Assembly (NCBI GenBank): GCA_903813345.2
Contig: CAIIXF020000004.1
Span: 29,639,986 to 29,703,985 of the forward strand
DNA: 64,000 nucleotides
Reading direction: 5' to 3'
From: Owenia fusiformis
Taxonomy: Eukaryota; Annelida; Polychaeta; Sabellida; Oweniidae
The notes below the pieces were generated by a model. It was not told the origin of the DNA. It made no database searches and saw nothing but the letters and a program-made list of their open reading frames with translations. Position numbers and translations under genes: made by a program. How positions within the stretch are numbered: the first letter of the stretch is position 1; the number at the start of each line of letters is the position of its first letter. Below, in pieces: positions 1-64,000 of this stretch.

Positions 1-182
1 TTCTTTGGCTTTGATCTCTCAGAGCGTCCACTACGCTTTCTCTCATGGATGTAGTCTCTAAGTTTACGGTCCTTGATTCGTTTATCTAGGATTTTGATGT
101 AGTTGTTGAAACGTTCTGTTCTCCATCGTGGAGTTCTCAAGTTAACTGTCTTTGTTTCATTGTCGAACTCCTCGTCGGACAT
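1..182 (-). CDS. Possible N-terminal coding exon, cut by the window edge
   Basis: Reading the minus strand from the ATG at 182, 60 codons stay open to the left edge. The first dozen residues are acidic (MSDEEFDNETKT). The rest is strongly basic (RTPRWRTERFNNY, then HERKRSGRSERSKPKK), which would suit a nucleic-acid-binding or nuclear protein. I do not recognise the family. The frame stays open for a few codons upstream of the ATG, so it could also be an internal exon. It lies just outside the giant minisatellite and could belong to a transposon or a host gene. Confidence is limited by length. Confidence 0.35.
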   Translation of the reverse strand, partial: MSDEEFDNETKTVNLRTPRWRTERFNNYIKILDKRIKDRKLRDYIHERKRSGRSERSKPK

Positions 183-344
183 TATTTCTGTTGTCCCTCC
201 AACACTCCACAAATGGAACTCAGTGTCTCCTTCACTGGCCACCTTTCCTCTCCATAGTTTAGTCTAAAACAATAAAATGCATGTGTTACATTAGCATCTC
301 CAATATTGAAGCTCTTACCTACTACCACCCCTGGGAATGAAATG

Positions 345-3300
345 GGATTGGACCTACTTACTGCCAAAGGATTGTACCTACTTACTGCCACAGGATTGTA
401 CCTAATTATTGCCACAGGATTGTACCTACGTATAGCCACAGGATTGTACCTACGTATAGACACAGGATTGAACCTACTTATTGCCACAGGATTATACCTA
501 CTTACTTCCACAGGATTGTACCTACTTATTGCCAAAGGATTGTACCTATTCACTGCCACAGGATTGTACCTACACTGCAACAAGATTGTACCTACTTATT
601 GCCACAGGATTGTACCTACTCACTGCCACAGGATTGTACCTACTCACTGCCACAGGATTGTACCTACTCATTGCCACAGGATTGTACCTACTCATTGCCA
701 CAGGATTGTACCTACTCATTGCCACAGGATTGTACCTACTCATTGCCACAGGATTGTACCTACTCACTGCCACAGGATTGTACCTACTCACTGCCACAGG
801 ATTGTACCTACTCACTGCCACAGGATTGTACCTACTTACTGCCACATGATTGTACCTACTTACTGCCACATGATTGTACCTACTTATAGCCACATGATTG
901 TACCTAAGTATAGCCACTGGATTGTACCTAGGTATAGTCACAAGATTGTACCTACGTATAGCCACAGGATGGTACCTACATATAGCCACAGGATGGTACC
1001 TACGTATAGCCACAGGATTGTACCTACTTATTGCCACAGGATTGTACCTACTTATTGCCACAGGTTTGTACTTACGTATAGCCACAGGATTTTACCTATG
1101 TATAGCCACAGGATTGTACATATGTATAGCCACAGGATTGTACCTACTTATTGCCACAGGATTGTACCTACTTATTGCCACAGGTTTGTACTTACGTATA
1201 GCCACAGGATTGTACCTATGTATAGCCACAGGATTGTACCAATAAATAGTCACAGGATTGTACCTACGTATAGTCACAGGATTGTACCTACGTATAGTCA
1301 CAGGATTGTACCTGCGTATAGCCACAGGATTGTACCTATGTATAGCCACAGGATTGTACCTATGTATAGCCACAGGATTGTACCTATGTATAGCCACAGG
1401 ATTGTACCTACGTATAGCCAAAGGATTGAACCTATGTATAGCCATAGGATTGTACCTACGTATATCCACAGGATTGTACCTACGTATAGCCACAGGATGG
1501 TACCTACGTATAGCCACAGGATGGTACCTACGTATAGCCACAGGATGGTACCTACGTATAGCCACAGGATGGTACCTACCTATAGCCACAGGATGGTACC
1601 TACGTATAGCCACAGGATGGTACCTACATATAGCCACAGGATGGTACCTACGTATAGCCACAGGATGGTACCTACGTATAGCCACAGGATGGTACCTACG
1701 TATAGCCACAGGATTGTACCTACGTATAGCCACAGGATTGTACCTACGTATAGCCACAGGATGGTATCACGTATAGCCACAGGATGGTACCTACGTATAG
1801 CCACAGGATGGTACCTACGTATAGCCACAGGATGGTACCTACGTATAGCCACAGGATGGTACCTACGTATAGCCACAGGATGGTACCTACGTATAGCCAC
1901 AGGATGGTACCTACGTATAGCCACAGGATGGTACCTACGTATAGCCACAGGATGGTACCTACGTATAGCCACAGGATGGTACCTACGTATAGCCACAGGA
2001 TGGTACCTACGTAAAGCCACAGGATTGTACCTACGTATAGCCACAGGATTGAACCTACGTATAGCCACAGGATTGAACCTACGTATAGCCACAGGATTGA
2101 ACCTACGTATAGCCACAGGATTGAACCTACGTATAGCCACAGGATTGTATCTACGTATAGCCACAGGATTGTATCTACGTATAGCCACAGGATTGTATCT
2201 ACGTATAGCCACAGGATTGTATCTACGTATAGCCACAGGATTGTATCTACGTATAGCCACAGAATGGTACCTACGTATAGCCACAGGATTGTACCTACGT
2301 ATAGCCACAGGATTGTACCTACGTATAGCCACAGGATTGTACCTACGTATAGCCACAGGATTGTACCTACGTATAGCCACAGGATAGTATCTACTTATTG
2401 CCACAGGATTGTACCTACGTATAGCCACAGGATTGTACCTACGTATAGCCACAGGATTGTACCTACGTATAGCCACAGGATTGTACCTACGTATAGCCAC
2501 AGGATAGTATCTACTTATTGCCAAAGGATTGTACCTACGTATAGCCACAGGATTGTACCTACGTATAGCCACAGGATTGTACCTACGTATAGCCACAGGA
2601 TTGTACCTACGTATAGCCACAGGATTGTACCTACGTAAAGCCACAGGATTGTACCTACGTATAGCCACAGGATTGTACCTACGTATAGCCACAGGATTGT
2701 ACCTACGTATAGCCACAGGATTGTACCTACGTATAGCCACAGGATTGTACCTATGTATAGCCACAGGATTGTACCTACGTATAGCCACAGGATTGTACCT
2801 ACGTATAGCCACAGGATTGTACCTACGTATAGCCACAGGATTGTACCTACGTATAGCCACAGGATTGTACCTACGTATAGCCACAGGATTGTACCTACGT
2901 ATAGCCACAGGATTGTACCTACGTATAGCCACAGGATTGTACCTACGTATAGCCACAGGATTGTACCTACCGACTGCCGCATGATTGTACCTACCGACTG
3001 CCGCAGGATTGTACCTACCGACTGCCGCAGGATTGTACCTACCGACTGCCGCAGGATTGTACCTACCGACTGCCGCAGGATTGTACCTACCGACTGCCGC
3101 AGGATTGTACCTACCGACTGCCGCAGGATTGTACCTACCGACTGCCGCAGGATTGTACCTACCGACTGCCGCAGGATTGTACCTACCGACTGCCGCAGGA
3201 TTGTACCTACCGACTGCCGCAGGATTGTACCTACCGACTGCCGCAGGATTGTACCTACCGACTGCCGCAGGATTGTACCTACCGACTGCCGCAGGATTGT

Positions 3301-3979
3301 ACCTACCGACTGCCGCAGGATTGTACCTACCGACTGCCGCAGGATTGTACCTACCGACTGCCGCAGGATTGTACCTACCGACTGCCGCAGGATTGTACCT
3401 ACCGACTGCCGCAGGATTGTACCTACCGACTGCCGCAGGATTGTACCTACCGACTGCCGCAGGATTGTACCTACCGACTGCCGCAGGATGTACCTACCGA
3501 CTGCCGCAGGATTGTACCTACCGACTGCCGCAGGATTGTACCTACCGACTGCCGCAGGATTGTACCTACCGACTGCCGCAGGATTGTACCTACCGACTGC
3601 CGCAGGATTGTACCTACCGACTGCCGCAGGATTGTACCTACCGACTGCCGCAGGATTGTACCTACCGACTGTCGCAGGATTGTACCTACCGACTGCCGCA
3701 GGATTGTACCTACCGACTGCCGCAGGATTGTACCTACCGACTGCCGCAGGATTGTACCTACCGACTGCCGCAGGATTGTACCTACCGACTGCCGCAGGAT
3801 TGTACCTACCGACTGCCACAGGTTTGTACCTTCTTATTGCCACAAGATAGTATCTACTTACTGCCACAAGATAGTATCTACTTACTGCCACAAGATAGTA
3901 TCTACTTACTGCCACACGTTTGTACCTTTTTATTGCGACAAAATAGTACCGAATTATTGCCACAGGATTGTATCTATGT
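345..3979. repeat. 24-bp minisatellite, about 150 tandem units in sub-type blocks
   Basis: The unit is GGATTGTACCTACGTATAGC plus CACA, repeated head to tail. Blocks of sub-types follow each other. About 345-880 has CTTATTGCCACA or CTCACTGCCACA endings. About 885-2968 has CGTATAGCCACA endings, with inner runs of GGATGGTACC (about 1480-2020), GGATTGAACC (about 2048-2140) and GGATTGTATC (about 2145-2260). About 2969-3815 has CGACTGCCGCA endings and is nearly perfect over about 35 units. About 3816-3979 is a degenerate edge. Rare 23-bp units (near 1767 and 3488) change the phase. Because 24 is a multiple of 3 and the unit lacks stops in most frames, several very long frames appear on both strands. 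I regard these as artefacts. Degenerate edges and homogeneous inner blocks fit growth by unequal exchange. Confidence 0.98.
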
Positions 3980-4833
3980 GAGAGGAATTAAAATGCATGC
4001 TTTCTCATTTTCTTGGTTCACAATAAACTCATCAACAAAAATATCAAACAGTTTCATTCAGCGATTCCACTAGCTTGGAAAATTCTTTACCAGTCAAATT
4101 TCAGAAGGACTGTGACGTGATTCTCTGTGGATGTCTTAATTTGATCTTCACTGCATGTCATTTTCTTGTAAATACATTCATTATCAGCTAACCACGAGCA
4201 CCTTGGTGGCTAGTGAAATCTCTGAAGAGCAAAAAAAAAAATTTGTAATGGAAAAAATGGCGTAAGTCTTACTGAAATACCAACAGCTTTAAATAATCTT
4301 AGTGAGAGATTTTGCCTTGAGAATTTTTCAAATTAGTTGCCATTTATTTGTTCTCATGCAAATATTTAACCCCATTAGATCATCTCTCAGTATTGATTCA
4401 GTTTAGTTGTGGGATTTTGAAGCATTAAAATCATTACATTATTTTGTATTTGTCATGGCCATTTCATATTCACATTTATTTCTCTTTTTTTGGGGTTGTG
4501 TCACAAATTTTACTTTTTTTCTGAGATTGTCTTCTGATTCATTTGATTCTATTATCGCGAGACTGAGATGTTCTTCATTGTTATTTATGTATTATTTGGA
4601 CGTCATCAAAATCATCCATTAATAATCAGTAGTATAGCTTTATTCCCTTGTCACATTTGATCTTCCCAAAAACTTTAAAGTAGCATGAACCTATGCAGTG
4701 TTGTCTGCCTGTCACTTAAACTGCTATCCTGGAAAATAGATGACCTCACACTTTCTCAGATATTTTTACAGCTTTTTTTACTTTGATTCAAAATAATGCC
4801 AGTTTTGCTATTTAGTATATTATGTTGCAATTC
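3980..4833. other. AT-rich stretch, no gene seen
   Basis: No open frame with coding character, no terminal inverted repeats and no tandem array were found. It includes an A-run near 4230. Confidence 0.5.
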
Positions 4834-4907
4834 TGTCTCTTGCTGGACTTGAACCAACACCTTTCATCCAGTTACGGATGAATGTGCTACCATTACACCA
4901 AAAAGAC
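4834..4907 (-). tRNA. tRNA-like sequence (probably a tRNA-derived repeat or tRNA pseudogene)
   Basis: Read on the minus strand, this 74-nt segment has a 7-bp acceptor stem (GTCTTTT with AAGAGAC, one G-T pair) and a 4-bp D stem around AATGGTA with an A-box-like TGGTGTAATGG. It also has a perfect-length T arm (GTTGG, loop TTCAAGT, CCAGC, one G-T pair). The anticodon arm is abnormal: TTCATCC and GGATGAA pair around a 6-nt loop, and the middle region is 2 nt too long. I cannot assign an anticodon. A related copy lies at 46551-46621, which favours a dispersed tRNA-derived family over a functional tRNA. Confidence 0.4.
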
Positions 4908-5899
4908 TTGATAACTACAACTTTAAATAATAAAAAAGAACAAAACTGACACAAAAAGTGTGACAGAATTTAAGAAAACATCCTAATGTGAAACAAGCAA
5001 TTTCTAATACCTCCCAACAATTCAAAATCCATTATCACTATATTACCCTTAAATGTCACAAACAATTGGTCATTATTTTTTTGCTAAAATAGCCTAGACT
5101 AAAGAATCAATAGATTATAGTGCTGTTTTGAATATATAATAATTTCAACAAAGCAAATAAAGCCTGGCAGTGTAGGTTTATTATCCCCAAGTAATAACAG
5201 CATCATTTAGGAAAAAATGAATGATTTAAATTATTTTACAGAATTGCGATATGTTTAAGTTCCCATTAACTTTATTTGATCATTATTTAACATTTACTTA
5301 TATGTCATACATCAACACATTACATTACATTTCAATTCATCACATAACAATTTATCACATAACATTTCAATTTATATTCTTAGTATCTCTTCAAGAAAGA
5401 ACCAAGAAAACTCTCTTAACCCCTCAGGGCAACGGTATGCCTCAAACAGTAAATCAAATATGCATGCTGAATGAAATGAATTAAAACAATGTAGACCTAA
5501 CACTGTAGATACTATTTAAATTATGAAAATAAAGTCCAGTGTTAAAAAAACGCTCACACAAAATGAAACAGGTAGAAGGGGGGAGTATGGAAATGAACCC
5601 TACAGTTCCACTGTTTGTCAAATTGACCTATAATACTGTCCACTTCTGGGTAACTGTCTATGTCTGATATTTGTACTTGTACTTACTGATATCTACTCTA
5701 TATACAGTATGTCAACCCTGTATCTTGAGATTGTCCCTGTAAGTAGAAAACATGAGTTTACTCATTGCAGTTCTTATCAAGCGATCTAAGAAAGACGACC
5801 ATCAGATTAGTTCTATTATTATATAAAGTGTGTTTGATTTAATTGACATTGACAATATTATTGTATAGCAGTTCAGATTATATATATTATTATTATATG
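4908..5899. other. AT-rich stretch, no gene seen
   Basis: Low-complexity CATTACATTTCA-like runs near 5320-5380. The short open frames show no family signature. Confidence 0.45.
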
Positions 5900-6197
5900 A
5901 ACACTTAGGCAAGATACATTTATCAAAAACATCAGCCTAAAAAAAATCAGTGAATTCTCAACTCTGCTCTAGATTCCACGTCGCAAAATCCATATATGTT
6001 TGCGAATCAATCAAGAAAACAGTATCTATTTGTCCCAGTTATATTGCTCACGTTTTTGACATATCCAAGTTTATCTTTTAGAATTGATCTCGAATATAAC
6101 CCAGCTGAAACATTGACTTTGTTCACAGTTTCTAGAAGGCATGAATACAGTCATGTTTGAATATATTATAAACACTTAGGCAAGATACATTTATCAA
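5900..6197. repeat. 27-bp perfect direct repeat bracketing a dispersed-repeat fragment
   Basis: The 27-mer beginning AACACTTAGGCAAGATACAT occurs at 5900-5926 and again, identically, at 6171-6197. The 244 bp between them end with a segment (about 6080-6170) that matches parts of the repeats near 15245-15325 and 16750-16825 (shared motif CACAGTTTMTAGAAGG). The second copy of the 27-mer starts exactly where that segment stops. It could be an unusually long target duplication or a local duplication. Confidence 0.7.
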
Positions 6198-8919
6198 TTT
6201 TGAGTCTTTCCTTGTTTTACACTTCATCATAACTGCTAGGCTAAATGTTAACAGAAATAAAAAATATTGAAAAGAATATTATACTATTATACTGTCAAAA
6301 GAACAATAAACCAAACTCTCAACACAACTTAGTTCACCTCAGGTTGAACTCCCATTTATCTATGGACCCATCGTATGTTAACCCTTAGAGAGCTGATTTG
6401 TTTTGGATGTGCATTCCATGGAGACTGAGTTGTTTGGGGATTGATTCCCTTTTTCAGACATGCATATAGAACCTGACCATACCAGAAGTATGATACATAT
6501 GCATGAACATGATGTTCAGTTGCTGAACACACCTGCAGTTTGACTTCCACGTGCAGTGAAAGCTTTAGCACAGGCCTGAATGAGAAGAACTGCTCTGAAG
6601 TCAATTTCTCACAAATAAACAAAGAACAGCCCTTTACATGTATACAAGTCAAATCGTCATACCTCTAACTTAATCTAGGACAGCTAAAAGAATAGTAATT
6701 CAGCTTATGTTTTGAGATATTGACCAAAGAAAATATGAAGTTGGACTTTTTCCATATATGGGCAAAACAAAAATTGCAGCCTCTCATGAACCATCACAAA
6801 TAAACTCCACAGGTTGGACAAGTTCTTAAAAGTCTTAGTATTTTTTGTGGTTACAGTCTCATGTTACAATAGGTGAATTCTACAAGGTAAGTACAACTCG
6901 GGGGCTAATTGACTCAATATCGAACTGATGCAATATTGATTACTAAACCAAATTCAAAAATTTAAATTTGTTACACTACATAAAAGTGCTTCCTCCTCTA
7001 CTGATGGGCGCTTCAAAGAAGTTAAGACATCCATCTACCAATCCAATTTTGTTTGGTATCTTAGTTTTATCTGGATGAAAGCCAAATTTTATTTTGCCAC
7101 TCAATCTTTGCGACATGAGAGATAAAATTTGTGGAACAGTTAGCGGGGAGAAACCAGCGGTTTGAACAATGTAAAATAAATGGATTAAAACATCTATATT
7201 TCTATACAACTATGTTACAATATGTACCTCTGTTTCAAATTCAAATTTTAATTTAAGAACTCTTCTAGTGTACTCTTTCTAGTACTACTTGGCTACTCAT
7301 GAGTCATGGTGTGACATGTTTAGAAATACCTGGTATTATAAGTGCTGATCGTTGACTTATCATTCTAATACACTTGCATTCGTATATTGCTGTTGGCAAA
7401 GGTTAGTTGAAGGAGCTTGTTGCAGGTCTACATGCATTTTGATGGCCTCGCCAGATGACACTGGTTCTAACTGTTTTCTGTACATTGTTTTCATCTATTA
7501 CATCGTTCACCTGGTTCATCTTTTTTCTATAAACTTCTTTCATGTACTTTGATACTTCTTCCCTGACTATTGTTCTAACAGTCTCCTCAATTTTTTTGTG
7601 CCTTCTTCGCCAGTTGAAAAGTAATGAAATGTTTTTGATGACTGATCAATATTCTTCATGGGCATCCTGTATACTAATTTTGAGCCACCGTGCTTAATTT
7701 GAGACACTATACTATATTTGAGTCTATTTTATTTTAAAGTTCTTTGAAATGGAATGCTTTAAAAATCCTTTAACCTTCGACCTGCACCTTCAGTTGACCT
7801 TCAAGCTTTGACTTATTGAGTGTTCAGAAAGTCTTGAAATATACTTGTCATAAAAACCCTACAACCTATTGAGTTTTAAGTTGAGATTCCTAAATTTTAT
7901 ACTTATAGTGATATGTGTAGTAGACGATGTGTCCCAGGAGAGGTGAAACAGTATTTGTATTCAAGCAAATAGTTTCTATTGATGGTTTCTTACCCTCTTC
8001 ATTGAAGAATATAAAAATGCAAAAGAGCAAGGGGGGTCTGTGTTACGTTCCTTCTTAGGTGCGGTTTCACTGTGCATGAGCATTAAGTACTTTACATTTG
8101 ATTTGATTAAATTATTAAAATACATGCATCATCTATAACTGAAAAAAACACATTTGAGATATCACTTAGGTTTATATTTCACAGGAATGCTTCGCTTCCC
8201 CGTGATGACCTTATCTTGTGGGAATATTTTTGTTTAGTGTAAAAACAAAAGGTAATTTTTATCCCCCCTGCTGACACACTGGGAAGAATACGTTTAAAGA
8301 ACACAGAAAGGCCCATTATATTCCAATGAAATTGTTATTGATATAAACATGGCCCACAATTATTTCATAAATCTGTTCATAAATGTAATTTATCTTTTGG
8401 TACAAATGGGCTGTGGAAATGGGCTGTGGTTTGTTGTTATGGTTTTACTTCTTTGGTGTTGCTTGTTTTTGTCTCGTGCAAGTCTTACACGGATGATGCA
8501 TTTAGACAGGTTGCATCCTCTACATGGCCAATGATACTGGACATAATGCTTGCAGCAGTATCTGTGTCCACATCTGCAGAGGTACAAATCTTTCTTCTTG
8601 GCTAACTTGTAGCCCTGTCAGCTCGAACACATGCATGCATACAGAGTTATCTTTTCTAAATACAACAACACCAAAACTATTTAAGTAACGTACATAGCAT
8701 TTTTGCCATTCATATATTTATCTTTGTTTACATGGTATTATTTCTTTAAAAACACATGCACATGTTAGTCGTGTTTATATAACAAAGTTAAATGTTTAAA
8801 TTTATTTTCACAGCCAACAGTCTCGTTAAAGCACTGCTTGTTTCACTTTTTTTCCTGTCTGCCGGTCTTCATTTTTGTAAGACGCTTCATTCATGGCAGG
8901 CTGATTTTTCCCCTGTTCT
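6198..8919. other. No gene recognised
   Basis: Mostly AT-rich DNA with scattered short frames. A cysteine-rich minus-strand frame at 8390-8587 has a pattern like CRCGHRYCC followed by CRGCNLSKC, but it matches no family I can name. It sits downstream, on the same strand, of the P-like transposase fragment at 8920-9182 and could be decayed flanking material. Confidence 0.35.
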
Positions 8920-9182
8920 CTATTCAATTTCCATAGCAACCTCCCAAACAATGCAGTTCAGCAGAATGGCCAGCTCACAGGCTTTCACTCTGTTGGTTGG
9001 AATATGACATACTGGAAACCAAAACCCAGTATAGCCAATGAAGATGTTTTGTAAAAACACTCTTCACAAGTCTCAATAAAACCAATCAGTTTCGTAATAC
9101 ACCCCTCCTGCAATATTAGATCTTGCTGTATTTTGCATTCGTCGAGCACTAATCCACCATGAAATCCACGCTCTGGCTCCAT
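8920..9182 (-). pseudogene. Fragment of a P-element/THAP9-like transposase
   Basis: The minus-strand frame from 9182 reads GFHGGLVLDECKIQQDL followed by KLIGFIETCEE. This resembles the segment of P-element/THAP9-type transposases around the first catalytic aspartate (pattern GGLxxDExKIQxDL, then LxGFxDxG). After a frame change near 8995 the matching frame continues as PTNRVKACELAILLNC and VWEVAME, like the FPTxGVxAxxLxxLxWxxV stretch that follows in this family, and then meets a stop at 8920. No THAP zinc finger, later catalytic residues or ends are visible. I read it as a truncated, shifted relic. The assignment rests on remembered family motifs. Confidence 0.45.
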
Positions 9183-10593
9183 TCAATAAGTAACGTTACG
9201 TTGAAGTTGACGGCCTTAAGATATATATATTGATTAAAATGACATATATTCAGCAAGTGTTGAATGCATTAAAATAACAGTATTTCTTAAAGACAAATAA
9301 AATGACCAATCATTGGTAAGTATGGAGTATTTTGAAATTAAGTCATAGCTAGTAATGAATAGGTGTACAACTTAGTCCAACTGCGAGAGGCGGGGCTCCA
9401 TATTCAGGTGAGACTTCCACCAAAGTGAAAGTCAGCTTAAGACCTTGTCCCCCATTCATGTCTGGATAAAGCTGAAACCTTACATATTGTAGCTATGATT
9501 GTGGCAAAAATTGGTTTAAAGATACTTATCAATGATTGCTCTCAGTTACATTATTGCTGTGTAAATTAACTAATTTACAAAATATATTGAGAAAAATCTT
9601 TGTTATAATGATTTTGGAAAATAATATCGCCAATGATTTAGGCAGATATGAAAATAAAATGCAATACTCAGCATCGATAAAGAATCATATCAGCATATTG
9701 ATAAAGCTGGTCTGCAAGCTGAAATATCAAAAAATCATAAAAATATTATATGTGCCAATGATTGTGGCAACTACATAACTTATAATATAACAAAATGTCA
9801 CACACCTATTTATACATAATCTTTCAAATTGAAAACTTATCATATTGAAAACTTATCATATTGAAAGAACATTTATCCGTTGCCCTTGTAACTTATATGA
9901 CCAAAAAGATGGTTGTGTTCATATTAGTACTATAATTTTTAACTTTTAAGACACTCAGATCATAACCAAAAAACTAACCAGATGGGAGAATCAGGACAGA
10001 GCTGTCTTTTAAGTCAGAATATGATGAAGGACTCCGCATCCAAAGATTTAAGGCACAGATATAGCTGTAGGAGACCAGCAGATTTTTTTTAGTTTTCCCT
10101 GTGATTTAAGCTCCATTGCTCTTGCTTGATCCCTCATCAATTCTTTTTGACTTTCACCAGCATAATCCATAATATAACCTTCTTTAGAACCTAAAAGTTT
10201 TGTTTTCTTGTCAGATTTTCCAGTTCTTTCAGATATTGCTTGAGACAAATCAATTTAGTTTAACATATCCAATGAAAGAATAAAAATTGGCCTACCTTGT
10301 GAAGGCAAAATCTAAGTATAATAGGCGGATAATCAGCAGTGTTTTACAGATTATCTTGTGTAATTCGCCCACTATTTTTTTTACCTACTCTCAATAATTG
10401 ATCTTTTTTTTGGGATTATCTTTCATCATAGTGAGGAAGCAAAAAGGGCAACATTTGAAATTAAAAAAATAATACAAGTCAAAATGCATATCAAACTAGG
10501 CAATGTTGATCTTTTCATTTAAATTAATTAATGTGTCAGAAAGGAATTATGAGTTTATTAATTTACATCGGATATTATTTTTGGCCGACCCTG
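9183..10593. other. AT-rich stretch, no gene recognised
   Basis: It contains a short tandem of about 17 bp (ATTGAAAACTTATCAT) near 9828-9875. A 66-codon minus-strand frame at 10048-10248 is rich in K, E and Q, has no ATG start and matches no family I can name; a splice acceptor in front of it is possible but unproven. Confidence 0.35.
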
Positions 10594-10847
10594 GGGACCA
10601 TTTTCGTACGATCCTAAACTAAGATTTATCCTAAACCATTGTTCATTAAAGATCCATTCGTAAATATGCGTTTTTGGTACATATCGTAGTTCTAGGATTT
10701 ATCGCAACCTAGGATATTATCGTAAATATCTATCGCAATCTAGGACAGGGTTAAGGGTGTCCTAAAGTTAGGATTTATTCAATATTGTTGTTGTCATGAA
10801 GATATATACACGCAGGTACTCCCATTTATAAATGTTTAGAATTAAAA

Positions 10848-11093
10848 ATGTTGCGCGGAAGGCGTATATATCATTTTGTAAATGCCAGGCGAAATCCCTA
10901 TCCTCAACGCGTCAATAGGCCACTGCCATTGGTAAGGCAAAATACCTACAGATGGCTAGAGGAGTTAGGAGACAACAAAGTTGTGTCAAGATTTCGTTTA
11001 ACTAGAAACCAAATTGTTATGTTTGATCAATTGATTGGTGATCAACTCCAGCTTCATACCAAGAGGAACAACAGCTTGTCGCCGGTATATCAG
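10848..11093 (+). CDS. First exon of a Harbinger transposase (rest lost)
   Basis: 82 codons from an ATG end exactly at CAG followed by GTGAGA, a good splice donor in phase 0. The protein ends FRLTRNQIVMFDQLIGDQL then RNNSLSPVYQ. This matches the N-terminal part of HARBI1-like transposases, where the next exon normally begins with the LxALRFxATGxF segment. That exon and the catalytic domain are absent downstream. The frame continues past the donor to a stop, so unspliced product would end after 88 residues. In this family the transposase cuts and joins DNA in the nucleus together with the Myb-type partner encoded on the other strand. Confidence 0.7.
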
Positions 11094-11384
11094 GTGAGAA
11101 CCCTTCTGGTCTGAAACGTGTTTTGTCAAGACTAAGAGTGATATATTTTCTTATTTGACATGACCAGATTCATTACAAAACATGGCCAAAAAATCTGCCG
11201 GATAACACCACATGGACACTACATGAAAACCAAAATTGTTATTCCCAGGATTAATTAATCAAGTGCCACGCCCACTTTATATTTGTATTTAAGGCATGAT
11301 CCATGAGATTTAATAACCCACAACTTACACAATCAGTTGTTCTGTTCGTCAGGCATTTCTTTAATAGTCGATCTTGGATGTTTT

Positions 11385-11534
11385 TTAAAGATATTTTTGG
11401 TATTTGCTCTCCCCATCCGACGTTCCTTGAAAATTCCCCCTGAATGAACTGAGATCCTTATTGTTGATCTCAGCGATCATAATAGCCTTTTCCTTGTTTG
11501 AGAAATTTGGCTCTCTTTCTTTCTTCTGCGACAT
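11385..11534 (-). CDS. Truncated Myb/SANT-type Harbinger partner protein
   Basis: The minus-strand ATG at 11534 opens 49 codons: MSQKKEREPNFSNKEKAIMI, then AEINNKDLSSFRGNF. The pattern EREPNFSxxEKxxMxxEI is the first helix of the Myb/SANT-like protein that accompanies Harbinger transposases and directs them to DNA. The remaining helices and the basic KxKWxDxxxxTK block are missing. The gene converges on the transposase exon at 10848-11093, so both promoters would lie near the terminal repeats. Confidence 0.6.
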   Translation of the reverse strand: MSQKKEREPNFSNKEKAIMIAEINNKDLSSFRGNFQGTSDGESKYQKYL

Positions 11535-11750
11535 GATTTTACCGCGAAAATATTTCAAAATGGCGGGTTTGAATGATACCCAGATGTAAATGACGTAGCC
11601 TACTTACGATAACATCCTAAGTATATGGGTTTACGATAAAGTTAGGATATTTACGAAAAACGGATGTAGGATTTATCCTAAGTCTATCCTAAGTTCTGAT
11701 ATTTAGGATAAGTCCTAAGCCAGGATAGCGTACATACGAAAAACGGGCCC

Positions 11751-12749
11751 CTGTATCATATTAGATATCTATAAGTGTTATGGTAAAAATTCAAGAAATC
11801 TCAAAATAAACACATAAAATATAGGGTACCAGGCATTGAATTTAGCTGCCTAGAGATGTAGAGAATAAATATTTCCTAAAAAACTTTCATTTTCCACGTC
11901 TTCATTGTCCATCAGCTGTCAATTTCAATTTGTCATCATCATTGGTATTATAAGATTAAGTTTCAGATTCAGACACAGAATCATCAGACTCTTCAGAGCT
12001 GTCAGTCTTAATTGCACCATCTTTGCAGCTTTAACACACTTTCTGTGTGACAAGGAGAACATGGTCACATTGGCGTTTCTGAGTTGAGCCTAACTCTTGA
12101 CATGTGGGAATTAAAGTACAATATTTCACAATGTTCTCAATACATAATGGTGTCAATGTATATTGTCCACCTAAAGCAGTGTTAATTTCCTTTATTTCTA
12201 GAGTCCATGATTTTGTTTCAGTATCAAAAAATGATGTATTTAAAAAAATGACAGTAAACTTTTCTGAATCTTTGTATTCCTACTTTAATGATATCCTTCT
12301 CTTGAGAAACTAGAAGTCCATTTGGGATTAAATCCCTAAAACTATAAACATGATTAGGCCTAGTAGTAGAAACAGTTTTTTCCAATGAAATTTGTTCAAA
12401 TGAAATTCCTATCCACGTATTTACTCTTAAGCTAGATAATCATTTTTGAGTAAGAATAGGGAAGATATATTGAAGAATGCATGTTTGTTGACGTAAATTA
12501 AGTTTATTTCCAGAGGCATATTTAGAATTGTTAGAAGATTCTAAAAGAATGTCCCCTCCAATTTTTATATTTTCCATAGCCTATGAAAAATATAAATAGA
12601 CTAAACTTTGGCATGTAAGATATTTTCTAATATAAACGTTCCACTGCTGGATGACTCTAACTGCAGTTAGCTTCATTTAAAATGGTTGCTGTGATTCTTT
12701 CATTTTCAATAAATCTCCATTACAGATGAGCTTTTGATTCCAAAAGTTT
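11751..12749. other. No complete gene; possible acidic C-terminal tail on the minus strand
   Basis: A short minus-strand frame near 12030-11961 reads DGAIKTDSSEESDDSVSESET and then stops, an acidic serine-rich tail like those of nuclear proteins. Nothing links it securely to another exon. Near 12650-12760 there is a diverged extra copy of part of the foldback arm that follows (CTGCAGTTAGCTTCATT). Confidence 0.25.
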
Positions 12750-13286
12750 CTACATGTATGTAATACTTAAATATATTGCAATGCCTCCTATGAACTTGGA
12801 AAAGTTATAACTGCAGTTAGCTTCATTCAAGGTATTTGCTGAAATCATTTAGTTTTAGATAAGCAACTGATTGCAGCTAAACTAAGTTGAATCTTGATTC
12901 CAAAAGATTTGCCATGCAAATTAAATATAAAACTATGATTGTATTTAAGACACCTGCAATATGAGAACATTTTAAAGAAACCAGTTTCACTTAGAATGAC
13001 TCTACGTCATCTTCAACTTCAGCAAGAGTCTAAGTGAAGCCATTTTTTTTAAAATTCTCCAATATCATAGTTGGTTGAGCATTTATTGGTGGTTATTTAC
13101 TGTCGTAGCTTTAGTAATTTCATTGGCAAAACATTGGGAATTTAGATTCAACTTAAAGTTTAGCTGAAATCAGAGGTTTATCGAAAACGAAATAATTCAA
13201 TCATCTTGAATGAAGCTATCTGTAGTTATAAAATTGCAATGTTCATAGGAGGCATCGCAATATATTTCAATATTACATACATGTAG
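12750..13286. mobile_element. Foldback element, 537 bp, nearly all inverted repeat
   Basis: Left arm CTACATGTATGTAATACTTA pairs with the right arm ending in CATTACATACATGTAG-type sequence. Pairing continues through GCCTCCTATGAAC/GTTCATAGGAGGC and GCAGTTAGCTTCATTCAAG, inward to AGTTTCACTTAGAATGACTC against GAGTCTAAGTGAAGC near the centre at about 13010. The arms are diverged but co-linear over more than 200 bp. No coding capacity and no clear target duplication. A foldback MITE or an inverted duplication would both fit. Confidence 0.7.
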
Positions 13287-13721
13287 AGGTGTCATGGATA
13301 CCCAATTTTGTTTTGACCCCCAGAATGACGCTCCCGGAACGGAACACGGAAAGAAAAAGCATTTCGGTTTTGTCCCGGAACAAGAAAATCTTACCCTTTC
13401 ACAGCTTGTGGCTGCTAAATCGCGACAAAACAGTTTTTTTCAATTATTTGCATTCATTCTTTTCACTCCTTCTTCATTGAAGAGTTTTGAAGAGCTTTTT
13501 GTTACCAAAAAATTAATTTTTAAATAATACACCCAGTCACTGTTCCGAACCATTCCACAATTGTTCTGTTCCAAAGCAAAATGTTCTGAACTTAAAGTAA
13601 CACATTAACGATGTATCTAAAATCTAAAACCTCAAAAAGTAATAGATACGACAATATGTTGTATAAAAGGAGATTTAAAAAAAATTGTGGCCGAGAGATA
13701 AATAAAAAAGACAAAAATCCA
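13287..13721. other. No gene recognised
   Basis: Two overlapping frames (13289-13527) carry no family motif. Otherwise AT-rich non-coding DNA. Confidence 0.35.
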
Positions 13722-13818
13722 TGGGCGCAACCGGGTTTCGAACCACTGGAAGCTCGATTAAAACCATCAAAACCTGGTGTTCAAGTCAAGCGCCCATATC
13801 CATTAAGCCACAGAGACA
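13722..13818 (-). pseudogene. tRNA-like sequence with A-box and B-box, probably tRNA-derived repeat
   Basis: On the minus strand TGGCTTAATGG (A-box-like) is followed about 65 nt later by GGTTCGAAACC (B-box-like). The spacing is too long for a plain tRNA. GCTTGA and TCGAGC could pair around an intron-like loop. An 8-bp inverted pair ATGGGCGC/GCGCCCAT brackets the segment. The acceptor stem does not form, so this is more likely the head of an old SINE or a decayed tRNA gene. Confidence 0.35.
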
Positions 13819-14234
13819 TGTTAGAATAAGGGTGTTAATTTAAAGCTATATTATGAATTTTAGAAAACAGTCGAATCACTGCATAAGATTAAAATATATA
13901 TCTAAGTAAATATTCTAAGCCAAAATCAGGATTAATGATGTAAATCCAGTTTTCATTTACATTGGGCGAAGTGACTAAATATAAACAATTTTAATCACAA
14001 ATAATCAGAGAATAAATGATTATTATCTGGTTAAAACCTATTATCGAGACTATTATTGCTGGTTATCACTGATTATCGAGACTTATTAATCAACAATAAC
14101 CAGTGTTTTAACTGGTTATTATGATAATCAATTCTTATCAATGTGTAGCCAATGGCAAAAATTCCAACTGATTATCAAGTCAAGTGATTATTATTTGTTT
14201 CATTAGGAATTAAGAACTGTTTGCCACTTATCCA

Positions 14235-14425
14235 TTCAGTCCTTCCAATTGTTTACTGACAGTCAGAATCTGGCCACTGGCCGACTGTTTACTGACACTT
14301 AGAATCTGGCCACTGGCCGACTGTTTACTGACACTTAGAATCTGGCAACTGGCGGACTGTTTACTGACAGTCAGTTTCTGGCCACTGGCCGACTGTTTAC
14401 AGTCAGAATCTGGCCATCTTTGTAT
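14235..14425. repeat. 36-bp minisatellite, about five units
   Basis: The unit contains GACTGTTTACTGACASTYAG and AATCTGGCCACTGGCC. It gives an artefactual 12-residue protein repeat on the minus strand. Just upstream, 14095-14120 is a perfect hairpin (AATAACCAGT, 6-nt loop, ACTGGTTATT) in a region rich in GGTTAT/GATTATC words. Confidence 0.8.
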
Positions 14426-14718
14426 TATCAATAATGGAAGTTCAATGAATTACGCTTCCGCTTTTACAACCAAATGGCTTATTTTTATTCCAATTCCCTT
14501 TTTTATTCAGATTCACACTTTCATTTGTAACATCCCCTAAATAATTACTAGTAAATTAATATTTTTATTTGTATTGAATGCATTTTGTATTTATTCATAA
14601 TTTACAGTTTTATTGTAAATTGAATGTATACATTACATAAACACATGCACTTATTTGATTACTGTATTATATGTATTATATGAACCTTTTTTTGTATTTT
14701 CAGGAGTATAGTGGTGGT

Positions 14719-14870
14719 GGTTGTGCATGTGCTTGCTATATTGAGACTCTTCATTCTATTAATTTTGCTGGTTGTACCTGTGCTTGCTATACCTACTGTA
14801 GAGACTCACCCTTAGATCTGGTTGTACCTGTGCTTGCTATACCTACTGTAGAGACTCACCCTTAAAACTA
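14719..14870. repeat. 50-bp tandem repeat, three units
   Basis: GTTGTACCTGTGCTTGCTAT recurs at 14771 and 14821, with a diverged first unit at 14721. The last two units are almost identical. Confidence 0.8.
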
Positions 14871-15086
14871 GTCACTTATCTTGACACTAACTTATATAAT
14901 CTTTGAACCTCCTTCATCACTATCTTATATGTACTTTGATTGGATTGGCACTTTCTATCAATATATACAAGTATGATAACATCAAGTACAATGTTGCGTT
15001 CATTTATTTGTGACTACAAATAAAATGTCTCATTAATGAGTGAATATGATGAAAGTATCTGTACTGTACTCCCTGTAATCAAGTAA

Positions 15087-15325
15087 TATAGACCAAACAG
15101 CAGGGGTAATATAGGGTGTATTCGACGATATCATGACGATGATTCGAACATGAAAACTCACCAAAATGTTTCAAATATTCATTATTGTCCGCCACGGCCT
15201 GCCGTTATGATGTCACACATTACTCGTATTACTAGGGGTATTGGTCGCGAATATACACCGGGTGAAATGTTGACTTTGTTCACAGTTTATAGAAGGCGTG
15301 AATACAGTGATGTTCGAATTTAATA
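15087..15325. repeat. Copy of a dispersed repeat family (shared with 16541-16826 and 6080-6170)
   Basis: It starts TATAGACCAAACAGCAGGGG like the copy at 16541, then lacks most of that copy's foldback part. It rejoins at ATGATGTCACACATTACTCG and runs through CGAATATACACCGGGTGAAA to the CACAGTTTATAGAAGG end. It encodes nothing. Confidence 0.7.
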
Positions 15326-15745
15326 TAATACCCTCGATTATAAGAAAATACTTATTCTATTCAGTAAACTTTTCAATCAAAATGAAATTGGCTTCATGTT
15401 AAACCAGAAGGTTTCAATCGCAGAATACATGTAGATGTGAAATTTCAAAATTGCGAAATAAATGGTATTAAATATTAGTTGGAGTACAGTTACGATTTAC
15501 ACAATTCAATTTAATGTAACATTTTGCTTGCTATAGATAGTACTGTAGTGTAGTATCTCTTTAATTTTAGAGCAAATTAGTTTACTAATAATAATATGTA
15601 TATGTATACATGATGTATGACAATCTTTGATTTTATTTAGATATCCCATTACGGATACTGCACTCTTAAAATATGTCTGTTTTGGTAACAAATTGTAAGA
15701 ACCGTGAAATAAGAGTTCTTATCTCTGGAAATGTAGGCAGAATTT

Positions 15746-16242
15746 CCAAAAATTGCCAGAAAAAAAATTGCCAGAAAAGAAGCTGATAAATATTTTTCAG
15801 ACAAAATGTCACTACCTAAAAAAATTTGGTAAATTTAAAACAAGTTAGAAAGACCTTTTTGACCTTATTTGAGCTTGAGAAGGTCAAGGAAGGTCACATA
15901 TAAAATCTTAAATCAGATTTGAGCTTCTGAGACCTCGTAAATGATTTTGAAAAAAAGATTGGTCAATTTGAAGCAAGTTGAAAAAAGACCTTTTTGACCA
16001 TTGAATGTCAAATCTCAAATCAGATATGAACTTTTGAGAACTCGAAAATGATTCGGGAAAAAATTGAAGTCTGTCTAAACAATATTTGTTAAGTTATTGG
16101 AACTTGTAAGAAATTGTTACAGACGCCAACTGCGTGACACCAACTACTGGACGCCGTCACAAAAAACGAAGACCATAACAATATGTCACATCAATTAGTA
16201 ATCTGATGCATATTTATCAGCTTCATCTCTGGCAATTTTTGG
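15746..16242. mobile_element. MITE-like element with 34-bp inverted ends and internal AGGTCA-rich duplication
   Basis: The left end CCAAAAATTGCCAGA...GAAGCTGATAAATAT has its reverse complement at 16209-16242. The left copy carries an internal duplication of AAAATTGCCAGA. Between the ends, a segment of about 130 bp is present twice in diverged form (about 15825-15955 and 15957-16065), each with AAGACCTTTTTGACC and, in the first copy, AAGGTCAAGGAAGGTCAC. No coding capacity. Confidence 0.65.
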
Positions 16243-16438
16243 CATGAACTGAGCTGATGTCAAATTAGAATGGAAGAAAATATGTGATTTTGCTACATCC
16301 TCAGTCCATGGGATACTCAAGTATAATACTCCCCAGTATTTAATCAATTAAAAAATTAATAAGTTTAAAAGATAAAAAAAATATTTTGAGTATTAGACTA
16401 ACATTTGAAAAAAGGTTACCTCTTTTCTGTCCTTTTAC

Positions 16439-17266
16439 CTCCTCAAGCCTTTCTAAATCTTCTCCAGTATCCCATTCAATTTCGTCATCAGACTCATCAG
16501 ATCTCTAAAAGTTATATTTAGGTCTGCTTTAATTAAGAAATATAGACCGAAGAGCAGGGGTAATATCGTTGAATACACCCCGCAGGGCTAGGCACAAACG
16601 TTTTCTGTACCCTGAATGACCGAAAGCTTTTGTGCCAAGCCCTAAGGGGTGTATTCTACGGTATTACTCCTGCTCTTATGGTCTGCCATTACTATGGCCC
16701 ACCGTTTATATGATGTCACACATTACTCGATTTATCAGGGGTACTGGTTGCGAATATACACCGGGTGAAATGTTGACTCACAGTTTATAGAAGGAGTGAA
16801 TACAGTCATATTCGAATATGAAATATTTTTTTATTTAAAAATGTACAATGTGCATCAATGATGCAAATAGTATATAAAATAAATGATAGAAATTTGCCAC
16901 TTCAATTTTTCTATATTTGACTCATTTTGGATCTTCTGACATTCATTCAATCTAACTAGCCTTATAGTACACTTATGTACGCACATTTTCATCATCTGTC
17001 TCATCCACCTCCATCTCATCCACCTCCATTTGAATATAGTCCTCCTCTATCACCTCCTCCAACACCTACACCAGTCTCACCTACAATGATAATAAATGTA
17101 CATGTATAACTATAACTAAACTGCAGCACTGTACATGTATATCTAACTGGTGATTTGATGGGATAGAACATAACCATTGTATCTAGTTCAATCAGTTAAA
17201 CCTGTTCTCTGGGTCTAATTCCGAAGTAGAGTCAATAGCAAGAGATACTGGCCCAATCGTGGCCAT
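16439..17266 (-). CDS. Possible short acidic exons of an unrecognised minus-strand gene
   Basis: Three candidate pieces: 17266-17202 (starts at an ATG, reads MATIGPVSLAIDSTSELDPE, followed by a GT); 17065-16985 (LEEVIEEDYIQMEVDEMEVD, acidic, between a TAG acceptor and a GTGCGT donor); and 16504-16439 (RSDESDDEIEWDTGEDLERL, after a TTTTAG acceptor and before GTAAAA). The second and third join in phase 0. The first does not join the second in phase. The acidic composition is unlike the surrounding AT-rich DNA. The repeat at 16541-16826 would lie in the intron. Family unknown. Confidence 0.25.
16541..16826. repeat. Dispersed repeat with a 141-bp foldback head
   Basis: 16544-16684 is a foldback. 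AGACCGAAGAGCAGGGGTAA at the left matches the reverse of the right end, and the inner arms GGGCTAGGCACAAA and TTTGTGCCAAGCCC also pair. The tail 16685-16826 is shared with 15200-15325. This looks like one MITE family with internally deleted members. Confidence 0.7.
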
Positions 17267-18196
17267 GTTAAAAAAGTCTGGCGCAACCGTGGTACACTGT
17301 AACATATTTTCTGGTACAACCATAGGATTTTATTTGTAGCCTATAGGCTAGCTATAAATTGTATGTGACAATCCGGGGTGAAAATAAAGTTGTGCTGGGC
17401 CTTCGTAAAAAATATGTACCAAGGTTGCACCATACTTTCACAGTGGCCACTGTTGCACCATACTATCTTGTGCAATTGACCGTAGGTGCAGGATTGATAT
17501 TTGCACAGCCAGCCTAGGACCTCCATCAAGCTTAACACGAAACCCCAGCCACAGGTCCCCCATAAATCCCTCCCCCTCTCAGCGAGATGATGTAAACGGG
17601 TCTGTTATGGTGGGTTATATGTGAAGGTTGGAAGGGGCTTCCATGAACAGATGAATGATACTAGCTAAACTTATTCGAACCCGACTGTAGAGATCATTGA
17701 TAGCTGAGAGTGAGACTGAGTGACAGGAGACCTACTAGAACGAAATCGCCAAGATCGAAGATGAAAAAAATCAGCAGAAATTTTAGAATTAAATTTGCAA
17801 AAAAAATCCACGATGAAGTAACTCACCTGTGTTTTGTAAGCTCCGTGGAGGATGATTTTATGTAAAAAATTGAATAAATCACATGAAATTTGCCAGAAAA
17901 GTATTGCGTTTGTTCATTTGTTTGTTTTGGTTTGTTCCTGCTCACAACCTAAATTACTACGCATCATAATATAATTGCAGCGCTACTCAATGATTGTTAC
18001 TCGATTTAAGATGTTAAATATAAAAATAAATGAATAAATAAGTTACACTCAAAACCTGAAATAGTTGTTTCTTGATTTTTTGTTTATAAAATATGCAACT
18101 GAGGGTATTAGCGGAAAAACTACTTCTAGATCAATGCGTGTGGGACTACTGGAACTATTTTAGACGCACTTTCACTTTCGATTTGAAACAGCAAAA
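17267..18196. other. Intergenic stretch upstream of the ParB-like gene
   Basis: No gene seen. GTTGCACCATACT-like short words recur at 17420-17470. The last 100 bp before the ATG at 18197 are AT-rich, with TTATAAAAT at about 18084, a possible but unproven core promoter word. Confidence 0.35.
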
Positions 18197-21100
18197 ATGT
18201 GGACGATTGAACAAGGTGAACAAGATGGTTCTTTTTATATTGCGGTAAATGGCGCGAAAGCTGTCTCATACATTGATGGGAAAGAATTTGGCCAAATAAT
18301 AGAGGCATCATGTGGGAGAAGTGCCTCGGAAATTTACGTAAGTCACGTTCGGTTTTTCAATTCACTTTCGTTTTTTTTGTTTCTTGGCCTGATGTGTTTC
18401 TTGTCCCTATCTGTAATTTCCATATATTGTCCATTTCCCACCAATGTTTGGCGCATGTATTGATTTGCAATCCTTCTTATTCCAGCTAAAGGTAGAAAAC
18501 CAACATAAAGCTGTTAAATTTGACATACTACAGTGTCAAACGCCAGAACTAAAATCAAAAAATGCAAGTGAATTTGTGAAAAAACTGCAGACAAAAGGAA
18601 TAGCGAGAACGAGACAAAAGAAGAGGTCGTTACAGGAGATGCTTGAGCCCAATCCAAGTCTCAGTGGGGTGAGTTTACCACCAGCATCAGCATCTGCGCC
18701 ATCACTACAGATGCATGCCCTTGATAAATCCATATCGGAAAAAGAAATTGGTAATGCACTTATTAACTGTACTTAACCTAAATACTATAGGCTTACCTAG
18801 AACATTGCAATGTTATGATTGTCCAATAACTGTTTGTCTAAATTATACCTGTATACTAGTAATAATAATCTATGAAACAATTATTAAAAATGCCATTACA
18901 CAGTGTATAACCCAAACGCTCCTACATGTACGACGGAGCGTTACATTTACGCTGAAACGCTCCGGAGCGAAATAAAATGGCCGCTAATGAAGATTCTACT
19001 ATGACCGTAAGTATTGTTTCTCTTGTTTCTCTTACATATCATATGTCATGGTGAAATATTATGTACCATTCGATGAACAATACCGTGAGTAAAGATCTTA
19101 TTTATTCAACTTCTGGTGGTAAACTGTTATTTGCTTGATCAAAGCTCCGTAGTGTAGATCGAACGAATCTGAAGATGACGTTTTGACCACAAATTACGAA
19201 TTAAACTAGTATTTCTATGAAAACGTTAATCTTTCTGTTTAAGTAGTAGATCACAAACTCGTATATTCTCATTTCCTAAAATCCCAGTCCAAATCCATTA
19301 CTTGTTCTCAAGAAATCGCTTGTTTTCCTCAAAACGCTCCGTCGATTTAGACCACAATTTTAGAAACGCTCTTACCATTTTGTTTTGATATCATTTTCAG
19401 ATTATTAGAGAAGAGTTCCGAATCGAATCTATCTCTCAAAAACGTGTTGTACTTGTTAGGCAAATTGAAACATCTGAACCTGGTGGTGCTAAACGTGCAA
19501 CTAGCTGATTAAAGCCTATACATTAGATGATGTCATGCCTACATATGTGCTAAATCATAAAACTATAGAAAAAAACGAAAAGTTATATGTGAATTAATCT
19601 TTCTTCTATTGATGCCAAGGGGTATAATAGATCTTTTCTTTCTCTTCCTGAAAAGGAAAGGCAAGCTATATATTTCCTTAACTGATCTAGACTACCAGAG
19701 CGTTTCCAATTCACTGTGTTAACCAGATCGGAGCGTTTCTTGAATATGAGAATGTCATCATTTTTAAGACTGGATTTTCGGTCATCAAATCACTATTACG
19801 ATAATGTATGGTGCGTTGAAGCATTGGAATTTGACTTAAATATACGTTGGTGCTCTATTCTTGGCTCAACTAATCACATGTATCGACAAAAGGGGTTTTG
19901 ACCGGTAGAATGACAAATACGTTTTTGAATTTTGATAACTATACTGCTTCGTACAGCTCTTCCTAATTGCTTCAAACGTCAACAGCCAGCCACGTACAAC
20001 ATGAATATCACACCCATCGAATGGTATACTCGAAATATGTAACTCATACCTCTTATTCCCATTATTGGGGAAATTGTCAGACGGCTCATCATTCCCGCCA
20101 GACAGTTTTCCTACTCCGGAGCGTTTCTTTGTTTAATTTCAGTAATGAAACGCTCCGTCGTGCATGTAGGAGCGTTTGGGTTATACACCGTGCATTAGAT
20201 CTATGGCTTTTATTATGACATGAAACTTTCTATAAACCACCATTGCTTCTGCTAAAATGTTCACCTGTGTAATTTATAAAGGAATCTTCAACCTCCAACC
20301 AGATGACCTATAAGAACCACCCCCTAGCCTTTCCGTAAGGCCAATTTCGGAAAATCATGTTATGGTATGTTTTCTCTGTTTGAATGTACACTGGTGAGAG
20401 TCTGTTTGAATGCACACTGGTGGGAGAATCAGTACCTGTTTGAATATACACTGGTGAGAGTAGGTATCTGTTAGAATGCACACTGGTGAGAGTCTGTTTG
20501 GATGCACACTGGTGAGAGTACGTATCTGTTAGAATGCACACTGGTGAGAGTCTGTTTGAATATACACTGGTGTGAGAGTATGTACCTGTTTGAATGAACA
20601 CTGGTGGGAGAATCAGTCTGTTTGAATGTACACTGGTGTGAGGGTACGTACCTGTTTGAATGTACACTGGCGAGAGTCTGTTTGAATGTACACTGGTGAG
20701 AGTCTGTTTGAATTTACACTGGTGAGAGTACGTATCTGTTAGAATGCACACTGGTGAGAGTCTGTTTGGATGCACACTGGTGAGAGTACGTATCTGTTAG
20801 AATGCACACTGGTGAGAGTCTGTTTGAATATACACTGGTGTGAGAGTATGTACCTGTTTGAATGAACACTAGTGGGAGAATCAGTCTGTTTGAATGCACA
20901 CTGGTGTGAGGGTACGTACCTGTTTGATGTACACTGGTGAGAGTCTGTTTGAATGTACACTGGTAAGAGTCTGTTAGAATGCACACTGGTGAGAGTCTGT
21001 TTGGATGCACACTGGTGAGAGTACGTATCTGTTAGAATGCACACTGGTGAGAGTCTGTTTGAATATACACTGGTGTGAGAGTATGTACCTGTTTGAATGA

Positions 21101-22718
21101 ACACTGGTGGGAGAATCAGTCTGTTTGAATGCACACTGGTGTGAGGGTACGTACCTGTTTGAATGTACACTGGTGAGAGTCTGTTTGAATGTACACTGGT
21201 AAGAGTCTGTTAGAATGCACACTGGTGAGAGTCTGTTTGAATATACACTGGTGTGAGAGTACGTATCTGTTTGAATGTACACTGGTGAGAGTCTGTTTGA
21301 ATGAACACTGGTGTGAGGGTACGTACCTGTTTGAATGCACACTGGTGTGAGAGTACGTACCTGTTTGAATGCACACTGGTGAGAGTCTGTACATATTAGA
21401 ATGCACTCTGGTGTGAGAATCTGTACCTCTCAGAATGCACCCTGGTGTGAGAATCTGTACCTGTTGGAATGCGTTTCAAATATTAGAATGCACACTGGTG
21501 AGAGTGAGACTCTTTTTGAATGCACACTGGTGTGGGAGTCTGTACCTCTTAGAATGCACACTGGCACAGTGCTAATTTAAATTGCAAATGATTCTAGTAA
21601 TCTAGCTTTGAAGTTTGGTATACTTTTTTGTGGACGCCCTATATTATTCAAATGGAGCTTTCAGCTTTCCAACGGTGTATCAGAACCTCAGTGCTTAGCG
21701 TACTTAGAGGCTCTATTTTGCAAAGGTACACCAGAATAATGGAATAACACACGATTTCTTTCAGTCGTTTGCAATACAAAACTCCTTGTCAAAACGTTTC
21801 ATCTACAACTTTAATCTGTTATCTTTGTATCCTTTCTTAAAGCTTCATTGACATGTTGAGCATGTACATGTACCCTTTATTTGTAGGACATCGTTGAGAG
21901 ATTACATCAAGTCCCATTGAGTCCTACAACAATCATTCCTGTTTTAGCAACTAAGATGATGAATAATGGGTCTGAAGACAAAGAGGATATAGCGATGCAA
22001 TTGTTATCAAAGCCCGAAAACTTTCACTTTGTGGCCCTCGGTGGCAATCATTTGAGACGAGCCATTGTACATATACAATCAAGTTTCAAAGATGGCTATG
22101 AGCAACTGACGTAAGTATGAACAGATTCAATTAAATTCATAAAATGATCTTTTACTTACATTCGATGAGTTAAAAAATAATAGCTTGGTAAGTGAAAAAA
22201 TATGCATTCTGAATAATTATATTTATTGATTATGAAATATTAAATTTTGTATTGTGAAATCATCACAAAATAGCAATTTCGTTAATGTTAATTTCTAATA
22301 TAATGTTTATAATTGCTATCTATAACATCTATCCACATATCTCTAGGGTATTACGATGCAGAGTGTTCATGGACTTAACCGAAATGGAAGCTAGAAGAGT
22401 GGCGAATTCCCAAAACAACAGTCAAATTTCACTGCCCGTCACATTTCAGGTTCGGGTTTTTAAAGACTGAATTGTTATCACTATGAATAATTGATTCATC
22501 AAGAAACCACACTTCTATTTGTGATTTTATTTCAAATATGATATTACTTTGACAGTATAATTTATTATTCAATGATGTCAAGATTATTTCTAGTCGCGAC
22601 TATAGTATATTATACAACTATATATCTATTTCAGGACAGAGCCAGGCAGGCGCAGTATTTGTTCAATAATGGGGGTGCACGTCAGCTGAGGCTGGTGCAG
22701 TCTCTAGGTTTGCCAGAT
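18197..22718 (+). CDS. Putative host gene: ParB/sulfiredoxin-fold-like protein, five exons
   Basis: Exons 18197-18337, 18486-18668, 21887-22110, 22347-22449 and 22635-22718 all have GT/AG borders and join in phase, giving 245 residues with no stop. Residues about 100-227 follow the ParB-domain layout: LEPNP, a helix (DIVERLHQV), then FVALGGNHLRRAI (residues 157-168), like the ParB G-x-H-R-x-x-A motif. A strand RCRVFM and EARRVANSQNN (197-207) follow, like the conserved EAxxLAxxEN helix. The N-terminal 90 residues (MWTIEQGEQDGSFYIAVNGA) are of unknown type. A lysine-rich stretch near residues 85-95 could be a nuclear signal. If the last donor is not used, translation stops 12 codons later at 22757; more exons may follow. 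Intron 2 is 3.2 kb and hosts a transposon and a minisatellite. ParB folds bind DNA or nucleotides; the actual role here is unknown. A domesticated or transposon-borne gene is an alternative. Confidence 0.6.
18899..20192. mobile_element. DNA transposon with CACAGTG/CACGGTG ends and 5-bp CATTA duplication (Transib/RAG-like candidate)
   Basis: The left end begins CACAGTGTATAACCCAAACG. The right end, read inwards, begins CACGGTGTATAACCCAAACG. About 49 bp match with three mismatches. Both sides are flanked by CATTA (18894-18898 and 20193-20197). A CAC start with a 5-bp duplication is typical of Transib elements, relatives of RAG transposons, and the left heptamer equals the consensus V(D)J heptamer. 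No ACAAAAACC nonamer is seen at a 12- or 23-bp spacing, and no RAG1-like core is encoded in the 1294 bp, so this would be a non-autonomous member. CMC-type (CACTA) elements also start with CAC but make shorter duplications. It lies in intron 2 of the ParB-like gene. Confidence 0.65.
18977..19508 (+). CDS. Small two-exon frame inside the CACAGTG-ended transposon
   Basis: Exon 18977-19006 (MAANEDSTMT) ends at GTAAGT. Exon 19401-19508 follows TTTTCAG and reads IIREEFRIESISQKRVVLVR, then QIETSEPGGAKRATS and a stop. They join in phase 0 to give 45 residues. Downstream, other frames still look coding (LIKAYTLDDVMPTYVLN, then SLSSIDAKGYNRSFLSLPEK), so the gene was probably longer and is now shifted in at least two places. 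I do not recognise the family. It may be a captured exon or an accessory protein of the element. Confidence 0.35.
20370..21570. repeat. Minisatellite with higher-order repeats, in intron 2 of the ParB-like gene
   Basis: The basic unit of about 26-40 bp contains CTGTTTGAATGCACACTGG followed by TGAGAG, with insertions such as TACGTACCTGTTTG. A larger block recurs: GTCTGTTTGGATGCACACTG occurs at about 20493, 20759 and 20996 (periods about 266 and 237 bp). The unit encodes HTGE in one frame but has neither the length nor the cysteines of a zinc finger. Long minus-strand frames here are repeat artefacts. Confidence 0.9.
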
Positions 22719-22757
22719 GTAAGTTCCAAAGAATTGCTAGATATTTGCGAAATATAA

Positions 22758-23931
22758 CAGTACTCAAAATTACTTTAAATTTAATCATGATCTGCCAAAC
22801 TACCATGACTCAGCGATGGTTTGTCAAAGTACCATGTCTCAGTAAGGATCTAACTAATAGCAAATTACCATGTCTCAATTATGATCTTTTATTGTACGAT
22901 ATTTGTTGCCATTTTTGCGTACACATACTGTAGAGTACATAGAAGATGCGCCAGAATGTGATGTCGTTAAACATTCTCGTTGGACATGCACAGAGATCTG
23001 AACTAATTGGGCCATTATATACAGTACTGGCGGTAGGCTCAATATTTTGTGTGTCACATGATACAGTTCAATCAAGTGAGTCAAACTTGGAAAATGTGGG
23101 TCAATTATGAATTATGATAATAAAGCTCATTTCAGATAAATCTAGAGCACAAAAATAAATGTGGTGCAATGAGACTTCATATTTTGTCAAACTTGCACAC
23201 TGCAAAGGCAACCTCCTTTTGTAGAAAATTCATTGTTTTTATGATGCAAGTGACTTTTGCCATGATTTAAGTATCGCAATAATGAAACATAAACCAAATC
23301 AATGGAAAATGACCAAATAAAATCCAAATTGTAAACCGGAAGTCATGAGTGTTACGCACTTTCAGTCTAATAACAGTATTCAGTGGGCAGCGCGCGTGGG
23401 CATACGATGCCGATTATAGCATCGTCCTGCAGAAAATTTTGAATGAGTTGATGCTTTAAGGATTTTTTCACATTTCGAGAATTGCAAACAACGTACCCGA
23501 CGAATTCAGTTTCGTTGTTTCTGTTTGGTCGATCGGCATAAGTTTTTAAACCAATATAAGATAATTGTGCGTCAGTGAAACGCAATGAGTTGAAAATTCT
23601 ATGTCAGACTTGACCAAATATGCGTAAAAACAGTAAAAAATGGCGTTAACGCCAGCTCTGATATAGAGTACTTTAAAATCAATCATTGTAACCATGCATT
23701 AAGGCCTATGAATTTATAGGCTAGGCTTACTTTTGTAATGTTCACTTCTAAGATTTAGCCATATGATTGATTGTTTTCAAGATACCAACAACCTAAAACA
23801 TGTATAATCGTTAGTGTTAACAACGTCTTAGCCTATATATTTAAAAAATTACTTCTTGAGTTATACCATTGTAATTTTTAATATTAGTAATAATTGTTGT
23901 CTATAATGTTTTCTCTTTTACCTTATTTTAG
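22758..23931. other. No gene recognised
   Basis: This lies between the last ParB-like exon and a Harbinger exon. A 72-codon minus-strand frame at 23367-23585 lacks an ATG and a family match. Later exons of the ParB-like gene could lie here but I cannot identify any. Confidence 0.3.
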
Positions 23932-24443
23932 ATTTGCATAGGGCTAAGATTTTTAGCCAAGGTGACCACTACACCACAATGGCTGACAGCATGGGGGTGT
24001 GTGCTGCTACAATATGTAGATGTATACATAGTGTATAACAGCAGTTGTTCAAAGTTGCGGAGAGATTCTTTGAACTCCCAAAAGATGAGGAAATCCAGCA
24101 GGTATGCCTTAAATTTAGAAATACTATTATCTTTGAGAAAATCTTTTCCAATCACTTGAAAAATCATTAGAAAGCTTCTAAAAATAACAAGGTTGTCACT
24201 CTTTTTCAGATCAAAAAGTCATTTTATGAACTGGCTCAGTTTCCAAATGTAATTGGTTGTGTAGACAGTACACACATCCGGATTGTTGCAACCCACAATG
24301 ACGAAGCCCTGTATGTCAACCGGAAAGGATATCACAGTATAAACACCATGCTAATGTGCAAAGCAAATCTAGAAGTTACAGCAATGGCAGCAAGATGGCC
24401 GGGTTCTGACCATGGCCGGGTTCTGACCATGGCCGGGTTCTGA
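23932..24443 (+). pseudogene. Decayed Harbinger transposase, two exons
   Basis: Exon 23932-24101 follows TTTTAG and ends at GTATGC. Apart from a one-base loss near 23959 and an in-frame TAA, it encodes ADSMGVCAATICRCIHSV and VAERFFELPKDEEIQQ, the helix-turn-helix part. Exon 24210-24443 follows TTTTCAG and encodes IKKSFYELAQFPNVIGCVDS, then THIRIV and RKGYHSINTMLM, then ARWPGS. GCVDSTHI holds the first catalytic aspartate of the DDE triad. A 17-bp tandem triplication (ATGGCCGGGTTCTGACC, 24395-24450) then shifts the frame to a stop, and the last catalytic residue is missing. Relative to family members the gene is broken and 3'-truncated. No terminal repeats were located. Confidence 0.8.
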
Positions 24444-24647
24444 CCATGGCAACACTATCATAAACATGAGTTTATGTCTACAATCTGGATTGCAGTTGAA
24501 AGCCAATAACATTGTTGTATATTTTTAACAGGCACTTATATTGAATAGTGTCTGCAACTATATACGATGATTGCAAGGGTTAAAACAACACGTAGATCTT
24601 CAAGAGGAATATTCTTCAAGCGAGGAAATCGGCTTTCGAGCAGAGCC

Positions 24648-24790
24648 CTTATTCACAAAGCATCGCAATTTTTAGCGATTGCTATTGCTATGCGATAGCG
24701 ATATAGCAATAGCAATGACGTTTTGCGCGGTATTCACAAAAGCGCGCTAAAGCCTAGCAAAGCAATCGCTATCGCAAACAGGTAGCAAAC
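24648..24790. repeat. Palindrome-rich end of a Harbinger-type element
   Basis: GCCCTTATTCACAAAGCATC is followed by nested GCGAT/ATCGC words, including a perfect 14-bp hairpin (ATTGCTATTGCTAT at 24678-24691 with its reverse complement at 24703-24716), then GGTATTCACAAAAGCGCG. A similar opening, GGCCTTATTCATCAAGCTAT, precedes the Myb gene at 58177. The Myb gene at 25736 lies just downstream, so this may be the left end of that element. The matching right end was not found. Confidence 0.45.
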
Positions 24791-25330
24791 ATATCGCAAT
24801 TATAAATAAATACAATTTTATTAATTAGCACAGTAACTCGCACCTTGTAATTAGCTAGGGCTATTAGGCTACGTCAAATACACAAAGGCGTTTCAAATGA
24901 ATGTCATTATAAAATAAAAACGTGTAAGTAATTTGAAAGTTGTTTTGTTTGCTTGTTTAAAATACATTTATTGATTAAATATTAATAGTAGGCCAAGTGC
25001 TGCTAGCAATCTTGTCACCCCTCCAGCTCAGAGTCTGCCTTTAATGGAACTAGGGTAAAATCAAGACACAAATAGTCTAGTCTATTATGTCACTCACTAT
25101 ATGGTGCCATTAAACAATTAAAATGAATGGTGCGTTTTAAAGAATAATCAAAATAATTTAATAATCAAAGTTGTGTATGGGTACTCATCAAATAAAATAA
25201 AACGATAATCATAGGCTATATCATACTGTCATATACAATGTAGGCGTATCTTGAAATACTTAGGCTAAATGCATGTGCAGTTGCACTCAAGTTGTGCACG
25301 AAGTCATGCACCTTGACTTTGTGCGTGAAT

Positions 25331-25397
25331 TTGCAGCGTGTCACTTTGCAGCGCAAGGTCAACAATTACGTCATTGCTGCAAAGTGACACGTTGCAA
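25331..25397. repeat. 22-bp stem hairpin
   Basis: TTGCAGCGTGTCACTTTGCA and its near-perfect reverse complement (GCTGCAAAGTGACACGTTGC) pair around a loop of about 23 nt. It lies between the palindrome-rich end and the Myb gene. Confidence 0.6.
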
Positions 25398-25735
25398 AGT
25401 AATATGCTGCAACCAAAATGCAATGTACATTCGTCTTAACGCATTATCATTCATAATAGATTATCATTATTATTAAATATGAATATTATAGAAGACACCA
25501 TTTGAAACCATAGGCCTAATTTGTACGACATGATAGTCCGACTATAATTAATCCTAAGCTATATATGTAGGCTAAATGGTTGCAAGAAGACCAATCCTTT
25601 GTGCATGAGGGCCTTGGATTGCCTTTGATTTTCCCGGGCATATTTCAAAACCAGTTCACCAGGGGCTCGCGCTTTCTTTATATAGATGCTGATGGCCATA
25701 CGTTTTTTGTGTATATGCATTATTTGTCAATCATT

Positions 25736-26810
25736 GCAACACCTACAAGATCTCGCTACTCCGAGGAACAACTGGACATGCTCGTGTCACTAGTTGAAAA
25801 AGTTGGGATGTATTAGATGGCCCCCTTGGAGTCACTCGACTACACACGTCGGCAATAGGGACAAAATTTGGTCAAACATAGCTAATAAAGTGAGCGCAGT
25901 AGGGCCATCACCATGGTCGGCAGAAAAGATTCCGGTAGGCTCAAAGGACTTGTTAGAGCTATTCGAATCAAGGTTATATATTAGATTATATCTAGTTTAC
26001 AATGTGCAGTTACCTGCAAAACCAAATAGTCTCAGGGAATGGTCTAAACTTAGTTTATTTAAATCGGAATATTTTTCAGGGTAAATGGCGAGATGTTACA
26101 AGTAGGACAAGAATGAAGGCAAATAGGATAAGAGCGAATGCTAACAGAACGGGTGGCGGTCCTGGCGTGAAGTTAGAGGTATTAAGACCCCTAGAAGAGC
26201 GTGTCATAGGCCTCTTGGAACACACTCGGATCTATGGGATGGAAACAGATGGGATAGATAAAGCAGATACGGCGTATGTCGCAGTGCCAATGTCGACCGA
26301 ATCTCACAAAGAGTCCCAACAGACCATTTGTGATGAAGAAATAGTGGTCAGCGTAAGTTTTTATTCATTTTGGTTTTTCAATACTATTACATTGAATTAA
26401 GAAAAATGCTTTATTTTCTCCATCATCAGAGATTTTACTTTTTAGCCTAATTTACGCACAATAATGTCCCGATAGACAAGAAATGGTTCCTTTACACCTT
26501 GACTTTGTTTTGTTCATGTCGATCCTAACTATAAGAATAGAAAAAAGTAAAATATTATCTCAATAGCTTAATTAAATGAAGGTACATATGGATTTATATT
26601 TTTGTAAACTATCTTCAATTTCAGCCGAACGAAGTTGCCGCAACGCCGAGTGAAGATACATGTAGGCCTACATCAAAGCCAGATGAACCATCATTCATCC
26701 AGTTAGAACCTGTGCCATCTGGCGAAGCCTTCAAAAGGCATATAGACCCGCAACAATTGCAAGCTCCTTCAACTAAGCTAAACATTGCCGAAGCAGTGTG
26801 TATTCTTTAG
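25736..26810 (+). pseudogene. Myb/SANT-type Harbinger partner gene, three exons, decayed 5' part
   Basis: The first piece (25736-25945) reads ATPTRSRYSEEQLDMLVSLVE in one frame. After frame changes it continues as NRDKIWSNIANKVSAVGPSP and WSAEKI in another. This is the Myb/SANT DNA-binding domain of the Harbinger partner, but the expected start codon position reads ATT. Exon 26080-26352 (GKWRDVTSRTRMKANRIRAN, then RTGGGPG) carries the typical basic block and the GGGP linker and ends at GTAAGT. Exon 26625-26810 follows TTTCAG and ends in TAG. The last two exons are open and in phase. In this family the protein carries the transposase into the nucleus and binds the element ends. Confidence 0.75.
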
Positions 26811-27481
26811 TCAACGATACGGCACTTATAATGCCATGTTATACATTAACCAATCACCATTAATATAACAGTTCTCATTTTACAGGTCGCTTCATTACTT
26901 TACATCAGTGTTTACATATTTGATCCAGTTATTTTGTAGTTTTTCGTACGGAAATTTGTATTATTCATTCATAATCACCCATAGACTTCCACGCCCATCT
27001 TAATAAAGACTCAAGGACGTTAATTTTGAGTGCTTTCAAATAGATGCCTAGCTGACGGAGAATCCGAGTTAAACATTTACTGCTTAATATTGAAATTGCA
27101 TGCCGGTAACCCAACAGAAAACAGAGATAACAGAAATTGACTTCATGGCTTAAAGTTCTCCGGATTTTCCGGCCATTTCCGGAATTAATGAGCCAGAATT
27201 TGTCCCCATTGAGAATCCGGGTCGATATCTGGGGGGGGGCGGGATTCCCTAGGTAGTACTTACCAGTCCACCATACGTTAACTCTCTAGATTTCCTTGAT
27301 GATTCCCCGGGCGATTCCAATCTCTTTGTTGTTGTTTATATAATTTGCATAATTTATGTTCGTCATTGATCCGAATGTGAACATCGTGTTTTCCAAGCAA
27401 TAATTTATGTTCGGAAATGACTTTATTTGGAAGTCGTAATCTTCCGTGTGTTTCCGTAATGTACCCCCAGCGAAGTTAAAA
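26811..27481. other. No gene; GC-richer patch near 27160-27320
   Basis: Words CCGGATTTTCCGG and CCGGAATT and a G-run at 27232 stand out from the AT-rich surroundings. The G-run could belong to an unidentified MITE. Confidence 0.3.
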
Positions 27482-29540
27482 ATGGATGTCGAAGAAGGGG
27501 CAGACCTCTCCCGTCACGAAGCCTTGGTTAAAAATAAATGGAGGTGGGACTGGTTGGACGAGGAGGGAGGGGATGGGACCAAGATAATGAGTTGGTGCCG
27601 TAAGGTGTCGACTCCTGGGGAGTGTTCGTGCACCATTTGCCCGAAAACCATAAAATATGGCTCGAGCGGGAAGAAATCGCTTGTTGGTCACAGTAGTGAT
27701 TCACGCCACCAGCGTAGACTGAAAGGTACGTTTGGTTTTTAATAATTCTTGACAGATGAGGTGTAATATTTGTTGTCAGTTCGTTGATCAAATAGCAGTG
27801 TTCTTGTGTTGTCAAATAAATGAAGATATGCGTTAAATCGAAAACAATATGGCGCCTCCCTGGCCTGACATGTATGAAGGTGAAGGTTAATATTTGCATA
27901 CCAAGCCCCGCCTCTTCTGACCATATATGGTGTACATAGTAAACAAATCGTAGTAAAGTTCATTCATGTACCTGTACTAGTATTCATTTTACGTTGGCTT
28001 ACAATTACATGTACTCGTATAGAATTGCCAAGGCACAGTTGTAATTTTATTTGAATTACATACTAGAATAACATGAATTAAACCTGTTGTTGATTTATCC
28101 AACTTGATATAGATCTATACACTCCATAGTGAAATGAAAGCCAACATGACTGCTTATTTGAAAATAATTCAAGACACTCAGATATCATAATCTACATCAC
28201 TCAATTACTCAGTAGACAGGTAGATGAATAAAAAACGTGTCAGGAATTCTATTTACCACTTGTTTGACAAAATATGTGATACATTAGTGACATTATTTCC
28301 TCCTTTTTGCCATCCATTCCTCAAGGCATATTATCTTAATGGTTCCACATGCATTCTCTTGTCTTGCATTCATCAACTCAAGCATATATTTACTGCTTCC
28401 TCACTCTCTATTGTGAAATAACTTGACTAAATCATAACTTACGATGTTACAATATGTTACAATAAATAATTTTCAAGTACAATGTGAACAAAAATTAAAT
28501 AAATTGTACTTGTTTAGGCCTAAATTTTATAAATTATTTCAGATGTGGCACTCACAGCACCGTTACCTGGCATGGTTATAGTACACGGAACCCCTAAAGT
28601 GGTAAAAGCACAAACAGCAAATTTTGTGCCAACAAAATTAGAGAGGATAACAGATATAAAACTTAAAACTATCGGCTTCATAGCAGAGCAAGATTTACCA
28701 TTCACATTAGGCCCAAAGCTGATTAAATATGCCCAGAGTTTGTCACAGTATAAACCCGCATTAAATGCTACATCAATGTCGAACCAGCAAACAAGTTATT
28801 TAACCAATCATGGACTTCCTGACATTGAAGGATGAAATTAGAAAAACTTTGGGAAATGATTAAGTTTTCATGAGCTTGAACATTGACGAAGCAACTAATG
28901 AAAAAAATGAAAAAGTAAAAATATCTTAATTAGGTATTTTGATGAGGAAAAAGATATGATTATAACAAAGCACTACAGTGCAATACCATGTAACATTGGA
29001 GGGGCAAAACAGTTCTTGGATGAAACATTAAAGAGCTTAATTAAGCGAGTGTGAGATCTCAAGTAATCAAATAATCAGTTGCCTCTTCGATAATTGCAAC
29101 ATGATGCTCTGGCAAAAAGGGTGGTGTAGAGACACTTTTCCGAGAAAAAAACAAATACTTACTAGATGTGAGTGGTGACACAGTGCATATGGTGAACAAT
29201 TGTGCTAAACAATTAATGAAGCCCCTGGAGGATGAGTACCAGTTTCAAGACATTTTTCTAGACATGTACTATGATATTGAAAAATCCCCAAAACAATCAG
29301 AAATTTTTAGTGAAATCCAATCTCTGATTCTTAAAAGAGATCAGTACAAGCCATTGAAGCGGCTCATTAGCAGTCGTTTTCTGCAGCTTCGTGATGTATC
29401 TGAGAGAGTGATAGAGCTTTGGGATCCACTTACTGTATATTACAGTAGTTACCTGGATGAAGGGGAAGAGCGTCGTGTCAGGTTAATTAAACATACATTT
29501 TATGTCACCACCTTGATTAAGGGGCTTCTTGACTACCTTT
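27482..29540 (+). pseudogene. Decayed hAT-like transposase gene
   Basis: Exon 27482-27725 starts at ATG and ends at GTACG. It encodes a zinc-finger-like stretch CSCTICPKTIKYGSSGKKSL then GHSSDSRH (two cysteines, two histidines), as in hAT-like proteins of aquatic animals. Exon 28543 onward, after TTTCAG, joins in phase 1 (DVALTAPLPGMVIV) and stays open to 28835. Beyond that the matching pieces change frame: SLNIDEATNEKNEKV, LFDNCNMMLWQKGGVETLF, then DVSGDTVHMVNNCAKQL, YYDIEKSPKQ and VIELWDPLTVYYSSYLDEGE in the open stretch 29168-29596. DEATN and VSGDTVHMVNN suit an RNase-H-like hAT core. At least three frame breaks separate the pieces. Terminal repeats were not located. Confidence 0.6.
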
Positions 29541-29804
29541 GGTATCTAGTAAGAACTGGGGCAACCTTAGATTCCCAAAATTACTTCATTAATTAAAATT
29601 ACGTCATTAATCAAACCACACTGATCAGCGCAAAATTAATGCCAATTACATGTATTACGATTGCACTGTAAACAACTTTTAACTGACCTTTTAGTGCAGC
29701 TTAGATAATTGCTGCCTTATGAAATTATGTTTGAAGATTTTCATTGCAGTTTATATTTTCAAATGCCTATGTTTCATCGTGAATATTTTTCTGTTTTTTC
29801 TCAG

Positions 29805-31272
29805 AGAGCTGCTGGAGCCCATTTTCAACACTTATAAAACATCAGATGGAGAAAAGCAAAGAATCCAAGAGATACAGTTGGGCCTTAAGAAAGACAGAAA
29901 GTCACATACTGGCAAAGATCGCAAGGAATCCATAGTAGTTGCATTAATAGATAATGTCACTCGCACCAGATGTATTCTGAACACATGCAGAGGTACTTTG
30001 TTTTCTTTTACTCATTTCAATATATTCCACTTGCTTGAGAATCTGTAATTCTGATCATATATACATGTACCTGTGTACATTTAGTAAAAAATAGATATTG
30101 GTCTATTAAGCAGGAAGTCCAGATATGGTCTAAAATAGAATGTAGATATTTATGAATAAAATGTGTATATTGATAATCTATTCCATATATATATGAATAA
30201 ATCTATATTCTGCATTAAATTTAAATGTATTTTCAATATCAAATGTACATATATATGTATATTCTGACCATATAAAGGTAAATAAAATGAGAAATGAACA
30301 AACAGTATGAATAATATAAAAATATAATTGTTAATGTTTGATATTGTCATACATTGAAAATAATTAAATATAGCAGACTTATATTTAATCTGTATTTACA
30401 GCATAAAAGCCAAATAAAAGCTGCAATATTATACTACTTCGGTCATGTTATACTTTTATGGGAAAGGAAACAGCAACATCTGGGAATTCTTAAGAAGCAG
30501 CAACATTGTATCAGAGACTGTTCAATAGGCCTATTACACTGACATAGTCATGTAAAAACCTTGTTCGTGATAAATAAAATGCAAATGGCGAAGCATACTA
30601 AGCACATTTTTCTGTTTATCCATACGCTTGTGGACAAGATATCTCAAGAACACAATTTTTTAGTTTAATTTTCAACATTTAGGTCATCTTTGTTTTATTT
30701 TTTCTTGTGAAAATACAATTTTTTCTCAAAATTTGAATGTATTGTTTATGGGTTTACATGCTCTTAAATAGCACCAAATCAAGTTTCAATCTAAAATTTT
30801 CTTTCCCCAAACCCCCCTTTCGCTTTGCACACGCCTTCCGCCTTCAAATCTTCAGGAATTTTGAAATTTTGTGCTTTAAGCCATGTGACTTTGACACTTT
30901 TATGAAATCGTTTCACGATCCATATGCCCTTAATAACGCCCATTCATTGGTATTTGAAAAATCCCCAAAATTCTCTTAGAAGCAGAAATGGATGCTCTCA
31001 TAGGGAACAATATAAATGTATGGAAGCGGCGATCAAGAACGGCAAAGAACAAAAGTACAATAAAAACCTGTAACCGGCTGTATCAGAACTAGGATGAAGA
31101 ACATTTATTTTTTATTTCTTCATCCTATGTCAGAATCTCACAAAAATATCCTGATTATAATCTATTTTTAGGCATGACCGCATTTGAGGCAGAAGTTGCA
31201 AGGATCGAAAAGCAAAAGGCTGATTCCTATGAGAGAATTGCTATGGCAATGGAATGCGCTGTCATTTCATAA
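29805..31272 (+). CDS. Two-exon frame of unknown function
   Basis: Exon 29805-29992 follows TTCTCAG and ends at GTACTT. It encodes ELLEPIFNTYKTSDGEKQRI then GLKKDRKSHTGKDRKESIVV. Exon 31172-31272 follows TTTTTAG, joins in phase 1 and reads GMTAFEAEVARIEKQKADSY then ERIAMAMECAVIS and TAA. Together they give about 95 residues: a charged, basic middle and a helical, probably coiled-coil C-terminus. That resembles the tail of small Myb-type or accessory proteins, but I cannot name it. The 5' exon(s) are not identified. It lies downstream of the hAT-like relic and may belong to it or to a host gene. Confidence 0.35.
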
Positions 31273-31277
31273 CACTG

Positions 31278-32130
31278 AATAGTTTTAAATTATAAGTCTA
31301 TTTGACATCATAATACCAATTGTCTTTGCTAGTATGCGTTGCAATGAAGGGGTGCACATTATATTAAAGTATTTCCCTAATGATGGAAGGTTTTCAAAGT
31401 CAGGAATTATATCTCTAGCTCTTTGAAAAAGGTTAAAACGTAATGTTTCATGTAAGGGACAGTCAATTAGAAAGTGTTGCTCGTCTTCAATAGACTCATT
31501 TGCACATGAACAAGTCCTGTCTGCAAGGGGAGTGGCACTGTATCTTCGGTTTCTATTTTTAATGGAAGTGTCCCTGATTGTATCTGGGCTATGTTACTAA
31601 TCTTTGTTGTTTGCTTAGTGTCAAAGTAACATAACTCTGGCTCTAAAGCATGACGCTTATGGATCCTGTAAGTCCGCAATTTGTTGCCATTCACTGGGTT
31701 GCGCCGATCGTTCCAGAGTTCCTTGAACCAGAGATCATTGTGGATTTCCACAAGCCATTGTTTGACAAGCGCGAGTTTACGTTTGACCCCACACACTGGT
31801 CCGGCTGTAATTAAATCATCGGAGTTGCAGTCTTTTAACATGTCTTGAATCTTAGTTTCCCATGAACCTTGTTCGTGAAGCGCCCATTGATGTATTTTCT
31901 TCGTCAGTCTGGTGTCTCGCAGATTCTTAAGACGGAACCAGAATTGGGTCATTTCAACTTTGATTTTGGTGGTCATTGATGCCCAGCATATATCGCCTTG
32001 GGTTGCCGTATTGGGAGCATGTTGCCCTACTCCTAGGAAGAATCGGCACGCCTTGTTCTGTACGATAGTAGATGCGTTTCTGGCCTATTTAGTTAAGCCA
32101 AGGCTAATAGTCCAAACATTGATAGTTTAT
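31278..32130 (-). pseudogene. LINE (non-LTR retrotransposon) C-terminal fragment
   Basis: On the minus strand the frame upstream of 31976 reads QNKACRFFLGVGQHAPNTAT. It continues through LRDTRLTKKIHQW, ELWNDRRNPVNGNKLRTYRI and ISNIAQIQSGTLPLKIETED. After one frame change it continues in another frame with RTCSCANESIEDEQHFLIDC (a C-x-C...H...C finger) and ends at TAA at 31278. This is the usual tail of LINE ORF2 proteins after the reverse transcriptase. The reverse transcriptase and endonuclease domains are missing. An additional stop lies near the 5' break at about 32085. The clade (CR1/L2-like or other) is not resolved. Confidence 0.7.
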
Positions 32131-32586
32131 AGGGCTACTACTCATGATTAAAAACACTGTGAGAAAATGTGATTTTATCTCCACATACCCACATATTACG
32201 CTGGCCACCTCGTGTACTATTCTTGAAACAGATGGCTGGCTTTACTTTACGGAGTTTGGTGAAATAGACCCCATTGTTTCCTGCTGTTTAAATCCGTAGG
32301 GATTTACACCATAATTGGGATTAACCTATTTTTTACACTACATAAAGCGCACCTATTCAAAAGATTAAGCTGATAAATTGAGAAGCAATACTCACTTATT
32401 CTAATTCTGATGTCAGACATGTGTAAATATTTTCTTTTAGAAGAACATTAGATTTGTTTTTGGAACCTACTTTTTTCTTGAAAATCTTAAAATATGACTA
32501 CTCTTAGAAAATGATAAATTAAAATACTTATTTGTTGTTCAGATTTTCTAAGTGTTATATGAAATCAAAGTTTAGGATCAAATTAA
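32131..32586. other. Spacer before the piggyBac element, no gene seen
   Basis: AT-rich, no repeats recognised. It ends in the TTAA target site at 32583-32586. Confidence 0.4.
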
Positions 32587-32841
32587 CCCTTCTCGAACGG
32601 CACGCGTATATATACGCGTTTGGTTCATGACGTCAACAACATGTGTACATAAGTCATAGTATCGAAATAAACTATACAATACTTACAAAAATGCATTCTT
32701 GTGAACTTCTTTTTTCAAATGACATCGATCTGAGGTGATATAAATGCCCATTAGCGGCATAATACATGAAAATCAAAAAAAAATTAAAAAGTTTTAAAAT
32801 TTTGTAAACCGGAACAGGAAGTTGAAATGTAGGTCACAACA

Positions 32842-35800
32842 ATGGCGGCGGAAAATATCAGGCCTGGATTATTTGAGGTTTTCCTTGATGCAGACAGCGA
32901 TTTTGACTCAGATAGTGACACTAGTGATGAAGAAAATAATATGGATAATGATTATGTTGCCCCGGAGGCTCCTCGGGATTGGCAGTCAACAAATTCAGTG
33001 CGTTTTGAACGTTTTTGCAAAAATTATCCTTTTACTCCAGGTTTGAAAACTGATCGGCCTCTAACAGAGATTATGGCTAAATTTATGGAGATTGAAGAGC
33101 CGTCAGTGAAAGATTATGTGGATTTGTATCTTACAAATGAAATTTTGAAGGATATTAAAGAAGAGACCAACCGCTATGCACAACAATATATGGATATCCA
33201 TCCAAATATGCCTGAGAAAGGCAGGCTTGTGAAATGGAAACCTGTAACAGTAGAAGAAATACAGGTATTTATATGCATGATAATATCTATGGGAATTGTA
33301 GTTCAGGATGATCTTAATGATTACTGGACAACTAATCCAGTTATTACTACACCATTCTTTGGACAACTCATGTCACGAGATCGTTTTATGAATATTTTGA
33401 GCTTCTTGCATTTAGTTAATAATGCAACCCTAGATGGTAATGTTAGAGGCAGGGCTGGTTATAATCCATTAGCCAAACTGGGAACATTTTATCCTAAGAT
33501 TGTGGCCTCATTTGGAGAAGTTTACACACCACATCAGGATGTCTCACTTGACGAAGAAGTTATTAAATTTAAGGGGATTACGCATCTAAAAGTTTACAGT
33601 CCGGATAAACCAGACAAGTACGGATTGCGTGGCTACAAACTCTGTGATGCCAAAAATGGATATTGTTTGACTCATGAAATTTATGGAGGGAAGAATTTGC
33701 AGCCTGTTGAGCATGGCTTAACAGTGGATCTTGTGATGAGATTGATGGATCCATATTTGAATAATGGACATCGCATTACTGTTGACAACTATTATACGTC
33801 ACCAACACTATTTACCATGCTATTAGAAAACCAAACTGGTGCAACTGGAACCTTGCGTTTAAATCGCCAGGGAGTGCCACAGCAGTTGAAGGATCAACGG
33901 TTGTTAGAAAAAGGTATTACACTGCTATTGTAGAGAAATGTCAGTATACTGTAAGCCTCCTTTGTATGACACGACATACCTTGACAGATTGCATCATGTT
34001 GAGTTTATGATTGGGTACTGTATATGATCATTGAGTTTACACGTAAGATGATCACAAGAATTAGATCAACTGTTACACCATATTCAATATGTTGCAAATT
34101 CTGAAACTTTTTAGTATGTCTAATATTTATTATATTTTATTTCAGGTGACACATTCTGCATGACGAATGGCAAATTATTTGCTATGAAGTTTAAAGATAG
34201 GAAGGAGGTGACAATCCTTTCATCAGTTTATGACGACAGAATGGTAGACACCGGAAAGCGGGGGAGAGATGGGCAAGACATTAGAAAGCAGGAAATCATC
34301 CACAAGTATAACCAATGTATGGGTGGCGTGGATCTTAGTGACCAATTGGTGAAATCTCTGCACTTTGAAAGAAGAAGCTTGAAATGGTGGAAAAAAGTTT
34401 TCTTCTGGATGATCTGTAAGTATACTGGTATTTTAACTTAAACTTTTGGTTACTGTACTCCCACTAATTTTCGACGCTATTATATTTCGCGTTTTGGTCA
34501 TTTTGAAATTTTGCGGCTATTATATTTTGCTATTTTTCAGTTTTTTGAAATTTCGCGGCTATTAATTTCCGCGGATTTGTCATACAAGATCACTCTTCCG
34601 ACTTCAATATCAGCCATGGTTGTTCCTGCGCCCGATGATTTTGGCTTCTTGTTAAGCCATTTCGTAAGAAATTGAAATTCCCGGGAATTTCCTTGGAATT
34701 TTGCGACTATTAAATTTCGCGAATTAGAATTGCTGAAATTTCGCGACTATTATATTTCGCGAATTTTCCAAAACTCGCAAAAAGCGTGAAATATAGTAGC
34801 GCACGAAAATTACCGGGAGTTCAGTAATTGAAATAATTAATTAGAATAGGATACTAGTATGCGGGGCATGGTTTCATGTGGAATTTTACATTTTTGTTAT
34901 TTCATTAAAATTGATGGAGCGATTTTGTTCATATTTTTTCTATATACATTCCTGAAAATATGCCACACGGCATCTAGACCTTTTGATGGATAGACGGCCA
35001 TCTTGAAAAATGGCTGTCATGGTTGCTTCATTTCACATTCTTTGCTATAACTTAAAAAGTAATGAAGGGATTTCGTATATATTTTATATATACATGTACA
35101 TTCTTGAAACCACTCCACATGAACCCATACCCTGTCAGGTGATATGGTGGCCATCTTGAAAAATGGTTGGGTCATTTTACATTTTTTGCTATAACTTTAT
35201 AATGGTACGATTTTGTTCCTATTTTATATATACATTCTTTAAACCACTCCGCATGAACCCATAGCCTCCCAAGTCATATGGTGACCAACTTGAAACATGG
35301 CTGCCATTGTTATGTTATTTTTCCTTTTACATAACTATTTACATATAAGTAATTTAGCGATTATGTTTATAGTTTAGAAATAAAAACTTTGAACCATGGC
35401 CTTTTTGAATTTATGACCTTTTGATCAACATGGTGGCCATCTTGGAAAATGATGGGCACATAGTTGCGTAATTTTACAATTATGTTGAGACTTCATGAAA
35501 ACATGTAACAAAACGCACGATCTGTTGACCATTACGGTGGATTTTTGAAAAGATTTGTCATTTGCAGAAGTGGTTTCGTTGGTATCAAATGCAATGATAT
35601 TTTGAAGTAATATGCACCTTGATGTATATTGTGGTGTTTTAAAGAAATGAACACTGGCAATTATTTAACGAGATATTCTATGGGATTTGCTATGCCGTGG
35701 CATTGCAGTTTTCCAGTTTCAACAGTGTACAATAAGTAATGCTAATTTCATTTACTTTTGTTTTAGCTCTGGTCTTGGTGAATGCGTATACTATAGCAAA

Positions 35801-37123
35801 AATGAGAGGGTTTAGAGGGACACAGAAGCAGTTCAGGTAACAATACATTCATTAAAATACTTTACTTGAATTTACAACAAAGGGGTCGGGTCAAAATATT
35901 GATGTCCGTCAAAAAACGTAATTAATTTTGTTAGGGGGGAGAGGGAGTCAAACCCTGATTCCATTAGGTGATGGACATCGACTGGTTTTCCCTGGAATTT
36001 CAATTTTCATTTTTGGATTTGTTACAAGGGGCAGGGGGGTTGAGACCTAATAAAATTAATTACGTTTTTTGACGGACATCAATATTTTGACCTGACCCCT
36101 AAATGTCATTTAACATGTATATGTATAAGACACATTCATAAATTATGTGTAAAAATCCATGTAAAACTTGGTCGTTTGCTATCAGTTTTATTCATTTCAT
36201 CTTTTTATTCAATATTCTTCTTGTAGAATATATCTATTATGGATATTGCTTATAAATGGCAATATGAATTAATAAGATGGTATATAAAAATAGTTTTACA
36301 TTTTTACCACACAAATAAGCCTTCGTTTTACAAGACCATTTATATTTGTAGGATTAAGTACATCAAGGATGTCTTAATGAATCTCAACAGATGGCCAGAG
36401 GCTCCAAAGGTTGGTCGTCCTGGTGTCGGTGGATTAGATCGCCTGGTTGGTCGCCATTTCCCATCGAAGATAGCTACTCCCCCACATGCCCCCCGTCAGA
36501 TTACAAGAAACTGTGCTGTTTGCAATCCCGCAATGAAGCAAGTAAGGCTTTCTCTCAACTAATCACAGATTTAAATTTTCTGATTTTTGTCACACTTCAT
36601 ATAAAGTGTTAAAACAAATACAGATTCACTGTCCATGGAAAATTCAAAAATGACAGGCCCGTGTTGACAAGGATTTTTGATGTTAGCCACCTTAACCTAT
36701 TTGTCAGGTTTTATTTTCATATTCAGACTTCTAAAACTTTTGCATAATATTTAAACTACAAGTAAAATACCTAAAAAGTTTTCAGAATGAATTTCACATA
36801 AAAGCAATACATTTCGGGTAGGCTAGTTTGTCAGTTTGTTTGACATTTTATTACATCTTATTAATTACAAGTAAGACAACAAAATACCTATTCATGCCTG
36901 AATCTTGTTACAATTTTATTTGTATTCACTTGCTTTACAGATTAGAGAAGTTCAGAATTTGCCCAAGAAGAGCAGACCAGGGCGTGAGACATCATACGAG
37001 TGTAGCCTTTGCAATGTGGGGTTGTGTGTTGACCTCTGTTTTATGCTGTACCACAGTTATGAACATTATGTCCTGGCTTATAAGAGGAATGTTAATCATG
37101 TTAATCATGCCAATGAAAATTAG
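32842..37123 (+). CDS. piggyBac transposase (PGBD-like), five exons, 594 aa
   Basis: Exons 32842-33913, 34146-34415, 35767-35836, 36352-36541 and 36941-37123 have GT/AG borders and join in phase 1, 1, 2 and 0 into 594 residues. The transposase cuts the element out at TTAA and reinserts it. The catalytic aspartates are visible: D237 in SLDEEVIKF, D315 in TVDNYYTSP and D420 in MGGVDLSDQ (spacing 78 and 105, close to the insect enzyme). The N-terminus is acidic (DADSDFDSDSDTSDEE), as usual. The C-terminus is a cysteine-rich finger, NCAVCNPAMKQ then YECSLCNVGLCVDLC, that binds the ends. The ATG lies 255 bp inside the left terminus and gives MAAEN. No stop or frame break was found. Intron 2 (1.35 kb) and intron 3 (0.5 kb) are swollen by other repeats. 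Confidence 0.92.
34453..34824. mobile_element. TA-flanked MITE in intron 2 of the piggyBac gene
   Basis: The left end CTGTACTCCCACTAATTTTC and the inverted right end CTGAACTCCCGGTAATTTTC match over about 40 bp. TA lies on both sides, as for Tc1/mariner-type elements. The interior is rich in TTTCGCGA/ATTATA words. No coding capacity. Confidence 0.75.
34900..35480. repeat. Diverged tandem repeat of about 140 bp, four units
   Basis: GGTGGCCATCTTGAAAAATG recurs in variants at about 34993, 35145, 35276 and 35428. TTTGCTATAACTT and ATATATACATTC occur between them. It lies in intron 2 of the piggyBac transposase. Confidence 0.7.
35881..36100. mobile_element. 220-bp MITE with about 55-bp inverted ends in piggyBac intron 3
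   Basis: AGGGGTCGGGTCAAAATATT at the left is mirrored by AGGGGTCAGGTCAAAATATT read inwards from the right, continuing through GATGTCCGTCAAAAAACGTA. The high arm identity suggests a recent insertion. The target duplication is unclear. Confidence 0.8.
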
Positions 37124-37489
37124 GTCTTGAACATTCAGGCATATGAAATATCAAATGATTATAAATGAATTGAATTGAATGACTTTGCAGTGAATTAAAT
37201 GCATTGAACTATTGAATTGAATGACTTCTGCAATGAATTGAATGACATCTGCAAAAATTGAAATAATCTATTGCCATCAATGAAATTGTTTTGTTTTTTT
37301 TAAAAATTGTTTTCATTTATTGATCTCTTTGAATTTATTTATCTCTTTGAATCACAAGGTGTTCATTTACATTTTGTATTTTATTCGAAGAATGCAATGC
37401 TCAATCATGTCAATTAATTTTACAATTGTATTTATTACACTTATATACTCTGTATGTCTAGTCTGTTTATTCTACTAAATTGTGATAAT

Positions 37490-38270
37490 CTATTGTAATG
37501 AGTGCCACCATGAATTGTATTTTATTCTAGTCATTTAGTATTTTGCATTTCAACATGAAATATTGGCATATTGCTGTGTTATAATTTATTGTAATGAGTG
37601 TCATCATGAATTGTATTTTATTCTAGTCATTTATTTAGTATTTTGCATTTCAACATGAAATATTGGCATATTGCTGTGTTATAATTTATTGTAATGAGTG
37701 CCATAATGAATTGTATTTTATTCTAGTCATTTAGTATTTGCATTTCAACATGAAATATTGGTAAATTACTGTGTTATAATTTATTGTAATGAGTGCCATC
37801 ATGAATTGTATTTTATTCTAGTCATTTATTTAGTATTTTGCATTTCAACATGAACTATTGGCATATTGCTGTGTTATAATTTATTGTAATGAGTGCCATA
37901 ATGAATTGTATTTTATTCTAGTCATTCAGTATTTTGCATTTCAACATGAAATATTGGCATATTGCTGTGTTATAATTTATTGTAATGAGTGCCATCATGA
38001 ATTGTATTTTATTCTAGTCATTTATTTAGTATTTTGCATTTCAACATGAACTATTGGCATATTGCTGTGTTATAATTTATTGTAATGAGTGCCATAATGA
38101 ATTGTATTTTATTCTAGTCATTCAGTATTTTGCATTTCAACATGAAATATTGGCATATTGCTGTGTTATAATTTATTGTAATGAGTGCCATCATGAATTG
38201 TATATTATTCTAGTCATTTAGTGTTTTGCATTTCAACATGAAATATTGGTATATTGCTGTGTTATAAAGC
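37490..38270. repeat. About 97-bp tandem repeat, eight units, in the piggyBac 3' region
   Basis: TTATTGTAATGAGTGCCATC recurs every 92-102 bp. Two sub-types differ by a short TTTA insertion in CATTTATTTAGTATTTTGCA and alternate, implying a dimeric block that was copied. It follows the transposase stop at 37123. Confidence 0.9.
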
Positions 38271-38766
38271 AGAGTGAATGTAGGCCAACTAGGTTTTTTC
38301 AAGAAAGAATTAGTTATGAACTTTTACAAAAAAGTTAATCACCTGAGAGAATTGCCTGATCTAACATATTTTTATGTACTGTACTATATATATGTTTAAA
38401 CTCAGCAAATTTGAAATCATAAATGTAGGAGTCTGGCAGCAACCTGTTTAACAAGATTACTTAGTCCAATGATGTTATTCACTACCAACAATACTTTGAA
38501 AAGACATTCATGTCAAACAGGAAAACTATCAAGATTCAGTAACAATATCTTCATTTGCAACACTGAATGTTTGAACAGCCCCTACATGTTACTTATGGCA
38601 AAATGAATGTTAATATAATGTTATAAATATAGAGTACAAAAAGAGCTTTAATTTGGTGTATCATATTATGTATATAACCCCTTGGTTAGCTTTTTATCCA
38701 AGATTTAGTGAAACGCGTTCCGAAAATAGGAATTTTCGTAAAACAATTCAGTTCGAGAAGGGTTAA

Positions 38767-39160
38767 TATTTAAAGCCATCAGAATTTGCTTTATCACACT
38801 TTTGATTTTTCATCATTCCCCTGGTGCACCTCCCATTGCTTATTTTACCTTCACCTTTATATGATTCAAATTTGAGCCTGAATAAAGCTATCAATAAAGC
38901 AGCTTAATTCAAAAGCCTCATACCAAATTATACATATTTGATTTTATAGATTCAGTTTCTCACTCCCTCCAATCATTTAAAACTATTATCCAAAGAGATC
39001 CAATCAGGCTCACACAAAGTAGTCAGCTTACAGCACCAAGTCATCAAGCGTGAAACACAGAGGACTCATTTACTTCTAGAAGTGTGTGAGTAGCAGTGCA
39101 AACACATTGATAATTAAGAAAATAAGTGCCATGATTCACAGAAAAAAATAAAATATGAAT
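38767..39160. other. Spacer after the piggyBac element, no gene seen
   Basis: AT-rich DNA without recognisable repeats. Confidence 0.4.
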
Positions 39161-39164
39161 AAAA

Positions 39165-39395
39165 TTGAATCTAGATGATGATGATGTCCTCTCAGCTATG
39201 TTGATATGTTTGATGATGTTTTACCACATGCACCTTATTGCTATCAATAATAGATATAATAGTTATGAATGCATTAAAAATGGCCAAGAGCAAACACTTT
39301 GCAAGTTTGTCAAAAGAATCATGGACTGGGTAAAAGGACACAGAAAATGTGTCTTGAATAAAGATAGGACTAAAGTGCAATATTTAACTGTGTAG
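39165..39395 (+). pseudogene. C-terminal relic of a mariner-type transposase
   Basis: The open frame ends KFVKRIMDWVKGHRKCVLNK and a stop a few residues later. This parallels the last residues of the better-preserved mariner gene in this window (LDWVKRHQKCVLHHREYFE at 45952). The upstream part is too diverged to align by eye. No catalytic motif remains. Confidence 0.45.
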
Positions 39396-39659
39396 GGCGT
39401 GCCCCATTCACATAACTGTATTATGTTATTGTAGTACTAATAAAATTTGATAAATAGAAAGATTAATAGAAAAAATATCGTCTTAATTTCTGAGAATTTC
39501 TGAGATGTTTTTAGGAGAAAATAACCATGGGTACCCTTCCCCACGGAAGTTCCCACACTCAACTTTTTTGTTCCATAATATTTTAATTTGAAATTATATT
39601 CACTGATCAGAAAATTTCTACCGATAACACTGCTTAAATATCAGCCTTTATAATAAACA

Positions 39660-39950
39660 CTTAAGGGGTGTATATACACTGGCAGGCGAAATGCTTGAAA
39701 CAGGGGGCGAAAAGGCCAAAATGCTTGAAATGAAAGAGAATGTGAAAACAGCTTAGGCGAATTGATTGAAATGCTTGAAACGGCAAAACAGGCGAAAGCA
39801 GCGAAACAGTAATTTTATTTTTCGAGGCGTATTAATTGATATGATTGAATTGGTTGAAAAGCCTCGGCGAAATCTTGAAACGAAAAACGTGCATGTTCGT
39901 TTTTCTTTTCAATCGTTTCGCACGTATCTTCATGACCTCATTAAAGTAAT
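39660..39950. repeat. Cluster of GCGAAATGCTTGAAAC-like motifs
   Basis: GGCGAAATGCTTGAAAC and variants (AAAATGCTTGAAATG, GATTGAAATGCTTGAAACGG, GGCGAAATCTTGAAACG) occur about six times after CACTGGCAGGCG. Dense short motifs like this fit a subterminal region of a DNA transposon whose other parts are unrecognised. Confidence 0.4.
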
Positions 39951-41578
39951 ATAGTATAGAAAGTGTCTTTAAATCTCTGTTCACAAACGAATGTAACAAT
40001 GTATGTACATTACACTTGTCATTACAGAAAAATTAGAAAAAGTTTCCATTTTAGAAAAAGTTACATCTCTATTTTTATGAATTTTATGTAAACAATGGGA
40101 GAGGGGGTTAAAGTTGTAAAACATTTGTAGGCATGTAGTTAATGTTTGTTTGCATCTTTCAGTCTAGCAGGAAAAATGAATATGGTAAAGAGAAAGAACA
40201 CAAAGAGGCAGGATCACAAGATTGAAAGAAAAAAAAGATCCCAAAATAGAAAGAGTTGGTCGAATTTTATAAAATGATATACACCTTGAAGATCACCACA
40301 ACAAGGATAACAAAAAACTTCTTGAATATATAAGCACAAATGCCAAAGGAAAGGGTGACAAAGGGTGACTGAAGATATCTCGAGTTTCAAGGAGTTCACT
40401 TCAGCTGTTGCTCTTCAATTGAAATGGGTTCAGTTTTTACTTCAATGGGACAGATTTGAGTTCAATTCAAGCAATTGAATAATATTGTTCCTGTACTAAA
40501 TCTTCCAAATCTATTCCAGTTATAAAATAATTTAATAGATTTCTTATGTGAATTTTCTTTTAGGATTATAGGATAAACAATTTGCCTTTGTTTAATATCC
40601 AGTTCATTAACAGTTGTCGGAAAACTCATGGGAGTGACTGATGATAAACTCATAAATTAAGTCTCTGAAGCCCAGGGATCCAACAAGGCAGCAGTTGTGC
40701 TCAAAGAGAAAAACAAAAATGTTGACTGATAATGCCCCAAACAACTAACAAAAACTTGTATTGAGAAATTGTATTGGAAAAATCAGGGTTATTTTAGGAT
40801 AAGTATTCACGTTCACAAGGAAATGGAGAAATATACATGTACCATCACAGTTTATAGCCTAATACAAAGGTTGGATTGAACCAAAAGACTTGTGTACAGC
40901 TTACAGTAAATGGCAAAGCTATAAAAAAAACTGACAAATTTCTTTCCAAGTGTACATTGAATGCATTGGATTATTTAATTAACATGGTGAAGGTAGATTA
41001 CTTAAAAATCCAAGAAGACCAACTTTAATAATTCCTTCCATTACATTATATCACCAACAATTACTCTCTAATGCACCCAATAATAACAAGCGAAGTGCTA
41101 ATGCAGTTTTCTAGAGGAATGATCTTCATGTCTTGTAAGAGTGTCTCGAGATGGGAAAACTGCTATGATTGATAATGGAAGAGGATAGAGGGCACATTGA
41201 AACAGGTTAAAATAGACAAGTTGACTTAATATTGAATATTTTTCACCAAAGAGGCCAACATTTAGTATCCTAATCAATAAGTTCTTGCTTAATTTAGAAA
41301 GAAATGTAGATGGCCAACATTGTCTTTGTCTGCTAGTCCTAGTTCAACATTTCTTAAGTATTAGTAAAAGTCTAGATTATAACAGCAAAAATTGATTTCA
41401 ATCCCTAGTTTCATTTCATTATTTCCAACCAAGGCTGCTTGCAAGTTATATTATTCATTATTCCCTGTCATTGAATATATGCCTGAGGTCTGTCATCAAT
41501 ATAGCCCGAACTTGCTTGCGAGCTTATGACGTCATAAGATTCCCATGGTAAAAAGTTTGGCTGCTATATTGGAATATA
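39951..41578. other. No gene recognised
   Basis: AT-rich, with short frames only and no family motif on either strand. Confidence 0.4.
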
Positions 41579-41810
41579 CGAGGGTTGTCCAAAAAGTCTT
41601 GAAATGTTTGTTCTCATTTCATCAAATTTTATCTATTCTTGCTGAAACTTGGTATGTATGTCTGGCAGTAATCCATCCTTCATATACAAAAACATCATAA
41701 TAATGCGTACGATATATAATAATGCGTGTGATATGGTTGCTATAGCAACCAAGGGTTAAGGGGGTCGGGGCAGGTCTTATTTACTATATCACCTTTACAC
41801 ACATTGGTTA

Positions 41811-42276
41811 CTGTAGATTGGGTTAATTTGGCACCCGCTTTAATTTGGCGAATTTGGCGAAATTGAAAAATTCGCCAATATAAATCTTCGCCAAAATTTA
41901 GAATGATTCCCCGGGAATTATCTAGGGTATTTCGTCCAGTGTATTTAGGTCACTTCCGGTTTAGTTTTTTCCAAAAATATGAAAAAATGTCTCATAAATT
42001 GGCTCAGAACTGGTCAGTCACTCATTAATACTCAGGGAAAAACTTGAAAGGAAAAGCGCAGTATAGTAGCAGCATCGATCGAGGTGCAAAATGTAAAGGA
42101 TGATCTCACAAAATTGTACAAACATGGTGAATATCGCCAGTGGTCTTCAAAAGAAAAAAATGAACATAGCCAAACATACCCAATTTTTTGCATATCCGCC
42201 AAATTAAATAGCCGCCAATATGCCAAAAATGGCAAAATCGCCAAATTAAGTAGCGCCAAATTAACCCAATCTACAG
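41811..42276. mobile_element. TA-flanked MITE in the mariner 5' region
   Basis: CTGTAGATTGGGTTAATTTG at the left matches the inverted right end exactly for about 22 bp. TA flanks both sides. The interior is rich in AATTTGGCGAA/TTCGCCAAA words. No coding capacity. The CTGTA start is shared with the MITE at 34453-34824. Confidence 0.85.
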
Positions 42277-43364
42277 TATTAAAAACAAATGAAACATTGA
42301 CTTATTGAATTCAATGCACCAATAAATCTTCTTGAAACATCCCTGAATGACAAAATGGTATTGTATTATGATGTCATAGTGTTTCTGACATACTTGAAGG
42401 AACAATTGACACATTTGAACCAGAGACACAGCTTCAACAATTTGTTAAAATGGCAGCCATTTTGGCAACAGATTCGAAATCATTGCGGGCAATAGCGCAA
42501 TATCATGCTGCGCAAGGGTTAAAACCCACACAAACTCATGCAAGTATGGCAAAAGTGTACAAACAATATACACCAAGTACACCAACCCTATGGAGATGGT
42601 AGAGGAAGCACAAGACTGGGGACCTTAGCCTGGATGATGCTCCGAGAAGTGCAAGGCCAAAAACCCACAAGTCGCTGATTGAGAAAATTGCTCAGAGTGT
42701 AAAGGTAGAAAGGAGGAGAACTTGTAGAGATCTTGCACTTGAGTTTGATGCTAGTAAAAGTACTGTCCACAATATACTGAAGAAGAATCTGGGACTGGCG
42801 AAGGTAGCACCAAGATTTATACCCCATATCCTCACAGATGACCAAAAACTTCAGCGGGTGCAGCTAAGCCAGGAATTTCTTGTACGGTATGACGCAGAAG
42901 GGATGGGGTTCCTGTCAAAAATTGTCACTACTGATGAGACTTGGTCACACTACTATGAGCCAGAAACTAAGCTGCATTCTATGGTATGGAAGCACCCTTC
43001 TTCCCCTCAGCCAACAAAATGCAGAAGGATGAAGTCCTTGCAGAAAGTTATGCTAATTGTCTTTTGGGACTGTGAAGGGGTGATCCTTTGCCGCTATGTG
43101 CCGCATGGTCAAACAGTCAACAAGGTGTATTATTCCAAGGTAATTGACAGTGGTACCTGTTACACTGCTGGGTTGAGTCTAACGAAGCATTTTTGTAACG
43201 ACGGTTGACGAAAAAATTGTGTCCACACTGGCTTTATCCAACGGAGCAATTCCCTGACGAAGCAATTATTTGGTGTTACACTGCACTTAAAATGCTTAGT
43301 TGCGCATGCACATTGCATTATCAGCCCCCCCCCCAACACTGTCTTCCAATTCAGTATAACCAAC

Positions 43365-43556
43365 ATGGAGGAACGCATACGCAAAGTCAACCATCTTATC
43401 TCTACTCTTTTGCAAAGATTTCGATTGTTTCACCAGTCTGGTGTCTTATTGAAAGATATTCTCAAAAAAGCAAACAGGCGTTACCAATTGAGATGTTATA
43501 ATCATAACATAAAGAAATCAAAAAGGAAAATCTACCTCTTTCTCAGTCTTATTTGA
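43365..43556 (+). CDS. Possible first exon of the nested Harbinger transposase
   Basis: The frame starts MEERIRKVNHLISTLLQRFR and continues VLLKDILKKANRRYQLRCYN with a basic end (KKSKRK). Its position next to the left terminal repeats, opposite a Myb-type start, suggests the transposase N-terminus. No catalytic motif is present and a splice donor is not obvious. Confidence 0.35.
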   Translation: MEERIRKVNHLISTLLQRFRLFHQSGVLLKDILKKANRRYQLRCYNHNIKKSKRKIYLFLSLI

Positions 43557-44499
43557 TCAGTTATGACTTAATACCATGCGAGATAGGAGAGTATGGGCAA
43601 AAAAGAGAACAAGTGACTTCAATATTGGTATTGTCGATCGACTTGTATTGAGGTAATTCAAAGTACAGCATGTATTCAGATACTTTTAAGAGCGGGACTA
43701 CCCCATAATTCTAGAGGTATGTTTTCATGAACTTACACGTAGATGCTGATAGGTTCACGGATCAATCTATGAATTATGGGGTATTTCCTCTCCTTGCTTG
43801 CTTTTTTAATCATTTAACCGTCGAGTGAGAGGGGTGTACCATAAAACACTCTGACATGGGAATAATAGTTCATGTAGCGAAACAAATGTATGTCTCACAC
43901 TAAATTCAAATAATATAAGATAGGGAAAACTACAAAAACAATTTATAAAAATATTAATTTTGTGATATAGAGAGTAAATCCAAATGTAAAGTACAAAATA
44001 CAAGCTTAGCATACAAAAGAAAAGTCTGTCCCCTCCCGATAACTAATGGCCCATCTCTCATGTAACTTCTTTTAAATTATGCCATTCCAAATTATATCAT
44101 GGACTTTAAGTACACTTGAATATCATAAATGTTATAATAATGTATGAAGCAATTGAGATTCAATTAGCTGGCTTTTATGAAATGATCGGGTTGTGTTATT
44201 TAAATGAAATTTTGGCAAAAGCAAGAAATGAGGAAAACAATATTATACATTCATTCTGCTTTCTGAGCTCAGTCGACGGGGTATCAACAATCAGAAATGC
44301 AAGCTGACAGAGAATTATTTAATCTAGCCTAAATGAAATAGGTATATGCTGTACTAAACTTCTTTGATTGGAGAACTTATAAAAATATATGATGTGTCGT
44401 GTTTGAATAGAGAAGGAGGGGGGGGGGGGGGGTGTTTGTTCATCGTTATCTGAGGAAGGTACATATTTTTTGCCGTGACTTGAACCGATGCCATTTTAT

Positions 44500-44998
44500 A
44501 CAGGGTAGTAAGTTTGCTTGAGACTGTCTGAGTTTCATTTAAATTGGTTCATTGGTAGTGGCACAGAGTCAATACATATTTTCAATGATTGAATTAGATG
44601 GAGCAGCGTTTTTTTATAAGAAATTGTGCTATGCTGCAGTTGGGGCTGCAGTGTTGGAGATTTCTAACACTAAGTAGTGTCATCTGTCAACAGACTGTAG
44701 TTTAATCATGTTTAATTAGTTTTTCTGCTAATATTCATTCTCATTCAAAATATTCAGCCCCAGATGCGATGCACTCGCTATATCTGTCCACTTGATCCAA
44801 AAACACATGTTTAAGGCCTTCGTATGAGAGGTTTGAAACGATGTTGGTAAATTTTCAGTACCACAACTCAGCAGATATTTTATATATAACGCTGCTCCAC
44901 CTAACTTTGTCATTGAGAATATGAATTGACTCTGTGTCACTACCAATAAACCAATTTATATGAAACTCGTACAGTTTCAAGCAAACTAACTATCCTGT
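44500..44998. mobile_element. MITE with about 120-bp inverted ends inside the nested Harbinger
   Basis: ACAGGGTAGTAAGTTTGCTT at 44500 is mirrored by ACAGGATAGTTAGTTTGCTT read inwards from 44998. Similarity continues through TTGGTTCATTGGTAGTG and GGAGCAGCG. Tc1/mariner-like ends; the interior has no recognisable gene. Confidence 0.75.
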
Positions 44999-45204
44999 CT
45001 CATGTTAAAGTTTGAGCTTCCAACTCCTCTTATTATAAAATTGAGAGCCAACGGTAAGAAACTTTTTGATCCTACGTGTAATTTAGAAAGAAAAAAAAGG
45101 GAATTAGTAGTGAAAGACAGAAATGTTATTTCTTGAGTAGACCATGTTACCCTTTCTTCCTTTATTTGGTTAGGAATATTTTCCGTATGTTTCTTTGGAG
45201 GCAT
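44986..45204 (-). pseudogene. Truncated Myb-type partner gene start of the nested Harbinger
   Basis: The minus-strand ATG at 45204 gives MPPKKHTENIPNQIKEERVT followed by WSTQEITFLSF, like the RVxWTxEExxFL first helix of the Harbinger Myb partner. The family likeness fades after about 35 codons and the frame ends within the MITE border at 44998. Confidence 0.4.
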
Positions 45205-46550
45205 GATTAGTTTCAATGATCAGAAGACAGGAAGCTGGAGATATACACGCACGCGCAAATCCCCAACTAAGCATTTTCTAACGAAGCTACCTGTTACACT
45301 GGCAAAAAAAGCTTCGTTGGGAGCTAACCTTCGTTGAATTTTCTACTCAATTGCTTCGTTATCAACTAAGCTTTTCTAACGAAGGCGGAGGTGTTACACT
45401 GGCCCAAAATTGCTTCGTTACGAAGCTTTTTGTCAAATTGCTTCGTAACGAAGCATTTCAACTGGACTGTGGAACAGGGGTCAGTTTTTACTTTAATGGC
45501 TTATCATATTAGCTTACTTTATATTAAATGTGTATTAAATTTTGTGTAAACCTTTTATAATATTATATCTCAAGGTGCTGAGAAGGGATTTAATGAGAGC
45601 CCTTCAAAAGAAGAGAAGCAGCAAGCTGTCTGAGGGTGTAATATTCCACCAGGACAATGCACCTGCACACGCCTCACAGAAGGTTCAGGAACTTCTTGCG
45701 ACCCTTGGCTTCGAGGTTCTCAAGCATGCACCTTACTCTCCTGACAATGCCCCTAGTGACTTCTATCTCTTCAAAGGTTTAAAGGACACTCTGAGGGGAA
45801 CACGGTTTGATGATTTTGATGATCTGAAGAATGCAGTCAAAGCACACTTCATGAAACTGTCCCGAGAGGATTTCACTGGAGCCTACCTAGACTGGGTGAA
45901 AAGACACCAGAAATGTGTCCTTCACCACAGAGAATATTTTGAAAAATTATGAATGTAATGGGACTATGTGCAATAATATTCATTAAGGATGTGCTCCTTT
46001 AATAAAATAATAATGTTGATTATTATGTAACCTCAAAAATGAATAAACCATTTGATGCATAGGATGTGCTCCTAAATTCAAAATTTTGGATAATTTTTTC
46101 TTTATTTTAGCCTCCTTAAAAGTGCCCCGATGGGGCAAAACTCATACTCTTGCAATGTTCATAAAGATAAAACCATGCAGTGTAATTCCTTCAAACTTTA
46201 CAAAGTGAATAACAAATGTTTAAAGATCATCCATGTGAAATATGATGCTAAAAGAATAAAAATTGATGAAATGAGAGCAAAAATTTCAAGACTTTTTGGA
46301 CAACCCTCGTATATAAGGGAACTAGTTAGCCCCATTGGCTCCCATACAAATGCTCTGCTAGGTATATAATACATGTACTATTAATATCATATGGCTGATA
46401 ATGCCCATAGTTAAACCACTACAAGTGCTCATGTACTGAATATGTAAAATGAAATAAAATCTATGAATAAAAATAACCATTCAAAAAGTCATCATTCATA
46501 ATATTACTTTGGCACAACCATAACCTGTTTTGATTTCACCATATAGTTAC

Positions 46551-46621
46551 ATTCTCTTGGTGTAATGTAACACATTCATGTTAACCCATGGAAGTTGCTG
46601 GTTCGTGCCCAGCAGAGTTTG
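46551..46621 (+). pseudogene. tRNA-like sequence related to 4834-4907
   Basis: It shares TTGGTGTAATG and CACATTCATG with the element at 4834-4907 and has a perfect T arm (GCTGG, loop TTCGTGC, CCAGC). The acceptor stem pairs at only five of seven positions and one base of the D loop is missing. Confidence 0.4.
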
Positions 46622-47850
46622 CTTTATAAGATGATTTTAAAACAGCCAATAATGGTTGAGATTGATATCTAATGCAAATAGTCAGTGTAAATAGCATCAA
46701 CCTCTATCTATAAATTAAAAACAATGTGATCTGCAAGCATCTTTGATTGATAGTGAACTTGTAATTCATGTTTGAAGCCCAGAAAAATTCAAAACCCTAA
46801 AAAATAGATACTGAAACATAAAAACAACCACTTTTGAATACATAGTAGACTATTATTATGACACCAGTGGACTTTATTTAGAAGACAATGGATTATATTA
46901 GTTTATTCAGACGTCAGACAAGGAAAGAAGCCAGATATACAAGTCATATTCAAAATATACATACATGCTATACATGCTGTTATATTTTGAAAAAGACTAA
47001 GGGATATTAGTCGAAAGTCTCAATAAATTAAAAATATTCTCTGAAGTAAAGAATTTGACTTGTTTCTGATAAGTCATATTCAATTTTTGGACATTTGCTT
47101 GAAAGAATATTCAAAAAGGATTGAAGGTGAAATGGACCTATTATTTTTCATTTCGGGGTAATACACACGTTCTATTTATGTTTGACAAACATGCTAGTGA
47201 GGTGCAAGTCTTCATTGATGTTTTGAAGTTACAGAAGGACAATGTTTAGAGATGCACACAGAATTGAACCTTGATGACAGTGTAGTGTGGATATTACAAA
47301 TCCCAGATTACAGAGTAACTTCCAGGAAAACTCCTTGTCAAAGAAGGCTCACATAATAAACAAATAGCTGACAATTAAGATGTAGCACATAAAAGTCACA
47401 TGGCTTCAACCATAATTTCTGAAACATTGATATAATGTCATGTTTACCAATGTGAGCTTTTATTGATATCACCGTTCTTCAAAAGAAATTTATGTCTAAG
47501 ACTTAACTTGTTCAAAAAGATGGTTTCCATCATTTTAAGACTTCAATAGAGATCAACTTAATGCAGAACAAGAGCAATTGTATGCAATTGTTAGGACCAC
47601 CAAACATTATTCAAGATTTGTTGTTCTGAGATCTGGTATCCAATGTCATCTTGTGAATTAAAACTAAATTCAACATCAAACCTGACTTAGTAAATTAAGT
47701 GTAAAAATCTATTTTTTTATCAACATAATTAGTGGTGTTAATTATGTTGAAACCACATCATGAAGTTAACATATCACGGGTTCAATATAAAAGTCAATAT
47801 AAAAGAGAAAGAGTAAGTTATGTTTCAAACTAGTATGCGTGTACTTTCAG
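46622..47850. other. No gene recognised
   Basis: AT-rich, no inverted ends, no tandem array. Confidence 0.4.
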
Positions 47851-48141
47851 TCAAGTCAATTTGAGCTATATTTGTATGAGCTTAACATAGAACGTAGTTA
47901 TTTGTTTCATAAACCCCTCAAATATGTATCAATTAGTGATGTTTTAAGTATGATACAAAATCTTGAGGCCACAATTAGGTTTGATGACGAAAACTATCAA
48001 ATCGAAGTAGAATGTACATTTATCATTGTATTAGAGCTTCTTGTGCAACCGCTTTGTCAGGAAGTGGGTATTATAACAGATATTACTTTGTTACAAGTCA
48101 CAGGAATCAATTGTCCTATGAGCAAGTGGGATAAGCTGTAA
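47851..48141 (+). CDS. Possible coding exon of unknown family
   Basis: After a GTACTTTCAG acceptor-like site, 96 codons stay open to a TAA: SSQFELYLYELNIERSYLFH, then IRFDDENYQIEVECTFIIVL and INCPMSKWDKL. The mix of charged and aromatic residues is more protein-like than chance AT-rich frames nearby. I recognise no domain and no upstream exon. It could be a last exon or a transposon relic. Confidence 0.25.
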   Translation, partial: SSQFELYLYELNIERSYLFHKPLKYVSISDVLSMIQNLEATIRFDDENYQIEVECTFIIVLELLVQPLCQEVGIITDITLLQVTGINCPMSKWDKL

Positions 48142-48423
48142 AATCAAATGTTCATCTCCATATGTAATGGGAAATACATCAAATACATATTTTGACCAAA
48201 TCAACAATTTCTGTAAATCAGAAGACGAGACTTTTTGCCCAAGTTTCAAACAGATGTAACATAGACAAACTCACAATAATTTTTTATTAGCCAATTGAAA
48301 GTTATATGCACACAGACAAATGTTTCCTTTATTTGCTTTAACAATCAAGTTACAAAGCATTTTTGTAGTTTTATATGAAAATATGCAATTTTCATAATTA
48401 AAATATGCAAAAATTTGAAATTA

Positions 48424-49502
48424 CAGGGTGGTCCAAAAAAATGGAAAATTTGTTAATTGAACGCAAAACCTTTATTTTTCCTCTAAAATGCACTAAAATT
48501 CTTCTGAGCATAGTTCAATCACTTATATATCTGATGTAAAGTTTATAGGTGAAAACCATAAAGTTCATGCATTAAACTAGTCAATGTTTCAGAGGACCCC
48601 CTTTTCTCAAATATACACGTGTCAATTTAGCCGCTTCTTTTTCAAGTATTCTTTATTTCAAAGCTTTAATAAACATGCTGACTGCTATATACATTTTATA
48701 AAATCATATTCATTTGACAAGAGGTATTAACATCTATGGTTTTCTAGAAAACTATTGTGTCACCATCAACTTAAGATTACCATTATCATTATTTTTATTT
48801 AAGAGTAGGAAAGAAAGAACATGTCGGAGGTGAGCGATTGCATAGCCCATACAGCTACTTAAACGACAAAATCATTGTTTCCATTTTCAGTAAAGAGGAA
48901 ACAGACTAGTTATTTACAAGACCAACTCTAAGTTTATATAATATATCATTTGTGTTCCGGGGGACTCCTTAATGATATTGATATACATATATTGATACAT
49001 TCAATGAACATTATTCATATTAGAACAAGAAATGGGATGGGGCTGCATTTACCAGTCAAAAGGGACTGCCCTGGCCTCTTTCTTGAGAATATTCAATCAG
49101 TAATACATCCGACAATCCTCATCACAATATGCTTGATACCCATCAATTTAGGTTAAAAATGTTGAATATGTTACAAGATTTTGATCTTCCGAGGCAAACA
49201 TATAAGAAGTTTTTTCAAGCTGAATTTTTTAATCAAAATTACTTGGACAAATACAAACAAACAGCAAACTGAATGAATAATTTCAAAACGGAGTCTCAGG
49301 CTTGAATTTGTAATTCGTGAGAAGATGGGTCATATCAAATATTGTCTAGATTAATGCATTAACTTTGTTGTTTTCACCTATAAACTTTACATCAGATAAA
49401 TACGTGACTGAACAATACTCAGTAACATTTTGGTGCATTTTAGAGGAAAAATATCAATTTTGAGTTCAATTATCAAATGTTCCAATTTTTTGGACCACCC
49501 TG
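48424..49502. mobile_element. Non-autonomous Tc1/mariner-type element with about 155-bp inverted ends
   Basis: CAGGGTGGTCCAAAAAAATG at the left is mirrored by CAGGGTGGTCCAAAAAATTG from the right. Similarity extends through CCTCTAAAATGCAC and TCTGATGTAAAGTTTATAGG to GTTAATGCATTAA-like sequence. TA lies on both sides. The 1079 bp encode no recognisable transposase. Confidence 0.88.
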
Positions 49503-52384
49503 TATATACGATATTCAAGGTAGAAACCGAATAAAGTGATTATGCAAAGTGTTTCTTTATACTTTATTGATGTCATTATAGTCTTGGGCAATGTCTGGCT
49601 GGTGTTTCTGATAATCAAGGGAATCTCAAAATAATATATGAAAGAGAATAGCATTTTACAACCTGAAAGCCATCACTTTATGTACAACAACTATTGTAAA
49701 AAAGTTTGTGTTCTGAAATATAATTCTAAAAGGATATCAAGCGGAGCAATGCTAATGACCCTGATTTGCTTTTAGATTTTATGCTACAGGTTAAAAGCAA
49801 TCACTAAAACAGACAAATCTTTCCAAGTGCTGATTGGTTGGCAAATTGGTCTGTGTCGCCGATAAAACAACAAAACACATTTCTGCGCAAGTTTTTAACT
49901 CTGGAATTTAACAGCGCCATAAAATTGAGCCATACCGAAATGAAGGACAAGGGAGTCAGAACTCGGGAAAAAAACATCTTGAAGCCTCTCTTCAGGGGAA
50001 AAGCTCTGTCATCGTCAGTTGTTGGGAAAGTGCAAAGGAAAGCTGATTTGGCAGAGCATTGTTTCAAACAGAGGACATTTATGCAGTTTCCGTTAGATGG
50101 AAAGACTCACAGTTTAGCACTATCACCAGAATAGTACCTTGAAATGTGCCATCTTACAGAAGGTTAGCAAATTCATGACTAGATTGTTGATAGAAACTTA
50201 AGATAAAAAAAATCCAGCATTGTAATGGCAAAAGGAATAAGATATATATGTGATGATGAAAACATTGTATTCTTAAGTTTAAGAAGCTATTTTGTGGACA
50301 TGTGAGAAAATCAAAGGGTTACAAGGAAGGAGAGGGCTAAAGTAGTTAGACAAGGGAAGGAGCTGCAGTCAATAATGCTTATATTAACAGAACACTCAAC
50401 TCACCTGTGACTAGAATATGAGAATCAATTAAATCATTAGATACATTTAATAGACATACAAGATTACACTATATCAGGTTCACAATCAAAATATGAAGTA
50501 GCAAATCTTAAATCCTCCTTACATGTTTCTGTGAAGAAAATTCTGTAAAAAAATCAACAGGAACAGAATTAATAAAAAAAGAAACAATACCATTGCTGAA
50601 GTTGAAGTCTTAGTGTCAGAGGTCGCAAGAAACAAAGACGTAGTGAGAGGTACGTTCAATAATGGCCTAACAAATGAAAAGAAGGAAGAATTTTGGCCAA
50701 AAACAGCAAACAGCATTCACATTTCCACGGCCCGTCAAAAAAGGTCAGTCCAGAAGGCAATTTAGTTTGCCAATAGCCTGAAAATATAATTGCTCATTTC
50801 TAGGTAACAAGATCACGATTGCTCATTTCTAGGTAGCAATTTTAGACCAAAATGGCACAGGATTGCCCTGATTAACACCCTTCAAATTTGATTTTCAAAA
50901 AAACATTTGGAGAAACAATGAAAGGTAAAATGGATTCAATTTATTACAGAAGTTAATTTGAATCTCAAGAATACTTTCTTTGACTCATACTCACAAGAAA
51001 GTCAGGTAACTTTTAACATTGGTATCCGGTTTAATAAATATAAAGGGCTGTGAATCATTATCATCGCTTTCGAATAACATAAATGCTGTTTTTAATAGGT
51101 TTCATGTATGCCAATAACTTCTCAAATTGTATAAATGGTACCCTTTCCTTAATCCCAAGAGTTTTCTCTTTAATGAATTTCCTATAGTAATCCAATGGTA
51201 TAGTTCCAAGCAGATTTTGAGATAACAGGAAAGTTAATCACTAATACACACCTTATTGGGTTGTTTTGGTTTATATCACAAGCCAATGTTTGGACATGGT
51301 CAACCTTGGGATAAGCCTGGCAGAGCCAAAGTTTTGCCAGCTGCGGTTTAAAATTCAATCATATCTAAAACTATTCAGGCAACGGAAATGGGGCGTTAAA
51401 GCATTTCGTATTGCTGAGGCAATTAGGGTAGAGCATCCATTTAAAAATGACTGGGCTGGAGAAGTAAGAACTTATGTGCCCTCATTCAATTGCTGGTCAT
51501 TCCAGTTGCATTCATTTCATCTTTGACCATTTACATATGATTCAATTTACCACTAACTGTTCATGTTTTGTTTGACTACTATCTTAGTAAAGTAACTAAC
51601 TCCCAAAGGGATATCTTTCATGGTAAAACATGACAAGGTATTGTTGGTTCGACTCCAACAGGGACCCCTATTTTGCTTTTGATGATAGTTGAACATGATA
51701 TAAAAATAAAGGCAGTAAAAAAAGTAATACAAATAAATTTCAACAAATATTGTTCACTGGTCACAGATGTACAATGTATTTGAAACACAAGTAACAATTT
51801 TAAATTGATGGCATTTAATGTTTCACATTAAAATTACATTTCCAAAGATGGTGGCTAGAATAGAAGGAAAGACACCCTGAACTGATGTTGAGAAAGCCAC
51901 AAGGCCTGTCAATAAGTAGGTCCTGCCTTATGAACAAGGACATTGTGACAAAATACTGAAACAAAATCAAGACCAAATCTGAAACATGATGAAAAAGGCA
52001 TACAATTCAAACATTCCCCTGCAAGAGTCCTTGCCAGTAAGATGATGCAAGTATACCAGGACGTGTTTCAAACAGCCATGAGTCAGTCATGTGTGTAGCT
52101 GCCAGAAGTGCAGCAGGTACAACACAACCTCAATTGCCCGTCGTACGAGGATATTGAAAGATTGTCATAGTGATTACCACTTGCACGTGCTTGTGCACGT
52201 GTAAGTTTCACTTAAAGAAGATGACACTATTTTGGTACTTTATAGCCATCTATCTATTGTTGCTAAGGTAGTGCATAAAATAAATATAGATATATGTTAT
52301 CTCATTGGTCTAATATTTTCTATTGGGGCTTTAGTCTGAAATGAAAACCCTTCCAAAAGACCGAGTACATGTAGCCTATAGAAC
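49503..52384. other. No gene recognised; two unplaced frames
   Basis: Frames at 49838-50134 (both strands open) and 51266-51526 have no family motif. At about 51646-51664 a perfect tRNA T arm (GTTGG, TTCGACT, CCAAC) stands without the rest of a tRNA. At 52179-52207 two CACGTG words form a short hairpin. Confidence 0.35.
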
Positions 52385-52495
52385 ATGGCCAATACTAAGC
52401 CCTCTATAGATTTTACTGAAGAAGAGCTTGAAGCTCTTGTCAAGGAAGTAGAAGGGGTGATAGACACCATCAATGCCCGCTTAGCTCTAATCTAA
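52385..52495 (+). pseudogene. N-terminal fragment of a Harbinger Myb-type partner
   Basis: 36 codons from an ATG read MANTKPSIDFTEEELEALVK then EVEGVIDTINARLAL. This is clearly related to the gene at 58177 (DFTEEELEALLEGVEENIS then INGRL). It stops at TAA and the rest of the Myb domain is not found downstream. Confidence 0.65.
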
Positions 52496-54470
52496 CTAAA
52501 TCCCTCTTGAATCATTTTGTGAACTTTTATAATAGTTATAACCTTGGCATCAATATCGCAAAATAAGGTCCACATCATCATATATTTGAAGAGGATCTGT
52601 ACGATCTCTATATACGTGCTCTCTATGCAGAGCGTTATGGTTGAAATCAACAATCAGTTGCGCCAATCTGAATGAATAAACCCTCCAAGGAGACAATCAA
52701 ACACATCATGCAAGATTGACAATATGAATACTGAGTGGGTACAGCCATGTGGGTTCAAACCATGCATTGAGCATAATTACTGCGTCTCATTGAGCTGTGA
52801 AGTACTTAAAAATACAAGCCGAAAACTAGCTGTTTTTGATAGCATCAAAAACATGTTAAACATAATGCATATGTTGTGCAATTTTAATATAACATGGATT
52901 GAATATCGAACTTTATTATATGCCCAATATGTAACACTAATCCTGATTGGTCAATAAAAGTATGCAAACCATCAGATATGGTTTGAGAAAACACATAAAG
53001 AAGGTAGTTGACATTGACATTGTATCTGACCCTACTTTTCACAAATGCTCCAGGATTTGAAGCATGTATCAAACAGCTAAAGCAGATGTGACAAGGAGCC
53101 CATAACAGGAGATGAGCTGAGGAAACTTTATTTTATGACTAGACAGATAACAGATCCATAAATCAATGATGTAAATCATATGGATGTATTTTAATGTGTA
53201 ATGAGCCGAGGGTGCCCCAGGGGAATAAATAAATAACTAATGACCCTGAGCATAGGTCCAATAAGCCAGATAAACTAAGACTTAATAAACTAAGATCTTT
53301 AAAATTGAACTCTTCAAAGTTTTATACAAAGCCCATTCACTGTGAATGTTGTTCTGAAAGTTTAATAATGATCTGTTTATTGTGTCAAAAACTACCTTAC
53401 TTTACAAAACATGCTCAAAGTGGGCACTCCTCTCTATGCACAAACAAATCCTGCGAACAAAGTTGTTAATGACCCTGACCTAAATAACAATGTAACAATT
53501 GAAACCGTCGAAGCACTCCATTAAATATACGCTCGCTTATTTTATGCTTTTATCAACAGATGCTTCCTTGACTGTGTGGCTTTAGTGATTGGCAACAGCA
53601 CACATCGTTTGAGGTATGACATGTGATATTTATTGATAAAATGACTCCAAAATCAAGGAAATATAAATTTTCCGAAAATTTTGTGTCTTGTCCTTGAGTA
53701 TTTTCATTCACACCCGGTGATCGTAAAAAATTAACAGAGGGGTAATAGCTGATTTTAGGTAGAAAATTCAACAAATCTTGAAGATTTATTTTTTCAAGAG
53801 AAAGTTTACAACTGACTGGCTTAATGAATAGGCGCAGTGCACGGGGAAATATGTTAGGTCTTCTAGGATTTTTTTGAAATGATGGAGTTCTAAGATAAAA
53901 GATCTATTAAAAAAGGCGCAGTGTCGCCAACATGCAAATGCCAAAGTTTTTGCTATAATCTCTGGGAGCCAATCCTGGATTAGGCGTGATTGTCATGTCA
54001 CGCATTTGCTGATAAAATAGAAATCACGCATCAATTAAGCATGAATGTTCAAATATCACGCAAATCACACATTATGTTGATATTTTTAAAAATTGTTTTT
54101 TTTATTATTGGTATGATGTCATATAAAAATGATATTAGACATGATGGAGAGACGAAATGGCGGACACGTGGCAGTTTTGAGCTAAAAATGTTATTGTTTC
54201 TTTTATGAAAACCATGGGTTGAATATTTAACAGGTATGCTGATTTGTCTAGATCATGAGTATATCTTTACATGTTCTTCCATTTTCACACCAAACTTGGT
54301 TTAAAAAATATGCCAATTTTTCATGCTTTTTCTCAATTTCAAGACGGTGCAAATGAATTCTCAGGTGGGTGCATTAGCTGGGATGTTTCATCATTTACCA
54401 AGTCGATCAAAATGAGGTGCCCTTGTGTATCCAGTGGTGACCCAAGTTGGAACATTCACCGGGGGCCGTG
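52496..54470. other. No gene recognised
   Basis: Scattered short frames only. AT-rich with no clear repeats. Confidence 0.35.
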
Positions 54471-54640
54471 AATTCGTAAGATCCGTGATCCGATCTGGAT
54501 AAGTTTTATCTTCTAGGATAAATCTTGTATTACTAATCCGGATTATAATTTGGTGAACTCGTACAATCCCAACCACAGGATTGTCGATCCAGATAAATTT
54601 TATCCTCAAATTTATCTTATCTTTCTGCAAAGTCTGATTT
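54471..54640. repeat. Harbinger-type terminal region with GGATAA/AATCC motifs
   Basis: GGGGGCCGTGAATTCGTAAG is followed by repeated GGATAAGTTTTATC, TAGGATAAATC, AATCCGGATTAT and GATAAATTTTATCC words. The layout resembles the ends of 10594-11750 and it precedes a Myb-type gene, so it is probably the left end of that element. The right end was not found. Confidence 0.5.
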
Positions 54641-54754
54641 TCCCAGGATGCATCTCGCTGTGCATGTGTATACGTTTACTTACTCCCATGATGCAGCGGT
54701 GTGGTGGATCGCGGTAAGTTCAAACACTTTTTAGTATCATTGGTAGGATACAAA

Positions 54755-55168
54755 ATGGCGGCTAATAATACGTACGTGATTTATAATTTAGAAGAAAAGA
54801 TTCAACTTACTGAGTTAGTATTAGAAAAATTTGATCTTTTATTTATCAGCGCAAATACATCCAAAATATCTAAGCAGCAAGTTGGAAAGAAATCACCCAA
54901 AAGGTGAATATGTTAGGATACCCTCCAAAGAAAACTAGAGCATCACTCCAAACGCTTTGGAAAAAATCTTAAAACAACTGCAAAGAAGAAATACATGGAG
55001 AAAAAGAGATCAATGGCTAGAACGGGGGGGGAGGCCCCCCTCCACAATTGTTTGTAGAACCTCACATTGCGAAAATAATGTGCAATTTTCAGGATACACC
55101 ATTATGGTGTGATCTTGGGGGCTCCGAGAATGAGCTAGGTGGAGTGAAAAGTGCGTGTCTAAGCCTTT
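54755..55168 (+). pseudogene. Myb-type Harbinger partner gene, shifted in three places
   Basis: The ATG gives MAANNTYVIYNLEEKIQLTE then LVLEKFDLLF. Successive pieces in changed frames read WKEITQKVNMLGYPPKKTRA then SLQTLWKK, KTTAKKKYMEKKRSMARTGG, and GGPPPQLFVEPHIAKIMCNF, ending at a stop near 55168. The order (acidic helix, WKEITQKVN helix, LWKxLK basic helix, TGGGPP linker) is that of the Harbinger partner proteins. About three single-base shifts break it; one falls in the G-run near 55030. Confidence 0.7.
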
Positions 55169-55229
55169 AATATTTCGGCTGTAGTTTGCAACCATGTGTC
55201 TGTACTATCTAATGAGAATAATTGTCTTT

Positions 55230-55470
55230 ACATCGATGCTAATTGGTACACTGCCAAAATAACTCCATGCTAAATCAGCGCTAATCTTTTTTCGCACTGA
55301 TTAAGCGCAAGTTTAGTATGGATTTGGTACAAATAATGTTTGTGTGGAATTAGCGCTAGCAAATCAGTACCAAATCAGTACAAACCTCAGTTAGTGCGAA
55401 ATCAGCACTGACTTAATGCTAGTTTAGAGCTAAGTTAGTGGTGATTTAGCACTAACAAAACTTATATTAT
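55230..55470. repeat. Dense AGCGCTAA/TTAGTGC motif cluster
   Basis: Words such as AATCAGCGCTAAT, ATTAGCGCTAGCAAATCAG, TTAGTGCGAAATCAGCACTG and TTAGCACTAA follow GTACACTGCCAAAATAA. The motif occurs about a dozen times in both orientations, typical of a transposon subterminal region, and follows the Myb relic. Confidence 0.45.
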
Positions 55471-56139
55471 TACAGTATCATTGATTGATTTGAGTAATAA
55501 TGCAATGTTGATATTTGACTTAAATGGACAATTTTATGTTGAATTATTGATAGAAGTTACGTATACAGTACTGGCAACTGATATGCTTCATCAGCAGTTT
55601 TGAAACTCAAGAATGCCAGATAGGCTCTGTGGATAGGCTAGGGTGAAATTCAGAGATAAAAATGAATATTCAGAAATTGAAAAAATGAAAAGTCACTGAA
55701 AGTCTTGTTCTTTGGAGATTTATAATCCACAATGCATAATGTCTTATGCATGAAGCCGGACATGGGCCAAAATCCTGGCCAAATATAATTTCTGGGTGAT
55801 TTCAGTTTTTTAATTTATTTTTTATTCTTTCATTAAAAATCATTTTCTTTTATCGGCCATGCATTTCTAGGTTAACTTTTTATTTTACAGAATTGATGTT
55901 GCCATTGGTCAGATTTTGGCATATCATGAGGAGTGAAGGCAGTGAAGAATACATAAATTCAATAGATGGAGGGCCATGTATTAGCAATGTGGAATGCAAC
56001 ATACTTAAAGCTATTTAGGCTAGGTGCGTAGAGTAAACGATATAACAATTTTATGAAATCTAATAATTATATATTTTGCTTATTCAGCATATTGTTGGAA
56101 TCGTGCCCCAATGTGATATCACCATTTTTGGACTGTCCA
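55471..56139. other. No gene recognised
   Basis: Ordinary AT-rich DNA. Confidence 0.35.
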
Positions 56140-56640
56140 CCAATCATTCCACCCATGCCATATCATCACATTTATATCATGCTCCCATGTTATATCACCA
56201 TGTTCATTTCATACCACCATGCTCCCATGTTATATCACCATGTTCATTTCATATCACCATGCTCCCATGTTATATCACCATGTTCATTTCATACCACCAT
56301 GCTCCCATGTTATATCACCATGTTCATTTTATATCACCATGCTCCCATGTTATATCACCATGTCCATTTCATATCACCATGCTCCCATGTTATATCACCA
56401 TGTTCATTTCATATCATCATGCTCCCATGTTATATCACCATGTTCATTTCATATCATAATGCTCCTGTGTTATATCACTGTGTTCATTACATCATGCTAC
56501 CATGGTCATGACCTTCTTCATGCCCTCATGTCATATCACCAATTCAACATGTTCAGATCACCATTCATTCCATCATGCATGTTTCCCATGTCATATCACC
56601 ATGTTTATTTCATTTCATATCGTCATGGCATATCACCAGT
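56140..56640. repeat. 40-bp minisatellite, about eight clear units and a degenerate tail
   Basis: The unit GCTCCCATGTTATATCACCA plus TGTTCATTTCATACCACCAT recurs every 40 bp from 56181, with looser CATATCACCATG words up to about 56640. Three overlapping long frames arise only because the unit lacks stops in these frames. Confidence 0.9.
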
Positions 56641-57204
56641 CATGCCAGTACCATAACATTATTCTAGGATGTTTAACATTTGTGTGGCATAGCGCACTTT
56701 ACAGCAAATGACTATAGTTTAATTTCAAAATAAAAACCATATAAATGAAGTAATTGTATAGGCCTACTAGTAATATTTAATTGTTTTGTTTTCAATGTCA
56801 TCTAAAAAAAGGAAAATTTGAAATCCTTGTTTTTTCAAATGTATTTGTAAAATCGTTGATTTCATTTAGTAAACTGATATACGTTTGGTGCAAGCTCGAG
56901 GAACGCTATCAGTATTACAGGATGATATATGTTTATGATTCATCTATAATGGAATAAAACTCATTAATTTTTGTTTTTGCAGGAGTCAATTAGATTGCTT
57001 GCCAAAGGAACGTTTACGACTGATCCTTATACCCATCCATTGGAGGTCAAAGTGAGTTCTCAAAAATATAGTTTTATTTTTAGAACCAATCAGTACATTG
57101 AACAAATGTTCAAAAGATAAAAGGCCTCTAAAAATATTGGAAACAATTTGTGTATGCAAACTAAATTCTTTGTTCAAAGATATTATTTTGAACTTTGATT
57201 TACA
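56641..57204. other. No gene recognised
   Basis: A short block around 56984-57050 could be an exon (GTTTTTGCAG acceptor, then EESIRLLAKGTFT, donor GTGAGT), but it is too short to judge. Confidence 0.25.
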
Positions 57205-57208
57205 TTAA

Positions 57209-57720
57209 AGGACAACTGAAATAGCTTTTCTCAACTTGCAGCTACAAAAATGCGGTTTTCTCCATTGTAAGCCCACCGTAGAGTTCTTGCGATAGACATT
57301 ATAAAATAAATGTTTGATAACTGCTAACGGTCATAGATAACGAAATAAAACTAACTGATAAATCAAATTGGCCCCCACGTGATTAGTAACGTCATATACA
57401 AAATATAGCTTTGGTTTATTTTTTCCATAGTAATCACAATGTCACGGCAACCATAGGATTGTTGTGTAAACAAATAACAAAACATTTTGGCATTATGACG
57501 TCATGACATAATGGGACCAAAACGGGCCACGTGGGGACCAGTGAGAGATCACGTGGGGGCCAATAACGTCACAACCAATTCGAATATTGCTTATTAAGCA
57601 GCTATAACGATCGTTAGGGTGAAATAGTTTTCACACTACTGATGAGAAAACATGTCCAAATACATCTATCAAAAAATTATATTGATTCCTTTAGGTTAAA
57701 AATACCATTTCATATCTGCT
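57209..57720. mobile_element. TTAA-flanked MITE with internal inverted CACGTG blocks
   Basis: TTAA lies at 57205-57208 and 57721-57724. The ends AGGACAACTGAAATAG and, inverted, AGCAGATATGAAATGG are similar but short. Inside, TTGGCCCCCACGTGAT (about 57369) is repeated inverted at about 57548-57563 around a TGACGTCA-like word. TTAA duplication suits piggyBac or Kolobok. No coding capacity. Confidence 0.55.
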
Positions 57721-57824
57721 TTAACTATTACGGTAAGCAAGCTGCGAATCTTCATAGAAAGCTATAAGCAAAAAGTTTGTGGGGGTGGGGCAAAGACCCA
57801 AAAGGATGGTTAAACTATGAACCT

Positions 57825-58000
57825 GAGGCCTTATTCATCAAGCTATCGCAGTCTTTGCGACGTCGCAGTGTTGGCGATGTCCGGGCGACATCGCAGTGTA
57901 AGCGACTGCGTCGTATTCATCAAACTATTGCAAGCCGATCGCAGTCACGCCCACTTTGGCGATGACCCTGCGATGTCGCAGTGATGAACTGATAATCCAA
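57825..58000. repeat. Harbinger-type end with GCGACGTCGC/GCGATGTCGC palindromes
   Basis: GGCCTTATTCATCAAGCTAT is followed by about six GCGAYGTCGC-like palindromes or half-sites and a second GTATTCATCAAACTATTGC. It lies about 180 bp before the Myb gene at 58177 and is probably the left end of that element. TTATTCATCAAGCTA recurs in the same orientation at about 62061. Confidence 0.5.
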
Positions 58001-58176
58001 AAAACTCAAATTTATGTCAATTAGAGGTCAAGCAGAACTTGCTACATATTGCTAAAAATAGATATACTTTTCTGTAGTAAAATTATGATCATATTCATAA
58101 TCTTCACTCGTCCAACATACTAGTATATATGAATTTTATACTAAGCTTACTGTAGCAACGATAGTCTAGAATAACT

Positions 58177-59509
58177 ATGTCAAATATAGAACGCTGTTCT
58201 GATTTCACCGAGGAAGAACTAGAAGCACTTCTAGAAGGCGTCGAGGAGAATATCTCAATAATAAACGGACGTCTTTGCTCTGAAATAACCAAGCAAAGGA
58301 AAGATAGGGTTTGGGAGGCTATTGCCTCTAAGGTAAATGCCCATGGGGGTAATAACAGAGATGCTAAGAAAATACGGTAAGTTATTGTATTATGGAAAAT
58401 TAAAATCGTGAATAGATCTATCTTTTTAATAATACGATCTCATATTTTGTCAATATAAGCTGATCCTAAGTATTCTAGCGTTCGAATATCAAATGGTAAA
58501 AATAATGGTCTAGATCGCGGTTTTCATCCCTGATTTTAAAGTATAATGACATTCAATATAAACAACGTTTTCAATTATTTTCTATATAAGCTTAGTATCG
58601 GTGGTTCTACAAACATTTAAGATTAGTAGGCTACAACAATGAAACACAAGGGTCAATATAGAAAATGTATGTTTATATTTTTGAACCAGGTTTTGAACAG
58701 CAAGAAATGGTCGGACTGGTCTAGCAGGACAAGATGAGAGGCCAGTAGGGAGAAAGGGGAGCAAATTGCCACTGGCGGGGGGAGAGGGAGAATGCCAGTT
58801 ATATCACAAATGCAACGTAGGGTGATGTCTTTGCAGACTACCACCAAAATCACAGGCATGACGAATCCAAAAGATGCATCCGCTCTTGTGCTCCTGAAAA
58901 CACCTAGGCCTAATACTAGTGTTAGATCTTCTACGGTATGCTACGTCTCTTTATCTAAATAAAGGATATTTGTCGAAAGGATGTGCGTTCTATAAGTGTT
59001 TTTATTAATGACAATCATCGTTTATGACCAAGCCTAAAATATAGCATATCCTTATGTCCTATGTCGGTATAATTCAGTTTCTCACTGATTCATTATGTTC
59101 AAAATCATCCAAGTTTTTCGACTTCTACATGAGGAAAATAGACTACGAAGCCATAGATTTAGTCAATAATCAAACGAGGCAACTGTCTCACCCTAATTGT
59201 TTAATTAAAAAGTTTTCATTTTTAGATTAATCAAAATAGTTCCGTTAAGAGAACTTGCCAAATATCACTTCAAAATAATGAAACCTTTGGGTGATAATCG
59301 ACATAAATTACTTTAGAAATAATCACTGGCAATTGTATATGCGACGGCTATAGGCATCCTGATTCACAACTTCACACCTTAATCATTATAACATGTATAA
59401 CAATTTATTATTGTATAGCTACCACAAGAGGCTGCCAGTCTAACTTGTATGGGAGAAAAAGCGTCTGTGGTTCAAGTGGGCCAAGAAGCCTCTGAATCTA
59501 ATACAGAAG
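58177..59509 (+). pseudogene. Myb-type Harbinger partner gene, three exons, one internal stop
   Basis: Exon 58177-58376 gives MSNIERCSDFTEEELEALLE and VWEAIASKVNAHGGNNRDAK, the Myb/SANT domain, ending at GTAAGT. Exon 58701-58935 joins in phase 2 as KKWSDWSSRTR, a TGA, then EASREKGEQIATGGGRGRMP and a tail ending at GTATGC. Exon 59419-59509 (LPQEAASLTCMGEKASVVQV) joins in phase 0 and ends at GTAAAG. Splicing on to an acceptor at 61589 would stop after four more residues. Only the TGA in exon 2 (in the basic block) breaks the gene, making it the best-preserved Myb partner here. No transposase gene was found beside it. Confidence 0.75.
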
Positions 59510-59649
59510 GTAAAGTTCACACATCAGAATGTACTTTTAGTTTATCTTTAACCAAGCCGATGCCTAACTAAGAAGCAGACTATTATAGAATCATTGTGAT
59601 ACTCATAACATACTCTTGTTGATACTCTTGTTTTGCCAGAAACTACAGT

Positions 59650-60305
59650 ACACATCATGCCTAAGATCACATCGGCATGCTCCAATCGGCGAGTCGATAG
59701 GCGCGTAGTCGGCAGGCCGATCGGCACGTCGATAGCCACAGGTCGGCACGCCGATGGGCATTGCCATCGGCACAGCAAAGTACTGCCGATCGACACAGTC
59801 ATCGAAACAGCATTCCCATCGGCACTATCCATCGACTTCGTCGTGAGAATTACGTGTATCAACACATTACATTGCTCATCGCCAAGACGATAATATTTCG
59901 ATTTACATTTAAAATTCGTCAGACATTAACCCGGGGACATTAATCCATACAGCTTAATGTAATATATCGCTATTAACGTCCCACAGATTTAAATATTTTT
60001 TACAATCTATGTCGCACGGGGTAACTGAATTAAATAAACTGGCTAGATATTAAACGAATGATGGGATTCTACGACTAAAAAGATGTTCATGTACATTGAA
60101 AAGTGGACAATTCATTTGTTTGAGTAAGTTTGAGTAAAAAGAATATTCATCGAGACAGATTTTGCCAAGTAGGGAGAGGGTACAATTTCGAAAGAGAAAG
60201 CAAGTTCAAAATACTTGTTTTTATTATTCCCGTGTCTCGCCGGAACTGCATTCCCATCAGCACCTATCAAGACTGCCCATCGGCGTAGTCGTTGGAACTG
60301 TCAAT
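59650..60305. repeat. GC-rich cluster of CATCGGCA/CGGCACGCCGAT motifs in two patches
   Basis: At 59665-59830 words such as CATCGGCATG, GGCACGTCGATAG, GGTCGGCACGCCGATGG and CCCATCGGCAC occur about a dozen times in both orientations. A second patch at 60240-60300 repeats AACTGCATTCCCATCAGCAC and CCCATCGGCGTAGTCG. They may be the two ends of a short transposon of about 650 bp. GC content is far above the surroundings. Confidence 0.45.
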
Positions 60306-61842
60306 CAAAACTAAACATTGCTTGGTACAACCCTTCTAAAAAGCCTCTCATCGGACATTATTTCAACTTGACATGATTTAGCAAATGACGAATTTCCATG
60401 ATTAAAATGATCGTGTTGTATTTCGTACCTTCAACAATTATTATAATAAAGGAATTATTGAAATACAGTATGATGCCAGTGATGGGCAGTCATTGAAGCC
60501 TGTGATGAAAGCCTTATCATTGTGCGAATCATATTGAAATTAATCTCATTCCCCGGGTCTCATTCAGCAAACAAGTATTAATATACGCTACGTTAAGATA
60601 ATAAAAACACGAAATAATTTAGTGTTTCACAGTCTAACAGAACGATGATTTAAAATTGTTGCTTGGAGCCAACATGATCAACAAAATTTCTTAGCTATTG
60701 TAAGGAATAAAATTAAGATTTAAATGTTCAACCCCCCCCCTCCTCCGTTTAATTTCGATTCAAACAAAATCAAACGGGAATGATTATCTTACAAGGTACG
60801 CTGAGACTTAAGACAATAAAAGACGATAATTAACCTGATTGCATCCTGTGTCTTATTAGCGTCTGTTATTTATTACTGCTTGACCAGTACCAGACTGATT
60901 GCGTATTGATAATCAAACCGGTCGTGGGATGCAATGATATATCTAAATTTATCCCATGATACTACTTCCCGATGAATAACACCTTGGAATATTTTTGATT
61001 TTGAAAGAAAAACGTATTGTCCCGCCAAATCCCGCTCACGAAAATGATATACTCCCATTTGAAAATTAAGAGATTTTGAGACGTAAGGAGTATGAAGCCG
61101 CCTATTAAGCATAGTGCAATTGTAATTTCATGCTCTGACATAGCATACCAGTGTATTCCTTCAGTCATACAATATTGTAATACCTTGATGCATCAAGATG
61201 CTGATAAGACAGTTAAAGTCGTAGAAACCTTAGCAATAGCGAATGTGTTTGGTCCCTCTAATTAATATGAATATTGTTACAATATAACTGTATTGAATTT
61301 TTCTATGCTGATGTGTTTATGTTATATATCTACAATAAAATTTTTATATTTCAAAATTCCATACAGTTAAGTCACCGGACATTTTGTAGACTAATAATAT
61401 AACAGACTTCTGATTTTGTTCCATACACAATTTAGATAAGGATTGTGAACTTAAGATTTTATGAAGAGAGTTATTTATATCTATATAATTACGTTTTGAG
61501 TTGGAGGAAATTTACTCAATATCACTTTGATGTCTCGGTCACCTGGCCATAAAAGGCATTTGTTTAATATGATATTCATTTTTTACAGGTTGTTTCCATT
61601 AACGGGGTGATACAGGCATGTGAAGTGTTTAGCTATGCATGGACCTCAAGGATGACACGGGGTGGAAGAGGGGCAAGGGTTGGTGCAAGTCCCGGGGTGC
61701 AAGTCTGCACTCCCAGACTCCAGATAGGAGTGAAACGCATCATGGGATTAAATGCATTCGTTGAAGTTTACAGAAACAGTTGAATATAATTCAGAATTTA
61801 AGTGAATCCACATGATCATTTGCGTTCAACAATGCGTTTATA
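60306..61842. other. No gene recognised
   Basis: A frame at about 61588-61784, after TTTTTACAG, reads VVSINGVIQACEVFSY and ends in TGA but fits no neighbour in phase. A C-run lies at 60732. Confidence 0.3.
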
Positions 61843-62044
61843 GAGAGGTTTCGCAAGTTTTTAGCTCAACGTGTTGTGTTCACCAGATTTATTACCCTTT
61901 GCATTCGTTCGATTTCACTTCTGAATTAAAAAAGAGCTTCATCTTCTGTAGTTTATTTCTAGGCAATGCGCGTAGGGTACAGCTTAATGAGCAGCTAGTT
62001 CAAACTAAAACGAGTTGAGGTTAATCCATTGTGCGAAACCTCTC
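61843..62044. mobile_element. 202-bp TA-flanked MITE
   Basis: GAGAGGTTTCGCA at the left has its exact inverse at the right (13 bp), with TA on both sides. No coding capacity. Confidence 0.7.
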
Positions 62045-62389
62045 TAATACCAGAGGGGTTATTCATCAAGCTAAATGACCCCTCGGGGCGATATATATGT
62101 TATGTTACAGTTACATGTTAATTGTTAAGACTTGAAAGTTAATAATTAAGTTTTTTGCGTTATCTTCCAGATACTTATAATTAGTACACGTTGCTCTCTA
62201 TGTTGGCGGTGATGACACGTTCTGCTTTCTTTTCAAGAAGCTGCAGTCTAATCTTTAAATGTATTCAGTTTATTGGTTTTGCATGTTGCATACATATTGA
62301 TAAGTGTTGACATTCATAATTTAAAAAAAGGCTTTGTTTTGATTTATTATTACTAACAAGACGGGAACAAACTTTTGTAGGGGATGTTA

Positions 62390-62565
62390 CAGGCGGGCCC
62401 GTAGCCAGCTTTTGGCAAGGGGTTAGTTCGCTTTTTTAAAAATGAGTGTCACATGTTGTCCCAAATTACTTGGAGATCACAAGACAAAGGGCATGATTTT
62501 GATTTTGAAAGAACTTTTGGTTGCTCGCATTTACTCAACCCCCCCCCCTCTTGGCTACGGGCCTG
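62390..62565. mobile_element. Short MITE with GGCCCGTAGCCA ends
   Basis: CAGGCGGGCCCGTAGCCAG at the left and, inverted, CAGGCCCGTAGCCAAG at the right are related by a 2-base indel. A partial relative (GGCTACGCCCCTG) lies near 63503. No coding capacity. Confidence 0.6.
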
Positions 62566-62610
62566 AGACTACATGTACAGATGTTTATACAACATGATTG
62601 TAGATAGAAC

Positions 62611-63147
62611 CATGGGCTTTCAACTAGAAGGGTAGGCAACTTCCCACATTTCATACATAAACATTGCCATGGGTTTTCAAAATTGGAGAATGTACACATT
62701 CCAAGAAAATCTTATTTTGTACTTTTTATTGATGATTAAAATAAATAACTCAAAAATAAAAACATGATCTTCTACATACATCTTGATAATTTAATAAAAA
62801 TTGGAATTCATCATAATTATGACAATACAGAAATTGAACATTCTTCCACAAATTATGTTTTTATTGGAATGTGTTCTTGAATAATTACCCACAATGCAAT
62901 ACTCAAAGAGAACATCTTGATAACTCTTATTCTTATTGGTCTCTTTTGTTTACTTTTATATGATATTGAATATATTTTATGCTTAAATCATATTAAAAAT
63001 TGATTTTTATTCAAAATAATACTAAAACATATACATTTATCTAATACTTTTTGAAATATTGCCATAAAAGGGAAGCATGTCATTGCTCATTTTGAAGGTC
63101 TCATGTTATTACATAGAGTTGCATACCCTTCTAGTTGAAAGCCCATG
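62611..63147. mobile_element. MITE with 31-bp CATGGGC ends and 7-bp ATAGAAC duplication
   Basis: CATGGGCTTTCAACTAGAAG at the left is repeated inverted at the right (30 of 31 positions through GGTADGCAACT). ATAGAAC flanks both sides (62604-62610 and 63148-63154). A CATG start with a 7-8-bp duplication is compatible with the P-element superfamily; hAT elements (8 bp) are the alternative. The interior is AT-rich and non-coding. Confidence 0.85.
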
Positions 63148-63154
63148 ATAGAAC

Positions 63155-64000
63155 GTTCATTATTTTAATAAGCCTAAGCTAAATGCTTTGCTGTGCTTCA
63201 TCAATTACGCTTCCAGTTTCGACCATTTATCTGTATTGATATTATAAGCAAATTGATGTATACTTTAGGCCTAGCGACCGCACCTTCTCCGCCATCACTA
63301 ATGAAAATATAACCATGAGATGGAAGAAATGAGCTTTAAAATATGCTTTTTATTGTGAAGTAAAGGTGAAGTTTCTAGCTCAATTTTGAAGGAAATTGCA
63401 TTGATTTAGTAAAATTCAAAACATATCTTAAAAATATTTTGGCTTGCTAATCGCACCCCCACCCCATTCTGACTGAAAACCGAATTTTTAATTTGAAAGT
63501 TGGCTACGCCCCTGAATTTCCCTTTGTCCCCTTTCATTTATCTTCTGTAAACTTGTTTGAACAAATTAATACCTAGTACTACAAAGATAACTTCATTCGA
63601 AACGCATGTAATTCACTCCAATTATATTTATTTGCATTAGTTAGGGAAAGGGATTTGATTATAAAATTGACGGTGGTTGCGAAGTTGTGATTTGGGAGGG
63701 AGGGGTATACTATACTAAGGTGTTATAAGACCCAATAATTAATATAAACAACTAAACGCCTTCCTGATTGCATCCTAGCTCAACCTGTCCGCCAGTCTAT
63801 CTCGATCGCATTTTATCAATGAATTTATAATTCCTGATTAAACTGACTCTTGATTTTAAAATAGGAATTCTAAATCTGTTACTAGTATTTAAAAGTTGGT
63901 GTCTAGTGTGATACTGGAAAATGGAATACTATATTTTGTATTACTATTCTATCTCGATCTATAGTATATAAATATGGATTTCTAGGTCTACAGGCTGTCA
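63155..64000. other. No gene recognised
   Basis: AT-rich DNA with a relic of the GGCTACG-type repeat near 63503. Nothing else could be supported. Confidence 0.4.

Follow-up and report, generated by a model that had tools for sequence, protein, structure and literature searches.

A non-autonomous cut-and-paste transposon family with CAC ends and 5-bp target-site duplications in Owenia fusiformis, possibly moved by a Transib/RAG1-branch transposase

The 64,000-nucleotide stretch of Owenia fusiformis DNA analyzed here (the window) contains a 1.3-kb element whose left end reads CACAGTG, the heptamer of V(D)J recombination signal sequences (RSS), which raises the question of whether the enzyme that moved it belongs to the Transib/RAG group. 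A preliminary description gave it inverted ends of about 49 bp, CACAGTG at the left, CACGGTG at the right and CATTA on both sides, and each of these features was confirmed. The element spans window positions 18899–20192 on the forward strand (1294 bp) between two 5-bp target-site duplications, CATTA, at 18894–18898 and 20193–20197. Its 49-bp terminal inverted repeats (TIRs) lie at 18899–18947 (+), beginning with CACAGTG where the family has CACGGTG, and at 20144–20192 (−), beginning with CACGGTG when read inward; the two arms are complementary at 46 of 49 positions. It has no long open reading frame, and the element is non-coding and non-autonomous, as had been proposed. It does contain two exon-like stretches on the + strand, one an ATG with ten codons followed by GTAAGT (18977–19006), the other 35 codons and a TGA after TTTTCAG (19401–19508). 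In a further copy, on C9, the second stretch closes at the same stop, and the donor is GTCAGT. The exon-like peptides had no match in Pfam, and their best match in PDB had an E value of 1.4 and was disregarded; these stretches may be remnants of a parental gene or may be due to chance.

The genome assembly (525 contigs totaling 498 Mb, with the longest ones reaching tens of megabases) was searched for other copies. A 24-bp end pattern occurred 412 times (208 + 204, exact ends only), while the reversed-pattern control did not occur at all. These exact ends are equivalent to about 200 elements, and the family numbers about 200 copies or more. In a DNA search, the best 40 of 632 candidates, the window copy among them, were all near full length and 96–100% identical. 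Given these near-full-length copies, and 412 ends against none in the control, the inverted-end structure is not a chance arrangement. The best-scoring 40 copies diverge by 0.39–2.40% from their own majority sequence (window copy, 0.93%), a spread that is biased low because these are the copies most similar to the window copy. In further copies, the stretches compared with it are for the most part 95–99% identical. The family is fairly young.

Pairing 364 of the 412 exact ends yielded 132 pairs and left 100 ends unpaired. Most pairs (116) measured 1230–1340 bp; 8 were shorter and 8 longer. Five of the 8 short pairs were read (1061, 1010, 670, 533 and 60 bp), and all had intact ends and 5-bp duplications; thus, each started as a normal insertion, and the deletions may have happened afterwards. 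The smallest, at 1466–1525 of locus L101, is a 60-bp element consisting of almost nothing but its two ends, with GAGTT on either side. A decayed 0.2-kb relative (L082, 4820–5024, −) has CACTGTG and CAAGGTG ends and flanks without a matching 5 bp. It has the family’s TIR and a GAAATAAAATG stretch in common, an indication that the group has been present in this genome for longer than the young copies show.

Target-site duplications were scored in 73 distinct elements, defined by having both ends within 3 substitutions of the 20-bp consensus, 400–5200 bp apart, and readable flanks. An exact 5-bp duplication was found in 68 of the 73. Two of the remaining five were one base off, and three differed at 3–4 of the 5 bases; no copy had a duplication of 2, 3 or 4 bp. 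An earlier set of 40 copies gave 37 exact 5-bp duplications. The preliminary description had called for consistent 5-bp duplications, and these are what we found; the two signs it had named against its own reading, 2–4-bp duplications and an autonomous copy coding for a CACTA/Mirage/Chapaev (CMC) or other transposase, appeared neither in the 73 copies nor among the end pairs checked, respectively.

The sites chosen for insertion are AT-rich. GC content was 20% in the 68 duplications versus 36% in the window, and the symmetrized target is C-NWWWN-G, with C directly before the duplication in 48% of cases, G directly after it in 48%, A or T at duplication positions 2 and 4 in 90%, and A or T at position 3 in 78%. 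Among Transib elements, 5-bp duplications are reported at 532 of 533 hopper and 7 of 7 transib2 insertions (PMC3276498), and for Hztransib as well (PMC1852546). The hopper/transib2 target motif is given as CCANTGG, and hopper’s target as GC-rich (PMC3276498). The outer C and G of that motif agree with the family’s target, but the AT-rich core does not. GC-biased targets have been reported for ProtoRAG, Transib and RAG; for Transib this is a tendency rather than a strict rule, and the family does not follow it. Of all the results, the AT-rich target weighs most heavily against classing the family simply as Transib.

The family heptamer is CACGGTG. It is present at 136 of the 146 ends of the 73 distinct copies, it starts the 40-copy majority sequence, and the family has CACGGTGTATAACCC ends. 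CACAGTG occurs once among these 146 ends, at the left end of the window element, and is a copy-level variant. Among the end places listed, we counted by eye five CACAGTG (window included) and three CACTGTG. A change from CACGGTG to CACAGTG is a CpG-type transition, so that the exact V(D)J heptamer in the window copy would most simply reflect decay. Hence, of the V(D)J-like heptamer first described, the CAC ends hold for the family, while the exact CACAGTG does not. CACGGTG is also the heptamer of Hztransib. RAG1/2 itself is reported to rank CACGGTG among its best heptamers when AT or TT follows (PMC9723617); in the element, the heptamer is followed by TA. The RSS nonamer ACAAAAACC had a best match of 3 of 9 positions at spacers of 11–13 and 22–24 bp, with none at 12 or 23 bp. 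Thus, the family differs from an RSS both in its heptamer and in lacking the layout with a 12- or 23-bp spacer.

Inside its ends, the element holds nine exact copies of AAACGCTC/GAGCGTTT in both orientations: each half has four that point inward, and the ninth lies the other way round close to the right end. The left half of this mirrored array (18914–19371, +) has AAACGCTC at 18914, 18955, 19332 and 19364, plus an inverted copy with one mismatch, GAGCGTTA, at 18936. The right half (19698–20177, −) has GAGCGTTT at 19698, 19731, 20119 and 20170, and the inverted copy, AAACGCTC, at 20148. In 500 mononucleotide shuffles of the element the motif occurred 0.04 times on average and at most twice; the remainder of the window contains 1. 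The GGAGCGTTT array may be a set of transposase-binding sites. It counts against a Transib/RAG1-branch driver that extended arrays of this mirrored kind next to the ends are found more typically in CACTA, hAT or P elements. In other respects the family resembles MITE-like elements, with many copies of uniform length, intact inverted ends and duplications, and no long open reading frame, although MITEs are typically shorter than 1.3 kb.

It had also been proposed that a longer copy might encode a Transib/RAG1-like core between the same ends; the end pairs that were checked contained no such copy, and uncalibrated protein searches came back empty. Six of the 8 longer pairs (from the 364 of 412 ends) were examined, and no coding copy was found in them. 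The 2.08-kb and 2.79-kb pairs are insertions into the element, as are a 5.09-kb pair (C8), with the insertion near element position 1060, and a 5.07-kb pair (C9), with a 9-bp duplication GATTTAAGC. Pairs of 3.19 kb (C6) and 3.32 kb (C7) were each sampled by two inner pieces, one of which proved to be ordinary element sequence, and this partial reading is consistent with nested insertions. The other two pairs measure 1.51 kb (C6:36333181) and 12.7 kb (C3:20306981), the latter perhaps two separate elements. Eleven unpaired ends were read: 8 belong to ordinary elements (one with an internal gap), and the others are L082, described above, L086 and L090, where similarity ends after 207 and 148 bp, respectively, and a second end was not seen. 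Beside the 207-bp truncated copy in L086 lies an unbroken 524-amino-acid frame (578–2152, −) that looks glycosyltransferase-like by eye. The insertion in the C9 copy (C9:37108000–37113200; L103, L109) is roughly 3.8 kb long, with inverted ends starting GGTAGTTTAGA, and we take it to be Mutator-like on account of its 9-bp duplication; the insertion in L079 also has a 9-bp overlap.

The RAG1 profile PF12940 gave no match in the genome at E ≤ 1, in a search that was uncalibrated and to which 14 control genomes were silent too. Six-frame searches of the genome with an Hztransib segment and with a generic Transib segment, both uncalibrated on a Transib-bearing genome, gave none at E ≤ 10; the generic segment is a sound query, since it matches Hztransib at 9.4e-75. 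With tblastn, the Hztransib segment had no match at E ≤ 1 in the window or the collected copy loci. Because these searches were uncalibrated, they do not establish that the transposase is absent. Autonomous Transibs are reported to occur usually as one or few copies and to be missing from most animal genomes (PMC4411706), and a missing driver is therefore unsurprising.

There is hardly any doubt that the family is non-autonomous and moves by cut-and-paste. CAC..GTG ends, taken together with 5-bp duplications, suggest a DDE transposase of the Transib/RAG1 branch acting in trans, to which we assign a probability of about 0.5, no higher because an undescribed or hAT5-like lineage is favored by the subterminal arrays and by the AT-rich target. 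The transposase would be encoded elsewhere, now or formerly; its supply and its class are our inference. It would recognize the inverted ends, possibly together with the subterminal GGAGCGTTT sites, cut beside CAC, and join both ends to the target with a 5-bp stagger, leaving 5-bp duplications at C-NWWWN-G. Hairpin formation during excision is known for RAG and also for Hztransib. The family shares with Transib (Hztransib, hopper, transib2) the CAC terminus, 5-bp duplications and symmetric inverted ends; it differs in its AT-rich target core and long subterminal arrays, and no transposase was found in the uncalibrated searches. Less probably, these differences mark a branch of Transib/RAG1-type transposases with an AT-rich C-NWWWN-G target and mirrored GGAGCGTTT arrays; its autonomous element would then be scarce in this genome, highly divergent or already lost from it.

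The driver might instead come from an undescribed or unrelated lineage that uses CAC ends and 5-bp duplications, either outside Transib/RAG or hAT5-like. An AT-rich target and mirrored subterminal arrays would suit such a lineage, as would the empty, though uncalibrated, RAG1 and Transib searches. CAC with a strict 5 bp is otherwise the Transib/RAG signature, and hAT ends usually start with CAR, not CAC, both of which count against this alternative. On the other side, hAT families with 5-bp duplications are on record (PMC12730594), and we hold a driver from such a lineage to be a real, if tentative, possibility.

The kinship with Transib and RAG proposed for this element is supported in part, by the CAC ends and 5-bp duplications; the missing nonamer, the AT-rich target and the poor fit to RAG1L-RAG2L (RAGL) TIRs weaken it. 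RAGL transposons like those in oysters and a ribbon worm are reported to have TIRs starting with CAC and 5-bp duplications, and a few non-autonomous RAGL copies have been published, e.g. in Pinctada imbricata (PMC7204232). The family shares these ends and duplications with RAGL and ProtoRAG but is without their GC bias, and no RAG1L or RAG2L was found in the uncalibrated searches. If it were a RAGL derivative, its TIR should resemble the protostome consensus CACTWMCAAACKTYKBB, which applies to protostome hosts only (PMC7204232); the family has G or A at position 4, and AAA at 16–18 rather than 8–10. Its copy number is also far above that of the non-autonomous RAGL cases reported, and the PF12940 search, again uncalibrated, was empty, leaving a RAGL derivative unlikely. 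A CMC element would account for the subterminal repeats, which resemble those of CACTA elements. CMC duplications measure 2–4 bp, a length shown by none of the 73 copies, 68 of which have exactly 5 bp, and duplication length thus strongly disfavors this origin. We consider it very improbable, even though CAC..GTG ends also occur in fungal EnSpm (PMC12730594). Elsewhere in the wider group, the same source gives duplications of 3 bp for fungal EnSpm, 2–3 bp for Plavaka and TA for ESTA; Plavaka was dropped as a candidate on its 2–3 bp.

If a Transib/RAG-branch transposase is indeed the driver, the family offers about 200 exactly bounded insertions with which to define end recognition and target choice, and would inform the group of enzymes ancestral to V(D)J recombination; its AT-rich target would mean that not every member of the Transib/RAG group prefers GC. 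If it is not, this is an ordinary non-autonomous family, and CAC ends with 5-bp duplications are insufficient to claim a RAG relative. Searches of the PMC literature showed no earlier description of the family.

The remainder of the window contains several other repeats and coding pieces. At 345–3976, a 24-bp unit is repeated about 151 times in a large tandem array (94% matches) with several frames open, and tandem arrays with a unit of roughly 26–34 bp, around TGTTTGAATGCACACTGGTGAGAG, occupy 20375–21564, beginning about 180 bp to the right of the element. At 32833–33933 (+), a 366-amino-acid open frame matches DDE_Tnp_1_7 (E = 4e-61), presumably a piggyBac-type transposase. Two pieces at 42603–43205 and 45539–45949 (+) resemble a split Tc1/mariner-type transposase, with Transposase_1 over its cut-off and DDE_3 slightly under its own.
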